Origin: a virus
Length of the DNA: 38,269 nucleotides
Virus record (IMG/VR): IMGVR_UViG_3300028874_000026
Coordinates: 1-38,269 of that record
Reading direction: 5' to 3' (one strand)
The notes under the pieces were generated by a model, which had not been told where the DNA came from, did not search any database, and saw only the letters and a program-made list of their open reading frames with translations. Every line of letters starts with the position of its first letter. The stretch's first letter is position 1. Of the stretch, positions 1-38,269 are shown piece by piece. The position numbers and the translations under genes were made by a program.

Positions 1-127
1 GTCTTGGACTGAAAACCGGAGGACTTCCGGGGATGGCCTGTGAATCGAACCGCGTTAGCGGTCGGAAACAGGAAAAGCGGGCCGTGAGGCACCGAAGCTC
101 GGCCCTTTAGGGCCGAGAGTAGTCACG
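1..127. repeat. Left copy of perfect 127-bp inverted terminal repeat
   Basis: Bases 1-127 are the exact reverse complement of 38143-38269. Identity stops at base 128 (C here, G in the other copy). The repeat contains inner palindromes: a 9-bp stem with a TT loop (98-106/109-117), ACCGC-GTTA-GCGGT (49-62) and CCGGA/TCCGG (16-20/26-30). No T-run follows the 9-bp stem, so it is not a classical terminator. The repeat could be a true genome terminus, a boundary of an invertible segment, or an assembly edge. Confidence 0.97.
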
Positions 128-284
128 CCGTAAAAATTGGAATGTCTAATGACCCGCAAAAGCGCCTAACTCAGATTAATCACGCATCGGGACAACGAAG
201 AATAAGGCCGATATCGCCCTCGTCGGCGCGCTAGGCGCGATGGCAAATTAACGGAATAATGTCAAGCTAAAAGGATCACAAACC
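128..284. other. Leader between terminal repeat and first gene
   Basis: There is no convincing ORF here. The stretch is AT-richer than the genes and holds one weak hairpin (ATCGC near 212 with GCGAT near 238). It ends with AAGGA at 271-275, the ribosome binding site of the gene at 285. No good -35/-10 pair was seen, so the promoter may lie in the terminal repeat or outside the window. Confidence 0.5.
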
Positions 285-884
285 ATGTTTTTCGACATCA
301 AAAACAGATGGTCAGGTCAAGTTCAGTTCTCGGCTGAAATCGACTGCGACATTAACGCCGAGACTGGAATTAAGGTTGGGCTAGCGGTTAAGTTGGCTGT
401 CAAGACAGGTGCCAGCCTCGTCGGTGCCAACCTCGTCGGTGCCAATCTCGCCCGTGCCAGCCTCGCCCGTGCCAACCTCGACGGTGCCAACCTCGTCGGT
501 GCCAACCTCGACGGTGCCAACCTCGTCGGTGCCAACCTCGTCGGGGCCAACCTCGTCGGTGCCAACCTCGCCCGTGCCAGCCTCGACGGTGCCAACCTCG
601 CCCGTGCCAGCCTCGACGGTGCCAACCTCGACAACGACGAAAAGCTGATTGGGGAAAACCCCATTTGGATGGCAGGGCCAATGGGTTCGAGAAACGCATA
701 TCTGGCGGTACATCGGACAGACCAGGGATTGCGAGTTCGGGCCGGTTGCTTCTTTGGGGCTGCCGGTGGGTTTTTAGAGGCCGTTGCGCGAACCCACGGG
801 GACAATCGACATGCGGTCAATTACCGTGCTGCGATTGATGCCGCTCGGGTTATTTTGGGAAGCGCCGAGGCTGGCGCAGACTGA
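285..884 (+). CDS. Pentapeptide-repeat protein with phage C-terminal domain
   Basis: 199 residues. Residues 43-117 are fifteen uninterrupted A(N/S)L(x)(x) pentapeptides ([20 protein letters not shown]), expected to form a right-handed quadrilateral beta-helix. The N-terminal ~40 residues contain no Cys-rich or membrane segment. The C-terminal ~75 residues, with [16 protein letters not shown] and THGDN, look like the small domain often appended to phage pentapeptide proteins. Its function is unknown. The ATG is preceded by AAGGA at 10-nt spacing. It is the first gene after the terminal repeat and is transcribed inward. Pentapeptide proteins can mimic DNA or act as scaffolds, but nothing here shows which. 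Confidence 0.85.
411..635 (+). repeat. 15-bp tandem DNA repeat array encoding the pentapeptides
   Basis: Fifteen consecutive 15-bp units close to GCCAACCTCGTCGGT. Differences are almost entirely at the codons that change V/D/A and G/R or N/S, with nearly no silent variation. Such homogeneity points to recent unit duplication or slippage rather than long independent drift. The array also keeps other frames open, which creates spurious antisense ORFs. Confidence 0.95.
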
Positions 885-895
885 GGGGATGAAGA

Positions 896-1084
896 ATGAG
901 TGATCTGGAAAAGGCAAAGGCCGTGGTCGCTAAAATTCAGCAACGGGCGTCCGACACGCTGCACCCACTATCACGAGAGATGAAGATCATGAAGTGGGCA
1001 CCTGAGTATCAGATCATCATGTGGAAGGCCGTTGCTGAAGAAGCTATGCGCCGCGCCGTCATATCATCGAAATCCCCCAAATGA
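896..1084 (+). CDS. Small hypothetical phage protein
   Basis: 62 residues, Lys/Ala-rich, probably helical, with MSDLEKAKAVV at the start and AEEAMRRA near the end. A GAGGGG ribosome binding site overlaps the 3' end of the pentapeptide gene (stop at 884), so the two are likely co-transcribed. No recognised domain, signal peptide or membrane segment. The gap to the next gene (1085-1196) holds only micro-ORFs. Confidence 0.6.
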   Translation: MSDLEKAKAVVAKIQQRASDTLHPLSREMKIMKWAPEYQIIMWKAVAEEAMRRAVISSKSPK

Positions 1085-1196
1085 GCGGGCCGGAGCTTGA
1101 GCCGTGCGCTATTGGGATAAGGCTGGATGGGTGAATGAGCAATCTATCGGGTGAAAAACCCCGGCTTTCCTAAACTGTTAACCGGAGGCAAAAATC

Positions 1197-1406
1197 ATGC
1201 CAGATGAATTTCCTATCGGCACGGAATACATTACGCGCGGAAAACACCCGCGAAAATGCCGCGTTATCGACATTTGGAAAACCTACAATTCCTCCGGCGA
1301 GATTGTCCATACGCGGTATGTCTCGGAGCATGAGTTCTGCGGCCAAATGGTGCAGGAACGCGACGTCGTGCGGACCACGATCGAGATAGGACTGGTGACG
1401 CCATGA
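1197..1406 (+). CDS. Small conserved phage protein (FPIGTEYITRGKHPRKC type)
   Basis: 69 residues. The pattern FPIGTEYITRG ... RKCRVIDIWKTYNSSGE ... RYV ... HEFCGQ resembles a short family common in tailed phages, recalled from general familiarity and not searched. It looks like a compact beta-rich domain, and its function is unknown. Start chosen at the ATG preceded by CGGAGG, a strong ribosome binding site. It is the last coding gene before the first structured non-coding block. Confidence 0.7.
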   Translation: MPDEFPIGTEYITRGKHPRKCRVIDIWKTYNSSGEIVHTRYVSEHEFCGQMVQERDVVRTTIEIGLVTP

Positions 1407-1452
1407 CTCAGCAACTCCCTTATCCGCGCCATCAGAGATGGTAAATAACGTA

Positions 1453-1481
1453 TTGACTACATGACGCGAGCTTTGTAGATT
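1453..1481 (+). promoter_or_regulatory. Sigma70-like promoter for the first tRNA-like block
   Basis: TTGACT (1453-1458), 17-nt spacer, TAGATT (1476-1481). The predicted transcript start (~1488) falls at the first base of the tRNA-like element at 1489, which supports transcription of this non-coding block from its own promoter. Confidence 0.55.
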
Positions 1482-1488
1482 GTTGGTG

Positions 1489-1573
1489 ACCGATGGAAGC
1501 TCGGGACGAGCGCCAGAATGATAATCTGGAGGATGGCAGATATGCCGAGGTTAAACTCCTCCCATCGGTAGCA
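1489..1573 (+). tRNA. Non-canonical tRNA-like element, class II-type, anticodon loop reads GAT
   Basis: The fold is cloverleaf-like. An 8-bp acceptor pairs 1489-1496 (ACCGATGG) with 1562-1569 (CCATCGGT). The D-stem is GCTC/GAGC (1499-1502/1508-1511) with a short 5-nt loop. The anticodon stem is CCAGA/TCTGG (1513-1517/1525-1529) around the 7-nt loop ATGATAA, giving U33 and anticodon GAT. A variable-arm hairpin GGCA-GATA-TGCC (1535-1546) and a 4-bp T-stem GAGG/CCTC around TTAAACT complete it. The T-loop departs from TTCRANY and the 3' end reads GCA rather than CCA. A long variable arm with an isoleucine anticodon is unexpected, so this may be a degenerate or repurposed tRNA. Confidence 0.5.
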
Positions 1574-1585
1574 AATTCCCCGAAA

Positions 1586-1685
1586 GGGGTTAGGATTCGG
1601 TGTGCAACATTGCGCGAATGGTAATCAGGTTGTGGAGAATCGGGCTGGGTTGAGGTTGGTGGTTCAAATCCATCCGCCCCCACCA
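1586..1685 (+). tRNA. tRNA-like element with textbook 3' half and abnormal anticodon region
   Basis: The 3' half is canonical: T-arm GGTGG-TTCAAAT-CCATC (1658-1674), acceptor strand CGCCCCC (1675-1681), A, and encoded CCA (1683-1685). The 5' half is poor. GGGG at 1586-1589 can pair with CCCC 1678-1681, but two of the next three pairs fail. ATTC/GAAT (1595-1598/1616-1619) could be a D-stem with a 17-nt loop. No 5-bp stem with a 7-nt anticodon loop exists. The best stem (1622-1626/1648-1652) leaves a 21-nt loop and a normal 5-nt variable region. A hairpin CCCC-GAAA-GGGG (1578-1589) competes for the 5' strand. Confidence 0.4.
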
Positions 1686-1832
1686 TTTCCGAGTGTCGAA
1701 AGGCATGAAGTAAAACGAGGCGTCGAGACCACGCCTATCCACAACACGGCGGGACAATCCCGCCACACCGAGACAGTTAGGCGGCGGCACGGAAGGACGT
1801 GCGAGGCACTAGGATGACGTCAGTGGAGAAGC

Positions 1833-2225
1833 TTGAAGTATCCATGGGATCATCCAGCTTGTGCCAAGCCATGCCCGCCTAATTTCTCCCAAGCGTTACT
1901 AGCCATAGCGCGGGAGATGATGGTAATGGCTAGTGCTGCTGCGTTGCTCCGGGCGCAGATTAAGATAGCATTTGCTGAGTATCGGCGGATGTACCGGAGC
2001 GATTTTAGGATGAAGACTGAAGTGACTATGCCGCGTTTTTCAGATGTTAGGCCGGGTTCCGCCGAATGCCGAGCGCAACGAAACCCCGCCGATGAAGACC
2101 AAATACGCCTAATGGCAAAGGCCATCCATCGTGACCGTGGCCTAGTCCTTCTCGATCTTGCCAAAATCCCCAACGACATTGACCGCGCATTTGTCGAACG
2201 CATTGCAATCGAACAAGGCGTTTAG
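1833..2225 (+). CDS. Hypothetical protein, start uncertain
   Basis: The open frame gives 130 residues from TTG 1833, preceded by GTGGAGA. Alternative ATGs lie at 1917, 1920 and 1926, and the last has GGGAG at about 9 nt. The C-terminal part looks most protein-like, with DEDQIRLMAKAIHRDRGL and IPNDIDRAFVERIAIEQGV, suggesting a small helical protein. No known domain recognised. It sits between the first tRNA-like block and the possible late regulator. Confidence 0.5.
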   Translation: MKYPWDHPACAKPCPPNFSQALLAIAREMMVMASAAALLRAQIKIAFAEYRRMYRSDFRMKTEVTMPRFSDVRPGSAECRAQRNPADEDQIRLMAKAIHRDRGLVLLDLAKIPNDIDRAFVERIAIEQGV

Positions 2226-2302
2226 AATAGTCGTCATTGCGACAATCCAAAAATAAGTTTAAAGTCCCCATTGCCGTGTCTGGCAAATCTGGTGGGGGTT
2301 CT

Positions 2303-2779
2303 ATGCTGGCGCTACAACAGAAGGTGGTTTCCGCACGTCGGGCCAGGGAAATCTATTTCACCGAGAGAATGGAGCCAGCCGATTGGCAGGCCCGCAACTA
2401 TCCAGAAATTGGCCGCGTTCGCAAGGTTAACTCACGGCTATTGGAATCACTTTCCCCTGATCAGCTAACGGCCTGGGACCAGATCGCAGAAGCTTGGATG
2501 CATATCCACATTGGTCGGTCAGTCGGGATTGCGCAGTATGAGGATTACGTCCCGAGCGGCCAGGGCGGCGAGGGCATTACCGACCGCGTGATCCGGCTTT
2601 ACCGAAACTATGAAGCATGGCGCAATATGTGCGAGGCCATGGACTTCGACGCGGCGGCGGCTATCGACATCCTTTGCAGAGGCTATAGCCTGCGCTCTGT
2701 CGCCAAACAGAGAATGCGGGACACTCACTGGCCGATGGAAAATCTCAAGAATTGCTTAGACCTGTATTTTTGTCGTTGA
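2303..2779 (+). CDS. Possible phage late-gene regulator (inference)
   Basis: 158 residues from ATG 2303, preceded by GGTGGGGG. An upstream TTG at 2237 would add 22 residues but has no clear ribosome binding site. The protein is helical and ends in a segment (ILCRGYSLRSVAKQRMRD then HWPMENLKNCLDLYF) resembling the C-terminal helix-turn-helix of phage late-transcription or antitermination regulators. Position fits, as it is the last gene before the tRNA region and the terminase operon. No family can be named with confidence. The perfect TTGACA of the next promoter overlaps its stop codon. Confidence 0.55.
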   Translation: MLALQQKVVSARRAREIYFTERMEPADWQARNYPEIGRVRKVNSRLLESLSPDQLTAWDQIAEAWMHIHIGRSVGIAQYEDYVPSGQGGEGITDRVIRLYRNYEAWRNMCEAMDFDAAAAIDILCRGYSLRSVAKQRMRDTHWPMENLKNCLDLYFCR

Positions 2780-2804
2780 CAGCCAACCGCATTTATGGTT
2801 TAAA
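2776..2804 (+). promoter_or_regulatory. Sigma70-like promoter for the large structured non-coding block
   Basis: A perfect -35 TTGACA (2776-2781), a 17-nt spacer and TTTAAA (2799-2804). Transcription would begin near 2811, just ahead of the first stem of the structured RNA. AACC/GGTT (2785-2788/2797-2800) forms a small inverted repeat within the promoter. Confidence 0.6.
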
Positions 2805-2810
2805 TTAACT

Positions 2811-3175
2811 AGGATGTGAGGTTTATGACTGCGCCGGGAGATTCCCCCTTCCAGGCGCTCGGGGCGCAGAGGTTTCATCCCTCCGCTTAATCGGCTAACG
2901 AGGCCAGCCCTGACACATTCCCAGAATAGCCAGAATGTGGGTTTTTCTCTCGCTGGCAGAGCCCGCGCCTTTCTCAGAAGTGAGAAGCGCGGGCCAACGA
3001 TACCTAACCCGTCTGTGGCAAATGACCATGGGCGATAGCTCGGCAGCCCGAGGGATGTTGAGCGACTAATTAGATGCCCTTACAGGTGGGAACAGCTGCC
3101 CCACGCACCAGCCGGCAACGGCGGGTAATTAAGAGCCGCAAGGCTCCCAAGAGATCGCGCTTTGCAACGCGGTAA
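2811..3175 (+). ncRNA. Candidate large structured RNA leading into a tRNA-like element
   Basis: About 365 nt without a convincing gene but with a dense run of helices. They are 2829-2835/2863-2869 (CTGCGCC/GGCGCAG), 2903-2908/2952-2957 enclosing 2914-2920/2933-2939, and 2961-2968/2987-2994 continuing as 2971-2976/2981-2986 with a GAAG loop. Then come 3030-3034/3075-3079 enclosing 3039-3043/3048-3052, and 3086-3090/3100-3104 with a palindromic CAGCTG in its loop. Last are 3111-3114/3119-3122 and 3133-3137/3142-3146, both capped by GCAA, and 3154-3159/3168-3173. The block has its own promoter and runs into a tRNA-like fold. Context recalls the GOLLD and ROOL RNAs, which are known beside phage tRNA genes. 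Homology was not tested. Confidence 0.6.
2825..2890 (+). CDS. Possible 21-residue leader peptide
   Basis: MTAPGDSPFQALGAQRFHPS (plus Ala) from ATG 2825 with GAGG five bases upstream, 14 nt after the predicted transcript start. It overlaps the first helix of the structured block (2829-2869), so either the ORF or the helix may be incidental. No known family. Confidence 0.25.
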   Translation: MTAPGDSPFQALGAQRFHPSA

Positions 3176-3181
3176 GCTTCG

Positions 3182-3281
3182 AACAATGTAGTTCAGTTGG
3201 TAGAACTGCGCTCCCTCATGGCTAAGGGCCAAAACGCCGGGAACAAAGCGTAAGCCGATGGTTCGAGTCCATCCGTTGTTC
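3182..3281 (+). tRNA. tRNA-shaped element with a 34-nt anticodon loop (insertion or intron-like)
   Basis: All parts but one are canonical. The acceptor is AACAATG/CGTTGTT (3182-3188/3274-3280), the D-arm GTTC-AGTTGGTA-GAAC (3191-3206), the variable region 5 nt, and the T-arm GATGG-TTCGAGT-CCATC (3257-3273). The anticodon stem GCGCT/AGCGT (3208-3212/3247-3251) encloses 34 nt instead of 7. That loop holds a CCCT/AGGG hairpin (3213-3216/3225-3228). G3181 can pair with C3281, the G-1:C73 pair typical of tRNA-His. No CCA is encoded. Without a known processing route, the amino-acid identity cannot be assigned. Confidence 0.65.
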
Positions 3282-3483
3282 GTTTAGGGTGCTCCGCCTA
3301 TCGCCCGGTAGGACTTGCAAGGAAACGCCGGGATGAAGCGGTTTGCATGGGCTCATGCTCATGCTTGGGTGTCAGCCTAACAAGCGGCCTCTCAATTCAG
3401 ACAACCCATGGGCCGCGCCCATCGGGTAAGGGGCGGCACCCGGAAGGGACCGTAATCGGAATTTAAGCCGCCCCTCCAAATTC
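3282..3483 (+). ncRNA. Further structured non-coding sequence, hairpin-rich
   Basis: No gene. Helices seen are CCCGG/CCGGG (3304-3308/3328-3332), GCATG-GGCT-CATGC (3345-3358), and GCTTG/CAAGC (3363-3367/3381-3385). ACCC...GGGT (3404-3407/3424-3427) encloses ATGGGC/GCCCAT (3408-3413/3417-3422). An 8-bp stem GGGGCGGC/GCCGCCCC (3430-3437/3467-3474) encloses CCC-GGAA-GGG (a GNRA loop) and CCG-TAAT-CGG. It may be the 3' continuation of the RNA starting near 2811. Confidence 0.5.
3405..3483 (+). repeat. tRNA leader repeat, copy 1
   Basis: The order CCATGG - hairpin - CCATCGGG(T)AA - GCGGC stem - CCTCCAAATTC is followed directly by a tRNA-like start. The same order occurs at 3888-3951 before tRNA-Thr. 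Shared exact words include CCATCGGG and CTCCAAATTC. The arrangement suggests duplication of a tRNA plus its leader. Confidence 0.6.
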
Positions 3484-3507
3484 GCCGCCCTAGCTCAACG
3501 GCAGAGC
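3484..3507 (+). tRNA. tRNA 5'-half-like fragment
   Basis: GCCGCCC, TA, then a canonical D-arm GCTC-AACGGCA-GAGC (3493-3507) with the spacing of a tRNA 5' half, right after the leader repeat. No matching anticodon arm, T-arm or GGGCGGC acceptor strand follows. The leftward gene at 3525-3779 begins to overlap here. The only perfect partner for the acceptor strand is upstream at 3431-3437. It may be a tRNA truncated when the leftward gene was acquired. Confidence 0.35.
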
Positions 3508-3524
3508 AATAGTGGCAATCTGGC

Positions 3525-3779
3525 TCATGATGCGGATTGGTTCAGGGTGAAGGCCAACTCATGAGCTTCGGCCAAAGCCAGATGGCTGGCTGACTTCGCC
3601 GTTTTTCCGTCGTGGCATCCTTCCCATGTCCTAACTACGCGCTTCACCCCCTTGGCCCTATCGGAAATCATGGATACATGAGTAACTCCGTCGGCTACCT
3701 CAAGTACCGCGATCCGAACATATTTTCCTTTGCACGACGATGGCATTTTGGCGGCGGATTTCTGTACGATGTAGGCCAT
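3525..3779 (-). CDS. Leftward hypothetical protein inside the tRNA region
   Basis: 84 residues, MAYIVQKSAAKM... with GKYVRIAVLEV, DGVTHVSMISDRAKG and VVRTWEGCHDGKT. It reads as a genuine beta-rich small protein of a type seen in phages and proteobacteria. Function unknown. The ATG at 3779 has CCGGAG about 9 nt upstream on the minus strand. Its own strong promoter (3825-3852) and a palindromic operator lie upstream. The mRNA leader carries a GAGGG/CCCTC hairpin (3799-3813). It is the only leftward gene in the left 9 kb and lies antisense to the structured RNA block. Confidence 0.7.
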   Translation of the reverse strand: MAYIVQKSAAKMPSSCKGKYVRIAVLEVADGVTHVSMISDRAKGVKRVVRTWEGCHDGKTAKSASHLALAEAHELAFTLNQSAS

Positions 3780-3824
3780 AATCTTTACTCCGGTTTGTGA
3801 GGGCTATTCCCTCTTGATGTACCC

Positions 3825-3852
3825 ATTATAGGCGTTTTTCCGATGGCGTCAA
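3825..3852 (-). promoter_or_regulatory. Strong sigma70-like promoter, leftward
   Basis: On the minus strand TTGACG (plus 3847-3852), 16-nt spacer, and a perfect TATAAT (plus 3825-3830). Transcription would start near 3818 and read into the gene at 3525-3779. It is the best promoter match seen in the window. Confidence 0.75.
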
Positions 3853-3876
3853 CGGAAAATTAGCGTAACGCCTATA
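3827..3876. promoter_or_regulatory. Palindromic operator/hairpin spanning the leftward promoter
   Basis: TATAGGCGTT (3827-3836) is perfectly repeated inverted as AACGCCTATA (3867-3876), with an inner TTTCCG/CGGAAA (3837-3842/3853-3858). Within it ATTAGCGTAACGCCTAT (3859-3875) matches 13 of 17 bases of the perfect palindrome at 36884-36900 in the other leftward promoter. The half-site ATAGGCG at 3828-3834 overlaps the -10. This is likely a repressor-binding region. Confidence 0.6.
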
Positions 3877-3887
3877 AAATAATTTAG

Positions 3888-3951
3888 CCCATGGCCTCCG
3901 CGATGCGCGCCATCGGGCAATGCGGCCTAAATGGCCGCACCTCCAAATTCA
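3888..3951 (+). repeat. tRNA leader repeat, copy 2
   Basis: CCCATGGCC, then CCATCGGGCAA, a GCGGCC-TAAAT-GGCCGC hairpin (3922-3938) and CCTCCAAATTC immediately before tRNA-Thr. It parallels copy 1 at 3405-3483 in order and in the exact words CCATCGGG and CTCCAAATTC, though the enclosed hairpins differ in length. Confidence 0.6.
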
Positions 3952-4029
3952 GCCGGGTTAGCTCAGTCGGCTTAGAGCGCCGGTTTTGTAAACCGGATGT
4001 CGCGGGTTCAATCCCTGCACCCGGCACCA
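3952..4029 (+). tRNA. tRNA-Thr (anticodon TGT), CCA encoded
   Basis: A complete cloverleaf: acceptor GCCGGGT/ACCCGGC, D-arm GCTC...GAGC, anticodon stem CCGGT/ACCGG around TTTGTAA (anticodon TGT), 5-nt variable region ATGTC, T-arm GCGGG-TTCAATC-CCTGC, discriminator A and encoded CCA (4027-4029). Being complete, it is cargo rather than a 3'-end attachment-site remnant. It could compensate for codon use during infection, as phage tRNAs often do. Confidence 0.96.
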
Positions 4030-4217
4030 AGTCGCCGAAGGGAATTTCTCGGCTGGCCTCTGTGAAGGGCCGGAGCACACCAAGCGGCCATGCGCGCCGG
4101 TCCCTTTCGGCAAGCTCATAACCCGGTAATGGCCGCGACTTCGCCGGATCATCGCTGCCGAACTGGAATGAGCCAGGGACGCGGCGACCGGCGATATGGG
4201 GCAGAGGATTTCGGGAA
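4030..4217. other. Gap between tRNA-Thr and terminase, no gene
   Basis: GC-rich with short possible hairpins (GGCC pairs near 4055-4073, and GCCG-type pairings around 4140-4200). It ends in AGAGGATTTCGGGAA, the ribosome binding region of the terminase gene. No terminator with a T-run and no clear promoter were seen, so terminase transcripts may be continuous with the tRNA region. Confidence 0.4.
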
Positions 4218-4679
4218 ATGGCGAAGTCAAAGGATATTGATCCTAAACCGCGAGGTCGGCCAAGCACATATAATCATGATATTGCCATTGAAATTCTCGG
4301 TCTCATTGAGAGCGGAGACGGCCTTAACAAAATTTGCAAAGATGAGCGGTTCCCCCCGGAAAGTACTGTACGCCGTTGGGTGACGGATGACGTGAATGGA
4401 TTTGCTGCGAAATATGCGCGTGCGCGAGACATTCGTGCAGATGTATTAGCAGAGCAAGTGATTGATATTGCCGATACCGAGCTTGATCCTGCCATTGCTA
4501 AAGTCCGCATTGACGCCCGCAAATGGTATGCAGGGAAGGTGGCCGCTAGATATAGCGACAAGCTCACAACCGTAGTGACTGGCCCGAATGGTGGCCCCGT
4601 CCAGCATCTTGATGTGAGCACGATGAGCGATGACGACTTGCGAAAACTCGCCGCCCTCGACGGGTCCGAGCCTCTCTGA
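4218..4679 (+). CDS. terS: Terminase small subunit
   Basis: 153 residues. The N-terminus (RGRPSTYNHDIAIEILGLI ... STVRRWV) is a helix-turn-helix typical of phage small terminases that bind the packaging site. A central helical region (YARARDIRADVLAEQVIDIA ... RIDARKWYAGKVAARYSDK) is the usual oligomerisation part, and the acidic C-terminus (MSDDDLRKLAAL) matches family endings. It is directly upstream of, and overlaps by 50 bp, the large subunit, which is the classical order. The ATG is preceded by AGAGGA. Confidence 0.9.
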   Translation: MAKSKDIDPKPRGRPSTYNHDIAIEILGLIESGDGLNKICKDERFPPESTVRRWVTDDVNGFAAKYARARDIRADVLAEQVIDIADTELDPAIAKVRIDARKWYAGKVAARYSDKLTTVVTGPNGGPVQHLDVSTMSDDDLRKLAALDGSEPL

Positions 4680-6132
4680 CCTTGCCAAGGCGGAGCATGC
4701 GAAAAGAGAGCAGGCGCGTAGATCGTTCTGGTCTTTCCGCCGCTATTTGCATCGCAATAGAAAGACCAAGTGGGGATGGTGGCAGCGAGAAGTCGCTGGC
4801 ATTCTTCAGTCATTCTGGGAGGAGTTGCAGTCTGGGTCTCGTCCAAAGTGCGTGATCCAAGCTCCTCCGCAACATGGCAAGAGCGTTCAAGTCGTTGAGT
4901 TCTTGGCCTGGATTGCCGGTAAAGACCCTGATAAGCGCGTAATTTACGCCAGCTTTTCGGAGCGACTAGGCGTCCGTGCAAATCTTATGCTTCAGCGCAT
5001 CTATGATAGCGTTGAGTACAAGAATATATTTCCTGAAACGTCCATCAACACGTCCAACACAGTCACCATCTCCAGCCAGTATCTGCGCAACCGCGAGATT
5101 TTGGAGTATGTCGGCCATGTGGGATACTTTCGTAACACCACCGTTCGAGGGTCCGTCACTGGCGAAAGCCTGGACATCGGCATCATTGATGACCCTATCA
5201 AGGGGCGCGAGGCTGCCGGTAGCCTGACGATCAGGGACGGTACATGGGAATGGCTAACTGACGACTTCTTCACCCGATTTTCGGAAGAAGCTGGGCTGCT
5301 ATGCATCCTCACGCGGTGGCATGTGGATGACCCAATCGGGAGACTGATTGCCAATGTCCCCGGCGTTAAGGTGCATTCTTACCCAGCCATCGCTGTGCAA
5401 GATGATGGAAATCGCAAGTCTGGTGACGCCCTTTTCCCAGAGCACAAGAGCGTTGATTTCCTGAACGAGCGTAAGTCCGCTATGGCGTCTCATTCTTGGG
5501 AGGCTCTGTATCAACAGAACCCCACAGTAATCGGCGGCGAAATCATCAAGGGCGCAAACTTCGGACGGTATTCAATTCTTCCCCCCATCAAGTTTAGGAA
5601 GATTTTCGCTGATACTGCCCAGAAGACCAAAGAGCGCAACGATTACAGCGTTTTTGAGTGCTGGGGAATGGGCCTTGATGGGCGCATTTATCTGATAGAT
5701 ATGATCCGGGGGAAATGGGAAGCCCCAGAGCTAAAACGCCGCGCTGTCGATTTCTGGCAAAAGCACATTGCAGATAAGTCAAGTCCGTTGCGCCAAATGG
5801 CTGTTGAAGACAAGGCCAGCGGAACAGGCTTGATCCAGGAGATCAAGCGAGACGGCAAAATCCCCATTCGCGCCATCCAGCGAGCAGTTGATAAGCTAAC
5901 CCGCGTGATGGACATCGTCGGATACATTGAGAGCGGATATGTCTTCCTTCCCGAGCAATCTCCGTGGGTGTCTGACTTCATCGCAGAATGCGAAGGCTTC
6001 ACCGCCGATGGAACGCACGCTCACGACGATCAGATTGACCCCCTCTGCGATGCAATCGACGACATGATCGGCACTAGCCGCTCTGGAATGACCATCTCCC
6101 CCGAAGCCCTGAAAGCCATTACCCGCCAATGA
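4630..6132 (+). CDS. terL: Terminase large subunit (packaging ATPase and nuclease)
   Basis: 500 residues. ATPase half: Walker A APPQHGKS at 78-85, Walker B LDIGIIDD at 181-188, and a coupling motif ILTRWH at 226-231. Nuclease half of the RNase H fold: acidic residues in FADTAQ (D328), AVEDKASGTG (D394) and HDDQIDP (D466, D467). It pumps DNA into the prohead and cuts it. Length is normal for this class. The start at 4630 overlaps the small subunit by 50 bp and has only a weak ribosome binding site, so translational coupling is likely. Its last four bases overlap the portal start (ATGA). Confidence 0.96.
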   Translation: MTTCENSPPSTGPSLSDLAKAEHAKREQARRSFWSFRRYLHRNRKTKWGWWQREVAGILQSFWEELQSGSRPKCVIQAPPQHGKSVQVVEFLAWIAGKDPDKRVIYASFSERLGVRANLMLQRIYDSVEYKNIFPETSINTSNTVTISSQYLRNREILEYVGHVGYFRNTTVRGSVTGESLDIGIIDDPIKGREAAGSLTIRDGTWEWLTDDFFTRFSEEAGLLCILTRWHVDDPIGRLIANVPGVKVHSYPAIAVQDDGNRKSGDALFPEHKSVDFLNERKSAMASHSWEALYQQNPTVIGGEIIKGANFGRYSILPPIKFRKIFADTAQKTKERNDYSVFECWGMGLDGRIYLIDMIRGKWEAPELKRRAVDFWQKHIADKSSPLRQMAVEDKASGTGLIQEIKRDGKIPIRAIQRAVDKLTRVMDIVGYIESGYVFLPEQSPWVSDFIAECEGFTADGTHAHDDQIDPLCDAIDDMIGTSRSGMTISPEALKAITRQ

Positions 6133-7598
6133 CCCGCCGCGCCGCCTCACGTCCTGCCGTGTCCGCTCCGGTGCGAACATCCATGCGCATTCGGCAGACG
6201 GCGGTTGATGACTGCAAGAGCGGCGCGGCGATGGGCGTGGACGCCTGGAAAGTGGCGCGGCCTATGCCCGGCGTCGTTCCTGACGGCAAGGGTATGGCGA
6301 TGGATGTCGCCATTGAGGAAAGCTATAGCTGGGCACAATCAAGCGCCCTGTTTAGCGAGGGCTTGGGCTTCCTAGGCTATCCCTATCTGGCCGAACTGAC
6401 CCAGCGTTCCGAATATCGCCGCCCGTCTGAAATCCTGGCCCGCGAAATGACCCGCAAGTGGGTCAAGCTCAAGGCTACAGGCGACGAAGACAAGACTGAC
6501 AGAATTCTTGAACTCGACGCCGAAATGAAGCGCCTTGACGTTCAGGGCGTCTTCCGTCGCGCATTGGAGCTTGACGGCTTTTTTGGTCGCGCTCACATGT
6601 TTCTGGACATGGGCAGCGCAGAGCCTGAAGAGGTCAAGACGCCGCTAGTACTCAGCCCAGCCAAGATCGGCGTCGGCGCTTTGAAGGGCATCCGCGTTAT
6701 TGAGCCGATGTGGACCTATCCCAACGCCTATAATTCGACCGATCCTCTCGTTCCCGACTTCTACAAGCCCCAAGACTGGTTTGTCATGGGTAAGATTGTC
6801 CACAAGTCGCGCATCCTGACCATCGTAGGTCGTGAAGTCCCCGACCTTCTGAAGCCCGCTTATAGCTTCGGTGGGCTGTCGCTGTCGCAGATGATCAAGC
6901 CATACGTCGATAACTGGCTTCGCACCCGCCAGAGCGTCTCAGACGGTATCAGCAATTTCAGCATTATGATGTTGCTGACTGACCTTTCCGGCCTGCTAAA
7001 CGGCGGAGGGTCGAACGAAATCCTAAGCCGTGCCGCCATTTTCAACTCCATCCGCGATAACAACGGCGTGATGATCGGCGACAAGGAGAAGGAAGACCTG
7101 AAGAATGTGTCTATGCCGTTGAGCGGCCTGGACCATCTCCAGGCGCAGAGCCAGGAACATATGGCCGCGCCCGCTGGTATCCCCCTGGTCAAGATGTTTG
7201 GCATTACCCCAAGCGGCTTGAATGCGACCTCGGAAGGTGAGCTTGAGTGCTTCAACACCGAAGTCGAAGCCGCACAGGAAGCCATCTGTACCAAGCCTCT
7301 GGACTACATTCTCAAGGTCATCCAGCTTTCCCTGTGGGGCGAGATTGACGACAGCATAGGCTTTGCTTGGGAGCCTCTCGGCAATCTCGACGCCGCCCAA
7401 CTGGCGACGGCCCGCAAGACTGATGTGGACGCCGATTGCGTCCTGATCGATCACGGCGTCCTCACTCCCGAGGAAGTCCGCAAGCGTCTGGCCGGTGAAG
7501 AGGACAGCCCTTATTCTGGGCTGGACCTGAGTGCTGAGTTGCCGGACATGACCGAACATGACGACGACGCCGATGCGCACGAAGGACTTAACGAATGA
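6129..7598 (+). CDS. Portal protein (DUF1073 type)
   Basis: 489 residues. The sequence fits the DUF1073 portal-like family, with RSEYRRPSEILAREMTRKWV, FGRAHMFLDMG, MWTYPNAYNSTDPL and KMFGITPSGLNATSEGE as landmarks. The portal forms the dodecameric ring at the capsid vertex for DNA passage. It lies immediately downstream of terminase, as expected. The C-terminus is acidic (EHDDDADAHEG). The start overlaps the terminase stop and the end overlaps the next gene's start, both as ATGA, indicating tight coupling. Confidence 0.88.
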   Translation: MTRRAASRPAVSAPVRTSMRIRQTAVDDCKSGAAMGVDAWKVARPMPGVVPDGKGMAMDVAIEESYSWAQSSALFSEGLGFLGYPYLAELTQRSEYRRPSEILAREMTRKWVKLKATGDEDKTDRILELDAEMKRLDVQGVFRRALELDGFFGRAHMFLDMGSAEPEEVKTPLVLSPAKIGVGALKGIRVIEPMWTYPNAYNSTDPLVPDFYKPQDWFVMGKIVHKSRILTIVGREVPDLLKPAYSFGGLSLSQMIKPYVDNWLRTRQSVSDGISNFSIMMLLTDLSGLLNGGGSNEILSRAAIFNSIRDNNGVMIGDKEKEDLKNVSMPLSGLDHLQAQSQEHMAAPAGIPLVKMFGITPSGLNATSEGELECFNTEVEAAQEAICTKPLDYILKVIQLSLWGEIDDSIGFAWEPLGNLDAAQLATARKTDVDADCVLIDHGVLTPEEVRKRLAGEEDSPYSGLDLSAELPDMTEHDDDADAHEGLNE

Positions 7599-8434
7599 CA
7601 GCTCTACCGCAGTACCCTACGGCCTCCATTGGTCAGGAAGCGGCTTCTGTCGCCATTACCACTCTTGACGCCAGCGGCAATATCGAGATTGTCAGCCAGA
7701 TAAATCCCATGCCAATGATCGACGCCTATTCGGCCCCGGTCACTACGAACTGGACATCTGGGACGGCTCTGAATACCGCCATCACGCTTAACACAGCCGG
7801 AATGGACACGGTAGCCCTGACGATCATTCCAGCGGCTGGCATCACTGGCGGCGTCATCACATTCAACGTGTATGACGGAGCTAACTGGTTCCCGATCAAG
7901 TGCGCCCGGCAATCCAGCTATGCGACCGATAGCGCATTTAGCCTGGCCGGAAGTCCGGGGCAGCAGTCTTGGACCATCCCCGCTGCTGGCTTTCCCGAGG
8001 TCCAGGTTATCCTGACCTCGGCCATCACTGGCACGGGCAATGTCACCATTGCGGCCATCACGTCATCGGCTCCTGACACTTCGGTTGTGACCTGTGGCCT
8101 TGATCCGTATCAGGGCACGTCCTATTATTTCAACGGTGCCCAGCTTGCCGCCGCTTCGACTGTCAAGGCGTCTTCGGGCACGTTGTTCGGCCTAAGTGTC
8201 TACAATCCGAATGCCTCGGTGGAATATCTCCAGGTATTCGACGCCGCCAGCGTGACGGTTGGTACAACTGCGCCGGTTCAGTCCTTCGCCATTTTGGCCT
8301 CTGGACAGTTGAACATGTCGTTCAATTCGACGGGGATTGCCTTTACCAATTCCATCAAAATTGCCGCGACCACTACGGCGACAGGCTCAACGGCTCCGGG
8401 CACTGGTCTAGTCGTCAACGCGCAATACAAATAA
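7595..8434 (+). CDS. Predicted virion beta-sandwich protein, possible head decoration
   Basis: 279 residues, Ser/Thr/Ala/Gly-rich and beta-strand-dominated, with no membrane segment. It appears to hold two or three beta domains: residues ~10-80, ~80-155 (FNVYDGANWFPIKCARQSS) and ~180-279 (FGLSVYNPNASVEYLQVFDA). The last resembles a domain seen in several phage structural proteins. It is coupled to the portal by ATGA and followed by the MuF-like gene. Position and composition suggest a capsid-associated or fibre-like protein. The exact role is not recognisable. Confidence 0.55.
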   Translation: MTALPQYPTASIGQEAASVAITTLDASGNIEIVSQINPMPMIDAYSAPVTTNWTSGTALNTAITLNTAGMDTVALTIIPAAGITGGVITFNVYDGANWFPIKCARQSSYATDSAFSLAGSPGQQSWTIPAAGFPEVQVILTSAITGTGNVTIAAITSSAPDTSVVTCGLDPYQGTSYYFNGAQLAAASTVKASSGTLFGLSVYNPNASVEYLQVFDAASVTVGTTAPVQSFAILASGQLNMSFNSTGIAFTNSIKIAATTTATGSTAPGTGLVVNAQYK

Positions 8435-8448
8435 CCGAAAGACCCACC

Positions 8449-9249
8449 ATGGCGAAGACCCGGAAGGCCAAGACGGAGAAGGTCTTGGCTCCGGTGCGCC
8501 CGAATGCGGGCGTTGAGGCGGCATTTCAGGCCAAGCTTGACGCCATGATCGATGAGATGCAGTCCAGCCTGACGTGGTGGATCACTGCCGGATATCGTGC
8601 CAATACGCCAGAAATGGCGCAGGACGCAAGCCCGGCCATGGTGATGCGGATATTGATGAAGCGGCTTGCGCGTCGGTGGCAGAAACGCTTTGACGATGCA
8701 GCCCCCGAACTGGCGAAGTATTACGCCACGAAGATGGCTGACCGGGCAGACGGCGCTTTGATGGCGACGTTGAAGAAGGCCGGGTTTGCCATTGAGTTCA
8801 AGCTTACGCCCGAAGCTAATGACATTTTGCAGGCCACCATAGGCGAGCAAACTGGACTGATCAGGAATATAGCCTCGCACCATCTAGCTGGAATCCAAGG
8901 CGCTGTAATGCGCTCTGTGGCAGCCGGTGGCGACCTACACAGCCTGTCCAAGGAACTGCACGGGCGATATGACATCACCCGGCGACGGGCTGCCCTTATT
9001 GCCCGCGACCAGAACCGAAAGGCGACGGCCAACATTCAACGTGCGCGGTTTCAAGAGCTTGGCGTCAAAGAGGCAATCTGGATACACAGCCACGGAGGAC
9101 GCAAGCCGCGCCCTTCGCATCTCGCCAATGATGGTAAGCGGTTTGACGTTGCGAAGGGCTGGTATGACCCGGATGCAAAGTGCTATTGCCTCCCTGGATC
9201 ACTTGTGAACTGCAAGTGCGTCATGAGGCCGGTTATTCCTGGGTTTTAA
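8449..9249 (+). CDS. Minor head / head morphogenesis protein (MuF, SPP1 gp7 type)
   Basis: 266 residues. The C-terminal half has MuF-domain landmarks: RRRAALIARDQNRKATANIQRARFQELGV (about 180-208), HSHGGRKPRPSH, then a Cys-containing end CYCLPGSLVNCKC. The N-terminal half is helical and basic at the start (MAKTRKAKTEK). MuF-type proteins are minor capsid components injected or placed near the portal. It sits after the portal and the beta-sandwich gene, as usual. ATG follows AAAGACCCACC with modest ribosome-binding potential. Confidence 0.88.
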   Translation: MAKTRKAKTEKVLAPVRPNAGVEAAFQAKLDAMIDEMQSSLTWWITAGYRANTPEMAQDASPAMVMRILMKRLARRWQKRFDDAAPELAKYYATKMADRADGALMATLKKAGFAIEFKLTPEANDILQATIGEQTGLIRNIASHHLAGIQGAVMRSVAAGGDLHSLSKELHGRYDITRRRAALIARDQNRKATANIQRARFQELGVKEAIWIHSHGGRKPRPSHLANDGKRFDVAKGWYDPDAKCYCLPGSLVNCKCVMRPVIPGF

Positions 9250-9437
9250 TCGATCAAGAAATAGAGCGGGTCGGCCTCTGACGCTTCGTGCTCCCATCCG
9301 ATTCCGCAAACTGGTTCGCCAAGCTTAATGTGGCGCGGATATGCTTCATCCGGCTCGGTTATGAACTCACCCTGAATGGCGACGGGCATATCCCCCGGCA
9401 CGCCCTCAAGCGCCCTGCGCAGTTCGTCAACGGTCAT
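9246..9437 (-). CDS. Small leftward hypothetical protein (cassette gene 5)
   Basis: 63 residues from ATG 9437 (GATGGAG upstream), starting MTVDELRRALEGVPGDMPVA. This start motif is common in small phage proteins with an alpha-beta fold; function unknown. The ATG overlaps the stop of the preceding cassette gene as ATGA. The 3' end overlaps the MuF-like gene's end by 4 bp from the opposite strand. Confidence 0.6.
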   Translation of the reverse strand: MTVDELRRALEGVPGDMPVAIQGEFITEPDEAYPRHIKLGEPVCGIGWEHEASEADPLYFLID

Positions 9438-9667
9438 TTGTCTACTCCATCGTAAATCTTGAAGCCGCAAAGGAACGGGGGCACGATGTTCCCCGCCTCA
9501 TCGCGGTTCTGTTTGTGGCATGATGCGACGATATTCCCGGCGTCATCCGAATACGAAACGAGCGGCGGTTCTGCGATGCCGCATATGTCGCGATGCAGCT
9601 CATGCGGATAACCTGCGATGAACTGATTGAACTCATCTTCGGATACGGTGTTACCGTCAACGGTCAT
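9434..9667 (-). CDS. Small leftward hypothetical protein (cassette gene 4)
   Basis: 77 residues, MTVDGNTVSEDEFNQFIAGY..., acidic, with three Cys. The motif pair VSYSDDAGNIVASC / NRDEAGNIVPPFLCGF looks like an internal duplication of a DxAGNIV element. No known function. ATG 9667 is preceded by GAGGACTGAGAA. Stop overlaps the next gene's start (ATGA). Confidence 0.6.
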   Translation of the reverse strand: MTVDGNTVSEDEFNQFIAGYPHELHRDICGIAEPPLVSYSDDAGNIVASCHKQNRDEAGNIVPPFLCGFKIYDGVDK

Positions 9668-9670
9668 TTC

Positions 9671-9949
9671 TCAGTCCTCATAGCTAAGCACACTGCCATC
9701 CGTCCCGATTGGAACGCCTTCCCCGCATGGAATTCCTGCGAACGTGAGCGTTGCTGTAATCTTCGGAGGCCGTCGTTCTTCCTGGGCCTGCTTGTATCCG
9801 GGCGATCCGTAAAATGGTTTCGCGGAATCCCAATAGATTGGCCCTTCGTACCTTAAAAGATCAAGAAGGGCATCTTCCATCTCGTCTTGCAGCCATTTGA
9901 TGTATTCTTCGTCGGTCCCTTGCATTACTACGGCTGGTTTGGGCGTCAT
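9671..9949 (-). CDS. Small leftward hypothetical protein (cassette gene 3)
   Basis: 92 residues, acidic, with EEYIKWLQDEMEDALLDLLRYEGPIYWD followed by a beta-like PPKITATLTFAGIPCGEG. Possibly a helical N-terminus plus beta C-terminus. Function unknown. Its ATG overlaps the stop of the upstream gene as ATGA, so the cassette is translationally coupled. Confidence 0.6.
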   Translation of the reverse strand: MTPKPAVVMQGTDEEYIKWLQDEMEDALLDLLRYEGPIYWDSAKPFYGSPGYKQAQEERRPPKITATLTFAGIPCGEGVPIGTDGSVLSYED

Positions 9950-10578
9950 TTCTTCGCCCCTTCAGTCCCGCGACGAGTAACGCCCAAATCCGCTCCGTAT
10001 GCGTCCAAAACTTCGCCGGACGACGTTGACAGTTGCTCCTGATAAGCCCTCAAAAGCAGCTTAAATCCGAGGCTCATATCTTCAAAGACGGCAAGTAGGC
10101 GCTTGCGGTAGTCGTCATCGGATTCAACATCGGATTCGTCATCGACGGCGGTGAGATGGTCCCCGCTAAGCAATTCTGCATCCCCATCGGCAAATTTAAC
10201 AACGAATAGATTGTTATCTCCAATCCGCACGATTGTGCCAACGCCTCTATTGGCAGCCCACCGCGCAGGCATGGCCTTGAACTCAACCCGACTTCCGATG
10301 GGGAACTTGGGCGGCTTTGGGGTGGGTTCGTCATAAGTAAGATTATGCGGATGGGCGAACACTTCAGGCCCCTTCTTGCCGATTTGAATTTTAAACAGAC
10401 CGTTCATATGCTGGCCGGTTACAGTAACTTCGTCCCCATTATTCCCCCACTTTGAGATTGGGTTAACATCGTCAATATTTTGAAGCTTGGCGATGCTCCC
10501 CGTATAAAAGAAACCGGGGATTTTAACCATCGGCTTCCCGTCCACGCGGATAAATAATTCACGTTCGTCGTCATTCAT
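9946..10578 (-). CDS. Leftward protein with SH3-like segment (cassette gene 2)
   Basis: 210 residues from ATG 10578, preceded by CAGGGGATTGCT. An in-frame upstream start would add 12 residues but lacks a ribosome binding site. Residues ~85-145 (FPIGSRVEFKAM ... GVGTIVRIGDNNLFVVKFADGDAELLSGDHL) look like an SH3/KOW-type barrel. The C-terminus has a LLRAYQEQLSTSSGEVLDAYG-like motif that often marks phage structural or early proteins. Function unknown. It starts within the 3' end of cassette gene 1. Confidence 0.6.
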   Translation of the reverse strand: MNDDERELFIRVDGKPMVKIPGFFYTGSIAKLQNIDDVNPISKWGNNGDEVTVTGQHMNGLFKIQIGKKGPEVFAHPHNLTYDEPTPKPPKFPIGSRVEFKAMPARWAANRGVGTIVRIGDNNLFVVKFADGDAELLSGDHLTAVDDESDVESDDDYRKRLLAVFEDMSLGFKLLLRAYQEQLSTSSGEVLDAYGADLGVTRRGTEGAKK

Positions 10579-10819
10579 AGCAATCCCCTGAAGTGGCCTC
10601 AGATGAATGGTCATCGGTTTGACGGTTGTAATGGACTACGATGCATCCAGGCGTTGCTTCCTGAAGCTCTCGCTCGGCCTCGGCCCTGCGCTCGTCAAAA
10701 ATGGCGATTAGGTCAAACCCTGTCTTTGCCAGTTCTTCGTCACTGATCTCCCATTCGCATTGATTGATACCGTTTAGCCAGTCCCCATCAACGGTGCTGA
10801 TGGACTTAATCCTGATCAT
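10571..10819 (-). CDS. Small leftward hypothetical protein (cassette gene 1)
   Basis: 82 residues from ATG 10819 with GGGGG eight bases upstream. The leader GGGGATTGCTATGA is nearly repeated before cassette gene 2. The protein is acidic, with DGDWLNGINQCEWEIS and FDERRAEAERELQEATPGC, and has no recognised domain. It is first in a leftward operon that interrupts the rightward head genes, and a promoter candidate lies just upstream. Confidence 0.6.
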   Translation of the reverse strand: MIRIKSISTVDGDWLNGINQCEWEISDEELAKTGFDLIAIFDERRAEAERELQEATPGCIVVHYNRQTDDHSSEATSGDCYE

Positions 10820-10847
10820 AGCAATCCCCCGAATTTGAAACCCCAGG

Positions 10848-10875
10848 ATCATATCATGCCGCTCGAAAATGGCAA
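10848..10875 (-). promoter_or_regulatory. Candidate promoter for the leftward cassette
   Basis: On the minus strand TTGCCA (plus 10870-10875), 16-nt spacer, TATGAT (plus 10848-10853), 5 of 6 match at the -10. It overlaps the ribosome binding site and start of the rightward gene at 10856, so the two directions may interfere with each other. Confidence 0.45.
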
Positions 10876-11065
10876 GTCTCAGGCTGTCGTGTCGCGGAAT
10901 ATTGCGCGGGAACGCGATGCCGGGAAGCCAGAGAGGCAGGCCATCGCCATCGCTGAAAGCAAGGCGAGGGAAGCCAAGGACTGCGGTGCTATGGATGATC
11001 GATCCGCCGCGATGTCCGAAGTGTGCCGCTTAATTGCCATCCTTGCAAAGAAGAAGATGCGATGA
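10856..11065 (+). CDS. Small conserved phage protein (PLENGKSQ...VSRNI type)
   Basis: 69 residues. The N-terminal pattern MPLENGKSQAVVSRNIAR...GKPERQAIAIAESKAR matches a short family seen often in tailed phages near the protease/scaffold gene, recalled and not searched. It is helical and basic, with unknown role. An upstream TTG (10835) is open but ATG 10856 has AGGA at 8 nt and matches the family start. Confidence 0.75.
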   Translation: MPLENGKSQAVVSRNIARERDAGKPERQAIAIAESKAREAKDCGAMDDRSAAMSEVCRLIAILAKKKMR

Positions 11066-11241
11066 CCGATCACATTGACGTTCGATTTGCTCCGAAGTGG
11101 TGGGGCTGGCCCGTCATCCGCGCCGCCATGTTCATTGGCATTCTAACCCGCATTGATACCAAGCCATGGTTCGGTGTCTTCATGGGGTGGCTAGTCTCCA
11201 AGGGCTTTCGATACGAGGTTGCCACCAATGACAAAGCCTGA
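11062..11241 (+). CDS. Small hypothetical protein, possibly membrane-associated
   Basis: 59 residues from ATG 11062, which overlaps the previous stop as ATGA. The middle (WWGWPVIRAAMFIGILTRI ... WFGVFMGWLVSKG) is hydrophobic and aromatic and could contact membrane or pack in the head. Not recognised. It overlaps the start of the DUF2213 gene by 14 bp. Confidence 0.55.
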   Translation: MTDHIDVRFAPKWWGWPVIRAAMFIGILTRIDTKPWFGVFMGWLVSKGFRYEVATNDKA

Positions 11242-12646
11242 CCATCTCGCCCTAGACCGCGCCACCGTCCGCACGAAGGATGAGGATGGCCGTCTGAAAG
11301 TGGCTGTGACGAATATCAGCAAGGCCAATATCTGCCCCTACATGGGCAAGGAAATCCCGGACTATCAAAAGCTCGGGCTTGAGCCGGATAAAATATACCA
11401 GCTATTCCGCGACCCGGAAGAACTGAAGAAGGCGGCTCCGTCGTTTAACGGCATACCTCTTTTGAGCGAGCACGTCCCGGTATCTGCCGACGATCACAAG
11501 CCCGAGCTAGTGGTTGGCGCAACCGGAACTGACGCTGAGTTCAAAGCGCCGTATCTCCGCAACAGCCTAGTCGTATGGGCATCCGATGCAATCGACGGCA
11601 TCGAAAGCGGGGAACAGAAGGAACTGTCATCGGCATATCGGTATGAAGCCGACATGACGCCGGGCACCTATCAAGGTGCCGAGTATGACGGCGTTATGCG
11701 CAATATTCGCGGCAATCATGTGGCCTTAGTGCCAGTGGGCCGCGCAGGAGCCGACGTTGTTGTCGGAGATTCACAACTGGAGACCATCTACATGCCCAAG
11801 CCTCTTTCCGCAAAGGCTCTACTGGCGAAAGGAGCCTTGCAGGCTGTCATTCGTCCGAAGTTGGCCCAAGACGCCAAGATCGACTTCACCCATCTGGTGC
11901 GCGGGATTACCGCCGCCAATTGGGCTTCCCGCAAGCCTGGTATCTTGAACGCCATCAAGCCGAAGCTGGCTTCTGACGCCAGCCTTGAGGACATCACCAA
12001 GCTGCTGGACAGCCTGGACGGCGAAAATCCCGAGGAGCCGAAAGCCGGTGCCGAGGATGACGACGACATGAGCGACATCCCCGCCGTCGATGGTGACGAG
12101 GAAGACGCCGCCAAGCCGATCAAAAAGCCCGAAGCCGAAGACGACGGCGAGCACAGCGAGGCCGACGAAGAGGCCATTTGGCGCAAGCTGCACGAAATGA
12201 TCGGCAAGATGCTGAAGGACGAACCCGCCGCCAAGCCTCCCGCGCAGGACGCCGAGGAAGACGACGAAGACGAAAAGAAGGAGAAGCCCGGCGTGACCAA
12301 AGCCGCTATGGACGCCGCTCTCGCCAGCGTTGCCCGCAAGACCGCCCGCGACACCGAGGCCAATGTGATGGCCCGGATGCGAGCCATTCACGAAGCTGAG
12401 AAGGCCGTTGCGCCGCATGTCGGTGAGCTGGCCTATGCCATGGACAGCGCCGATGACGTGTACCGCTTCTGCCTCGAAAGCAAGGGCATCGATCTTGAAG
12501 GCGTCCCCCCCGCTGGCTTTAAGGCCATGGTTGGCATGCTGACCACTCAGGCCGCTGCCGCCCCTCGCCAGCTTGCCCAGGACGCTGCCGGGGCCACTGG
12601 TGCCGCCAAGCGTTTCCCCAACGCCAAGCGCCCCATCGCTCTGTAA
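11228..12646 (+). CDS. DUF2213 prohead protease and scaffold
   Basis: 472 residues from ATG 11228 (GAGG upstream; a TTG at 11219 is also open). Residues ~5-190 carry DUF2213 landmarks: NICPYMGKEIPDY, FNGIPLLSEHVPVSADDH, ELSSAYRYEADMTPG and RNIRGNHVALVPVGRAGADV. The H in SEHVPV and the S in LSSAYR are plausible catalytic residues of the protease. Residues ~270-370 are extremely acidic and then charged-helical, like a scaffold core. It should shape and then mature the prohead. It directly precedes the decoration and capsid genes, as usual. Confidence 0.85.
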   Translation: MTKPDHLALDRATVRTKDEDGRLKVAVTNISKANICPYMGKEIPDYQKLGLEPDKIYQLFRDPEELKKAAPSFNGIPLLSEHVPVSADDHKPELVVGATGTDAEFKAPYLRNSLVVWASDAIDGIESGEQKELSSAYRYEADMTPGTYQGAEYDGVMRNIRGNHVALVPVGRAGADVVVGDSQLETIYMPKPLSAKALLAKGALQAVIRPKLAQDAKIDFTHLVRGITAANWASRKPGILNAIKPKLASDASLEDITKLLDSLDGENPEEPKAGAEDDDDMSDIPAVDGDEEDAAKPIKKPEAEDDGEHSEADEEAIWRKLHEMIGKMLKDEPAAKPPAQDAEEDDEDEKKEKPGVTKAAMDAALASVARKTARDTEANVMARMRAIHEAEKAVAPHVGELAYAMDSADDVYRFCLESKGIDLEGVPPAGFKAMVGMLTTQAAAAPRQLAQDAAGATGAAKRFPNAKRPIAL

Positions 12647-12658
12647 GGAAAACTATCC

Positions 12659-13819
12659 ATGTCTCAGTTTCAGACCCAAGTCAACATCAACCCGGCCCCC
12701 GGCGTTGTTGGTGACTTTTGCTCGGCCAATCCCCGAGCCTCCGTCCTGGCCGGTCCTGGCGCTCTCGTCGCTGGTACCGCTGGCGTCTATATTGGCCGTT
12801 TCGCATGGGCTTATTCCAACGCTGGCGTGACCAATCCCCTGACTGGCGAAGTGGACGGATATTCGACTGTCGCCAACTATGGCGCAGGTACTCCCACCGG
12901 CTTCGTTCACCGCGAACAGCAGGCGCTGATTACCGCCTTCCTGGCTTCCAACTCCTTGTTGGTCCCGACCGGCTATCCGGTTGTGCTGCATCAGGCTGGT
13001 GACTTCTGGGCTGTCAATAGCGGCACCACTTCCGCCTCGGTCAACCAGAAGGTCTATGTGAACAACTCCACTGGCTTGGTTTCGGCGGCTGCCACTGGTC
13101 AGACCATCACTGGCGCTAGTGTTACCGGCTCCATCGCCGTCAATTCCGGCTCTGCCAGCACCATCGCGGTCAACAGCGTTACCGGCTCCATCGCTGGCAC
13201 CACTCTGACCGTTTCTGCCGTTGGCACCGGCGCGGTTTTCGTCGGCCAGACTTTGAGCGGCACTGGCGTTGCTACCGGGACCACCGTTACCGGCCTTCTG
13301 ACCGGCACTGGCGGCAACGGAACGTATAGCGTGTCGATTTCGCAGACTGTGGTTTCTACCACCATTACCGGCTCCGGCGGCACTCTGACTGTTGGCGGCA
13401 CTGTCACGGGCACCTTCGCCGTTGGTCAGACCTTGACCGGCACTGGCGTGACCGCTGGAACTGCCATTCTGAGTGCTATTTCCGGCACTGGTGGCGCTGG
13501 CACTTATGCCGTGTCGATTGCCCAGACCACTACCTCGACCGCTATCACCGCTTCCGGCGGCACTTTGACCGTGACCGTCGTTGCCTCTGGCGTTCTTGGC
13601 ATTGATGACGTGATCTCTGGCTCCGGCGTGACCGCTGGCACCTATATCACCGCGTTCCTGACCGGCACTGGCGGCAACGGCACTTATCTGGTGTCTGCCT
13701 CCCAGACTGTTGCTAGCGAGACAATCACCGTCCAGTCCAGCACTGAGACTAAGTGGTATGTCATGAGCACCGCCGCCCCCGGCGAACTGATGAAGATCAG
13801 TTCGTGGGCGCTGGGCTGA
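12659..13819 (+). CDS. Capsid cement/decoration-like protein carrying three inserted beta-repeats
   Basis: 386 residues. Residues 1-150 ([52 protein letters not shown]) resemble phage structural cement proteins, and the family's final strands reappear at 360-386 ([19 protein letters not shown]). Between them, residues ~175-358 are three ~61-residue repeats with the pattern GTLTV..V.SG...VGQ...GTGV.AGT.I....GTGG.GTY.VS.SQT. The insert is likely surface-exposed. AAGGA precedes the ATG. It lies between protease/scaffold and capsid genes, as decoration proteins do. Confidence 0.75.
13181..13732 (+). repeat. Three tandem copies of the virion beta-repeat (decoration protein)
   Basis: Each encodes ~61 residues with [10 protein letters not shown] / [11 protein letters not shown] landmarks. 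The units differ at many bases, so they are not recent slippage copies. Related copies occur in the sheath (18638-19012) and baseplate J genes (26697-26897). Confidence 0.85.
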
Positions 13820-13853
13820 TCCCCACTCTCAACCGGCTGAATAAGCTACGAGC

Positions 13854-13880
13854 AGCCCGCCTTCGTGCGGGCTTTTTCTT
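13854..13880 (+). terminator. Rho-independent terminator before the capsid gene
   Basis: AGCCCGC (13854-13860), loop CTTCGT, GCGGGCT (13867-13873), then TTTTTCTT. It sits inside the structural operon between decoration and major capsid genes, so it probably adjusts relative transcript levels or processes the mRNA rather than ending the operon. Confidence 0.85.
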
Positions 13881-13903
13881 GACCGCACGAAAGGTCTAGC
13901 CCA

Positions 13904-14965
13904 ATGGCTCCCCGTCGTAATCCTGAATTCAATTATCTCGCGGACAATTTCGGCATCGTTCTGCCGGAAGCCGTCGATTTCTATGACGCCGATCTCGCTA
14001 TGGATGCCCAGCCGTCGCTGATCACCACTTCCAACGGCGGCATCCCCTCTTTCCTGGTCAACTATTTCGACCCCAAGATCGTCGAAATTCTGACCGCCCC
14101 CCTGAAGGCTACCGAAATTCTGCCGGAAGCCAAAAAGGGCACCTGGGTTGACGCTACCGCCATGTTCGAGACGGCGGAATATACTGGTGAAGCCACCAGC
14201 TATGGCGACTATCAGGAAACCGGCTCTGCTGGCCTGAATACCACTTTCCCGCAGCGTCAGAACTATCTGGCCCAGACCATGACCCAGTGGGGCGAGCTGG
14301 AATTGGAACGCGCTGGCCGTGGTCGCATTGACCTCGCCAGCCGCAAGCAGATTGCCAGCGCCAAGATTTTGGAGAAGTTCCTGAACAACTCCTATTTCTA
14401 TGGCATCGCCGGTCTCCAGAACTACGGCATCCTGAACGATCCGAGCCTTCCCGCTCCGATCACTCCCGGCCCAAAGGCTTGGAACGGCGGCAATCCGGGC
14501 GGTTGGATCGTCAACAATGCCCAGGTGGCGACCGCCAACGAGGTCTTTGCTGACATTCAGAACCTCGTGACCAGCGTCATCACCCAGAGCGTCGGCGTCG
14601 TCACCGCCGAATCGCCTTTCCGTCTGGTCCTGGCCCCGCAGTCCTCGGGCGCTCTGAACAGCGTCACTCAGTTCAACGTGTCTGTGATGGACATGATCAA
14701 GAAGAACTATCCGAAGCTGGAAGTCGTTGTGGCTCCCCAGTACGGTAGCGCTTCGAACGGTGGCCTGCTGCCCAGCGGTAACGTCGCCCAGATCATTGCC
14801 ACCGAAGTTGATGGCAACCCGACCGGCGTCTGCGCCTTCTCCGAGAAGCTCCGCGCCCATCGCGTTGTTCCCGGCACGTCGCACTTCAGGCAGAAGAAGA
14901 CTTGCGGCACCTTTGGCGCTATTATCTGGTATCCCATCGCCTTCGCGTCGATGGTTGGCGTCTAA
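13904..14965 (+). CDS. Major capsid protein (DUF2184 type)
   Basis: 353 residues. Matches the DUF2184 capsid family pattern: FYDADLAMDAQPSLITTSN, IPSFLVNYFDPKIVEILTAP, QTMTQWGELELERAGRGRID, ILEKFLNNSYFYGIAGLQNYG and TEVDGNPTGVCAFSEKLRAH. It should form the icosahedral shell in the HK97 fold without an obvious N-terminal scaffold, since the scaffold is the separate DUF2213 gene. AAAGG lies about 11 nt before the ATG. A terminator precedes it and a stem-loop follows. Confidence 0.9.
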   Translation: MAPRRNPEFNYLADNFGIVLPEAVDFYDADLAMDAQPSLITTSNGGIPSFLVNYFDPKIVEILTAPLKATEILPEAKKGTWVDATAMFETAEYTGEATSYGDYQETGSAGLNTTFPQRQNYLAQTMTQWGELELERAGRGRIDLASRKQIASAKILEKFLNNSYFYGIAGLQNYGILNDPSLPAPITPGPKAWNGGNPGGWIVNNAQVATANEVFADIQNLVTSVITQSVGVVTAESPFRLVLAPQSSGALNSVTQFNVSVMDMIKKNYPKLEVVVAPQYGSASNGGLLPSGNVAQIIATEVDGNPTGVCAFSEKLRAHRVVPGTSHFRQKKTCGTFGAIIWYPIAFASMVGV

Positions 14966-14974
14966 GCCACAGTC

Positions 14975-15000
14975 GGGGCCATCTCCTCGGGGGTGGCCCC
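14975..15000 (+). terminator. Stem-loop after the capsid gene, weak terminator or processing site
   Basis: GGGGCCA (14975-14981) pairs perfectly with TGGCCCC (14994-15000). Only ACTCTTT follows, so termination would be partial. It may stabilise the 3' end of the capsid mRNA. Confidence 0.45.
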
Positions 15001-15021
15001 ACTCTTTCGGAGGATTGCGGA

Positions 15022-15522
15022 ATGACCCGCCCCTATACTCGGAGAAATCAGAACGTGACAACCAACGTCGAAACCGTCGCCCCCGCCACCACTGGCGAAA
15101 CCGTGACCATCGGGTGCAAGCTGCCCAACGGCCTGCATTTGGACTTGCACACTCCGACCGGCGCTAAACAGCGAATGGCCGATGGCAGCGAGTTCCCGAT
15201 CTATGGCATCGAGCGCGTGACCGTGCGCGGCGGCTACTCAGGCGCTCAGCCGGGCGTCTTTTCCCTTCCCCCCGGCACCGCTGGCCTCACCCCTAACGTC
15301 CCGAAAGACTTCTGGGAAAAGTGGGTCAAGGCTAATGCCAGCCTGCCCGTGGTCAAGAATGGCCTCGTCTTCGCCGCCAAGGATAATTCCTCGGCTCGGT
15401 CCATCGTCGCCGAGCGTGCGACCGTGCGGACTGGCTTGGAAGGTCTTGACAAAGACACCCCGGCCCCCGGCATGAAGGAAGTGAAACGCGCTGCTTCGGG
15501 TTTCCCTGAAGACGAGGAGTAA
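15022..15522 (+). CDS. Hypothetical head-region protein
   Basis: 166 residues from ATG 15022 with GGAGG 7 nt upstream. The open frame extends 40 codons further upstream but that part reads through the capsid stop region and lacks a ribosome binding site. The middle contains GCKLPNGLHLDL and VPKDFWEKWVKANASLPVVKNGLVFAAKD, and the end is acidic. Position between capsid and DUF4054 adaptor suggests a head or neck component, but no family is named. Confidence 0.65.
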   Translation: MTRPYTRRNQNVTTNVETVAPATTGETVTIGCKLPNGLHLDLHTPTGAKQRMADGSEFPIYGIERVTVRGGYSGAQPGVFSLPPGTAGLTPNVPKDFWEKWVKANASLPVVKNGLVFAAKDNSSARSIVAERATVRTGLEGLDKDTPAPGMKEVKRAASGFPEDEE

Positions 15523-15527
15523 AAGTC

Positions 15528-15968
15528 ATGGGTGTCGTCGCATTCGATTATACCGCGTGGTCCGCACGGTATCCCGAGCTTGCCGCGTTTGTAGCGGAGC
15601 CGATGGCCCAAGCCTACTTCAATGAGGCACAGCTTTATTGCGACAACACCCCATGCAGCCCGATCCACGATGACAGTGTTGGGGGTCAGCGTTCGGTGAT
15701 CCTCAACATGGCCACGGCTCACATTGCCGCGATCAATGCCCCGCTGAATAATCAGCCATCATCGCCGCTGGTGGGCCGCATTTCGAACGCCACAGAGGGC
15801 AGCGTGAGCGTACAGACGGAAAACCTCTATCCGCCTGGAACGGTTCAATTCTGGCAACAGACCAAGTACGGCGCGGCGTTTTGGGCGGCGACCACGCAGT
15901 TTAGGACGTTCCGATACGTCGCTCCGGTGCGATATCCGGGGCTTGGAAATGGCGTCCACCGATGGTAG
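15528..15968 (+). CDS. Head-tail adaptor (DUF4054 type)
   Basis: 146 residues. The pattern FDYTAWSARYPELAAFV...QAYFNEAQLYCDN, VILNMATAHIAAIN, VGRISNATEGSVSVQTE and FWQQTKYGAAFWAATTQFRTFRYV fits DUF4054, a helical connector subunit next to capsid genes. It likely joins the portal ring to the neck. GAGG precedes the ATG. Its stop overlaps the next gene's start region. Confidence 0.85.
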   Translation: MGVVAFDYTAWSARYPELAAFVAEPMAQAYFNEAQLYCDNTPCSPIHDDSVGGQRSVILNMATAHIAAINAPLNNQPSSPLVGRISNATEGSVSVQTENLYPPGTVQFWQQTKYGAAFWAATTQFRTFRYVAPVRYPGLGNGVHRW

Positions 15969-16519
15969 CCAAGACATTTACCGGCGGCGATAAGCTCCAA
16001 GATCGGCTGAACAAGCTGGCGAAGAAGCTGGGGCAATCGGCTTCGGTTGAGGTCGGATGGGCGGAAGGCGCGACGTATCCGGCGACTGGGGGCGGCGATC
16101 CTGTTTCTGTCGCATCCGTCGCCGCCATTCAAGAGTTTGGCGCACCCAGGGCCAGCATCCCGCCGCGTCCGTTCTTCCGGCCTATGATTGCCAAGGAAAG
16201 CTCGACGTGGGGCGCAAAGCTTAATGCCGCGCTTGGATTGAATAACTGCGATGCCCACAAGGCTCTGAAGCTGGTGGGAGATGACATTGCGGGCGCATTG
16301 GTTCAGTCGATTGCCGATGTGAACAGCCCGGCTTTGTCGCCGGTCACTTTGATGCTGCGAAAGATGCGGCAGCTTGATCCTGATTTGGTCGTGACTGGGA
16401 AAACCGTTGGCGAAGCTGCTGCAAAAGTCGCGGCAGGCCAGAGCACAAGCGGCGTATCCACCAAGCCACTGGTCGATAGCGGGACGATGATGGACAACAT
16501 CTCAGTCATGGTGAAATGA
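15962..16519 (+). CDS. Neck / tail-completion protein (HK97 gp10-like)
   Basis: 185 residues. Start MVAKTFTGGDKLQDRLNKLAKKL, then VEVGWAEGATYP, AAIQEFGAPRASIPPRPFFRPMI and a C-terminal TGKTVGEAAA...KPLVDSGTMMDNISV. The EFG...IPPRPFF.P motif is characteristic of gp10-type head-tail completion proteins. It overlaps the DUF4054 gene by 7 bp, and the order matches myovirus neck modules. Confidence 0.8.
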   Translation: MVAKTFTGGDKLQDRLNKLAKKLGQSASVEVGWAEGATYPATGGGDPVSVASVAAIQEFGAPRASIPPRPFFRPMIAKESSTWGAKLNAALGLNNCDAHKALKLVGDDIAGALVQSIADVNSPALSPVTLMLRKMRQLDPDLVVTGKTVGEAAAKVAAGQSTSGVSTKPLVDSGTMMDNISVMVK

Positions 16520-16520
16520 A

Positions 16521-16829
16521 ATGTTTGACACGTCCGGCCATGTAGAGCGCAGAGACGCCATCCGCCTTGCCGTCATAACCGGCGACCAATCATGGCGCGA
16601 GACGGTCAATGCCCGCTTTGCTGCCTACATGCTCTTTCGCGCCAAATATGCGAGGGATACGGCGGACTTTCACGAAAGCCATATCGACGACGCGCCGAAT
16701 CCAGCCCCTTTGCGCGACTTGATTGCTGCATTGCGGGAACAGGCCAATGCGATGGATGAAGCCGCGATGAGGGAAGCCGTTGCCGATCCTGTCGGCTCCG
16801 AGGTCATGTTGCGCATAGCGGGGTGGTGA
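16521..16829 (+). CDS. Hypothetical neck-region protein
   Basis: 102 residues, helical and charged (RFAAYMLFRAKYARDTADFHES; LRDLIAALREQANAMDEAAMREAV). No family recognised. It follows the gp10-like gene by one base, with GGTGAAATGAA upstream of the ATG, and is followed by another neck-region gene two bases later. Confidence 0.6.
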   Translation: MFDTSGHVERRDAIRLAVITGDQSWRETVNARFAAYMLFRAKYARDTADFHESHIDDAPNPAPLRDLIAALREQANAMDEAAMREAVADPVGSEVMLRIAGW

Positions 16830-16830
16830 A

Positions 16831-17214
16831 ATGAACCTTCACTCGATTGTATCGGGCGCGGTATCGGCGGTTAACCCATTCATCACCGTGACCATTCAAG
16901 CCTCGGCTGGCTATACCACGAATGCAGACGGTTCGCGGTCGCCAGCTTATGCGGCACCGGTCAGCATCCAAGCTCAAATGCAAAGCCTACAATATAACGA
17001 TCTAGTTCAAATCGACGGCCTAAACATCCAGGGCGAGCGCAGGGCGCTTTATCTCAATGGCAATTGGGAGGCGACTTCCCGGCCCGATGGCAAGGGCGGC
17101 GACCTGATCACGTTCCCCGATGGATCCGTTTGGCTGGTGGCGCTTGTGCTCGAAAATTGGGCATTCCAGGATGGCTGGGTCAAAGTGTGCGTAACTAGGC
17201 AGAATGGATCATAG
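16831..17214 (+). CDS. Conserved phage neck/tail-joining protein
   Basis: 127 residues. The pattern NPFITVTIQASAGYTTNADGSRSPAY...IQAQMQSLQYNDLVQIDGLNIQGERRALYLNGNWE is one I recognise as common in tailed phages just before the sheath or tail genes, probably a small beta-barrel joining protein. Exact role unproven. GGTGA precedes the ATG. Confidence 0.7.
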   Translation: MNLHSIVSGAVSAVNPFITVTIQASAGYTTNADGSRSPAYAAPVSIQAQMQSLQYNDLVQIDGLNIQGERRALYLNGNWEATSRPDGKGGDLITFPDGSVWLVALVLENWAFQDGWVKVCVTRQNGS

Positions 17215-17222
17215 GGGAAATT

Positions 17223-17498
17223 ATGAAATTCAGAGACATCACAAATGGCGAAGTAACTCTATCGTCCCCCGATGGCCTTTATCTGTTCGAGAATAACCCC
17301 ATTGAGGGGTTGAACAAGAAGTGCATCATATCCGTGGGGCCAATGGATAAAACGCCCGGTGAAATCGTCGGTGCATTCACTGGATACGAGATTGAATCCG
17401 TATCGACAATATGTGGCGGGTATCGAGAAACTCAATCTGAACGCAAAATTAGGTTGTCTCGCAATTTTGTGAAGATTGTTATTAAGCTCAAATCATGA
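17223..17498 (+). CDS. Hypothetical protein inserted in the neck module
   Basis: 91 residues, lysine- and isoleucine-rich with visibly AT-richer codons than its neighbours (for example KKCIISV and KIVIKLKS). Not part of the usual neck set and not recognised. Ribosome binding site AGGGGAAA precedes the ATG. Its stop overlaps the next gene's start as ATGA. It looks like a late acquisition. Confidence 0.55.
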   Translation: MKFRDITNGEVTLSSPDGLYLFENNPIEGLNKKCIISVGPMDKTPGEIVGAFTGYEIESVSTICGGYRETQSERKIRLSRNFVKIVIKLKS

Positions 17499-18052
17499 CC
17501 CAACCCGTCCTTAGCCTAACCGAGAAACAGACGTTTACGGCGCTGCGGTCCTTCCTCCTCGCCATTCTGCCCGGCGGCATTGAAGTGGTGCGCGGCTTGG
17601 ATAATCGCGTCGCAGAGCCTGAAGGCGTTGACTTTGTCACCATGACACCGATCATGCGCGAGCGGCTTGAGTTGAACGTCACAACCTATATCGATGGCGC
17701 TTTCCTAACGCCTCCGGTCGCTGGCAATCGGATTGATTTGCAGCCGACGAAGGTAACAATCCAGCTTGATGTGCATGGCCCGGCAAGTTCTGACAATGTG
17801 CAGATTATCTCAACGCTGTTCCGATCTGGCTACGCTTCTGAATACTTCGCTGGGCTGGCGGTTGATGTATGGCCTCTCTATGCCAGTGAGCCGCGCCAAA
17901 TGCCGTTCCACAATGGCGAGCAACAGGTGGAGGAACGATGGTCAATCGACGCCGTTCTTCAGGCCAACGCGACCGTGACCACGCCTCAAGACTTTGCTGA
18001 TCAGCTTGTCGCTAACATCAAGGAAGTCGGGGCAGAATACCCCATCAATTAG
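17495..18052 (+). CDS. Neck terminator / tail-terminator protein
   Basis: 185 residues. Landmarks are TFTALRSFLLAILPGGIEVVRG, RVAEPEGVDFVTMTPIMRERL, TKVTIQLDVHGP and VDVWPLYASEPRQMPFHN. These match the gp12-like phage neck terminator family that caps the tail before head joining. It is followed by a terminator and then the sheath gene, consistent with the end of the neck module. Confidence 0.8.
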   Translation: MTQPVLSLTEKQTFTALRSFLLAILPGGIEVVRGLDNRVAEPEGVDFVTMTPIMRERLELNVTTYIDGAFLTPPVAGNRIDLQPTKVTIQLDVHGPASSDNVQIISTLFRSGYASEYFAGLAVDVWPLYASEPRQMPFHNGEQQVEERWSIDAVLQANATVTTPQDFADQLVANIKEVGAEYPIN

Positions 18053-18085
18053 CCGGGACAATTTCCGGTAAGTTGCCAAACATCC

Positions 18086-18118
18086 GCCGCCCGGCTCCAG
18101 CTCGGCGGCTTTTTCTTT
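18086..18118 (+). terminator. Rho-independent terminator before the sheath gene
   Basis: GCCGCC (18086-18091) pairs with GGCGGC (18104-18109) across a 12-nt loop, followed by TTTTTCTTT. It lies within the structural operon, like the one before the capsid gene, and may set sheath/tube expression. Confidence 0.8.
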
Positions 18119-18139
18119 GCCTAACTGGAGCCTGTCGCA

Positions 18140-20056
18140 ATGACAATCCCCGCGTCAAACCTTGTTAACATCGTCCCGAGCGTCCTGTCTGCTGGCGGCT
18201 CTGGGCTGAATTTGAACGGCGTCTTTCTGACCACGAATACCCGCGTCCCCGTTGGCTCGGTTCTGTCGTTTACTTCTTCCGCCGCCGTCGCCTCCTATTT
18301 CGGCGCGTCCTCGGTTGAGGCTGCCAACGCCGCTATCTATTTTGCGGGTTTCTCGAACTGCACGACCTACCCCACTGCCATGCTGTTTGCGCAGTATGCC
18401 ACTGTCTCGGTTCCGGCCTATCTGCGCGGTGGGAATGCTTCTGGCCTGACCCTGGCCCAGCTTCAGGCCATTTCTGGCGTCCTGAGTGTCACGGTCAATG
18501 GCGTGACGGCGACGAGCGGCACCATCAACCTGTCGGGGGCTACCAGCTTCAGCAATGCCGCCGCCCTGATCACCTCCGGGTTCGCCTATTTTGACGGCGT
18601 TGTCACTGGCTCGATTGTTCCCGAGACCTTCAGCGTTACCGGATCGATCACCGGCAACGTGCTGACCGTTTCGAATGTGTCCAGCGGCACCATTTACGCC
18701 GGTTCGACCATTAGCGGTTCGAGCGTTATTGGCGGGACATCCATCATCAATCAGATTACCGGAACGGCTGGTGGCATCGGTACTTATACCGTGTCTGCCG
18801 TTCAGTCGGTGTCTTCGGAAACGATCAGTGGTGCCTATGGCGAGTTGACAGTCACCGCCGTCACATCCGGCGCTTTGGCCGTTGGTCAGGTTATCTCTGG
18901 AACTGGCGTTACCGTTGGCACGACCATTACCGCCGATATCAGCGGGACGGGCGGCGACGGCACCTACGTTGTATCTGTGAGCCAGACGGTTATCTCTGAG
19001 ACTATTTCCGGGGGGCCTCTGACTTGCACATTCGATAGCGTGTCGGGCGCGTTCATTCTGACCGGCGGCACTCCCGGAACTGGCACCATCGGATACGCCA
19101 GCGGCAGCCTATCGGCCTCGCTGTTCCTTACTTCCGTCACTGGTGCCGTGACATCGCAGGCCGCTCCCATTTCGGTCCCCGCCACATTCATGAATGCCCT
19201 GCGCATCGTCACCACTAATTGGGCATCGTTCACCACGATCTTCAATCCAGATGCTTATGGCAATGCGAACAAGCTGGCCTTCTCGGCTTGGACCAACTCG
19301 ACCAACAACGCCGTCGCCTATATCGCCTGGGATACTGATATCACGCCCACGCAAAGCACGGCTGCCACGTCCTCGCTGGGCTATCTGATCGGGCAGGCTC
19401 AATATTCCGGCACCATCTTGGTGTACGATCCCAGCGACAGCTACCTGAACGCCTTCGTTGCCGGGACTATCGCCAGCATCAATTATAATGCCAACAATGG
19501 CCGCATCACTCTGGCTTACAAGTCGCAGTCTGGGCAGGCGATCACCGTCACCACCGCGACCGTTGCCAGCAACTTGATTGCCAACGGCTACAACTTCTAT
19601 GGCGCGTATGCCACCGCTAATCAGCAGTTCAACTTCTTCCAGAACGGCTCGATCAGCGGAAAGTATCTGTGGGCCGATAGCTTCATTAACCAGATTTGGC
19701 TGAACAACGCCCTTCAGTTGGCTTTGCTGAACTTCCTGGCGAACATCAATTCCGTCCCGTACAACGCGGCTGGTGATGCTTCGATCTATGCCGTCTGCCA
19801 GGGCACCATCCAGCAGGCTCTTTCGAATGGCGTGTTCTCGCCCGGCGTCAATCTCTCCGCCGGTCAGATTGTGGAAGTCAACACCGCTGCCGGGGCCAAC
19901 ATCGCAGGCGTTCTCAGCACTCGCGGCTGGTATCTCCAGGTGCTTCAGGCCACTCCGCAGGTTCGCGCTGCCCGCACGTCTCCGCCGATCAACCTCTGGT
20001 ACACCGATGGCGGATCGATCCAGCAAATCACCCTCGCTTCCATTGAGGTGCAGTAA
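18140..20056 (+). CDS. Tail sheath protein (DUF3383 type) with two inserted beta-repeats
   Basis: 638 residues. DUF3383 landmarks include VNIVPSVLSAGGSGLNLNGVFLT, VASYFGASSVEAANAAIYFAGF, AMLFAQY, GYNFYGAYATANQQFNFFQNG and RAARTSPPINLWYTDGGSIQ at the end. Residues ~167-291 are two copies of the GTGV..GT.I....GTGG.GTY.VS.SQT repeat placed in the variable outer beta domain. The host domain resumes at CTFDSVSGAFILTGG. The sheath contracts to drive the tube, and the repeats would decorate its outer surface. Its presence makes this a contractile tail. Confidence 0.88.
   Translation: MTIPASNLVNIVPSVLSAGGSGLNLNGVFLTTNTRVPVGSVLSFTSSAAVASYFGASSVEAANAAIYFAGFSNCTTYPTAMLFAQYATVSVPAYLRGGNASGLTLAQLQAISGVLSVTVNGVTATSGTINLSGATSFSNAAALITSGFAYFDGVVTGSIVPETFSVTGSITGNVLTVSNVSSGTIYAGSTISGSSVIGGTSIINQITGTAGGIGTYTVSAVQSVSSETISGAYGELTVTAVTSGALAVGQVISGTGVTVGTTITADISGTGGDGTYVVSVSQTVISETISGGPLTCTFDSVSGAFILTGGTPGTGTIGYASGSLSASLFLTSVTGAVTSQAAPISVPATFMNALRIVTTNWASFTTIFNPDAYGNANKLAFSAWTNSTNNAVAYIAWDTDITPTQSTAATSSLGYLIGQAQYSGTILVYDPSDSYLNAFVAGTIASINYNANNGRITLAYKSQSGQAITVTTATVASNLIANGYNFYGAYATANQQFNFFQNGSISGKYLWADSFINQIWLNNALQLALLNFLANINSVPYNAAGDASIYAVCQGTIQQALSNGVFSPGVNLSAGQIVEVNTAAGANIAGVLSTRGWYLQVLQATPQVRAARTSPPINLWYTDGGSIQQITLASIEVQ
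18638..19012 (+). repeat. Two copies of the virion beta-repeat (sheath protein)
   Basis: Residues 167-231 and 232-291 of the sheath. The second copy (AVGQVISGTGVTVGTTI...GTGGDGTYVVS) is closer to the consensus than the first. Related to copies at 13181-13732 and 26697-26897. Confidence 0.85.
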
Positions 20057-20058
20057 TC

Positions 20059-20490
20059 ATGTCGTCTATTTCCTCCGCTAACGCCGTATTCATGCTCGGC
20101 GTCACCGGCCTGTTTGCCACGCCTCAGCAACTGCAGGGCTTCGACGTTGACGATGCATTCGACGCCGAAGGTCTTGACGTCGCTGAAACCAAGATCGGCG
20201 TTGATGGCATTCTGTCGGCTGGCTTCGTCTTTACCATCGCCCCCACCACCATCGCTTTGCAGGCCGATAGTCCCTCGGTGTCGCTGTTCGAGGCTTGGTA
20301 CACCGCCGAACGCGCCGCCCAGGACAAATACTTTGCCTTTGGGCAAATCCTGCTTCCTAGCATTGGCCGGTCATATACTTTGGTCAACGGCGTCCTGAAA
20401 AAGTATACGCCGTTTTCCTCGGCCAAGAAGATGTTGCAGCCCCGGTCATTCACCATTGACTGGGAAAGCATCATCGGAGCGGCCATCTAA
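20059..20490 (+). CDS. Tail tube protein (DUF3277-like)
   Basis: 143 residues. MSSISSANAVFMLGVTGLFATPQQLQGF, DAEGLDVAETKIGVDGILSAG and KYFAFGQILLPSIGRSY fit the tube protein that accompanies DUF3383 sheaths. It would stack as hexamers inside the sheath. GAGGTG, at the end of the sheath gene, is the ribosome binding site. Its stop overlaps the next start (TAATG). Confidence 0.85.
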   Translation: MSSISSANAVFMLGVTGLFATPQQLQGFDVDDAFDAEGLDVAETKIGVDGILSAGFVFTIAPTTIALQADSPSVSLFEAWYTAERAAQDKYFAFGQILLPSIGRSYTLVNGVLKKYTPFSSAKKMLQPRSFTIDWESIIGAAI

Positions 20491-20984
20491 TGGCCCGCAA
20501 GGTTCTGACCGTCGTTATTTCGGCTGACGGGCGCGACAAGGGGAAGCACTTCCTCATCCGCGAAATGCCGGTGCGTCAGTCCGAATATTGGGGAATGCGC
20601 GTTCTGTCTGCCATGGCGTTGTCGGGGGTGGAAGTCCCCGATGACATCGCTACTTCGGGCCTGGCAGGCGTTGCGGCTTTCGGCATTCGGGCCGTCATGG
20701 GTTCGTTCGGCAAGCCGGAAATGCGGGAATTGCTGGACGAAATGCTGTTCAGTTGCGTATCGGTCATTCCCGATCCTGCAAAGCCCCATATCGTGCGCGG
20801 TGCAGGCGCTCTGCCTGAAATCCGCCCAGTTGGCGCTTTGCAGGAAGATGACATTGAAGAACTGGCGACGATGGCCCAATTGCGCCGCGAGGTGCTGTTG
20901 ATGCACCTGGATTTTTTGCCGCCCGCCGTCCGCTCTCCCTTGGAGCACATTCTGGGGGCGTCGGGAAGTTCGCAGAATACGTAA
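20490..20984 (+). CDS. Tail assembly chaperone, short form
   Basis: 164 residues. HFLIREMPVRQSEYWGMRVLSAMAL and the helical remainder fit the first tail assembly chaperone in myoviruses, placed between tube and tape measure. The chaperone binds the tape measure during tail assembly. A T TTT TTG slippery heptamer at 20912-20918 lies ~65 bases before the stop and would allow a longer -1 product. Confidence 0.85.
   Translation: MARKVLTVVISADGRDKGKHFLIREMPVRQSEYWGMRVLSAMALSGVEVPDDIATSGLAGVAAFGIRAVMGSFGKPEMRELLDEMLFSCVSVIPDPAKPHIVRGAGALPEIRPVGALQEDDIEELATMAQLRREVLLMHLDFLPPAVRSPLEHILGASGSSQNT
20912..20918 (+). promoter_or_regulatory. Programmed -1 ribosomal frameshift site
   Basis: T TTT TTG with TTT and TTG as zero-frame codons, the X XXY YYZ form. 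The -1 frame is open from here to 21136. A possible stimulatory stem CGCCC/GGGCG (20920-20924/20956-20960) encloses CTCC/GGAG. Only the zero frame has its own clear start. Confidence 0.85.
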
Positions 20985-21136
20985 ACGTTCCTGCCGCTAT
21001 CGGGGCCGTGGTGTCAACTCGGATGGCTACGCTGTCCGAGCTTGACACCGTTTACGGCGCTGAAGACCTATATGACATGCTCGAAATAATCAGCGTTGAC
21101 GCTCACAACAATCGAGTGGCGAATAAGAGGGATTGA
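20918..21136 (+). CDS. Tail assembly chaperone, -1 frameshift extension
   Basis: After the slip the frame reads GCC at 20918 and continues 72 codons to TGA 21134-21136. The text KFAEYVNVPAAIGAVVSTRM then ELDTVYGAEDLYDMLEIISV is typical of the second chaperone domain (the lambda G-T arrangement). An internal ATG at 21023 lacks a good ribosome binding site, supporting expression as a fusion with 20490-20918. It is followed by the tape measure start at 21139. Confidence 0.85.
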   Translation, partial: AARRPLSLGAHSGGVGKFAEYVNVPAAIGAVVSTRMATLSELDTVYGAEDLYDMLEIISVDAHNNRVANKRD

Positions 21137-21138
21137 CC

Positions 21139-23028
21139 ATGGCCGGTGATGTGATCGATAGCTTGGTCGTTCTTCTGAACCTTGATCCTAAAGGCTTCAC
21201 TGACGGTCAAAAAGAGGCTGTGAAGTCTCTGAAAAAGACCGAAGGCGAGGCCACTAAAACCGCCAAGAACATGCAGGCGGAAGGAAAAAAGGCTGGTGAG
21301 TTCTTCTCGGGCATCAAAACCCAAGTCCTGGCCCTCGGTGCCGCCTTCCTCGGCACGGCTGCGATCACGTCCTTTGCCAATCACATCACGGCTTCGGACG
21401 CGGCGCTAGGACGGCTGGCAACCAACGTCGGCATGTCCACCGAAGACCTTTCCGCGTGGGAAGGTGCCGCCGTCCGCGCTGGCGGCTCCGCTGCAGCCAT
21501 GGACGCCACGCTCAAGGGCATGACTGCCCAGATGCAAGAGTTCCGATCCAAGGGCACCCTATCGCCCGAAATGCAGTTCAGCCTTGCGCAGTCTGGCATT
21601 GATCCGAACAAGTACCTCGCCGCCACCACAACCAATGTGGAACGGCTGGCGATGGCCGCTAAGGCTTTCAAGGGCATGGATGCGCCTCGTGCGCAGATGC
21701 TCGGTAAGGGGCTTGGGTTTGACGAGGGAACCATCAACCTGTTGCTCAAGGGCGACGATGCCGTTGCTGCCCTGGTGGCGCGTCAGAAGGAACTGAATGC
21801 AGTATCCAAGGCCGATACCGACGCTGCGATTGCTCGGGAAAATGCTTATGGCGATCTGACGGACACGTTCCAGGGCTTAGGTCGAACCATCCTCACCGAT
21901 GTTAGCCCGGCCATTGTGTCTCTGTTGGGCGAGTTTCAGAAGTGGGCGCAGGAAAACCGCGCCTGGATTGAGACTGGAATTGTTGACGGTATTAAGGATT
22001 TTGGCACATACATTCGCTCTGTCGATTGGGCGGCGGTAGGACAGGGCATCTCTGACTTTGTGCATGGGGCCAATTCAGCCGCTAAAGCTGTTGGCGGATG
22101 GAAGACGATTGCCGAGGGTCTATTCCTCATTTGGACGGGCGGAAAGCTGGCTGCGATGCTATCGGGCGTGTCTGCCCTGGCATCGGGAATGCTGGTGGCA
22201 TTTGGGCCTGTCCAGCTCATGGTGGCTGGTATCGCTGCGTCTATTGCGGCGATCTCTTATGCCCGTGACCATGAGGACGAATGGCGGGCCAAATTCGACA
22301 ATAAGGCCATAGGCGCGTTTCAGAAATCGGGACTAATGCCTGCGCCCAAGGGGCTAACGCCAGCCCAACAGGCATACGTTGCGAATGGTGGCGTTGCTCA
22401 CTCTGCTGTTGCGGCTCTCATCGCCAGCGGCGAGGGAGATTACAACAGCGTCAATCGGGGCAAGGCTGGAGGATATAAATCCGGCACAGAAGACCTTGAA
22501 AACATGACCCTCGATCAAGTCATGATGGCGCAGAAGGTTGGCAAGTTCAACGCGGCTGGCCGTTATCAGATGATCAAGGGCACTCTTTCCGAGGCCGTAA
22601 CCGCTCTTGGACTGAACGGTAAGGACAAGTTCAGCAAGGAAACTCAGGACAAAATCTTTTCTGAATATTTAGTGACGATCAAGCGCAAGGCTCTGGGGGA
22701 CTATATCAGCGGCAAAAGCAATGACATAGACGCCGCTGTTAAATCCGCCGCTCAAGAATGGGCAAGCGTTGCTGATCCCGCTACTGGCAAGAGCTATTAT
22801 GCGGGCGTTGGAAACAATAAAGCTTCCATTTCATTGCAGCAGATGACCTCCGCCTTGCAACAGTCTAGAGCACAGAATATGGCTTCAAACACCAACTCCA
22901 GCGAAGTCAACATCCAAAATCTGCATCTAACTACGACTTCGAATGATCCCTACGATCATGCGGCCAGTGTGGTGGATGGCCTTAAACAATACAACATGGC
23001 ATCGCAGGCAAACTATGGGACTAGCTGA
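21139..23028 (+). CDS. Tape measure protein with embedded muramidase-like domain
   Basis: 629 residues from ATG 21139 (AGAGGG upstream). Residues ~1-60 are charged helix. ~60-400 are long helices with hydrophobic stretches (VLALGAAFLGTAAITSF; LASGMLVAFGPVQLMVAGIAASIAAISY) typical of tape measures. Residues ~420-590 read as a lysozyme-like domain: ALIASGEGDYNSVNRG with E432 as likely catalytic acid, and FNAAGRYQMIKGTLSEA, an AGRYQ motif of muramidases. It sets tail length and may puncture peptidoglycan during entry. Its short length implies a short tail. Confidence 0.9.
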   Translation: MAGDVIDSLVVLLNLDPKGFTDGQKEAVKSLKKTEGEATKTAKNMQAEGKKAGEFFSGIKTQVLALGAAFLGTAAITSFANHITASDAALGRLATNVGMSTEDLSAWEGAAVRAGGSAAAMDATLKGMTAQMQEFRSKGTLSPEMQFSLAQSGIDPNKYLAATTTNVERLAMAAKAFKGMDAPRAQMLGKGLGFDEGTINLLLKGDDAVAALVARQKELNAVSKADTDAAIARENAYGDLTDTFQGLGRTILTDVSPAIVSLLGEFQKWAQENRAWIETGIVDGIKDFGTYIRSVDWAAVGQGISDFVHGANSAAKAVGGWKTIAEGLFLIWTGGKLAAMLSGVSALASGMLVAFGPVQLMVAGIAASIAAISYARDHEDEWRAKFDNKAIGAFQKSGLMPAPKGLTPAQQAYVANGGVAHSAVAALIASGEGDYNSVNRGKAGGYKSGTEDLENMTLDQVMMAQKVGKFNAAGRYQMIKGTLSEAVTALGLNGKDKFSKETQDKIFSEYLVTIKRKALGDYISGKSNDIDAAVKSAAQEWASVADPATGKSYYAGVGNNKASISLQQMTSALQQSRAQNMASNTNSSEVNIQNLHLTTTSNDPYDHAASVVDGLKQYNMASQANYGTS

Positions 23029-23672
23029 TGGCAAACGGTCTTCCTAACCTGCTGAATAACCCGCTGGGAACGGTTAACGCGGTGTCGCTGCTTGTAGCCG
23101 ATGCTGCGCTGATCTACAGCCTGTTCAACAAACCGCAATGGGGCGTCTATCTCAACGGCAGCCCCGCCATCATCCCTGATAGCATCGTCGGCGTCGAGTA
23201 CAAGCATGATTGGCGGAATGCCACCGCTCCCCAGGGACAGGGGGCTTTTGCCGATTACAACAAGGTTCAGACGCCTTTTGAAGCTCGCGTCACCATGACC
23301 AAAGGTGGCCCGATTGAAGAACGCCAAGCCTTTCTGACGGCATGTGAGGCGGCGGCAGGCTCGCTCGACCTCTACACCATTGTCACACCCGAAATCTCGT
23401 ACCAGAGCGCCAACATCACCCATTACGATTACCGGCGCACTTCGCACAACGGCGTCACGATGCTGACGGTTGATCTCTGGCTTGAGGAAGTCCGCGTCAC
23501 CGGCACGGTTGCCTATGCCAACACACAGCAGGCGAGCGGGGCCGGGCAGGTCAGCGACGGCACGGTTCAGCCCCAGACGCCAACGCCAGCCCAGGCCGCG
23601 ACAGCCCAGGTAGCGCCATCGCCTCCCGATCTCGCGGGCACGGGCTTTACACTCGGGGGCTTTGTGCAATAA
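23028..23672 (+). CDS. Baseplate/tail structural protein, hub-proximal
   Basis: 214 residues. The body (KPQWGVYLNGSPAIIPDSIVGVEYKHDWRNA ... YNKVQTPFEARVTMTKGG ... FLTACEAAAGSLDLYTIVTPE) is a conserved beta-rich domain seen between tape measure and baseplate hub in this phage type. The tail of the protein is Pro/Gln/Ala-rich. Exact function not established; possibly equivalent to a distal tail or tube-initiator protein. ATG overlaps the tape measure stop. Confidence 0.65.
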   Translation: MANGLPNLLNNPLGTVNAVSLLVADAALIYSLFNKPQWGVYLNGSPAIIPDSIVGVEYKHDWRNATAPQGQGAFADYNKVQTPFEARVTMTKGGPIEERQAFLTACEAAAGSLDLYTIVTPEISYQSANITHYDYRRTSHNGVTMLTVDLWLEEVRVTGTVAYANTQQASGAGQVSDGTVQPQTPTPAQAATAQVAPSPPDLAGTGFTLGGFVQ

Positions 23673-23986
23673 TGCAAATCATCCCGATTGCCGATGTCTA
23701 TTCGCAGACGCTCAATGTCACCCTAGCGAATCAGTCCTGCACAATAAACCTATACCAGACAACTAATTACGGCCTGTTCTGTGACCTCTACGTTAACAAC
23801 GTCTTGATCATCGGGGGCGTTATTTGTCAGAATCTCAACCGCATCGTGCGAGACACCTACCTTGGATTCGTTGGCGACCTGACCTTTCTGGATAACCAAG
23901 GCCAGAATGACCCTTCGTCGCCGGGCCTTGGGACGCGATTTTCCCTATGCTATTTGAGCGCGAGTGACCTGAACGGGGCCGGATGA
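23672..23986 (+). CDS. Baseplate plug protein (Pam3 plug-like)
   Basis: 104 residues. MQIIPIADVYSQTLNVTLANQSCTINLYQ, FCDLYVNNVLIIGGVICQNLNRIV and LGTRFSLCYLSASDL match the small beta protein known from the Pam3 cyanophage baseplate as a plug. It would close the hub centre. Start overlaps the previous stop (TAATG), stop overlaps the hub gene start (ATGA). Confidence 0.8.
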   Translation: MQIIPIADVYSQTLNVTLANQSCTINLYQTTNYGLFCDLYVNNVLIIGGVICQNLNRIVRDTYLGFVGDLTFLDNQGQNDPSSPGLGTRFSLCYLSASDLNGAG

Positions 23987-24867
23987 TGGGATCGTTTACG
24001 CAAAAACTGATCACCCTGACATTCAAGCTCGGAACCGGCACCTTTGGTGAGACTGGCTCGAATATTGTCACTTTTTCCGGCCTGCGCTGTACGGTCCAGA
24101 TTGTGGCGGCTGGCGGACCTTCAATGGGTCAAGCCAGCATCCGCATTTTCGGCCTAACCATGTCGCAAATGAACAGCCTATCAAGCGTGGTCCGTCAAGC
24201 CGATGGACAGATTGCGACGCGGCTTAACTCAATCCAGATCACGGCGGGCGATAGTTCATCAATGCCTGTGATTTTCCAGGGTCAAGTGACATCGGCCATT
24301 ATCGACATGTCCGGTATGCCAGACACGGCAATGGTCTTTGCGGCTCACGCGGGCGCGTTTGAGGCCATCAAGATTGTTCCGGCCTCCAGCTATCCGGGTG
24401 CCGCTGATGCGGCTGTTATCCTCGCCACCCTGGCCCAGCAGAACGGATACGCATTCGAAAACAATGGCGTTTCCGTCCTGCTATCGACGCCGTACTTTTC
24501 CGGCTCCCCCCGCGATCAGATGCTGGCTTGTGTCCGCGCCGCTGGCATCGAATGGAATGGCCTTGATAATGGCACTCTGGCAATCTGGCCTAGGGGTGGG
24601 TATCGCGGGCAGGCAAACAACGTGCCGCTGATTTCAGCCGCTACCGGGATGATCGGCTATCCGGTCAATCGGGATTACGCCATCACCGTTCGGACCCTGT
24701 TCAACCCGCAGGTTTTGAACGGCCAAGTCTTCGAAATTCAGAGCAGCCTTGCGTATGCGAACGGCAAATTCATCGCCCATGAGATAGCCCACGATATTTC
24801 TTGCGAAATGCCAGGGGGGCCATGGTTCTCAACCTTCACCGGGACGCCTCTCAATGCCCAATCCTAA
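23983..24867 (+). CDS. Baseplate hub protein
   Basis: 294 residues. ITLTFKLGTGTFGETGSNIVTFSGLRCTVQI, GPSMGQASIRIFGLTMSQMN and PVIFQGQVTSAIIDMSGMPD match the hub family of myovirus baseplates (Pam3 gp19/T4 gp27-like). It forms the trimeric ring carrying the spike. ATG overlaps the plug gene and the 3' end overlaps the spike gene by 14 bp. Confidence 0.82.
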   Translation: MMGSFTQKLITLTFKLGTGTFGETGSNIVTFSGLRCTVQIVAAGGPSMGQASIRIFGLTMSQMNSLSSVVRQADGQIATRLNSIQITAGDSSSMPVIFQGQVTSAIIDMSGMPDTAMVFAAHAGAFEAIKIVPASSYPGAADAAVILATLAQQNGYAFENNGVSVLLSTPYFSGSPRDQMLACVRAAGIEWNGLDNGTLAIWPRGGYRGQANNVPLISAATGMIGYPVNRDYAITVRTLFNPQVLNGQVFEIQSSLAYANGKFIAHEIAHDISCEMPGGPWFSTFTGTPLNAQS

Positions 24868-25624
24868 CGGCGGCAACAGCTTCACCGGCTTCCAGAAGGT
24901 CAATTCTTCTGGGAATGAGTTCAATACTCAGGACTTCTTTGTCCGGTCGATCCTGGCAAAGGTTCGCACGGCAATTCCGGTCAAAGTCATGGCCGTCACC
25001 AACTCAGGCGCAGACATACCGGCGGGCTATGTGGACATTCTGCCGCTTGTGAACCAAGTGGACGGCCTCGGAAACTCGCAGACCCATGGCACCATTTATA
25101 AATGCCCGTATTTCCGGCTTCAGGGCGGTTCGAATGCCGTCATTCTTGACCCGCAAGTTGGGGACATCGGACTAGCCTGTTTCGCTGATCGGGACATATC
25201 CAGTGTCCTCGCCACGCAAGGGCAAGCCAATCCCGGCAGCGGGCGCACGTTCGACATGGCAGATGGGGTTTATGTCGCTGGGTTTCTGGGCCAGACGCCA
25301 ACTCAGTTTGTGCAGTTTTCGACAACGGGAATTTCGGTTGTGTCGCCGGTCAAAATCACGCTTACGGCCCCGCTTGTTGAGGTTGATGCTTCGACCTCAT
25401 TCACCGTCAACTCGCCGCAATCAACCTTCAGTGGGGCAGTTACGATTGAGGGGCTTTTGACCTTCCTGGCTGGCATCGTTGGATCAACGGCAAGCGGGGT
25501 ATCTGCGATGATCACGGGCGCAATTCAGTTCATTGGCACCTTGACCAGCAACGGCAAGGCCATTGACAGCACCCACGTTCACACTTCCGAAACTCCCGGA
25601 ACTCCGACGAGCCCGCCGCTATGA
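24854..25624 (+). CDS. Baseplate spike protein (gp138/gpV-like)
   Basis: 256 residues. The N-terminal part (residues ~30-150: VKVMAVTNSGADIPAGYVDILPLVNQVDG ... DPQVGDIGLACFADRDIS) is the gp138 N-terminal OB-fold. Residues ~165-235 are repetitive beta strands typical of a trimeric needle. The end, HVHTSETPGT, carries the His-x-His motif that coordinates iron at spike tips. It pierces the outer membrane on contraction. Confidence 0.88.
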   Translation: MPNPNGGNSFTGFQKVNSSGNEFNTQDFFVRSILAKVRTAIPVKVMAVTNSGADIPAGYVDILPLVNQVDGLGNSQTHGTIYKCPYFRLQGGSNAVILDPQVGDIGLACFADRDISSVLATQGQANPGSGRTFDMADGVYVAGFLGQTPTQFVQFSTTGISVVSPVKITLTAPLVEVDASTSFTVNSPQSTFSGAVTIEGLLTFLAGIVGSTASGVSAMITGAIQFIGTLTSNGKAIDSTHVHTSETPGTPTSPPL

Positions 25625-25974
25625 CGACATCTCTATACCTGACCACCGGGCCTTGGGATTTGGTAGCTGACGCTTCCGGCAACATCGCCGTTTGCTCGGA
25701 GCCATACCGCCTCGCTCAGGACGCCGCCACGGCCATTCGAACATGGCTTGGCGAGGTCTTTTATGACACTACCCAGGGCATTACCTATGCCCAATTTCTC
25801 AGCGTGACGAATGCCTCGGCCAATGCCATCCGCGCTCAAATGGTGGCTGCCGCCGAAGCTGTGCCGGGCGTGGTTTCGGCTAAGGTCTTCTTCTCCAGCG
25901 TCTCCGGGCGAGTTCTCACCGGGCAAGTCCAAGTGACTGACGGCTCTGGAGCGGTATCAGTCGCCAGTTTCTAG
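25621..25974 (+). CDS. Baseplate wedge protein (gpW/gp25-like)
   Basis: 117 residues. TTGPWDLVADASGNIAVCSEPYRLAQDAATAIRTWLGEVFYDTTQGI, ending with a beta segment, fits gp25-like wedge proteins that start sheath polymerisation. It lies between spike and baseplate J, the normal order, and its start overlaps the spike stop by ATGA. Confidence 0.88.
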   Translation: MTTSLYLTTGPWDLVADASGNIAVCSEPYRLAQDAATAIRTWLGEVFYDTTQGITYAQFLSVTNASANAIRAQMVAAAEAVPGVVSAKVFFSSVSGRVLTGQVQVTDGSGAVSVASF

Positions 25975-25982
25975 GGGCATCT

Positions 25983-27401
25983 ATGACCTACACAACGAAT
26001 GTTCCCGCGCCGGTTTTTGGTGCATCGGGATTTATTGCGCCGACTGAAGCCCAAATCCTGACTGGCGTTTGGGCCGATTCCCAGGCGGCTTTCGGCGGCA
26101 CCCTCAATGAAAGCCTGACCACCCCACAGGGACAGCTTGTCACGTCCGAGACGGCCATCATTGGCGATTGCAACGACCAATTCCTAGCCCTGGCGAACGG
26201 CGTTGATCCCGCCTATGCCGCCGGTCGAATGCAGGATGCTATCGGGAGGATTTATTATCTGACCCGCATTGCCGCATCTTCGACGGTTGTGACTGCAACA
26301 TGCTCAGGGTTAATCAATACGCCTATTCCGGTTGGGGCGCAGGCCCAGGACCAGGCGGGCAACCTCTATCTCTGTACCGAGGCCGGGACCATTCCTGCCG
26401 GGGGAAGCATTAATCTAACCTTTGCTTGCGCCACCACCGGCCCGATTGCATGCCCTATCGGCTATCTCAGCGCGATCTATCAGGCAATCCCAGGCTGGGA
26501 TAGCATCACGAATGCGGCTGCCGGGGTGCTTGGAAGCAATGTTGAAACCCGCGCTGAATTTGAGTTTCGCCGGTATAATAGCGTTGCGGCCAATGCCCTC
26601 GGCTCGGCTCCGTCGATCCTTGGAGCGGTCCTTAATGTTCCGGGCGTTCTTGACGCCTATGTTCTGGACAATCCCCTTTCGGTCACGTCCGGGGCGTCGT
26701 TTACTGGCTCGATCACTGGCACCACGCTAACTGTATCCGCAGTTGCATCCGGCACTCTGGCAGTCGGTCAAACTGTGGTCGGAACGGGCGTTGCACAAAG
26801 CACCCTGATCTCTGGTCTTATTTCCGGCACAGGCACGACTGGCACATATCAGGTTAGCGTCTCGCAATCCGTTGGATCAGAGGCCCTTATATCGGCGGTT
26901 GGTGGATTTCAGCTTGTGCCCAACAGTACATATGTCGCCGCCTATGGCGGATTGGCTCAATCGGTAGGGCAAGCTATCTGGTCTAAGAAGTCCCCCGGAA
27001 GCAATTACAACGGCAATACAACTGTGACCGTCACAGACGCCGCCAGCGGGTACAACCCGCCCTATCCGAGCTATTCCGTCACCTTCGAAATTCCAACCCC
27101 CACGCCGGTCCTATTCGCGGTTTCGCTCCAGAATAATTCGAGCGTCCCATCTAATGCCGTGGCACTTGTGCAAGCGGCGATCATCCAGTCCTTCACCGGC
27201 GGCGATAATGGCCCCAGAGCTCGCATTGGCAGTTGGATTTTCGCATCGCGCTTCTATGCCAACATTGCCGCGCTTGGCTCCTGGGCCTCGATCTATTCGG
27301 TATTGCTCGGCGTTGGCGCTGCAAATCAAACGTCTGTCTTGATGCAGATTAATCAGGTGCCGACGATCTCTGCGTCTAATATCAGCGTGGTCTTTTCGTA
27401 A
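25983..27401 (+). CDS. Baseplate J-like wedge protein with one inserted beta-repeat
   Basis: 472 residues. Baseplate J landmarks are FGASGFIAPTEAQILTGVWADSQAAFGG, LNESLTTPQGQLVTSETAI, GRMQDAIGRIYYLTRI, GSNVETRAEFEFRRYNSVAANALGS and GGLAQSVGQAIW...PGSNYNGN. Residues ~239-305 are a copy of the repeat found in the decoration protein and sheath ([19 protein letters not shown]). It sits between the strand ending VLDNP and the one starting FQLVPNSTYVAAYGG. It joins wedges to the hub. Confidence 0.9.
   Translation: MTYTTNVPAPVFGASGFIAPTEAQILTGVWADSQAAFGGTLNESLTTPQGQLVTSETAIIGDCNDQFLALANGVDPAYAAGRMQDAIGRIYYLTRIAASSTVVTATCSGLINTPIPVGAQAQDQAGNLYLCTEAGTIPAGGSINLTFACATTGPIACPIGYLSAIYQAIPGWDSITNAAAGVLGSNVETRAEFEFRRYNSVAANALGSAPSILGAVLNVPGVLDAYVLDNPLSVTSGASFTGSITGTTLTVSAVASGTLAVGQTVVGTGVAQSTLISGLISGTGTTGTYQVSVSQSVGSEALISAVGGFQLVPNSTYVAAYGGLAQSVGQAIWSKKSPGSNYNGNTTVTVTDAASGYNPPYPSYSVTFEIPTPTPVLFAVSLQNNSSVPSNAVALVQAAIIQSFTGGDNGPRARIGSWIFASRFYANIAALGSWASIYSVLLGVGAANQTSVLMQINQVPTISASNISVVFS
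26697..26897 (+). repeat. Single copy of the virion beta-repeat (baseplate J)
   Basis: About 67 residues with LAVGQTVVGTGVAQSTLI and GTYQVSVSQS. It interrupts the baseplate J fold at a loop. Sixth copy in the window. Confidence 0.82.
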
Positions 27402-28051
27402 TGCAAGACGTTGAAAGCACAGTGCTCAGTCAGTTCGCCAACAGTCCCACGCTGATGGCATTGATTGGAAGCATCAACGCCGCAATTGATCCATCGGTCA
27501 ACATCGACGCCTTTTACAATGACATCTGGAACATCGCTACAGCCCAGGGCTATGGCCTCGATTTATGGGGCCGGATTGTTGGCGTCAATCGCGTTCTGAC
27601 CGTCGCTGGAGGAAAAACCCTCGGGTTCGAAGAGGCCGGAACTGTCTCAGCCGATCCATTCGGGCAGTCGGCATTTTATGCGGGGCAGCCGGCAACGTCA
27701 AACTATGCGCTTTCTGACACAGCATTTCGCACGCTGATCATGGCGAAGGCCCTAACTAACATATCGAATTGCACGATCGGCACTTACAATACGCTGTTGA
27801 CGCTGCTTTTTTCCGATCAGGGCAACGCCTATGTCACCGATACAGGCGGCATGAATGCGCGGCTGACTTTCGAATTCACGCTTCAAGCTTACCAGATTGC
27901 CATTCTGAAGCAATCAGGCGCACTCGCCCCGCCGACTGGCGTCCTATTCGAAATCATGGACCTTGATCTTCCCTACAGCTTTGGTTTCGCTGAGGCTGGC
28001 ACTTGTTCTGCTGGCTTCAATAACGGCACCTTTTTCAATGGATATGCCTAA
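27401..28051 (+). CDS. DUF2612 baseplate protein
   Basis: 216 residues. QFANSPTLMALIGSINAAIDPSVNIDAFYNDIWNIATAQGYGLDLWGRIVGVNR is the classic DUF2612 start. The family is found after baseplate J and before the tail fibre, and probably links fibres to the wedge. Starts on the stop of baseplate J (TAATG) and ends on the fibre start (TAATG). Confidence 0.88.
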   Translation: MQDVESTVLSQFANSPTLMALIGSINAAIDPSVNIDAFYNDIWNIATAQGYGLDLWGRIVGVNRVLTVAGGKTLGFEEAGTVSADPFGQSAFYAGQPATSNYALSDTAFRTLIMAKALTNISNCTIGTYNTLLTLLFSDQGNAYVTDTGGMNARLTFEFTLQAYQIAILKQSGALAPPTGVLFEIMDLDLPYSFGFAEAGTCSAGFNNGTFFNGYA

Positions 28052-31000
28052 TGCTCGCCGCATCCGTTCCCGCTAATTTTCCCATTCCCTTCGCCAATAG
28101 CGCGGGGGCTGGCTACATCGGCGCAGTGCCCACCGCCAGCCAGATTTCGATCACTCCCGGCGCGGCGTCTCTGACCGATGGATTCCCGCCGCTGTGCTTC
28201 ACGCCGGTCTCGGCTGGCGGCGTGCCTCCGTTCGGCAAGGACTTTAACGGTCTGTTGAACCAGATCACCGCTAACACTCAGTGGTATCAGGCGGGCGGCA
28301 TTCCGACCTATAACAGCACGTTCTCCACCGCTATCGGCGGCTATCCGAATGGATCAGTGCTTCAAAGCGCCGATCAGACTGGCTTCTGGCGTTCGGCGGT
28401 CGATAACAACCTGACCAATCCCGATACGGGCGGCGCAGGCTGGCTTCCTCACTTCGCCTATGGCGATGTGTCAATCACGATGACGAATGCCAATGTCACC
28501 TTGACTGCCAATCAGGCCGCTAAGTCGATCATCGTGATCACTGGCACTCTGACCGCCAGCCTGAATTTGATTTTTCCGGTAACGGTCCAGCCTTGGCTGA
28601 TCAGCAATCAGACAACCGGCGCGTATACCATCACCGCCAAGACTGCCAGCGGCACAGGCGTTGCACTGGTATCCGGTTCGCAGGGCGTCTGGGGCGACGG
28701 CACCAATATCAATTCGGCATTTTCGCCAGCATCGATATCCTCGATTTATCTGGGGACCTCGACCGGCTCGGCGAATGCCCAAGTGTTCACCCCGACCTCA
28801 ACCGTTAGCGTATACGCGGTCGGTGTGACGTATATCGGCATCTTCGGATACACCAACACCGGGGCGCTTCAGGTCAACTTCGGTCCCGGCCTGATCAACG
28901 TCTATAAAGGCAGCCAGACCGGCCCTGTTGCTCTGACTGGCGGCGAATGCGTCGTGGGAAATATTGCTACGTTCCGATACGACGGAACCCGCATGCAAAT
29001 TGCGACAAATAGCAACACCACAACTGCAATCGTTTCGACCGCCCAGAGCGTGGCCAGTTCGAACACGGGCACCTATTACGTCAACACTGCCGCCGTCACC
29101 TACACCTTTGCGCAGAGCACGGTTCTAGGCTCTAATTTCGTCGCTACGATCTTCGCTGAAGGTGGCGCTGCGACCATTGCCACGAATGCCGGTGACACGA
29201 TCAATGGTGGCTCCGCTGGTGCTGGCACGACCATTCCCAAGGGCTTTATTGGCACGATCTTCACCAACAATTCTGGCGCGTTGTATCTGTCCATTAGCCC
29301 GGCTGGCTCTGGCATCAGCACGATTGCTTCGGCGACTACTACCGATCTTGGCACGGCATTTTCCACCAGTGTCAGCATCACCGGGACTACGACTATTACC
29401 AGCTTTGGCAGCTCTGTTGGCGTTGCTGGTCCGATCTATACCCTAACCTTTGCCGGTGCACTGACGCTGACCTACGGCGCCACCAGCATGATTTTGCCGA
29501 CCGGAGCCAACATCTCCACGGCGGCGGGGGACGTGGCTCAGTTCCTCTCTTTGGGATCGGGAAACTGGCGCTGCATCGATTATCAAACGGCCAGTGGGCA
29601 GCCCCTCGGCAGCACCAATGTCCCCGTCCGCCAGACCGTCCTTTCCGGCGACAACGCCAGCGGGCAGGCCAACTTTATCACCACCGGCAGCGGCCTCACC
29701 CCGGCCTTCACGGCGACCAATCCTCTGGTGATGACCTTCGCCAACGGCTTTGGGTCTTCGGGGGCGGTGGATTTTGTCAGCAAGATCACTAGCGGGGCAT
29801 CTCTCGTTGCGGTCCCGGCTAATCTCTTGTCCTACCTGACGGCGGTGTATGTCTCGTCATCGGCTGTGACCTGGGGCTCAACCCAGGCTCCGCCGCAGAT
29901 CGGCTATAGCTACAATCAGGCGGCGCAGAGCAGCCTGACCCTGAACAACATCAGCACCGACGACTTCGGCAACGCCTGGACCAACAACGGCGTGACGTTC
30001 AGCAATGCGGCCCTGACCGGCTTCCCCTACAGCGGAACCTATTACGGTGTATTCAATGGCACTTCGGCCCTCGTTAAATATACGTCTCCGCTTTCCATCG
30101 GATCCTCTGGCAACGGCGGCTGGACAATCCGGCTGAAAATTTACACCGGCAGCTCGGTGGCGGGCACATATAGTTTGTTCAGTCTCGGAAGCGCGAGTGG
30201 TGCCACCTATCCGATGGCTCTGCGCATCGCGGCGGGTAAATTGGCCTGGTATATGTCTTCGGCCTATTCCTCTTTCGACATCATCAGCAACCCGACACCG
30301 ACGGGCAGTGGTGCCGCCCTGACTGCCAACACGGCTTACGATATCGAGATGGATTACGACCCGGTCGCGGGGAAGTATTTCTGCTACGTCAACGGGGTGG
30401 CCGATGCGGGGATGACAACGACGAGCAGCCTGCGTATGGCCTCTGCCCCCAACGGTGCTGTTGTCGGCGCGGAGGTTGTGACAGGAGGAACCACTCCACA
30501 GTCCTGGTTCAACGGCTCGATCCAGGCTGTGGAAGTCAAGCCCTATTGCGCCCATCCCGCTGGCACGAGTTTCACCCCGCAAACCGCGCTTGCCTCGATC
30601 AGTGCCTCCGGATATGCCAGTGACTGGTTTGACGCCGCCAATATGGTGATGAAGTCCCCAAGTGCCGCTTCAACGGTGGCGGGCAATAACCCGACCTTCA
30701 GTACGGTCAATAAGCTCTATCTGGGCGAGGCGACGGCTGGTGCGTCTGCGATTACCAGCGTGGTCAGCTATGCCTTCCAGGGGCAGTACGTTGCGCTATG
30801 GACGAATACCCTGCCTGGAGGGGCCACCGCAGTTTCATTATCGGACAATCTTGGCACCATTCTGAAAGATGTGAGGCTTGAAACGCTGTGCCTTACTGCG
30901 GAGCTGGGTTTCTCTGTTGGCGATATTATCGAACCGTTCACTTACAACACGGTTTACGTTCCCTTCGTCCCGCGAAAACAACGTAACACCTCCAGCTACA

Positions 31001-31113
31001 CCACAGGCAGCGGTTCCAGCCCCTGGCAGACTAATAACGCTACATCCGGAGCCTTAAGTAATATGACCTCTGCCAATTGGGCGTATCGTGCCCGCGCTAA
31101 GAGGAGCTTCTGA
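28051..31113 (+). CDS. Tail fibre with LamG/concanavalin-like domain
   Basis: 1020 residues, the largest protein here. Residues 1-130 (PANFPIPFANSAGAGYIGAVPTASQI, GKDFNGLLNQITANTQWYQAGG) are the baseplate-anchoring head shared by many fibres. The middle is long, repetitive, Ser/Thr/Gly-rich beta structure. Residues ~660-830 (YYGVFNGTSALVKYTSPLS, WTIRLKIYTGSS, DIEMDYDPVAGKYFCYVNGVA, WFNGSIQAVEV) look like a LamG jelly roll that may bind host glycans. The C-terminus (from ~880) is a different beta domain. Host-range determinant by position. Confidence 0.88.
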   Translation: MLAASVPANFPIPFANSAGAGYIGAVPTASQISITPGAASLTDGFPPLCFTPVSAGGVPPFGKDFNGLLNQITANTQWYQAGGIPTYNSTFSTAIGGYPNGSVLQSADQTGFWRSAVDNNLTNPDTGGAGWLPHFAYGDVSITMTNANVTLTANQAAKSIIVITGTLTASLNLIFPVTVQPWLISNQTTGAYTITAKTASGTGVALVSGSQGVWGDGTNINSAFSPASISSIYLGTSTGSANAQVFTPTSTVSVYAVGVTYIGIFGYTNTGALQVNFGPGLINVYKGSQTGPVALTGGECVVGNIATFRYDGTRMQIATNSNTTTAIVSTAQSVASSNTGTYYVNTAAVTYTFAQSTVLGSNFVATIFAEGGAATIATNAGDTINGGSAGAGTTIPKGFIGTIFTNNSGALYLSISPAGSGISTIASATTTDLGTAFSTSVSITGTTTITSFGSSVGVAGPIYTLTFAGALTLTYGATSMILPTGANISTAAGDVAQFLSLGSGNWRCIDYQTASGQPLGSTNVPVRQTVLSGDNASGQANFITTGSGLTPAFTATNPLVMTFANGFGSSGAVDFVSKITSGASLVAVPANLLSYLTAVYVSSSAVTWGSTQAPPQIGYSYNQAAQSSLTLNNISTDDFGNAWTNNGVTFSNAALTGFPYSGTYYGVFNGTSALVKYTSPLSIGSSGNGGWTIRLKIYTGSSVAGTYSLFSLGSASGATYPMALRIAAGKLAWYMSSAYSSFDIISNPTPTGSGAALTANTAYDIEMDYDPVAGKYFCYVNGVADAGMTTTSSLRMASAPNGAVVGAEVVTGGTTPQSWFNGSIQAVEVKPYCAHPAGTSFTPQTALASISASGYASDWFDAANMVMKSPSAASTVAGNNPTFSTVNKLYLGEATAGASAITSVVSYAFQGQYVALWTNTLPGGATAVSLSDNLGTILKDVRLETLCLTAELGFSVGDIIEPFTYNTVYVPFVPRKQRNTSSYTTGSGSSPWQTNNATSGALSNMTSANWAYRARAKRSF

Positions 31114-31115
31114 TC

Positions 31116-31454
31116 ATGGCTTACTGGTATTCCCCCTCTGAAGGCTATCACGAAGGCGATGCGGTTTTTGCTGATGATCAGTCTGTTCCGCAACGTCCCG
31201 ACGCCACTTGCCAATGGGTGAATGGCGCTTGGACTGCCAGCACCGCCGCCAAAGTTGAATTCATCGCCACGGCCCAATCTGCCTTGGACAAAGTGACTGG
31301 CTCCAGCGGGACGATCATGCGGTGCGTGGTCGCTGGCGTGGCTGTTCCGGCTGCATGGACGGCCTATGTGGCGGCGCTCCGTGCCATCGTCAATGGCTCG
31401 GATACCACCAGCACAGCTCTTCCGAAAGCGCCCACATATCCAGCCGGAACCTAA
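31116..31454 (+). CDS. Tail fibre assembly-like protein
   Basis: 112 residues. MAYWYSPSEGYHEGDAVFADDQS, a middle helix, and the end AAWTAYVAALRAIVNGS...LPKAPTYPAGT resemble the C-terminal domain of tail fibre assembly proteins. It follows the fibre gene by two bases, the normal place for a fibre chaperone. Confidence 0.75.
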   Translation: MAYWYSPSEGYHEGDAVFADDQSVPQRPDATCQWVNGAWTASTAAKVEFIATAQSALDKVTGSSGTIMRCVVAGVAVPAAWTAYVAALRAIVNGSDTTSTALPKAPTYPAGT

Positions 31455-31461
31455 CCATTAT

Positions 31462-31495
31462 GACGCGCCTGGGGTATTTCCAGGCGCGTCCCTTT
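31462..31495 (+). terminator. Terminator-like hairpin after the tail genes
   Basis: A perfect 11-bp stem GACGCGCCTGG/CCAGGCGCGTC (31462-31472/31480-31490), 7-nt loop, then CCTTTA. The T-tract is short but the stem is the strongest in the right half. It marks the end of the virion operon. Confidence 0.65.
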
Positions 31496-31514
31496 ACCAT
31501 CTCGGAGCCTGCGA

Positions 31515-32021
31515 ATGGACCCAATATCTGCCGCCGCTGCCAGTGGCGCAAAAACTGCTGTAGACGCCGGAGCAACCGGCAATCCATGGGCGCTGCTAAT
31601 CGTGTTCGCTATGATCTCCATGGCCGCGTTCATCGTCATCGCATGGATGCTGATCAAGCATAGGGACAAAGAAACGTCGCCAAAGCAATGCGGTCCTGGC
31701 TCAAACGGTAGCTCTTGCCCGGAAGTCCATGGTGTTATTGCCGCGATCAAAGGTCTTGAAAAGCGCATGGATGATGATGCCGAAAATAGGCGGGAACATC
31801 GAAGTCATCTTGAGGCTACCGTGGATCGTATCCACTCCCGCATTGACACACAAAATAAAGTGTTTGCACAGAAAGACGAAGTTGATAGATTAGCGGGGAT
31901 ATTTCACCAAGCTGTCGAGGAAATGGGGCGTGTATCGTCTATGTTTGTCGCAATGACAGAAGCGCAGCCGACAATTCATCGGCGCTCGTCTGCCACAAAA
32001 CGGGCCTCTAGCGCCCAGTGA
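31515..32021 (+). CDS. Single-pass membrane protein with coiled coil
   Basis: 168 residues. Residues ~23-47 (NPWALLIVFAMISMAAFIV...) are one transmembrane helix. Residues ~75-150 are charged heptad-like helix (LEKRMDDDAENRREHRSHLEATVDRIHSR). GGAG 7 nt before the ATG. It could be a holin partner, an anchoring protein or a superinfection factor. No family recognised. Confidence 0.6.
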   Translation: MDPISAAAASGAKTAVDAGATGNPWALLIVFAMISMAAFIVIAWMLIKHRDKETSPKQCGPGSNGSSCPEVHGVIAAIKGLEKRMDDDAENRREHRSHLEATVDRIHSRIDTQNKVFAQKDEVDRLAGIFHQAVEEMGRVSSMFVAMTEAQPTIHRRSSATKRASSAQ

Positions 32022-32041
32022 TTGCTGGGGAAAGCAATAAA

Positions 32042-32101
32042 ATGGACCATATCAGAAACGCGATATTTCACCGTCCCGAAACTGACGAGGGGCGCAAATA
32101 A
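32042..32101 (+). CDS. Possible 19-residue peptide coupled to the phosphoesterase gene
   Basis: MDHIRNAIFHRPETDEGRK, GGGGAA about 9 nt upstream, stop overlapping the next start as TAATG. It may simply be a coupling leader. Confidence 0.35.
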   Translation: MDHIRNAIFHRPETDEGRK

Positions 32102-33207
32102 TGGCGCAACAGTCGCTATCGAAAGAACAAGCCCTTGAGGCTGTTCTAGCGGTCAATGTCGCGTTGCGGGCCGGTCATCCTGGCCCAGGAACTTCTGGAA
32201 GCCATGTAAAGGGCGCTATCACCATTGCGGCGGAAGCCCTTGGGCTTAACCGATGCACATTCCAGGCTAGACTTCGCGCCGCCAAGCTTTACGGATGCGA
32301 GCCCGACTTTGCCGGTGGGGGTGTCGCCAAGCCCAAGATGAAGGTAGCGGCAATCCAGCAAAAGCCGGAAGTGCGAATATCCGCACATCCGAAGCCTAGG
32401 GAGGTCATTGCTGCTAAGGCTTATGACCGGGTACAAGGCCTGACCGCGCCGCGCAGAAAGGTAATGGTCATCGGTGATGCTCACGATTCCCCGAATCTTT
32501 CAAAGGATCGGTTTCGATGGATGGGCCGATTCGCCAATGATGAGCGGCCTGAAGACATCGTCCAGATTGGCGACTTCCTGACCCTTGATAGCCTCAACGG
32601 GCACATCGGGAACAGCACTTTCAACGGTCGCCTTAAAGGCACATTCCTGGAAGACATGGCGTCAGGCAACGAGGCTATGTCTGAGTTCAGTTCCGCATTC
32701 AAGGCCGGATACGCTCCCCGCCGTCACGTCACCCTTGGGAACCACGAGCGCCGCGCATGGCTGTTCGAAGACTTCGCTCCTGAAGTGGCCGGCATGATGC
32801 AGGTTGAGATAACCGGCCTATTCGAGCAAAACGGCTGGTCATGGTCCCCTTATGGCGAGTTCCACTTTATCGATGGCGTCGGATTCGTTCATGCTGCATT
32901 GAACCGGATGGGCAAGACTTACGGCGGCAAGAACGCCGAAATGACCATTTGCAACGATGCTATTTTTGACATGGTGATCGGGCACTCCCACACGCCACGA
33001 ACTTGGAAGGCTCCAAAAATTGGGCCTGGAAATTTCGTGACGGTTGTCAATGCCGGTTGCGCATTGCCTGATGGGCATATTGAAGAATATGCTCGTCATA
33101 ATACCACCGGGTGGGGATGGGGCTTGAATATTCTTGAAATCGAAGGCGGTCACATCGTCGATAGCCAGTTCGTCAGCATGGCAACGCTTGAGGCCCGTTA
33201 TGGATGA
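32101..33207 (+). CDS. HTH-fused calcineurin-like metallophosphoesterase
   Basis: 368 residues. Residues ~1-65 form a helix-turn-helix-like domain (AITIAAEALGLNRCTFQARLRAAKLYG). A basic linker follows. From ~118 the metallophosphoesterase motifs appear in order: GDAHD, GDFL, GNHE and GHSHTP, with His and Asp ligands for a two-metal site. Substrate unknown; relatives cleave nucleic acids, cyclic nucleotides or phosphoproteins. It lies between tail and lysis genes, with a DUF1937 gene directly after it. Confidence 0.85.
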   Translation: MAQQSLSKEQALEAVLAVNVALRAGHPGPGTSGSHVKGAITIAAEALGLNRCTFQARLRAAKLYGCEPDFAGGGVAKPKMKVAAIQQKPEVRISAHPKPREVIAAKAYDRVQGLTAPRRKVMVIGDAHDSPNLSKDRFRWMGRFANDERPEDIVQIGDFLTLDSLNGHIGNSTFNGRLKGTFLEDMASGNEAMSEFSSAFKAGYAPRRHVTLGNHERRAWLFEDFAPEVAGMMQVEITGLFEQNGWSWSPYGEFHFIDGVGFVHAALNRMGKTYGGKNAEMTICNDAIFDMVIGHSHTPRTWKAPKIGPGNFVTVVNAGCALPDGHIEEYARHNTTGWGWGLNILEIEGGHIVDSQFVSMATLEARYG

Positions 33208-33568
33208 TCGGTATTTCTACCTAGCCACACCCTACGGCAAATACGCGGGCGGCATTGACGAGGCGTTCAAGCTGGCGTGTCGCGCCGCCGCTGAGTTCGT
33301 CAAGGTGGGCATCCCGGTATATTCCCCGATTGCCCACACTCATCCCGTTGCGATCCATGGCGGGATTGATCCATACGATCATCGCATATGGCTTCCTGCC
33401 GACGAGCCTTTCATGGTCGCGGCTCGTGGCCTAATCGTGGTCATGGCCGATGGATGGGACGAAAGCTTCGGCATAGCCGAGGAAATCAAACATTTCCAAA
33501 AGGCCGGAAAGCCGGTAATTTACACCATTCCGGGGAAAGTTCCCGTTGAACTGTTGGGGATGGCGTAA
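33200..33568 (+). CDS. DUF1937 protein, nucleoside deoxyribosyltransferase-like
   Basis: 122 residues from ATG 33200 (GAGG upstream). The earlier in-frame start lies deep in the phosphoesterase gene. Landmarks FYLATPYGKYAGG, GIPVYSPIAHTHPVA, DHRIWLPADEPFMVAARGLIVV and GWDESFGIAEEIKHFQKAGKPVIY fit DUF1937. Its fold resembles N-deoxyribosyltransferases, which bind nucleotides or NAD-like molecules. Possible roles are nucleotide salvage or handling of signalling nucleotides. Overlaps the previous gene by 8 bp. Confidence 0.8.
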   Translation: MDDRYFYLATPYGKYAGGIDEAFKLACRAAAEFVKVGIPVYSPIAHTHPVAIHGGIDPYDHRIWLPADEPFMVAARGLIVVMADGWDESFGIAEEIKHFQKAGKPVIYTIPGKVPVELLGMA

Positions 33569-33786
33569 TGGTATTGATGCGCTTCATTCGGCGGTTATCT
33601 CGACCGAAAGATGCATTCCCGATAGTTGCAGAAAGCCCTCCGCTGGCCTTCGCCACTACGTCAGAGGATGGATGCCGCATTCACATCGTCATCGGTGGAG
33701 TGCATACCAGATCAGCGCCGCTTACCGCAAATCAGGCCGTGTGCTTGATTGAGAACATCGCGGCTGGACTACGTTGCCTAATTTAA
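33568..33786 (+). CDS. Small hypothetical protein
   Basis: 72 residues; basic start MVLMRFIRRLSRPKD, then alternating beta-like and helical segments. Start overlaps the DUF1937 stop (TAATG), so coupled. Not recognised. Confidence 0.55.
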   Translation: MVLMRFIRRLSRPKDAFPIVAESPPLAFATTSEDGCRIHIVIGGVHTRSAPLTANQAVCLIENIAAGLRCLI

Positions 33787-33800
33787 CCCGGAGCCATCAC

Positions 33801-34214
33801 ATGATTGCCCGCTTTCTCCGTTACCTGCTTTCTATCCTCGAAAGGAAAACCATGTCTATCGATCCCACCACCGGCCTTGAAGTTCCCGACGCTCCGGTTG
33901 ATGCTGCCTCGGTTGCTCCGGCTGCTGAACCCGTTGCCGAAACCCCCGCCGTTGAGCCTGCGCCCGTTGTGCCGCCGCGTCCCCTGGAAGCCATCAAGGC
34001 TGACGTTGACGCCGCGAAGGCTGCCCACGTCGCCGCCGTCGCCAACGTCAAAGACACTCACGGCATTCTGTCCGGCCTGAGTGCCGAATATCACGCCGCC
34101 GTCGCTTACTTCGCCGCCGATGCTTCTGCCGTCGAGGCGGACATCAAGGCAGTGCTGGCCGAAGCGGAAAGCCTGTTCAGCAGGGCTAAGGCCGAAGTCG
34201 AAGCGGCTCTGTAA
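33801..34214 (+). CDS. Ala/Pro-rich acidic coiled-coil protein
   Basis: 137 residues from ATG 33801 (CGGAG upstream), or 120 from ATG 33852 (AAAGGA upstream, the stronger site). The first 17 residues of the long form (IARFLRYLLSIL) are amphipathic-hydrophobic. The middle is Ala/Pro/Val/Glu low-complexity (~35-75). The end is a long helix (IKADVDAAKAAHVAAVANV ... AEAESLFSRAKAEVEAAL). No known family. Confidence 0.6.
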   Translation: MIARFLRYLLSILERKTMSIDPTTGLEVPDAPVDAASVAPAAEPVAETPAVEPAPVVPPRPLEAIKADVDAAKAAHVAAVANVKDTHGILSGLSAEYHAAVAYFAADASAVEADIKAVLAEAESLFSRAKAEVEAAL

Positions 34215-34221
34215 CTGGCGA

Positions 34222-34259
34222 GCAGTTGGGCGGGTTATCAACGCAATCCGCCCAACTGC
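34222..34259. terminator. 12-bp hairpin before the lysis genes
   Basis: GCAGTTGGGCGG (34222-34233) pairs perfectly with CCGCCCAACTGC (34248-34259) across 14 nt. No T-run follows, so it may be a processing or weak termination site. The rest of the gap to 34348 holds CCAG-GATAAT-CTGG and an AT-rich stretch, possibly a promoter for lysis genes. Confidence 0.5.
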
Positions 34260-34348
34260 CAAATGCCCTCACGAAGGGTATTCCAGGATAATCTGGGGAT
34301 GAACAGGGTATTTTTTATCTACTCTGTCAACGGAAAGGGGGAATCGCA

Positions 34349-34807
34349 ATGACTTCACCGAATATGGACGCCGCCGTCACGCTGATTAAAGAGTTCGAAG
34401 GCTGCAAGCTCAATGCTTACCCCGATCCCGGCAGCGGTGCGGAGCCGTTTACGATTGGGTTCGGGCATACTGGTGGCGTCAATGAGGGCGATACCATTAC
34501 CCAGGATCAGGCAGAGCAATTCTTGCGAGACGATCTTTCGAAGGTCGCTGCGCAGGTTGCTTCCGTCGCTCCGCAGACTGTGACCGCAAACCAACTGGCG
34601 GCGCTGATTTCGTTTACCTACAATCTTGGATTTGGCAACCTTCGCAATTCCACTCTGGTCAAAATGTTGTGGAATGGTGACACGCAAGGCGCGGCGGACC
34701 AGTTCCCGTTATGGAACCATAGCTGTGGTGCCGTTCTTCCTGGCCTTGTTACCCGCCGCGCTGCCGAGCGGGCACTGTTCCTAACCCCGGATGATCCCGA
34801 TGCCTGA
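34349..34807 (+). CDS. Endolysin, GH24 lysozyme
   Basis: 152 residues. LIKEFEGCKLNAYPDPGSG...FTIGFGHTGGV carries the E-D-T catalytic set of T4-type lysozymes (E17, D26, T35). No signal peptide, so it needs a holin. ANQLAALISFTYNLGFGNL and RRAAERALFL are family motifs. AAAGGGGGAATCGCA precedes the ATG. Followed by holin-like and spanin genes. Confidence 0.92.
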   Translation: MTSPNMDAAVTLIKEFEGCKLNAYPDPGSGAEPFTIGFGHTGGVNEGDTITQDQAEQFLRDDLSKVAAQVASVAPQTVTANQLAALISFTYNLGFGNLRNSTLVKMLWNGDTQGAADQFPLWNHSCGAVLPGLVTRRAAERALFLTPDDPDA

Positions 34808-35096
34808 CGATACCGCTCCCATGCCCTCGCCGGATCAGTCTGACCGTGGGCTATGGGCGCGGATCGTTGACGCCAAGGATCACAGCACCGATCCAGTCGT
34901 GGTCCTGTCCTTTAGCGCGGTGGCGGCGATGTTCGCTTTTCAGGCGTTCGTGCTCATTGTCGCCGCGTTCGGGGCCAAGCCTGGGGAAATGGCACAGGCT
35001 GTTAACTCATCGTGGTCGCCCGCTGCACTTGGCGGAGGTGTCGCCGCTATCCTGGCCCCCATGGTGCCGGGCTTGTTTCGTAAATTTGGAGGCTGA
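34800..35096 (+). CDS. Holin-like two-helix membrane protein
   Basis: 98 residues from ATG 34800 (ATG 34791 is also open). Acidic N-terminus, then two hydrophobic helices (VVVLSFSAVAAMFAFQAFVL and AALGGGVAAILAPMVPGLF) and a short basic end, the layout of class II holins. Located between endolysin and spanin, which supports the role. Overlaps the lysozyme stop. Confidence 0.7.
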   Translation: MPDDTAPMPSPDQSDRGLWARIVDAKDHSTDPVVVLSFSAVAAMFAFQAFVLIVAAFGAKPGEMAQAVNSSWSPAALGGGVAAILAPMVPGLFRKFGG

Positions 35097-35098
35097 AT

Positions 35099-35611
35099 AT
35101 GCCTAACCCTTATGTGATCATCGCCGCCCTGATGGGCTTTATCGCCGTCGCTTTCGGCGGCTATGAATACGGCCTATCGCACCAAAAGGCGATTGATCAG
35201 GTCGCCGTCGACCAGCTGAAGATCAGTGCTGCCGCCGAGCTTCAGGCCGAAACCGTGAAGACGAAAGCTGCCGAAGAAGCCGCCGCTGTTGCCGCCAGTC
35301 AAATCGAACAGGACACCCGCAGTCATGAACAAATTCTCGCTGATGCCAAGGCTACTTCTGATGCTGCCATTGCTCTTGCTGGTGGCCTGCGCGACCCCGG
35401 TAGACGTGGGGGCGGTTGCAAAGCCGCCGTCGATCACGCTACCACCGCCGCCCTCAATAATGGCGCAGCCGCTGCCTACAGCCGACTTTCGGACCAGGCT
35501 AGTAAGTTTCTTCTCGCCGAAGCCGACCGAGCCGACGAAGTAGTCGTGCGCCTGAATGCGTGCGAGGCCGATGATCATGCCGTCCGTGAGGCTGTGAGCG
35601 CCGCGCAATGA
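35099..35611 (+). CDS. Rz: Inner-membrane spanin (Rz-like)
   Basis: 170 residues. An N-terminal membrane anchor (VIIAALMGFIAVAFGGYEYG) and a long periplasmic Ala/Glu/Gln-rich coiled coil. Contains the nested lipoprotein gene in another frame, the usual Rz/Rz1 layout. It disrupts the outer membrane at lysis. Confidence 0.85.
   Translation: MPNPYVIIAALMGFIAVAFGGYEYGLSHQKAIDQVAVDQLKISAAAELQAETVKTKAAEEAAAVAASQIEQDTRSHEQILADAKATSDAAIALAGGLRDPGRRGGGCKAAVDHATTAALNNGAAAAYSRLSDQASKFLLAEADRADEVVVRLNACEADDHAVREAVSAAQ
35325..35543 (+). CDS. Rz1: Outer-membrane spanin lipoprotein (Rz1-like), nested
   Basis: 72 residues in a different frame wholly inside Rz. Signal peptide with lipobox LVAC (Cys22), and a proline-rich mature part (KPPSITLPPPPSIMAQPLP) as in Rz1. 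The start MNKFSLMPRLLL at 35325 gives a proper signal sequence; earlier in-frame starts do not. Confidence 0.85.
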   Translation: MNKFSLMPRLLLMLPLLLLVACATPVDVGAVAKPPSITLPPPPSIMAQPLPTADFRTRLVSFFSPKPTEPTK

Positions 35612-35676
35612 TTTACGCCGCATATCTGTATTGGATTACCGCCGTCCGTGCTTATGCGCGGGCGGCTGGCATTTGA
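35608..35676 (+). CDS. Possible 22-residue peptide after Rz
   Basis: MIYAAYLYWITAVRAYARAA plus GI, start overlapping the Rz stop as ATGA. Aromatic and amphipathic. Could be a coupled micro-protein or chance. Confidence 0.35.
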   Translation: MIYAAYLYWITAVRAYARAAGI

Positions 35677-35687
35677 ACGGAGACGAC

Positions 35688-36185
35688 ATGACCGTTAATC
35701 TTGCAATTATCCTGGCGTCAATCCCGCTAGGGGGACTTTGGCGGCACTGGTTTGGTGGCGCTGGAGGCCAAACAATCTCCGCGCTGACCAATGGCCTTAC
35801 CTCGGGAAAGACCGCATCCCGGTTTTTCGTCCTCATCTTCACCATTCCGGCATGGGTCAATTGGCAATGGGAACAGGCGCTCGGTCTATCCATCTTCGCC
35901 CTGCTGTATGCCAGCCTCGGCCAGGACTACGAGAAGCCCCTAAAGCTCCTCTGGCGGTATAGCCTGCCTATCGCCGCCTTAGCCCTGTCCTGCAAGCTCT
36001 GGTGGGCCTTGCCGCTGGCCCCGTTGTGCCCGGCCTATGTCGCCATGTTCCGCAACAAGCCCATGACTATGCCCACGTGGTTCGGGAACGGATGGTGGAG
36101 CGTTGGTGAATGGATTTTGGGCGCGTCCTCTATGCCCGTCTTTGTCGGAGCCGGACTCCTATCGCATGGATGGGCGTGGAATTAA
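35688..36185 (+). CDS. Polytopic membrane protein
   Basis: 165 residues from ATG 35688 (GGAG upstream); the open frame's earlier start lacks a ribosome binding site. About four or five hydrophobic helices (LAIILASIPLGGLW; FFVLIFTIPAWVNW; LGLSIFALLYASLG; YSLPIAALALSCKLWWALPL; MPVFVGAGLLSHGW). Not recognised. Converges with, and overlaps by 27 bp, the leftward HTH gene. Confidence 0.65.
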   Translation: MTVNLAIILASIPLGGLWRHWFGGAGGQTISALTNGLTSGKTASRFFVLIFTIPAWVNWQWEQALGLSIFALLYASLGQDYEKPLKLLWRYSLPIAALALSCKLWWALPLAPLCPAYVAMFRNKPMTMPTWFGNGWWSVGEWILGASSMPVFVGAGLLSHGWAWN

Positions 36186-36389
36186 GTGAGCCCCACACAA
36201 AAGCGACTTGCGATCTTCAACGGTCAATCGAGGCCATAGCCAGACTATGGCCTCTGACCCAGGCGTAGCTCGGCCCGTCCTGCCGTTGATCATGTCAGAG
36301 ATTGACGTGGGGTGGACGCCTAGAACCGTCGCCAGCTCGCCAGGGCGGATACCAGCGGCGGAGATAGAGGATTTCGTGGGAATGGTCAT
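36159..36389 (-). CDS. Cro/XRE-like helix-turn-helix regulator
   Basis: 76 residues. GIRPGELATVLGVHPTSISDMINGR (about residues 14-38) is a clear helix-turn-helix, followed by a WLWPRLTVEDRKSLL dimer-like helix. Last gene of a leftward operon whose promoter carries a perfect 17-bp palindrome, so it may autoregulate. Start ATG 36389 overlaps the stop of the preceding small gene. The ribosome binding site is modest (GGGA at 9 nt; GGAG is too close). Confidence 0.75.
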   Translation of the reverse strand: MTIPTKSSISAAGIRPGELATVLGVHPTSISDMINGRTGRATPGSEAIVWLWPRLTVEDRKSLLCGAHLIPRPSMR

Positions 36390-36550
36390 TCTCCAATATC
36401 CCGAAGGTTCTTAATCGCTCCGCTAAGATGTAAGCGCGTTCTCAGCCATTGAGCGGAAAGATTGCTATCGGAATCACGATATTTCCTGACAAGTTTCCTG
36501 GCCTCGTCTTCACGCGCAGTGAGCCATTCGATCTGTTCGGCGATGGTCAT
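36386..36550 (-). CDS. Small helical protein upstream of the HTH gene
   Basis: 54 residues, MTIAEQIEWLTAREDEARKL..., highly charged helix. ATG 36550 has AAGGGG 6 nt upstream. Its stop overlaps the HTH gene start (ATGA), so they are coupled. Not recognised. Confidence 0.65.
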   Translation of the reverse strand: MTIAEQIEWLTAREDEARKLVRKYRDSDSNLSAQWLRTRLHLSGAIKNLRDIGE

Positions 36551-36612
36551 TTATTCCCCTTTCTGTGCCCTGGCTCATCAGTGCCGGTAGGGCGCTCCCG
36601 GCAGACCGGCAT
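36547..36612 (-). CDS. Possible 21-residue coupled peptide
   Basis: MPVCRERPTGTDEPGHRKGN plus Lys, stop overlapping the next start (ATGA). No strong ribosome binding site, so low confidence. Confidence 0.3.
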   Translation of the reverse strand: MPVCRERPTGTDEPGHRKGNK

Positions 36613-36666
36613 TGGTCCGGTTTCGCCTTGCGCGAATCAACCGCGCTCGACGTAATAGGCGGTGCC

Positions 36667-36837
36667 TCATTCGGACGCTGGGTAGACAATCAGAGATATA
36701 TCCTCTCGGGCAATCTCCCTAGCCTCGTCATCATCGTAGACCCAACGCGCATCTTCCGTCGGATCAGCGTGCTTATACGCAACTGCGCGTGTTGGCATGG
36801 CGACGGCGGTTCCATTGATGATAACGGTTCTGGTCAT
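36667..36837 (-). CDS. Small leftward hypothetical protein, first gene of the operon
   Basis: 56 residues from ATG 36837 (GAGG 8 nt upstream), MTRTVIINGTAVAMPTRAVA..., with acidic end YDDDEAREIAREDISLIVYP. Alternating beta then helix. It lies directly after the promoter/operator. Function unknown. Confidence 0.65.
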   Translation of the reverse strand: MTRTVIINGTAVAMPTRAVAYKHADPTEDARWVYDDDEAREIAREDISLIVYPASE

Positions 36838-36881
36838 TGTCTTTTCCTCAGTTTGCGGGATCATCCCGTCTTGATGAAGTG

Positions 36882-36910
36882 ATATTAGCGTGTCGCTAAT
36901 CCGAAGTCAA
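36882..36910 (-). promoter_or_regulatory. Leftward promoter with palindromic operator
   Basis: On the minus strand TTGACT (plus 36905-36910), 17-nt spacer, TAATAT (plus 36882-36887). The perfect palindrome ATTAGCG-TGT-CGCTAAT (36884-36900) covers the -10 and spacer, so a bound repressor would block polymerase. A related site lies at 3859-3875. Confidence 0.7.
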
Positions 36911-36970
36911 TAGGGGAAATTGGCGTCGCGCTATTTTTTTCGCTCACACTCAAATCACTGGAATATCATC

Positions 36971-37306
36971 ATGAGAACATACACCCGTTGCCGAGACGCA
37001 ATCGCAGCCTGGCTAACCGTCGTTATCGGCTCTATGGAATTCAGCGTGGCGTTTTCTGTCGTGTGTTTTTATTGCTGGACAAACCCCCATCTGAAAGAAA
37101 TCTTCGATGCCATTTCGTCCAGCTATTACCAGGGCGTCATGCTCTCGGTGATCATGGTTGGGCAGGCCGTCCTGAACCGAGGCAGCGAGGCCAGGGCAAT
37201 TCAGGATCACAACACGCTGTTGGCAGAGGTCGCGCTGTTGCGGCAGATCATTGACCGCGAGCGTGAGATTGAGGATCGGTTGGGGATAGAAGACTCTAAC
37301 GCCTGA
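36971..37306 (+). CDS. Two-helix membrane protein with coiled-coil tail
   Basis: 111 residues from ATG 36971; a TTG at 36920 is open but lies close to the divergent promoter. Hydrophobic helices AIAAWLTVVIGSMEFSVAFS (extending to VVCFYCW) and YYQGVMLSVIMVGQAVL, then a charged helix (AEVALLRQIIDREREIEDRL). Loosely like small low-affinity iron-permease-type membrane proteins. Role unknown. Divergent from the HTH operon. Confidence 0.6.
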   Translation: MRTYTRCRDAIAAWLTVVIGSMEFSVAFSVVCFYCWTNPHLKEIFDAISSSYYQGVMLSVIMVGQAVLNRGSEARAIQDHNTLLAEVALLRQIIDREREIEDRLGIEDSNA

Positions 37307-37310
37307 CAAG

Positions 37311-37344
37311 AAAAACCCCGGAGCGTTTCAAGGCGCATCCGGGG
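37311..37344 (-). terminator. Rho-independent terminator of the right-end leftward genes
   Basis: CCCCGGA (37316-37322) pairs with TCCGGGG (37338-37344), with an inner GCG/CGC. On the minus strand the stem is followed by TTTTTCTTG. It ends transcripts coming from 38106 leftward and shields the rightward gene that ends at 37306. Confidence 0.85.
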
Positions 37345-37415
37345 AAGTTGTCTTGGGGAGAATGTCAAGATAGGAAGCCAAACGATATATCGCGCCACAT
37401 GTCGCGTCAATACGC

Positions 37416-37592
37416 TTATTCTTCTCGGCCCCATGGCGTCGTTGTATTGCTGGATTTCATGGAATGACCCGTACCAATCGGCGCAAAAACAGTTTTCGTT
37501 CCCAACCCAAAGACATTGGTAAAAGCGGCAATTACAATGATTACTGCGCATGCGGAGATTAGGGCATACACTCCAACGACAAACCTTACCAT
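37416..37592 (-). CDS. Small single-pass membrane protein
   Basis: 58 residues, MVRFVVGVYALISACAVIIV..., one hydrophobic helix then a polar tail (SMKSSNTTTPWGREE). Ribosome binding site weak (GAGA). Ends before the terminator, unlike an overlapping longer frame, so this frame is preferred. Not recognised. Confidence 0.5.
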   Translation of the reverse strand: MVRFVVGVYALISACAVIIVIAAFTNVFGLGTKTVFAPIGTGHSMKSSNTTTPWGREE

Positions 37593-37612
37593 TGATCATA
37601 TCTCATCATAAT

Positions 37613-37870
37613 TTAATTGGACCATGATTGTTCCATAGCGTAAATGTGCCCGCAATCAGAATAATCTAAATGAATATTTGCGCGACAATGGTAACACCTC
37701 ATCTCTGAATGAAATATGGCATGACCACAACATTTAATGGAATGTTCCATATATTGGCGCGTCATTAGTTGGGGGTCTATACAAACCTTACAAACGTCAC
37801 TTCTTGTTGACGATGCTACGTGATTTACCGCACGACGGATTGCTATTTCAATTTTATCATACGTGTTCAT
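37613..37870 (-). CDS. Cys-rich zinc-binding protein
   Basis: 85 residues. CKVC (27-30) with CCGH (47-50), and CYHC (59-62) with CGH (73-75) make two likely zinc sites. Helical N-terminus. ATG overlaps the stop of the upstream gene (ATGA), so coupled. Possible DNA- or protein-binding early protein. Confidence 0.65.
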   Translation of the reverse strand: MNTYDKIEIAIRRAVNHVASSTRSDVCKVCIDPQLMTRQYMEHSIKCCGHAIFHSEMRCYHCRANIHLDYSDCGHIYAMEQSWSN

Positions 37871-38106
37871 TCCTCATTTTCCCCAATTTCCCGGTAACGA
37901 TCCCCATAGAAGAACCGACACTCCCCGCACAGTTCGTCATAATTCCCGTCTTCCCTCCCGCCCTTATGGGCGCATGTCCCGCACGGGCTATCGGCCAACG
38001 CTGCGGCGACAACCTCGGCAATAGTGCACTCTGCCCCATAATGCAGACAGTGCTTGATTGCGGCCTCACTGGCCCAATCCTTGGGCGTCTTACGTCCGTT
38101 TGCCAT
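37867..38106 (-). CDS. Zinc-ribbon-like small protein, first gene from right end
   Basis: 79 residues from ATG 38106 (AAGGGGGG upstream; an earlier in-frame start is less likely). C42GTC45 and C60GEC63 form a zinc-ribbon pair (SPCGTCAHKGG; ELCGECRFFYG). Transcribed inward from the terminal repeat, like the gene at 285 on the other side. Likely an early gene. Confidence 0.65.
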   Translation of the reverse strand: MANGRKTPKDWASEAAIKHCLHYGAECTIAEVVAAALADSPCGTCAHKGGREDGNYDELCGECRFFYGDRYREIGENEE

Positions 38107-38120
38107 CAAATCCCCCCTTC

Positions 38121-38137
38121 TTTGCATAAAGTGCAAA
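38121..38137. promoter_or_regulatory. Inverted repeat just inside the right terminal repeat
   Basis: TTTGCA-TAAAG-TGCAAA (38121-38137), perfect 6-bp arms, immediately upstream of the ribosome binding site of the gene at 38106. Could be an operator or an mRNA leader hairpin. Confidence 0.45.
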
Positions 38138-38142
38138 CAACC

Positions 38143-38269
38143 CGTGACTACTCTCGGCCCTAAAGGGCCGAGCTTCGGTGCCTCACGGCCCGCTTTTCCT
38201 GTTTCCGACCGCTAACGCGGTTCGATTCACAGGCCATCCCCGGAAGTCCTCCGGTTTTCAGTCCAAGAC
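38143..38269. repeat. Right copy of the perfect 127-bp inverted terminal repeat
   Basis: Exact reverse complement of 1-127, compared base by base. Outside it the two sides are unrelated. The gene at 38106 reads inward from it. Confidence 0.97.

Follow-up and report, generated by a model that had tools for sequence, protein, structure and literature searches.

A noncoding block upstream of the terminase gene

The window (the whole stretch of DNA analyzed, 38,269 bases) comes from a myovirus-like phage, with tail sheath, portal, and terminase genes, and this phage of peat type carries a copy of the skipping-rope RNA. Between ORF-A and the tRNA-Thr and terminase genes lie about 700 bases (2780–3490) that hold no reading frame of at least 60 amino acids. 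An earlier note on this DNA had proposed a candidate noncoding RNA here and had named a conserved protein frame across the block as grounds for giving it up. The features of the region are as follows.

2237..2779, + strand: ORF-A, 180 amino acids; no match in Pfam or PHROG
2776..2804, + strand: promoter-like site, TTGACA - 17 nt - TTTAAA, read from the sequence
2811..3070, + strand: 5′ domain, about seven helices predicted by folding, including the 2961–2994 hairpin
3076..3179, + strand: skipping-rope RNA, alphaproteobacterial variant, from covariance models and pattern scans
3079–3083/3172–3176, + strand: skipping-rope P1
3086–3090/3100–3104, + strand: skipping-rope P2
3107–3109/3124–3126, + strand: skipping-rope P3, with a GCAA hairpin at 3111–3122
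3133–3146, + strand: extra GCAA hairpin of the skipping-rope RNA
3156–3159/3168–3171, + strand: skipping-rope P4
3180..3283, + strand: tRNA-like element (RF00005), 9-bp acceptor stem, 34-nt anticodon loop, CCA not encoded
3286..3404, + strand: second conserved RNA motif (module 3), stem 3304–3308/3328–3332 around the invariant loop UAGGACUUGCAAGGAAACG; not in Rfam
3398..3482, + strand: hairpin unit ending CCTCCAAATTC, from sequence, fold z −3.9
about 3887–3946, + strand: related hairpin unit preceding tRNA-Thr, from sequence, fold z −3.5
3952..4029, + strand: tRNA-Thr (TGT), from RF00005 and ARAGORN

ORF-A belongs to a family (window, L290, L291, and L297) of phage proteins whose genes immediately precede the RNA block and the terminase gene, a position that by analogy resembles that of a late-gene regulator. 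Its homologues in other phages are about 28% identical, and in two of these phages, including L290 (28%, E = 5e-12), module 3 again lies 3′ of the gene; no recognizable RNA of this kind was found downstream of the homologue in L297. The "perfect TTGACA promoter" that the earlier note had placed before the block is perfect only in its −35 element (2776–2781), because the −10 element, TTTAAA, matches at four of six positions and the site received no call in a consensus promoter scan. Elsewhere in the window, positions 285–884 encode a pentapeptide-repeat protein (PF00805) whose coding DNA is a 15-nt repeat, 1490–1569 is another tRNA-like sequence (RF00005, 33.4 bits), and 1613–1684 is a tRNA 3′ half with CCA and no recognizable 5′ half.

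The block is densely structured, as had been claimed: a 402 nt stretch folds with z = −2.66 (1 of 100 shuffled sequences was as good), and three consecutive 120-nt segments from 2821 had z-scores between −2.6 and −3.1, where the contig as a whole averages about −0.5. By this 120-nt measure the clearest fold signal of the block is at 2821–3060. Both GCAA loops (3115–3118 and 3138–3141) are real and form part of the skipping-rope RNA, and the cloverleaf at 3182–3281 does adjoin it (RF00005, 48.3 bits; gathering score, 29). The end that had been set at 3281 proved too early; conserved structure continues to about 3404 and beyond. GOLLD and ROOL are likewise structured RNAs beside phage tRNA genes, but the window gave no covariance-model match to them or to other large-RNA families, even at E ≤ 5. 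What stands of the earlier proposal is a structured noncoding RNA beside a tRNA-shaped fold; a row or mosaic of modules, one of them from a known orphan sRNA family (RF02924), is a better description of the block than one new giant RNA.

Neither 2811–3070 nor 3286–3404 matched any Rfam family. A scan of phage records returned tRNA matches only, and relatives of the terminase at about 65% identity or less had no match to the RNA block. The hairpin at 2961–2994 in the 5′ domain has a fold z-score of −4.8; a search for diverged homologues of 2811–3070 found near-identical copies only, and the pattern CAACGATACCTAACCC from this domain gave only chance hits in unrelated sequence. Two other candidates were set aside: a group I intron, suggested by GACUA-like strings, had no Rfam match, and inspection by eye gave no support for a kissing interaction of loops L2 and L4.

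The skipping-rope RNA

When the window was scanned against RF02924 with cmscan, the match scored 20.7 bits (E = 0.04), under the Rfam gathering score of 36.7 bits that serves as the detection threshold. A degenerate pattern derived from the window was run over viral contigs, and, near-identical copies aside, all 13 of the contigs that it found carry RF02924 above gathering. Genome contigs yielded more relatives, including two (L117 and L109) that share the subtype of the window, one that goes undetected at the Rfam gathering score and has an additional hairpin between GGUAAUUAA and CCAAGAGAUC. The pattern GGTAATTAA..CCAAGAGAT returned mostly chance hits, yet also three true relatives (L135, L138, and L145), and ACGCACC..GGTAATTAA returned no new relative. 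On the phage contig L138, the skipping-rope RNA is closely preceded, on its own strand, by a frame (444–776) that matches ribosomal protein S21 (PF01165).

A covariance model (R1) built from five relatives, with the window left out, scored window positions 3076–3179 at 79.3 bits (E = 8e-17, a value flattered because the relatives were picked partly by letters shared with the window); Rfam-recognized members of RF02924 scored 41–92 bits with the same model. P1 and P4 lie outside the search patterns, and all 12 of their pairs change on both sides. In an alignment of 26 distinct sequences, which was fitted to the covariance model and so leans toward structure, 95% of cells are paired, two-sided changes occur in 16 of 21 pairs, and none of 500 shuffles had as good a covariation score. 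The compensatory changes by which the earlier note proposed to judge its stems are present among homologues of 3076–3179 and weakly so at 3286–3404.

In the window copy, P2, P4, and five pairs of P1 are fully paired, and the conserved unpaired letters AG, GGAA, CACC, and GAGAU are all present. This copy resembles RF02924 in the order of P1, P2, P3, and P4, in the placement of AGG, GGAA, CACC, and GAGAU, and in its association with phage; it differs in that a tRNA-like element, not a terminator, follows it, in its extra hairpin, and in its sub-gathering score. We regard it as close to certain that 3076–3179 (module 1) belongs to the skipping-rope class.

Downstream modules and apparent exchange between phages

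One strand of skipping-rope P1 ends at 3176–3179, and position 3180 already belongs to the tRNA-like element, as the start of its extended acceptor stem. This element passes the RF00005 gathering score, but its anticodon loop has 34 nt where a tRNA has 7, so it should not decode; a loop of this length also makes it expected that ARAGORN did not find the element (3182–3281), and for both reasons we call it tRNA-like. We infer that it is a 3′ processing signal. On this view, transcription in the phage would start at the promoter-like site at 2776 and yield a longer RNA that includes the skipping-rope sequence; an enzyme such as RNase P would then cut where the tRNA-like element begins and so define the 3′ end of the skipping-rope RNA, substituting for a terminator.

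Module 3 is common to unrelated phages. A DNA search of 297 genomes identified a 71% relative in L285, and phages L290 and L291 have this sequence as well. Its 19-nt loop UAGGACUUGCAAGGAAACG is invariant on changing stems (CCCGG/CCGGG in the window, CCCUGA/UCAGGG in L285, and UUCCG/CGGAA in L292). In L292 the hairpin (2616–2649) is part of a phage permuted tmRNA (RF04321, 99.5 bits), within its intervening sequence; the loop and its covarying stem are the sole part shared with the window, which has no tmRNA match. A covariance model of module 3 (R2) recovers the copies in L285, L290, L291, and L292, and formal covariation is weak because the alignment has only four rows. Downstream of module 3 in L290 is an int-alpA RNA (RF02996; 4483–4546).

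Comparison with two other phage contigs (L084 and L094) showed at most two substitutions over 2840–3343, a range that starts where the L084 contig starts (L094 begins at 2876), and the terminase genes of these contigs are not detectably related to that of the window. The RNA cassette thus seems to have been swapped between phages. Nearly all the differences between the window and L003, which are otherwise almost identical over 8.4 kb, fall at 3344–3456, where, judging by sequence, the hairpins are the product of local recombination; L003 mostly matches another phage lineage there. Both L084 and L094 carry a different 215-nt insert at window position 3395 and are missing about 440 bases (3490–3940), which in the window are flanked by the two related hairpin units, each ending CCTCCAAATTC directly before a tRNA-like start.

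Such exchange bears on two other readings of the block. One takes 2811–3404 or a longer stretch as a single large multidomain phage RNA of a new kind, its skipping-rope, tRNA-like, and hairpin domains acting jointly, for instance as a scaffold or oligomer in the manner of GOLLD or ROOL. In its favor, the modules follow one another directly, have a single promoter-like site in common, and travel between phages as one nearly identical block, and a palindrome (CUUGCAAG) in the module 3 loop could allow loop-to-loop pairing. However, skipping-rope RNA elsewhere works alone, at a length of about 100 nt, L285, L290, and L292 have module 3 but no skipping-rope RNA, and GOLLD and ROOL gave no match, and we consider a single large RNA unlikely. 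It is far less probable still that the region is a decaying tRNA cluster whose hairpins are functionless remnants kept by recent spread. Degraded tRNA pieces do lie nearby (1490–1569, 1613–1684, and from 3490 on), the element at 3182 should be unable to decode, and the 5′ domain has no diverged relative, but against mere remnants stand the covariation in 3076–3179, the module 3 loop, whose 19 nt stay constant while its stems change, and a cassette that is unchanged between phages with unrelated terminases.

A convergent PBECR-like gene and the phage copies

In most chromosomal loci of Alphaproteobacteria, a convergent gene of one protein family lies downstream of the skipping-rope RNA, and the chromosomal copies that we read have promoter-like and terminator-like sequences on their flanks. 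An HMM of the protein matched 25 frames in about 300 fetched loci (about 2.4 Mb), all beside a skipping-rope RNA. The gene is present at 23 of 40 RNA loci and is convergent in every case; its stop codon lies 11–57 nt past the RNA in 21 of the 23 distinct loci, and in L282 and L283 the protein frame enters the RNA by about 50 nt. Searches with just the RNA model turned up ten new genomes, eight of which have the RNA and nuclease pair. In the reciprocal search of 260 Alphaproteobacteria with the protein profile, all four positive genomes (one of which was the center of the sample) have the RNA adjoining. Some chromosomal copies are unpaired (L106, L109, L117, L272, and L286), so the RNA may also act without the nuclease, and skipping-rope RNAs from other phyla (L085, L087, and L095) lack this protein family.

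The partner protein matched Pfam PBECR3 (E = 2.7e-5, 7.7e-5, and 1.2e-3) and, also below the cut-off, PBECR2; the best PBECR profile score was 24.5 bits, short of the 30 bits set for membership. It has an invariant His and a Ser/Thr in V-[KR]-[ST]-x-Y, and these conserved residues fit the BECR RNase active site, in which a helix contributes His and a strand Ser/Thr (PMC5512222). It shares this pattern with the PBECR domains (PF18810 and PF18812; PMC5512222) and matches them weakly, whereas it scores below their cut-offs and is encoded by a stand-alone chromosomal gene beside the RNA, a gene absent from the window. An AlphaFold model of the protein was weak (pLDDT 61.6), and its first five PDB neighbors in Foldseek, none of them significant, were all toxin structures or toxin-antitoxin complexes, including BrnT, RelBE2, and HigBA. 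PADLOC and NCBIfam hold no relevant model for the protein, and our literature search found no paper on the role of skipping-rope RNA and none linking it to PBECR proteins.

The phage copies, that of the window included, are mostly without the nuclease. With the profile that had found the protein in the 260 genomes, no PBECR-like protein was found anywhere in 14 virus records that carry the RNA (0/14), these records being incomplete fragments. A prophage-type group (L089, L097, and L098) has the full RNA and nuclease pair, and the RNA of the window is nearest (80%–84% in the model alignment) to three chromosomal copies that have the nuclease.

Because the RNA adjoins a gene for a predicted RNA-cutting toxin in many bacteria, we suggest that it is the antidote. 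In Alphaproteobacteria, the free-standing RNA and the small PBECR-like RNase gene facing it across a short gap would form a two-gene unit, in which the folded RNA would bind and silence the nuclease as ToxI RNA does ToxN. Phage PhiTE provides a precedent for a decoy, its pseudo-ToxI being an antitoxin mimic directed against ToxIN (PMC3475682). A decoy of this sort should look like what the phage has, an antitoxin resembling that of the host but unaccompanied by the toxin. Phage RNA without the nuclease could likewise keep the host nuclease silent during infection. The chances seem to us about even that RNA and protein are a toxin-antitoxin pair and that the phage carries the RNA alone as an anti-defense decoy.

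As with ToxIN (type III) and the PhiTE pseudo-ToxI (PMC3475682), the RNA stands with a small predicted RNase in relatives and alone in phage. In ToxIN, however, the antitoxin is a tandem-repeat RNA that is co-transcribed with the toxin gene and precedes it, whereas the skipping-rope relatives have a single RNA and a convergent gene and so lack the type III layout; the partner also belongs to another toxin family, and its activity is predicted. The RNA could instead serve the PBECR-like nuclease as cofactor, guide, or substrate, or regulate other RNAs in trans, with phage copies serving phage gene control: the linkage is silent on which partner controls which, and both chromosomes and phages of other phyla have copies that stand unpaired. 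We think this improbable, since a convergent RNA and small RNase gene together with an orphan phage RNA is the pattern expected for an antitoxin and its mimic. With slightly less than even odds, skipping-rope RNA is the antitoxin of an unrecognized convergent, nonrepetitive RNA/PBECR-nuclease system, and several phage lineages carry this RNA for anti-defense, here in an exchangeable cassette that also holds a new RNA motif and a tRNA-like signal for 3′ processing.

The motif at 3286–3404 stands apart from the skipping-rope RNA and has no Rfam entry. Skipping-rope RNA has so far been an orphan family, and its linkage to a predicted RNase makes its function testable; if the antitoxin and decoy reading is true, the arms race between phages and bacteria would gain an RNA-antitoxin system together with a phage RNA that acts against it.
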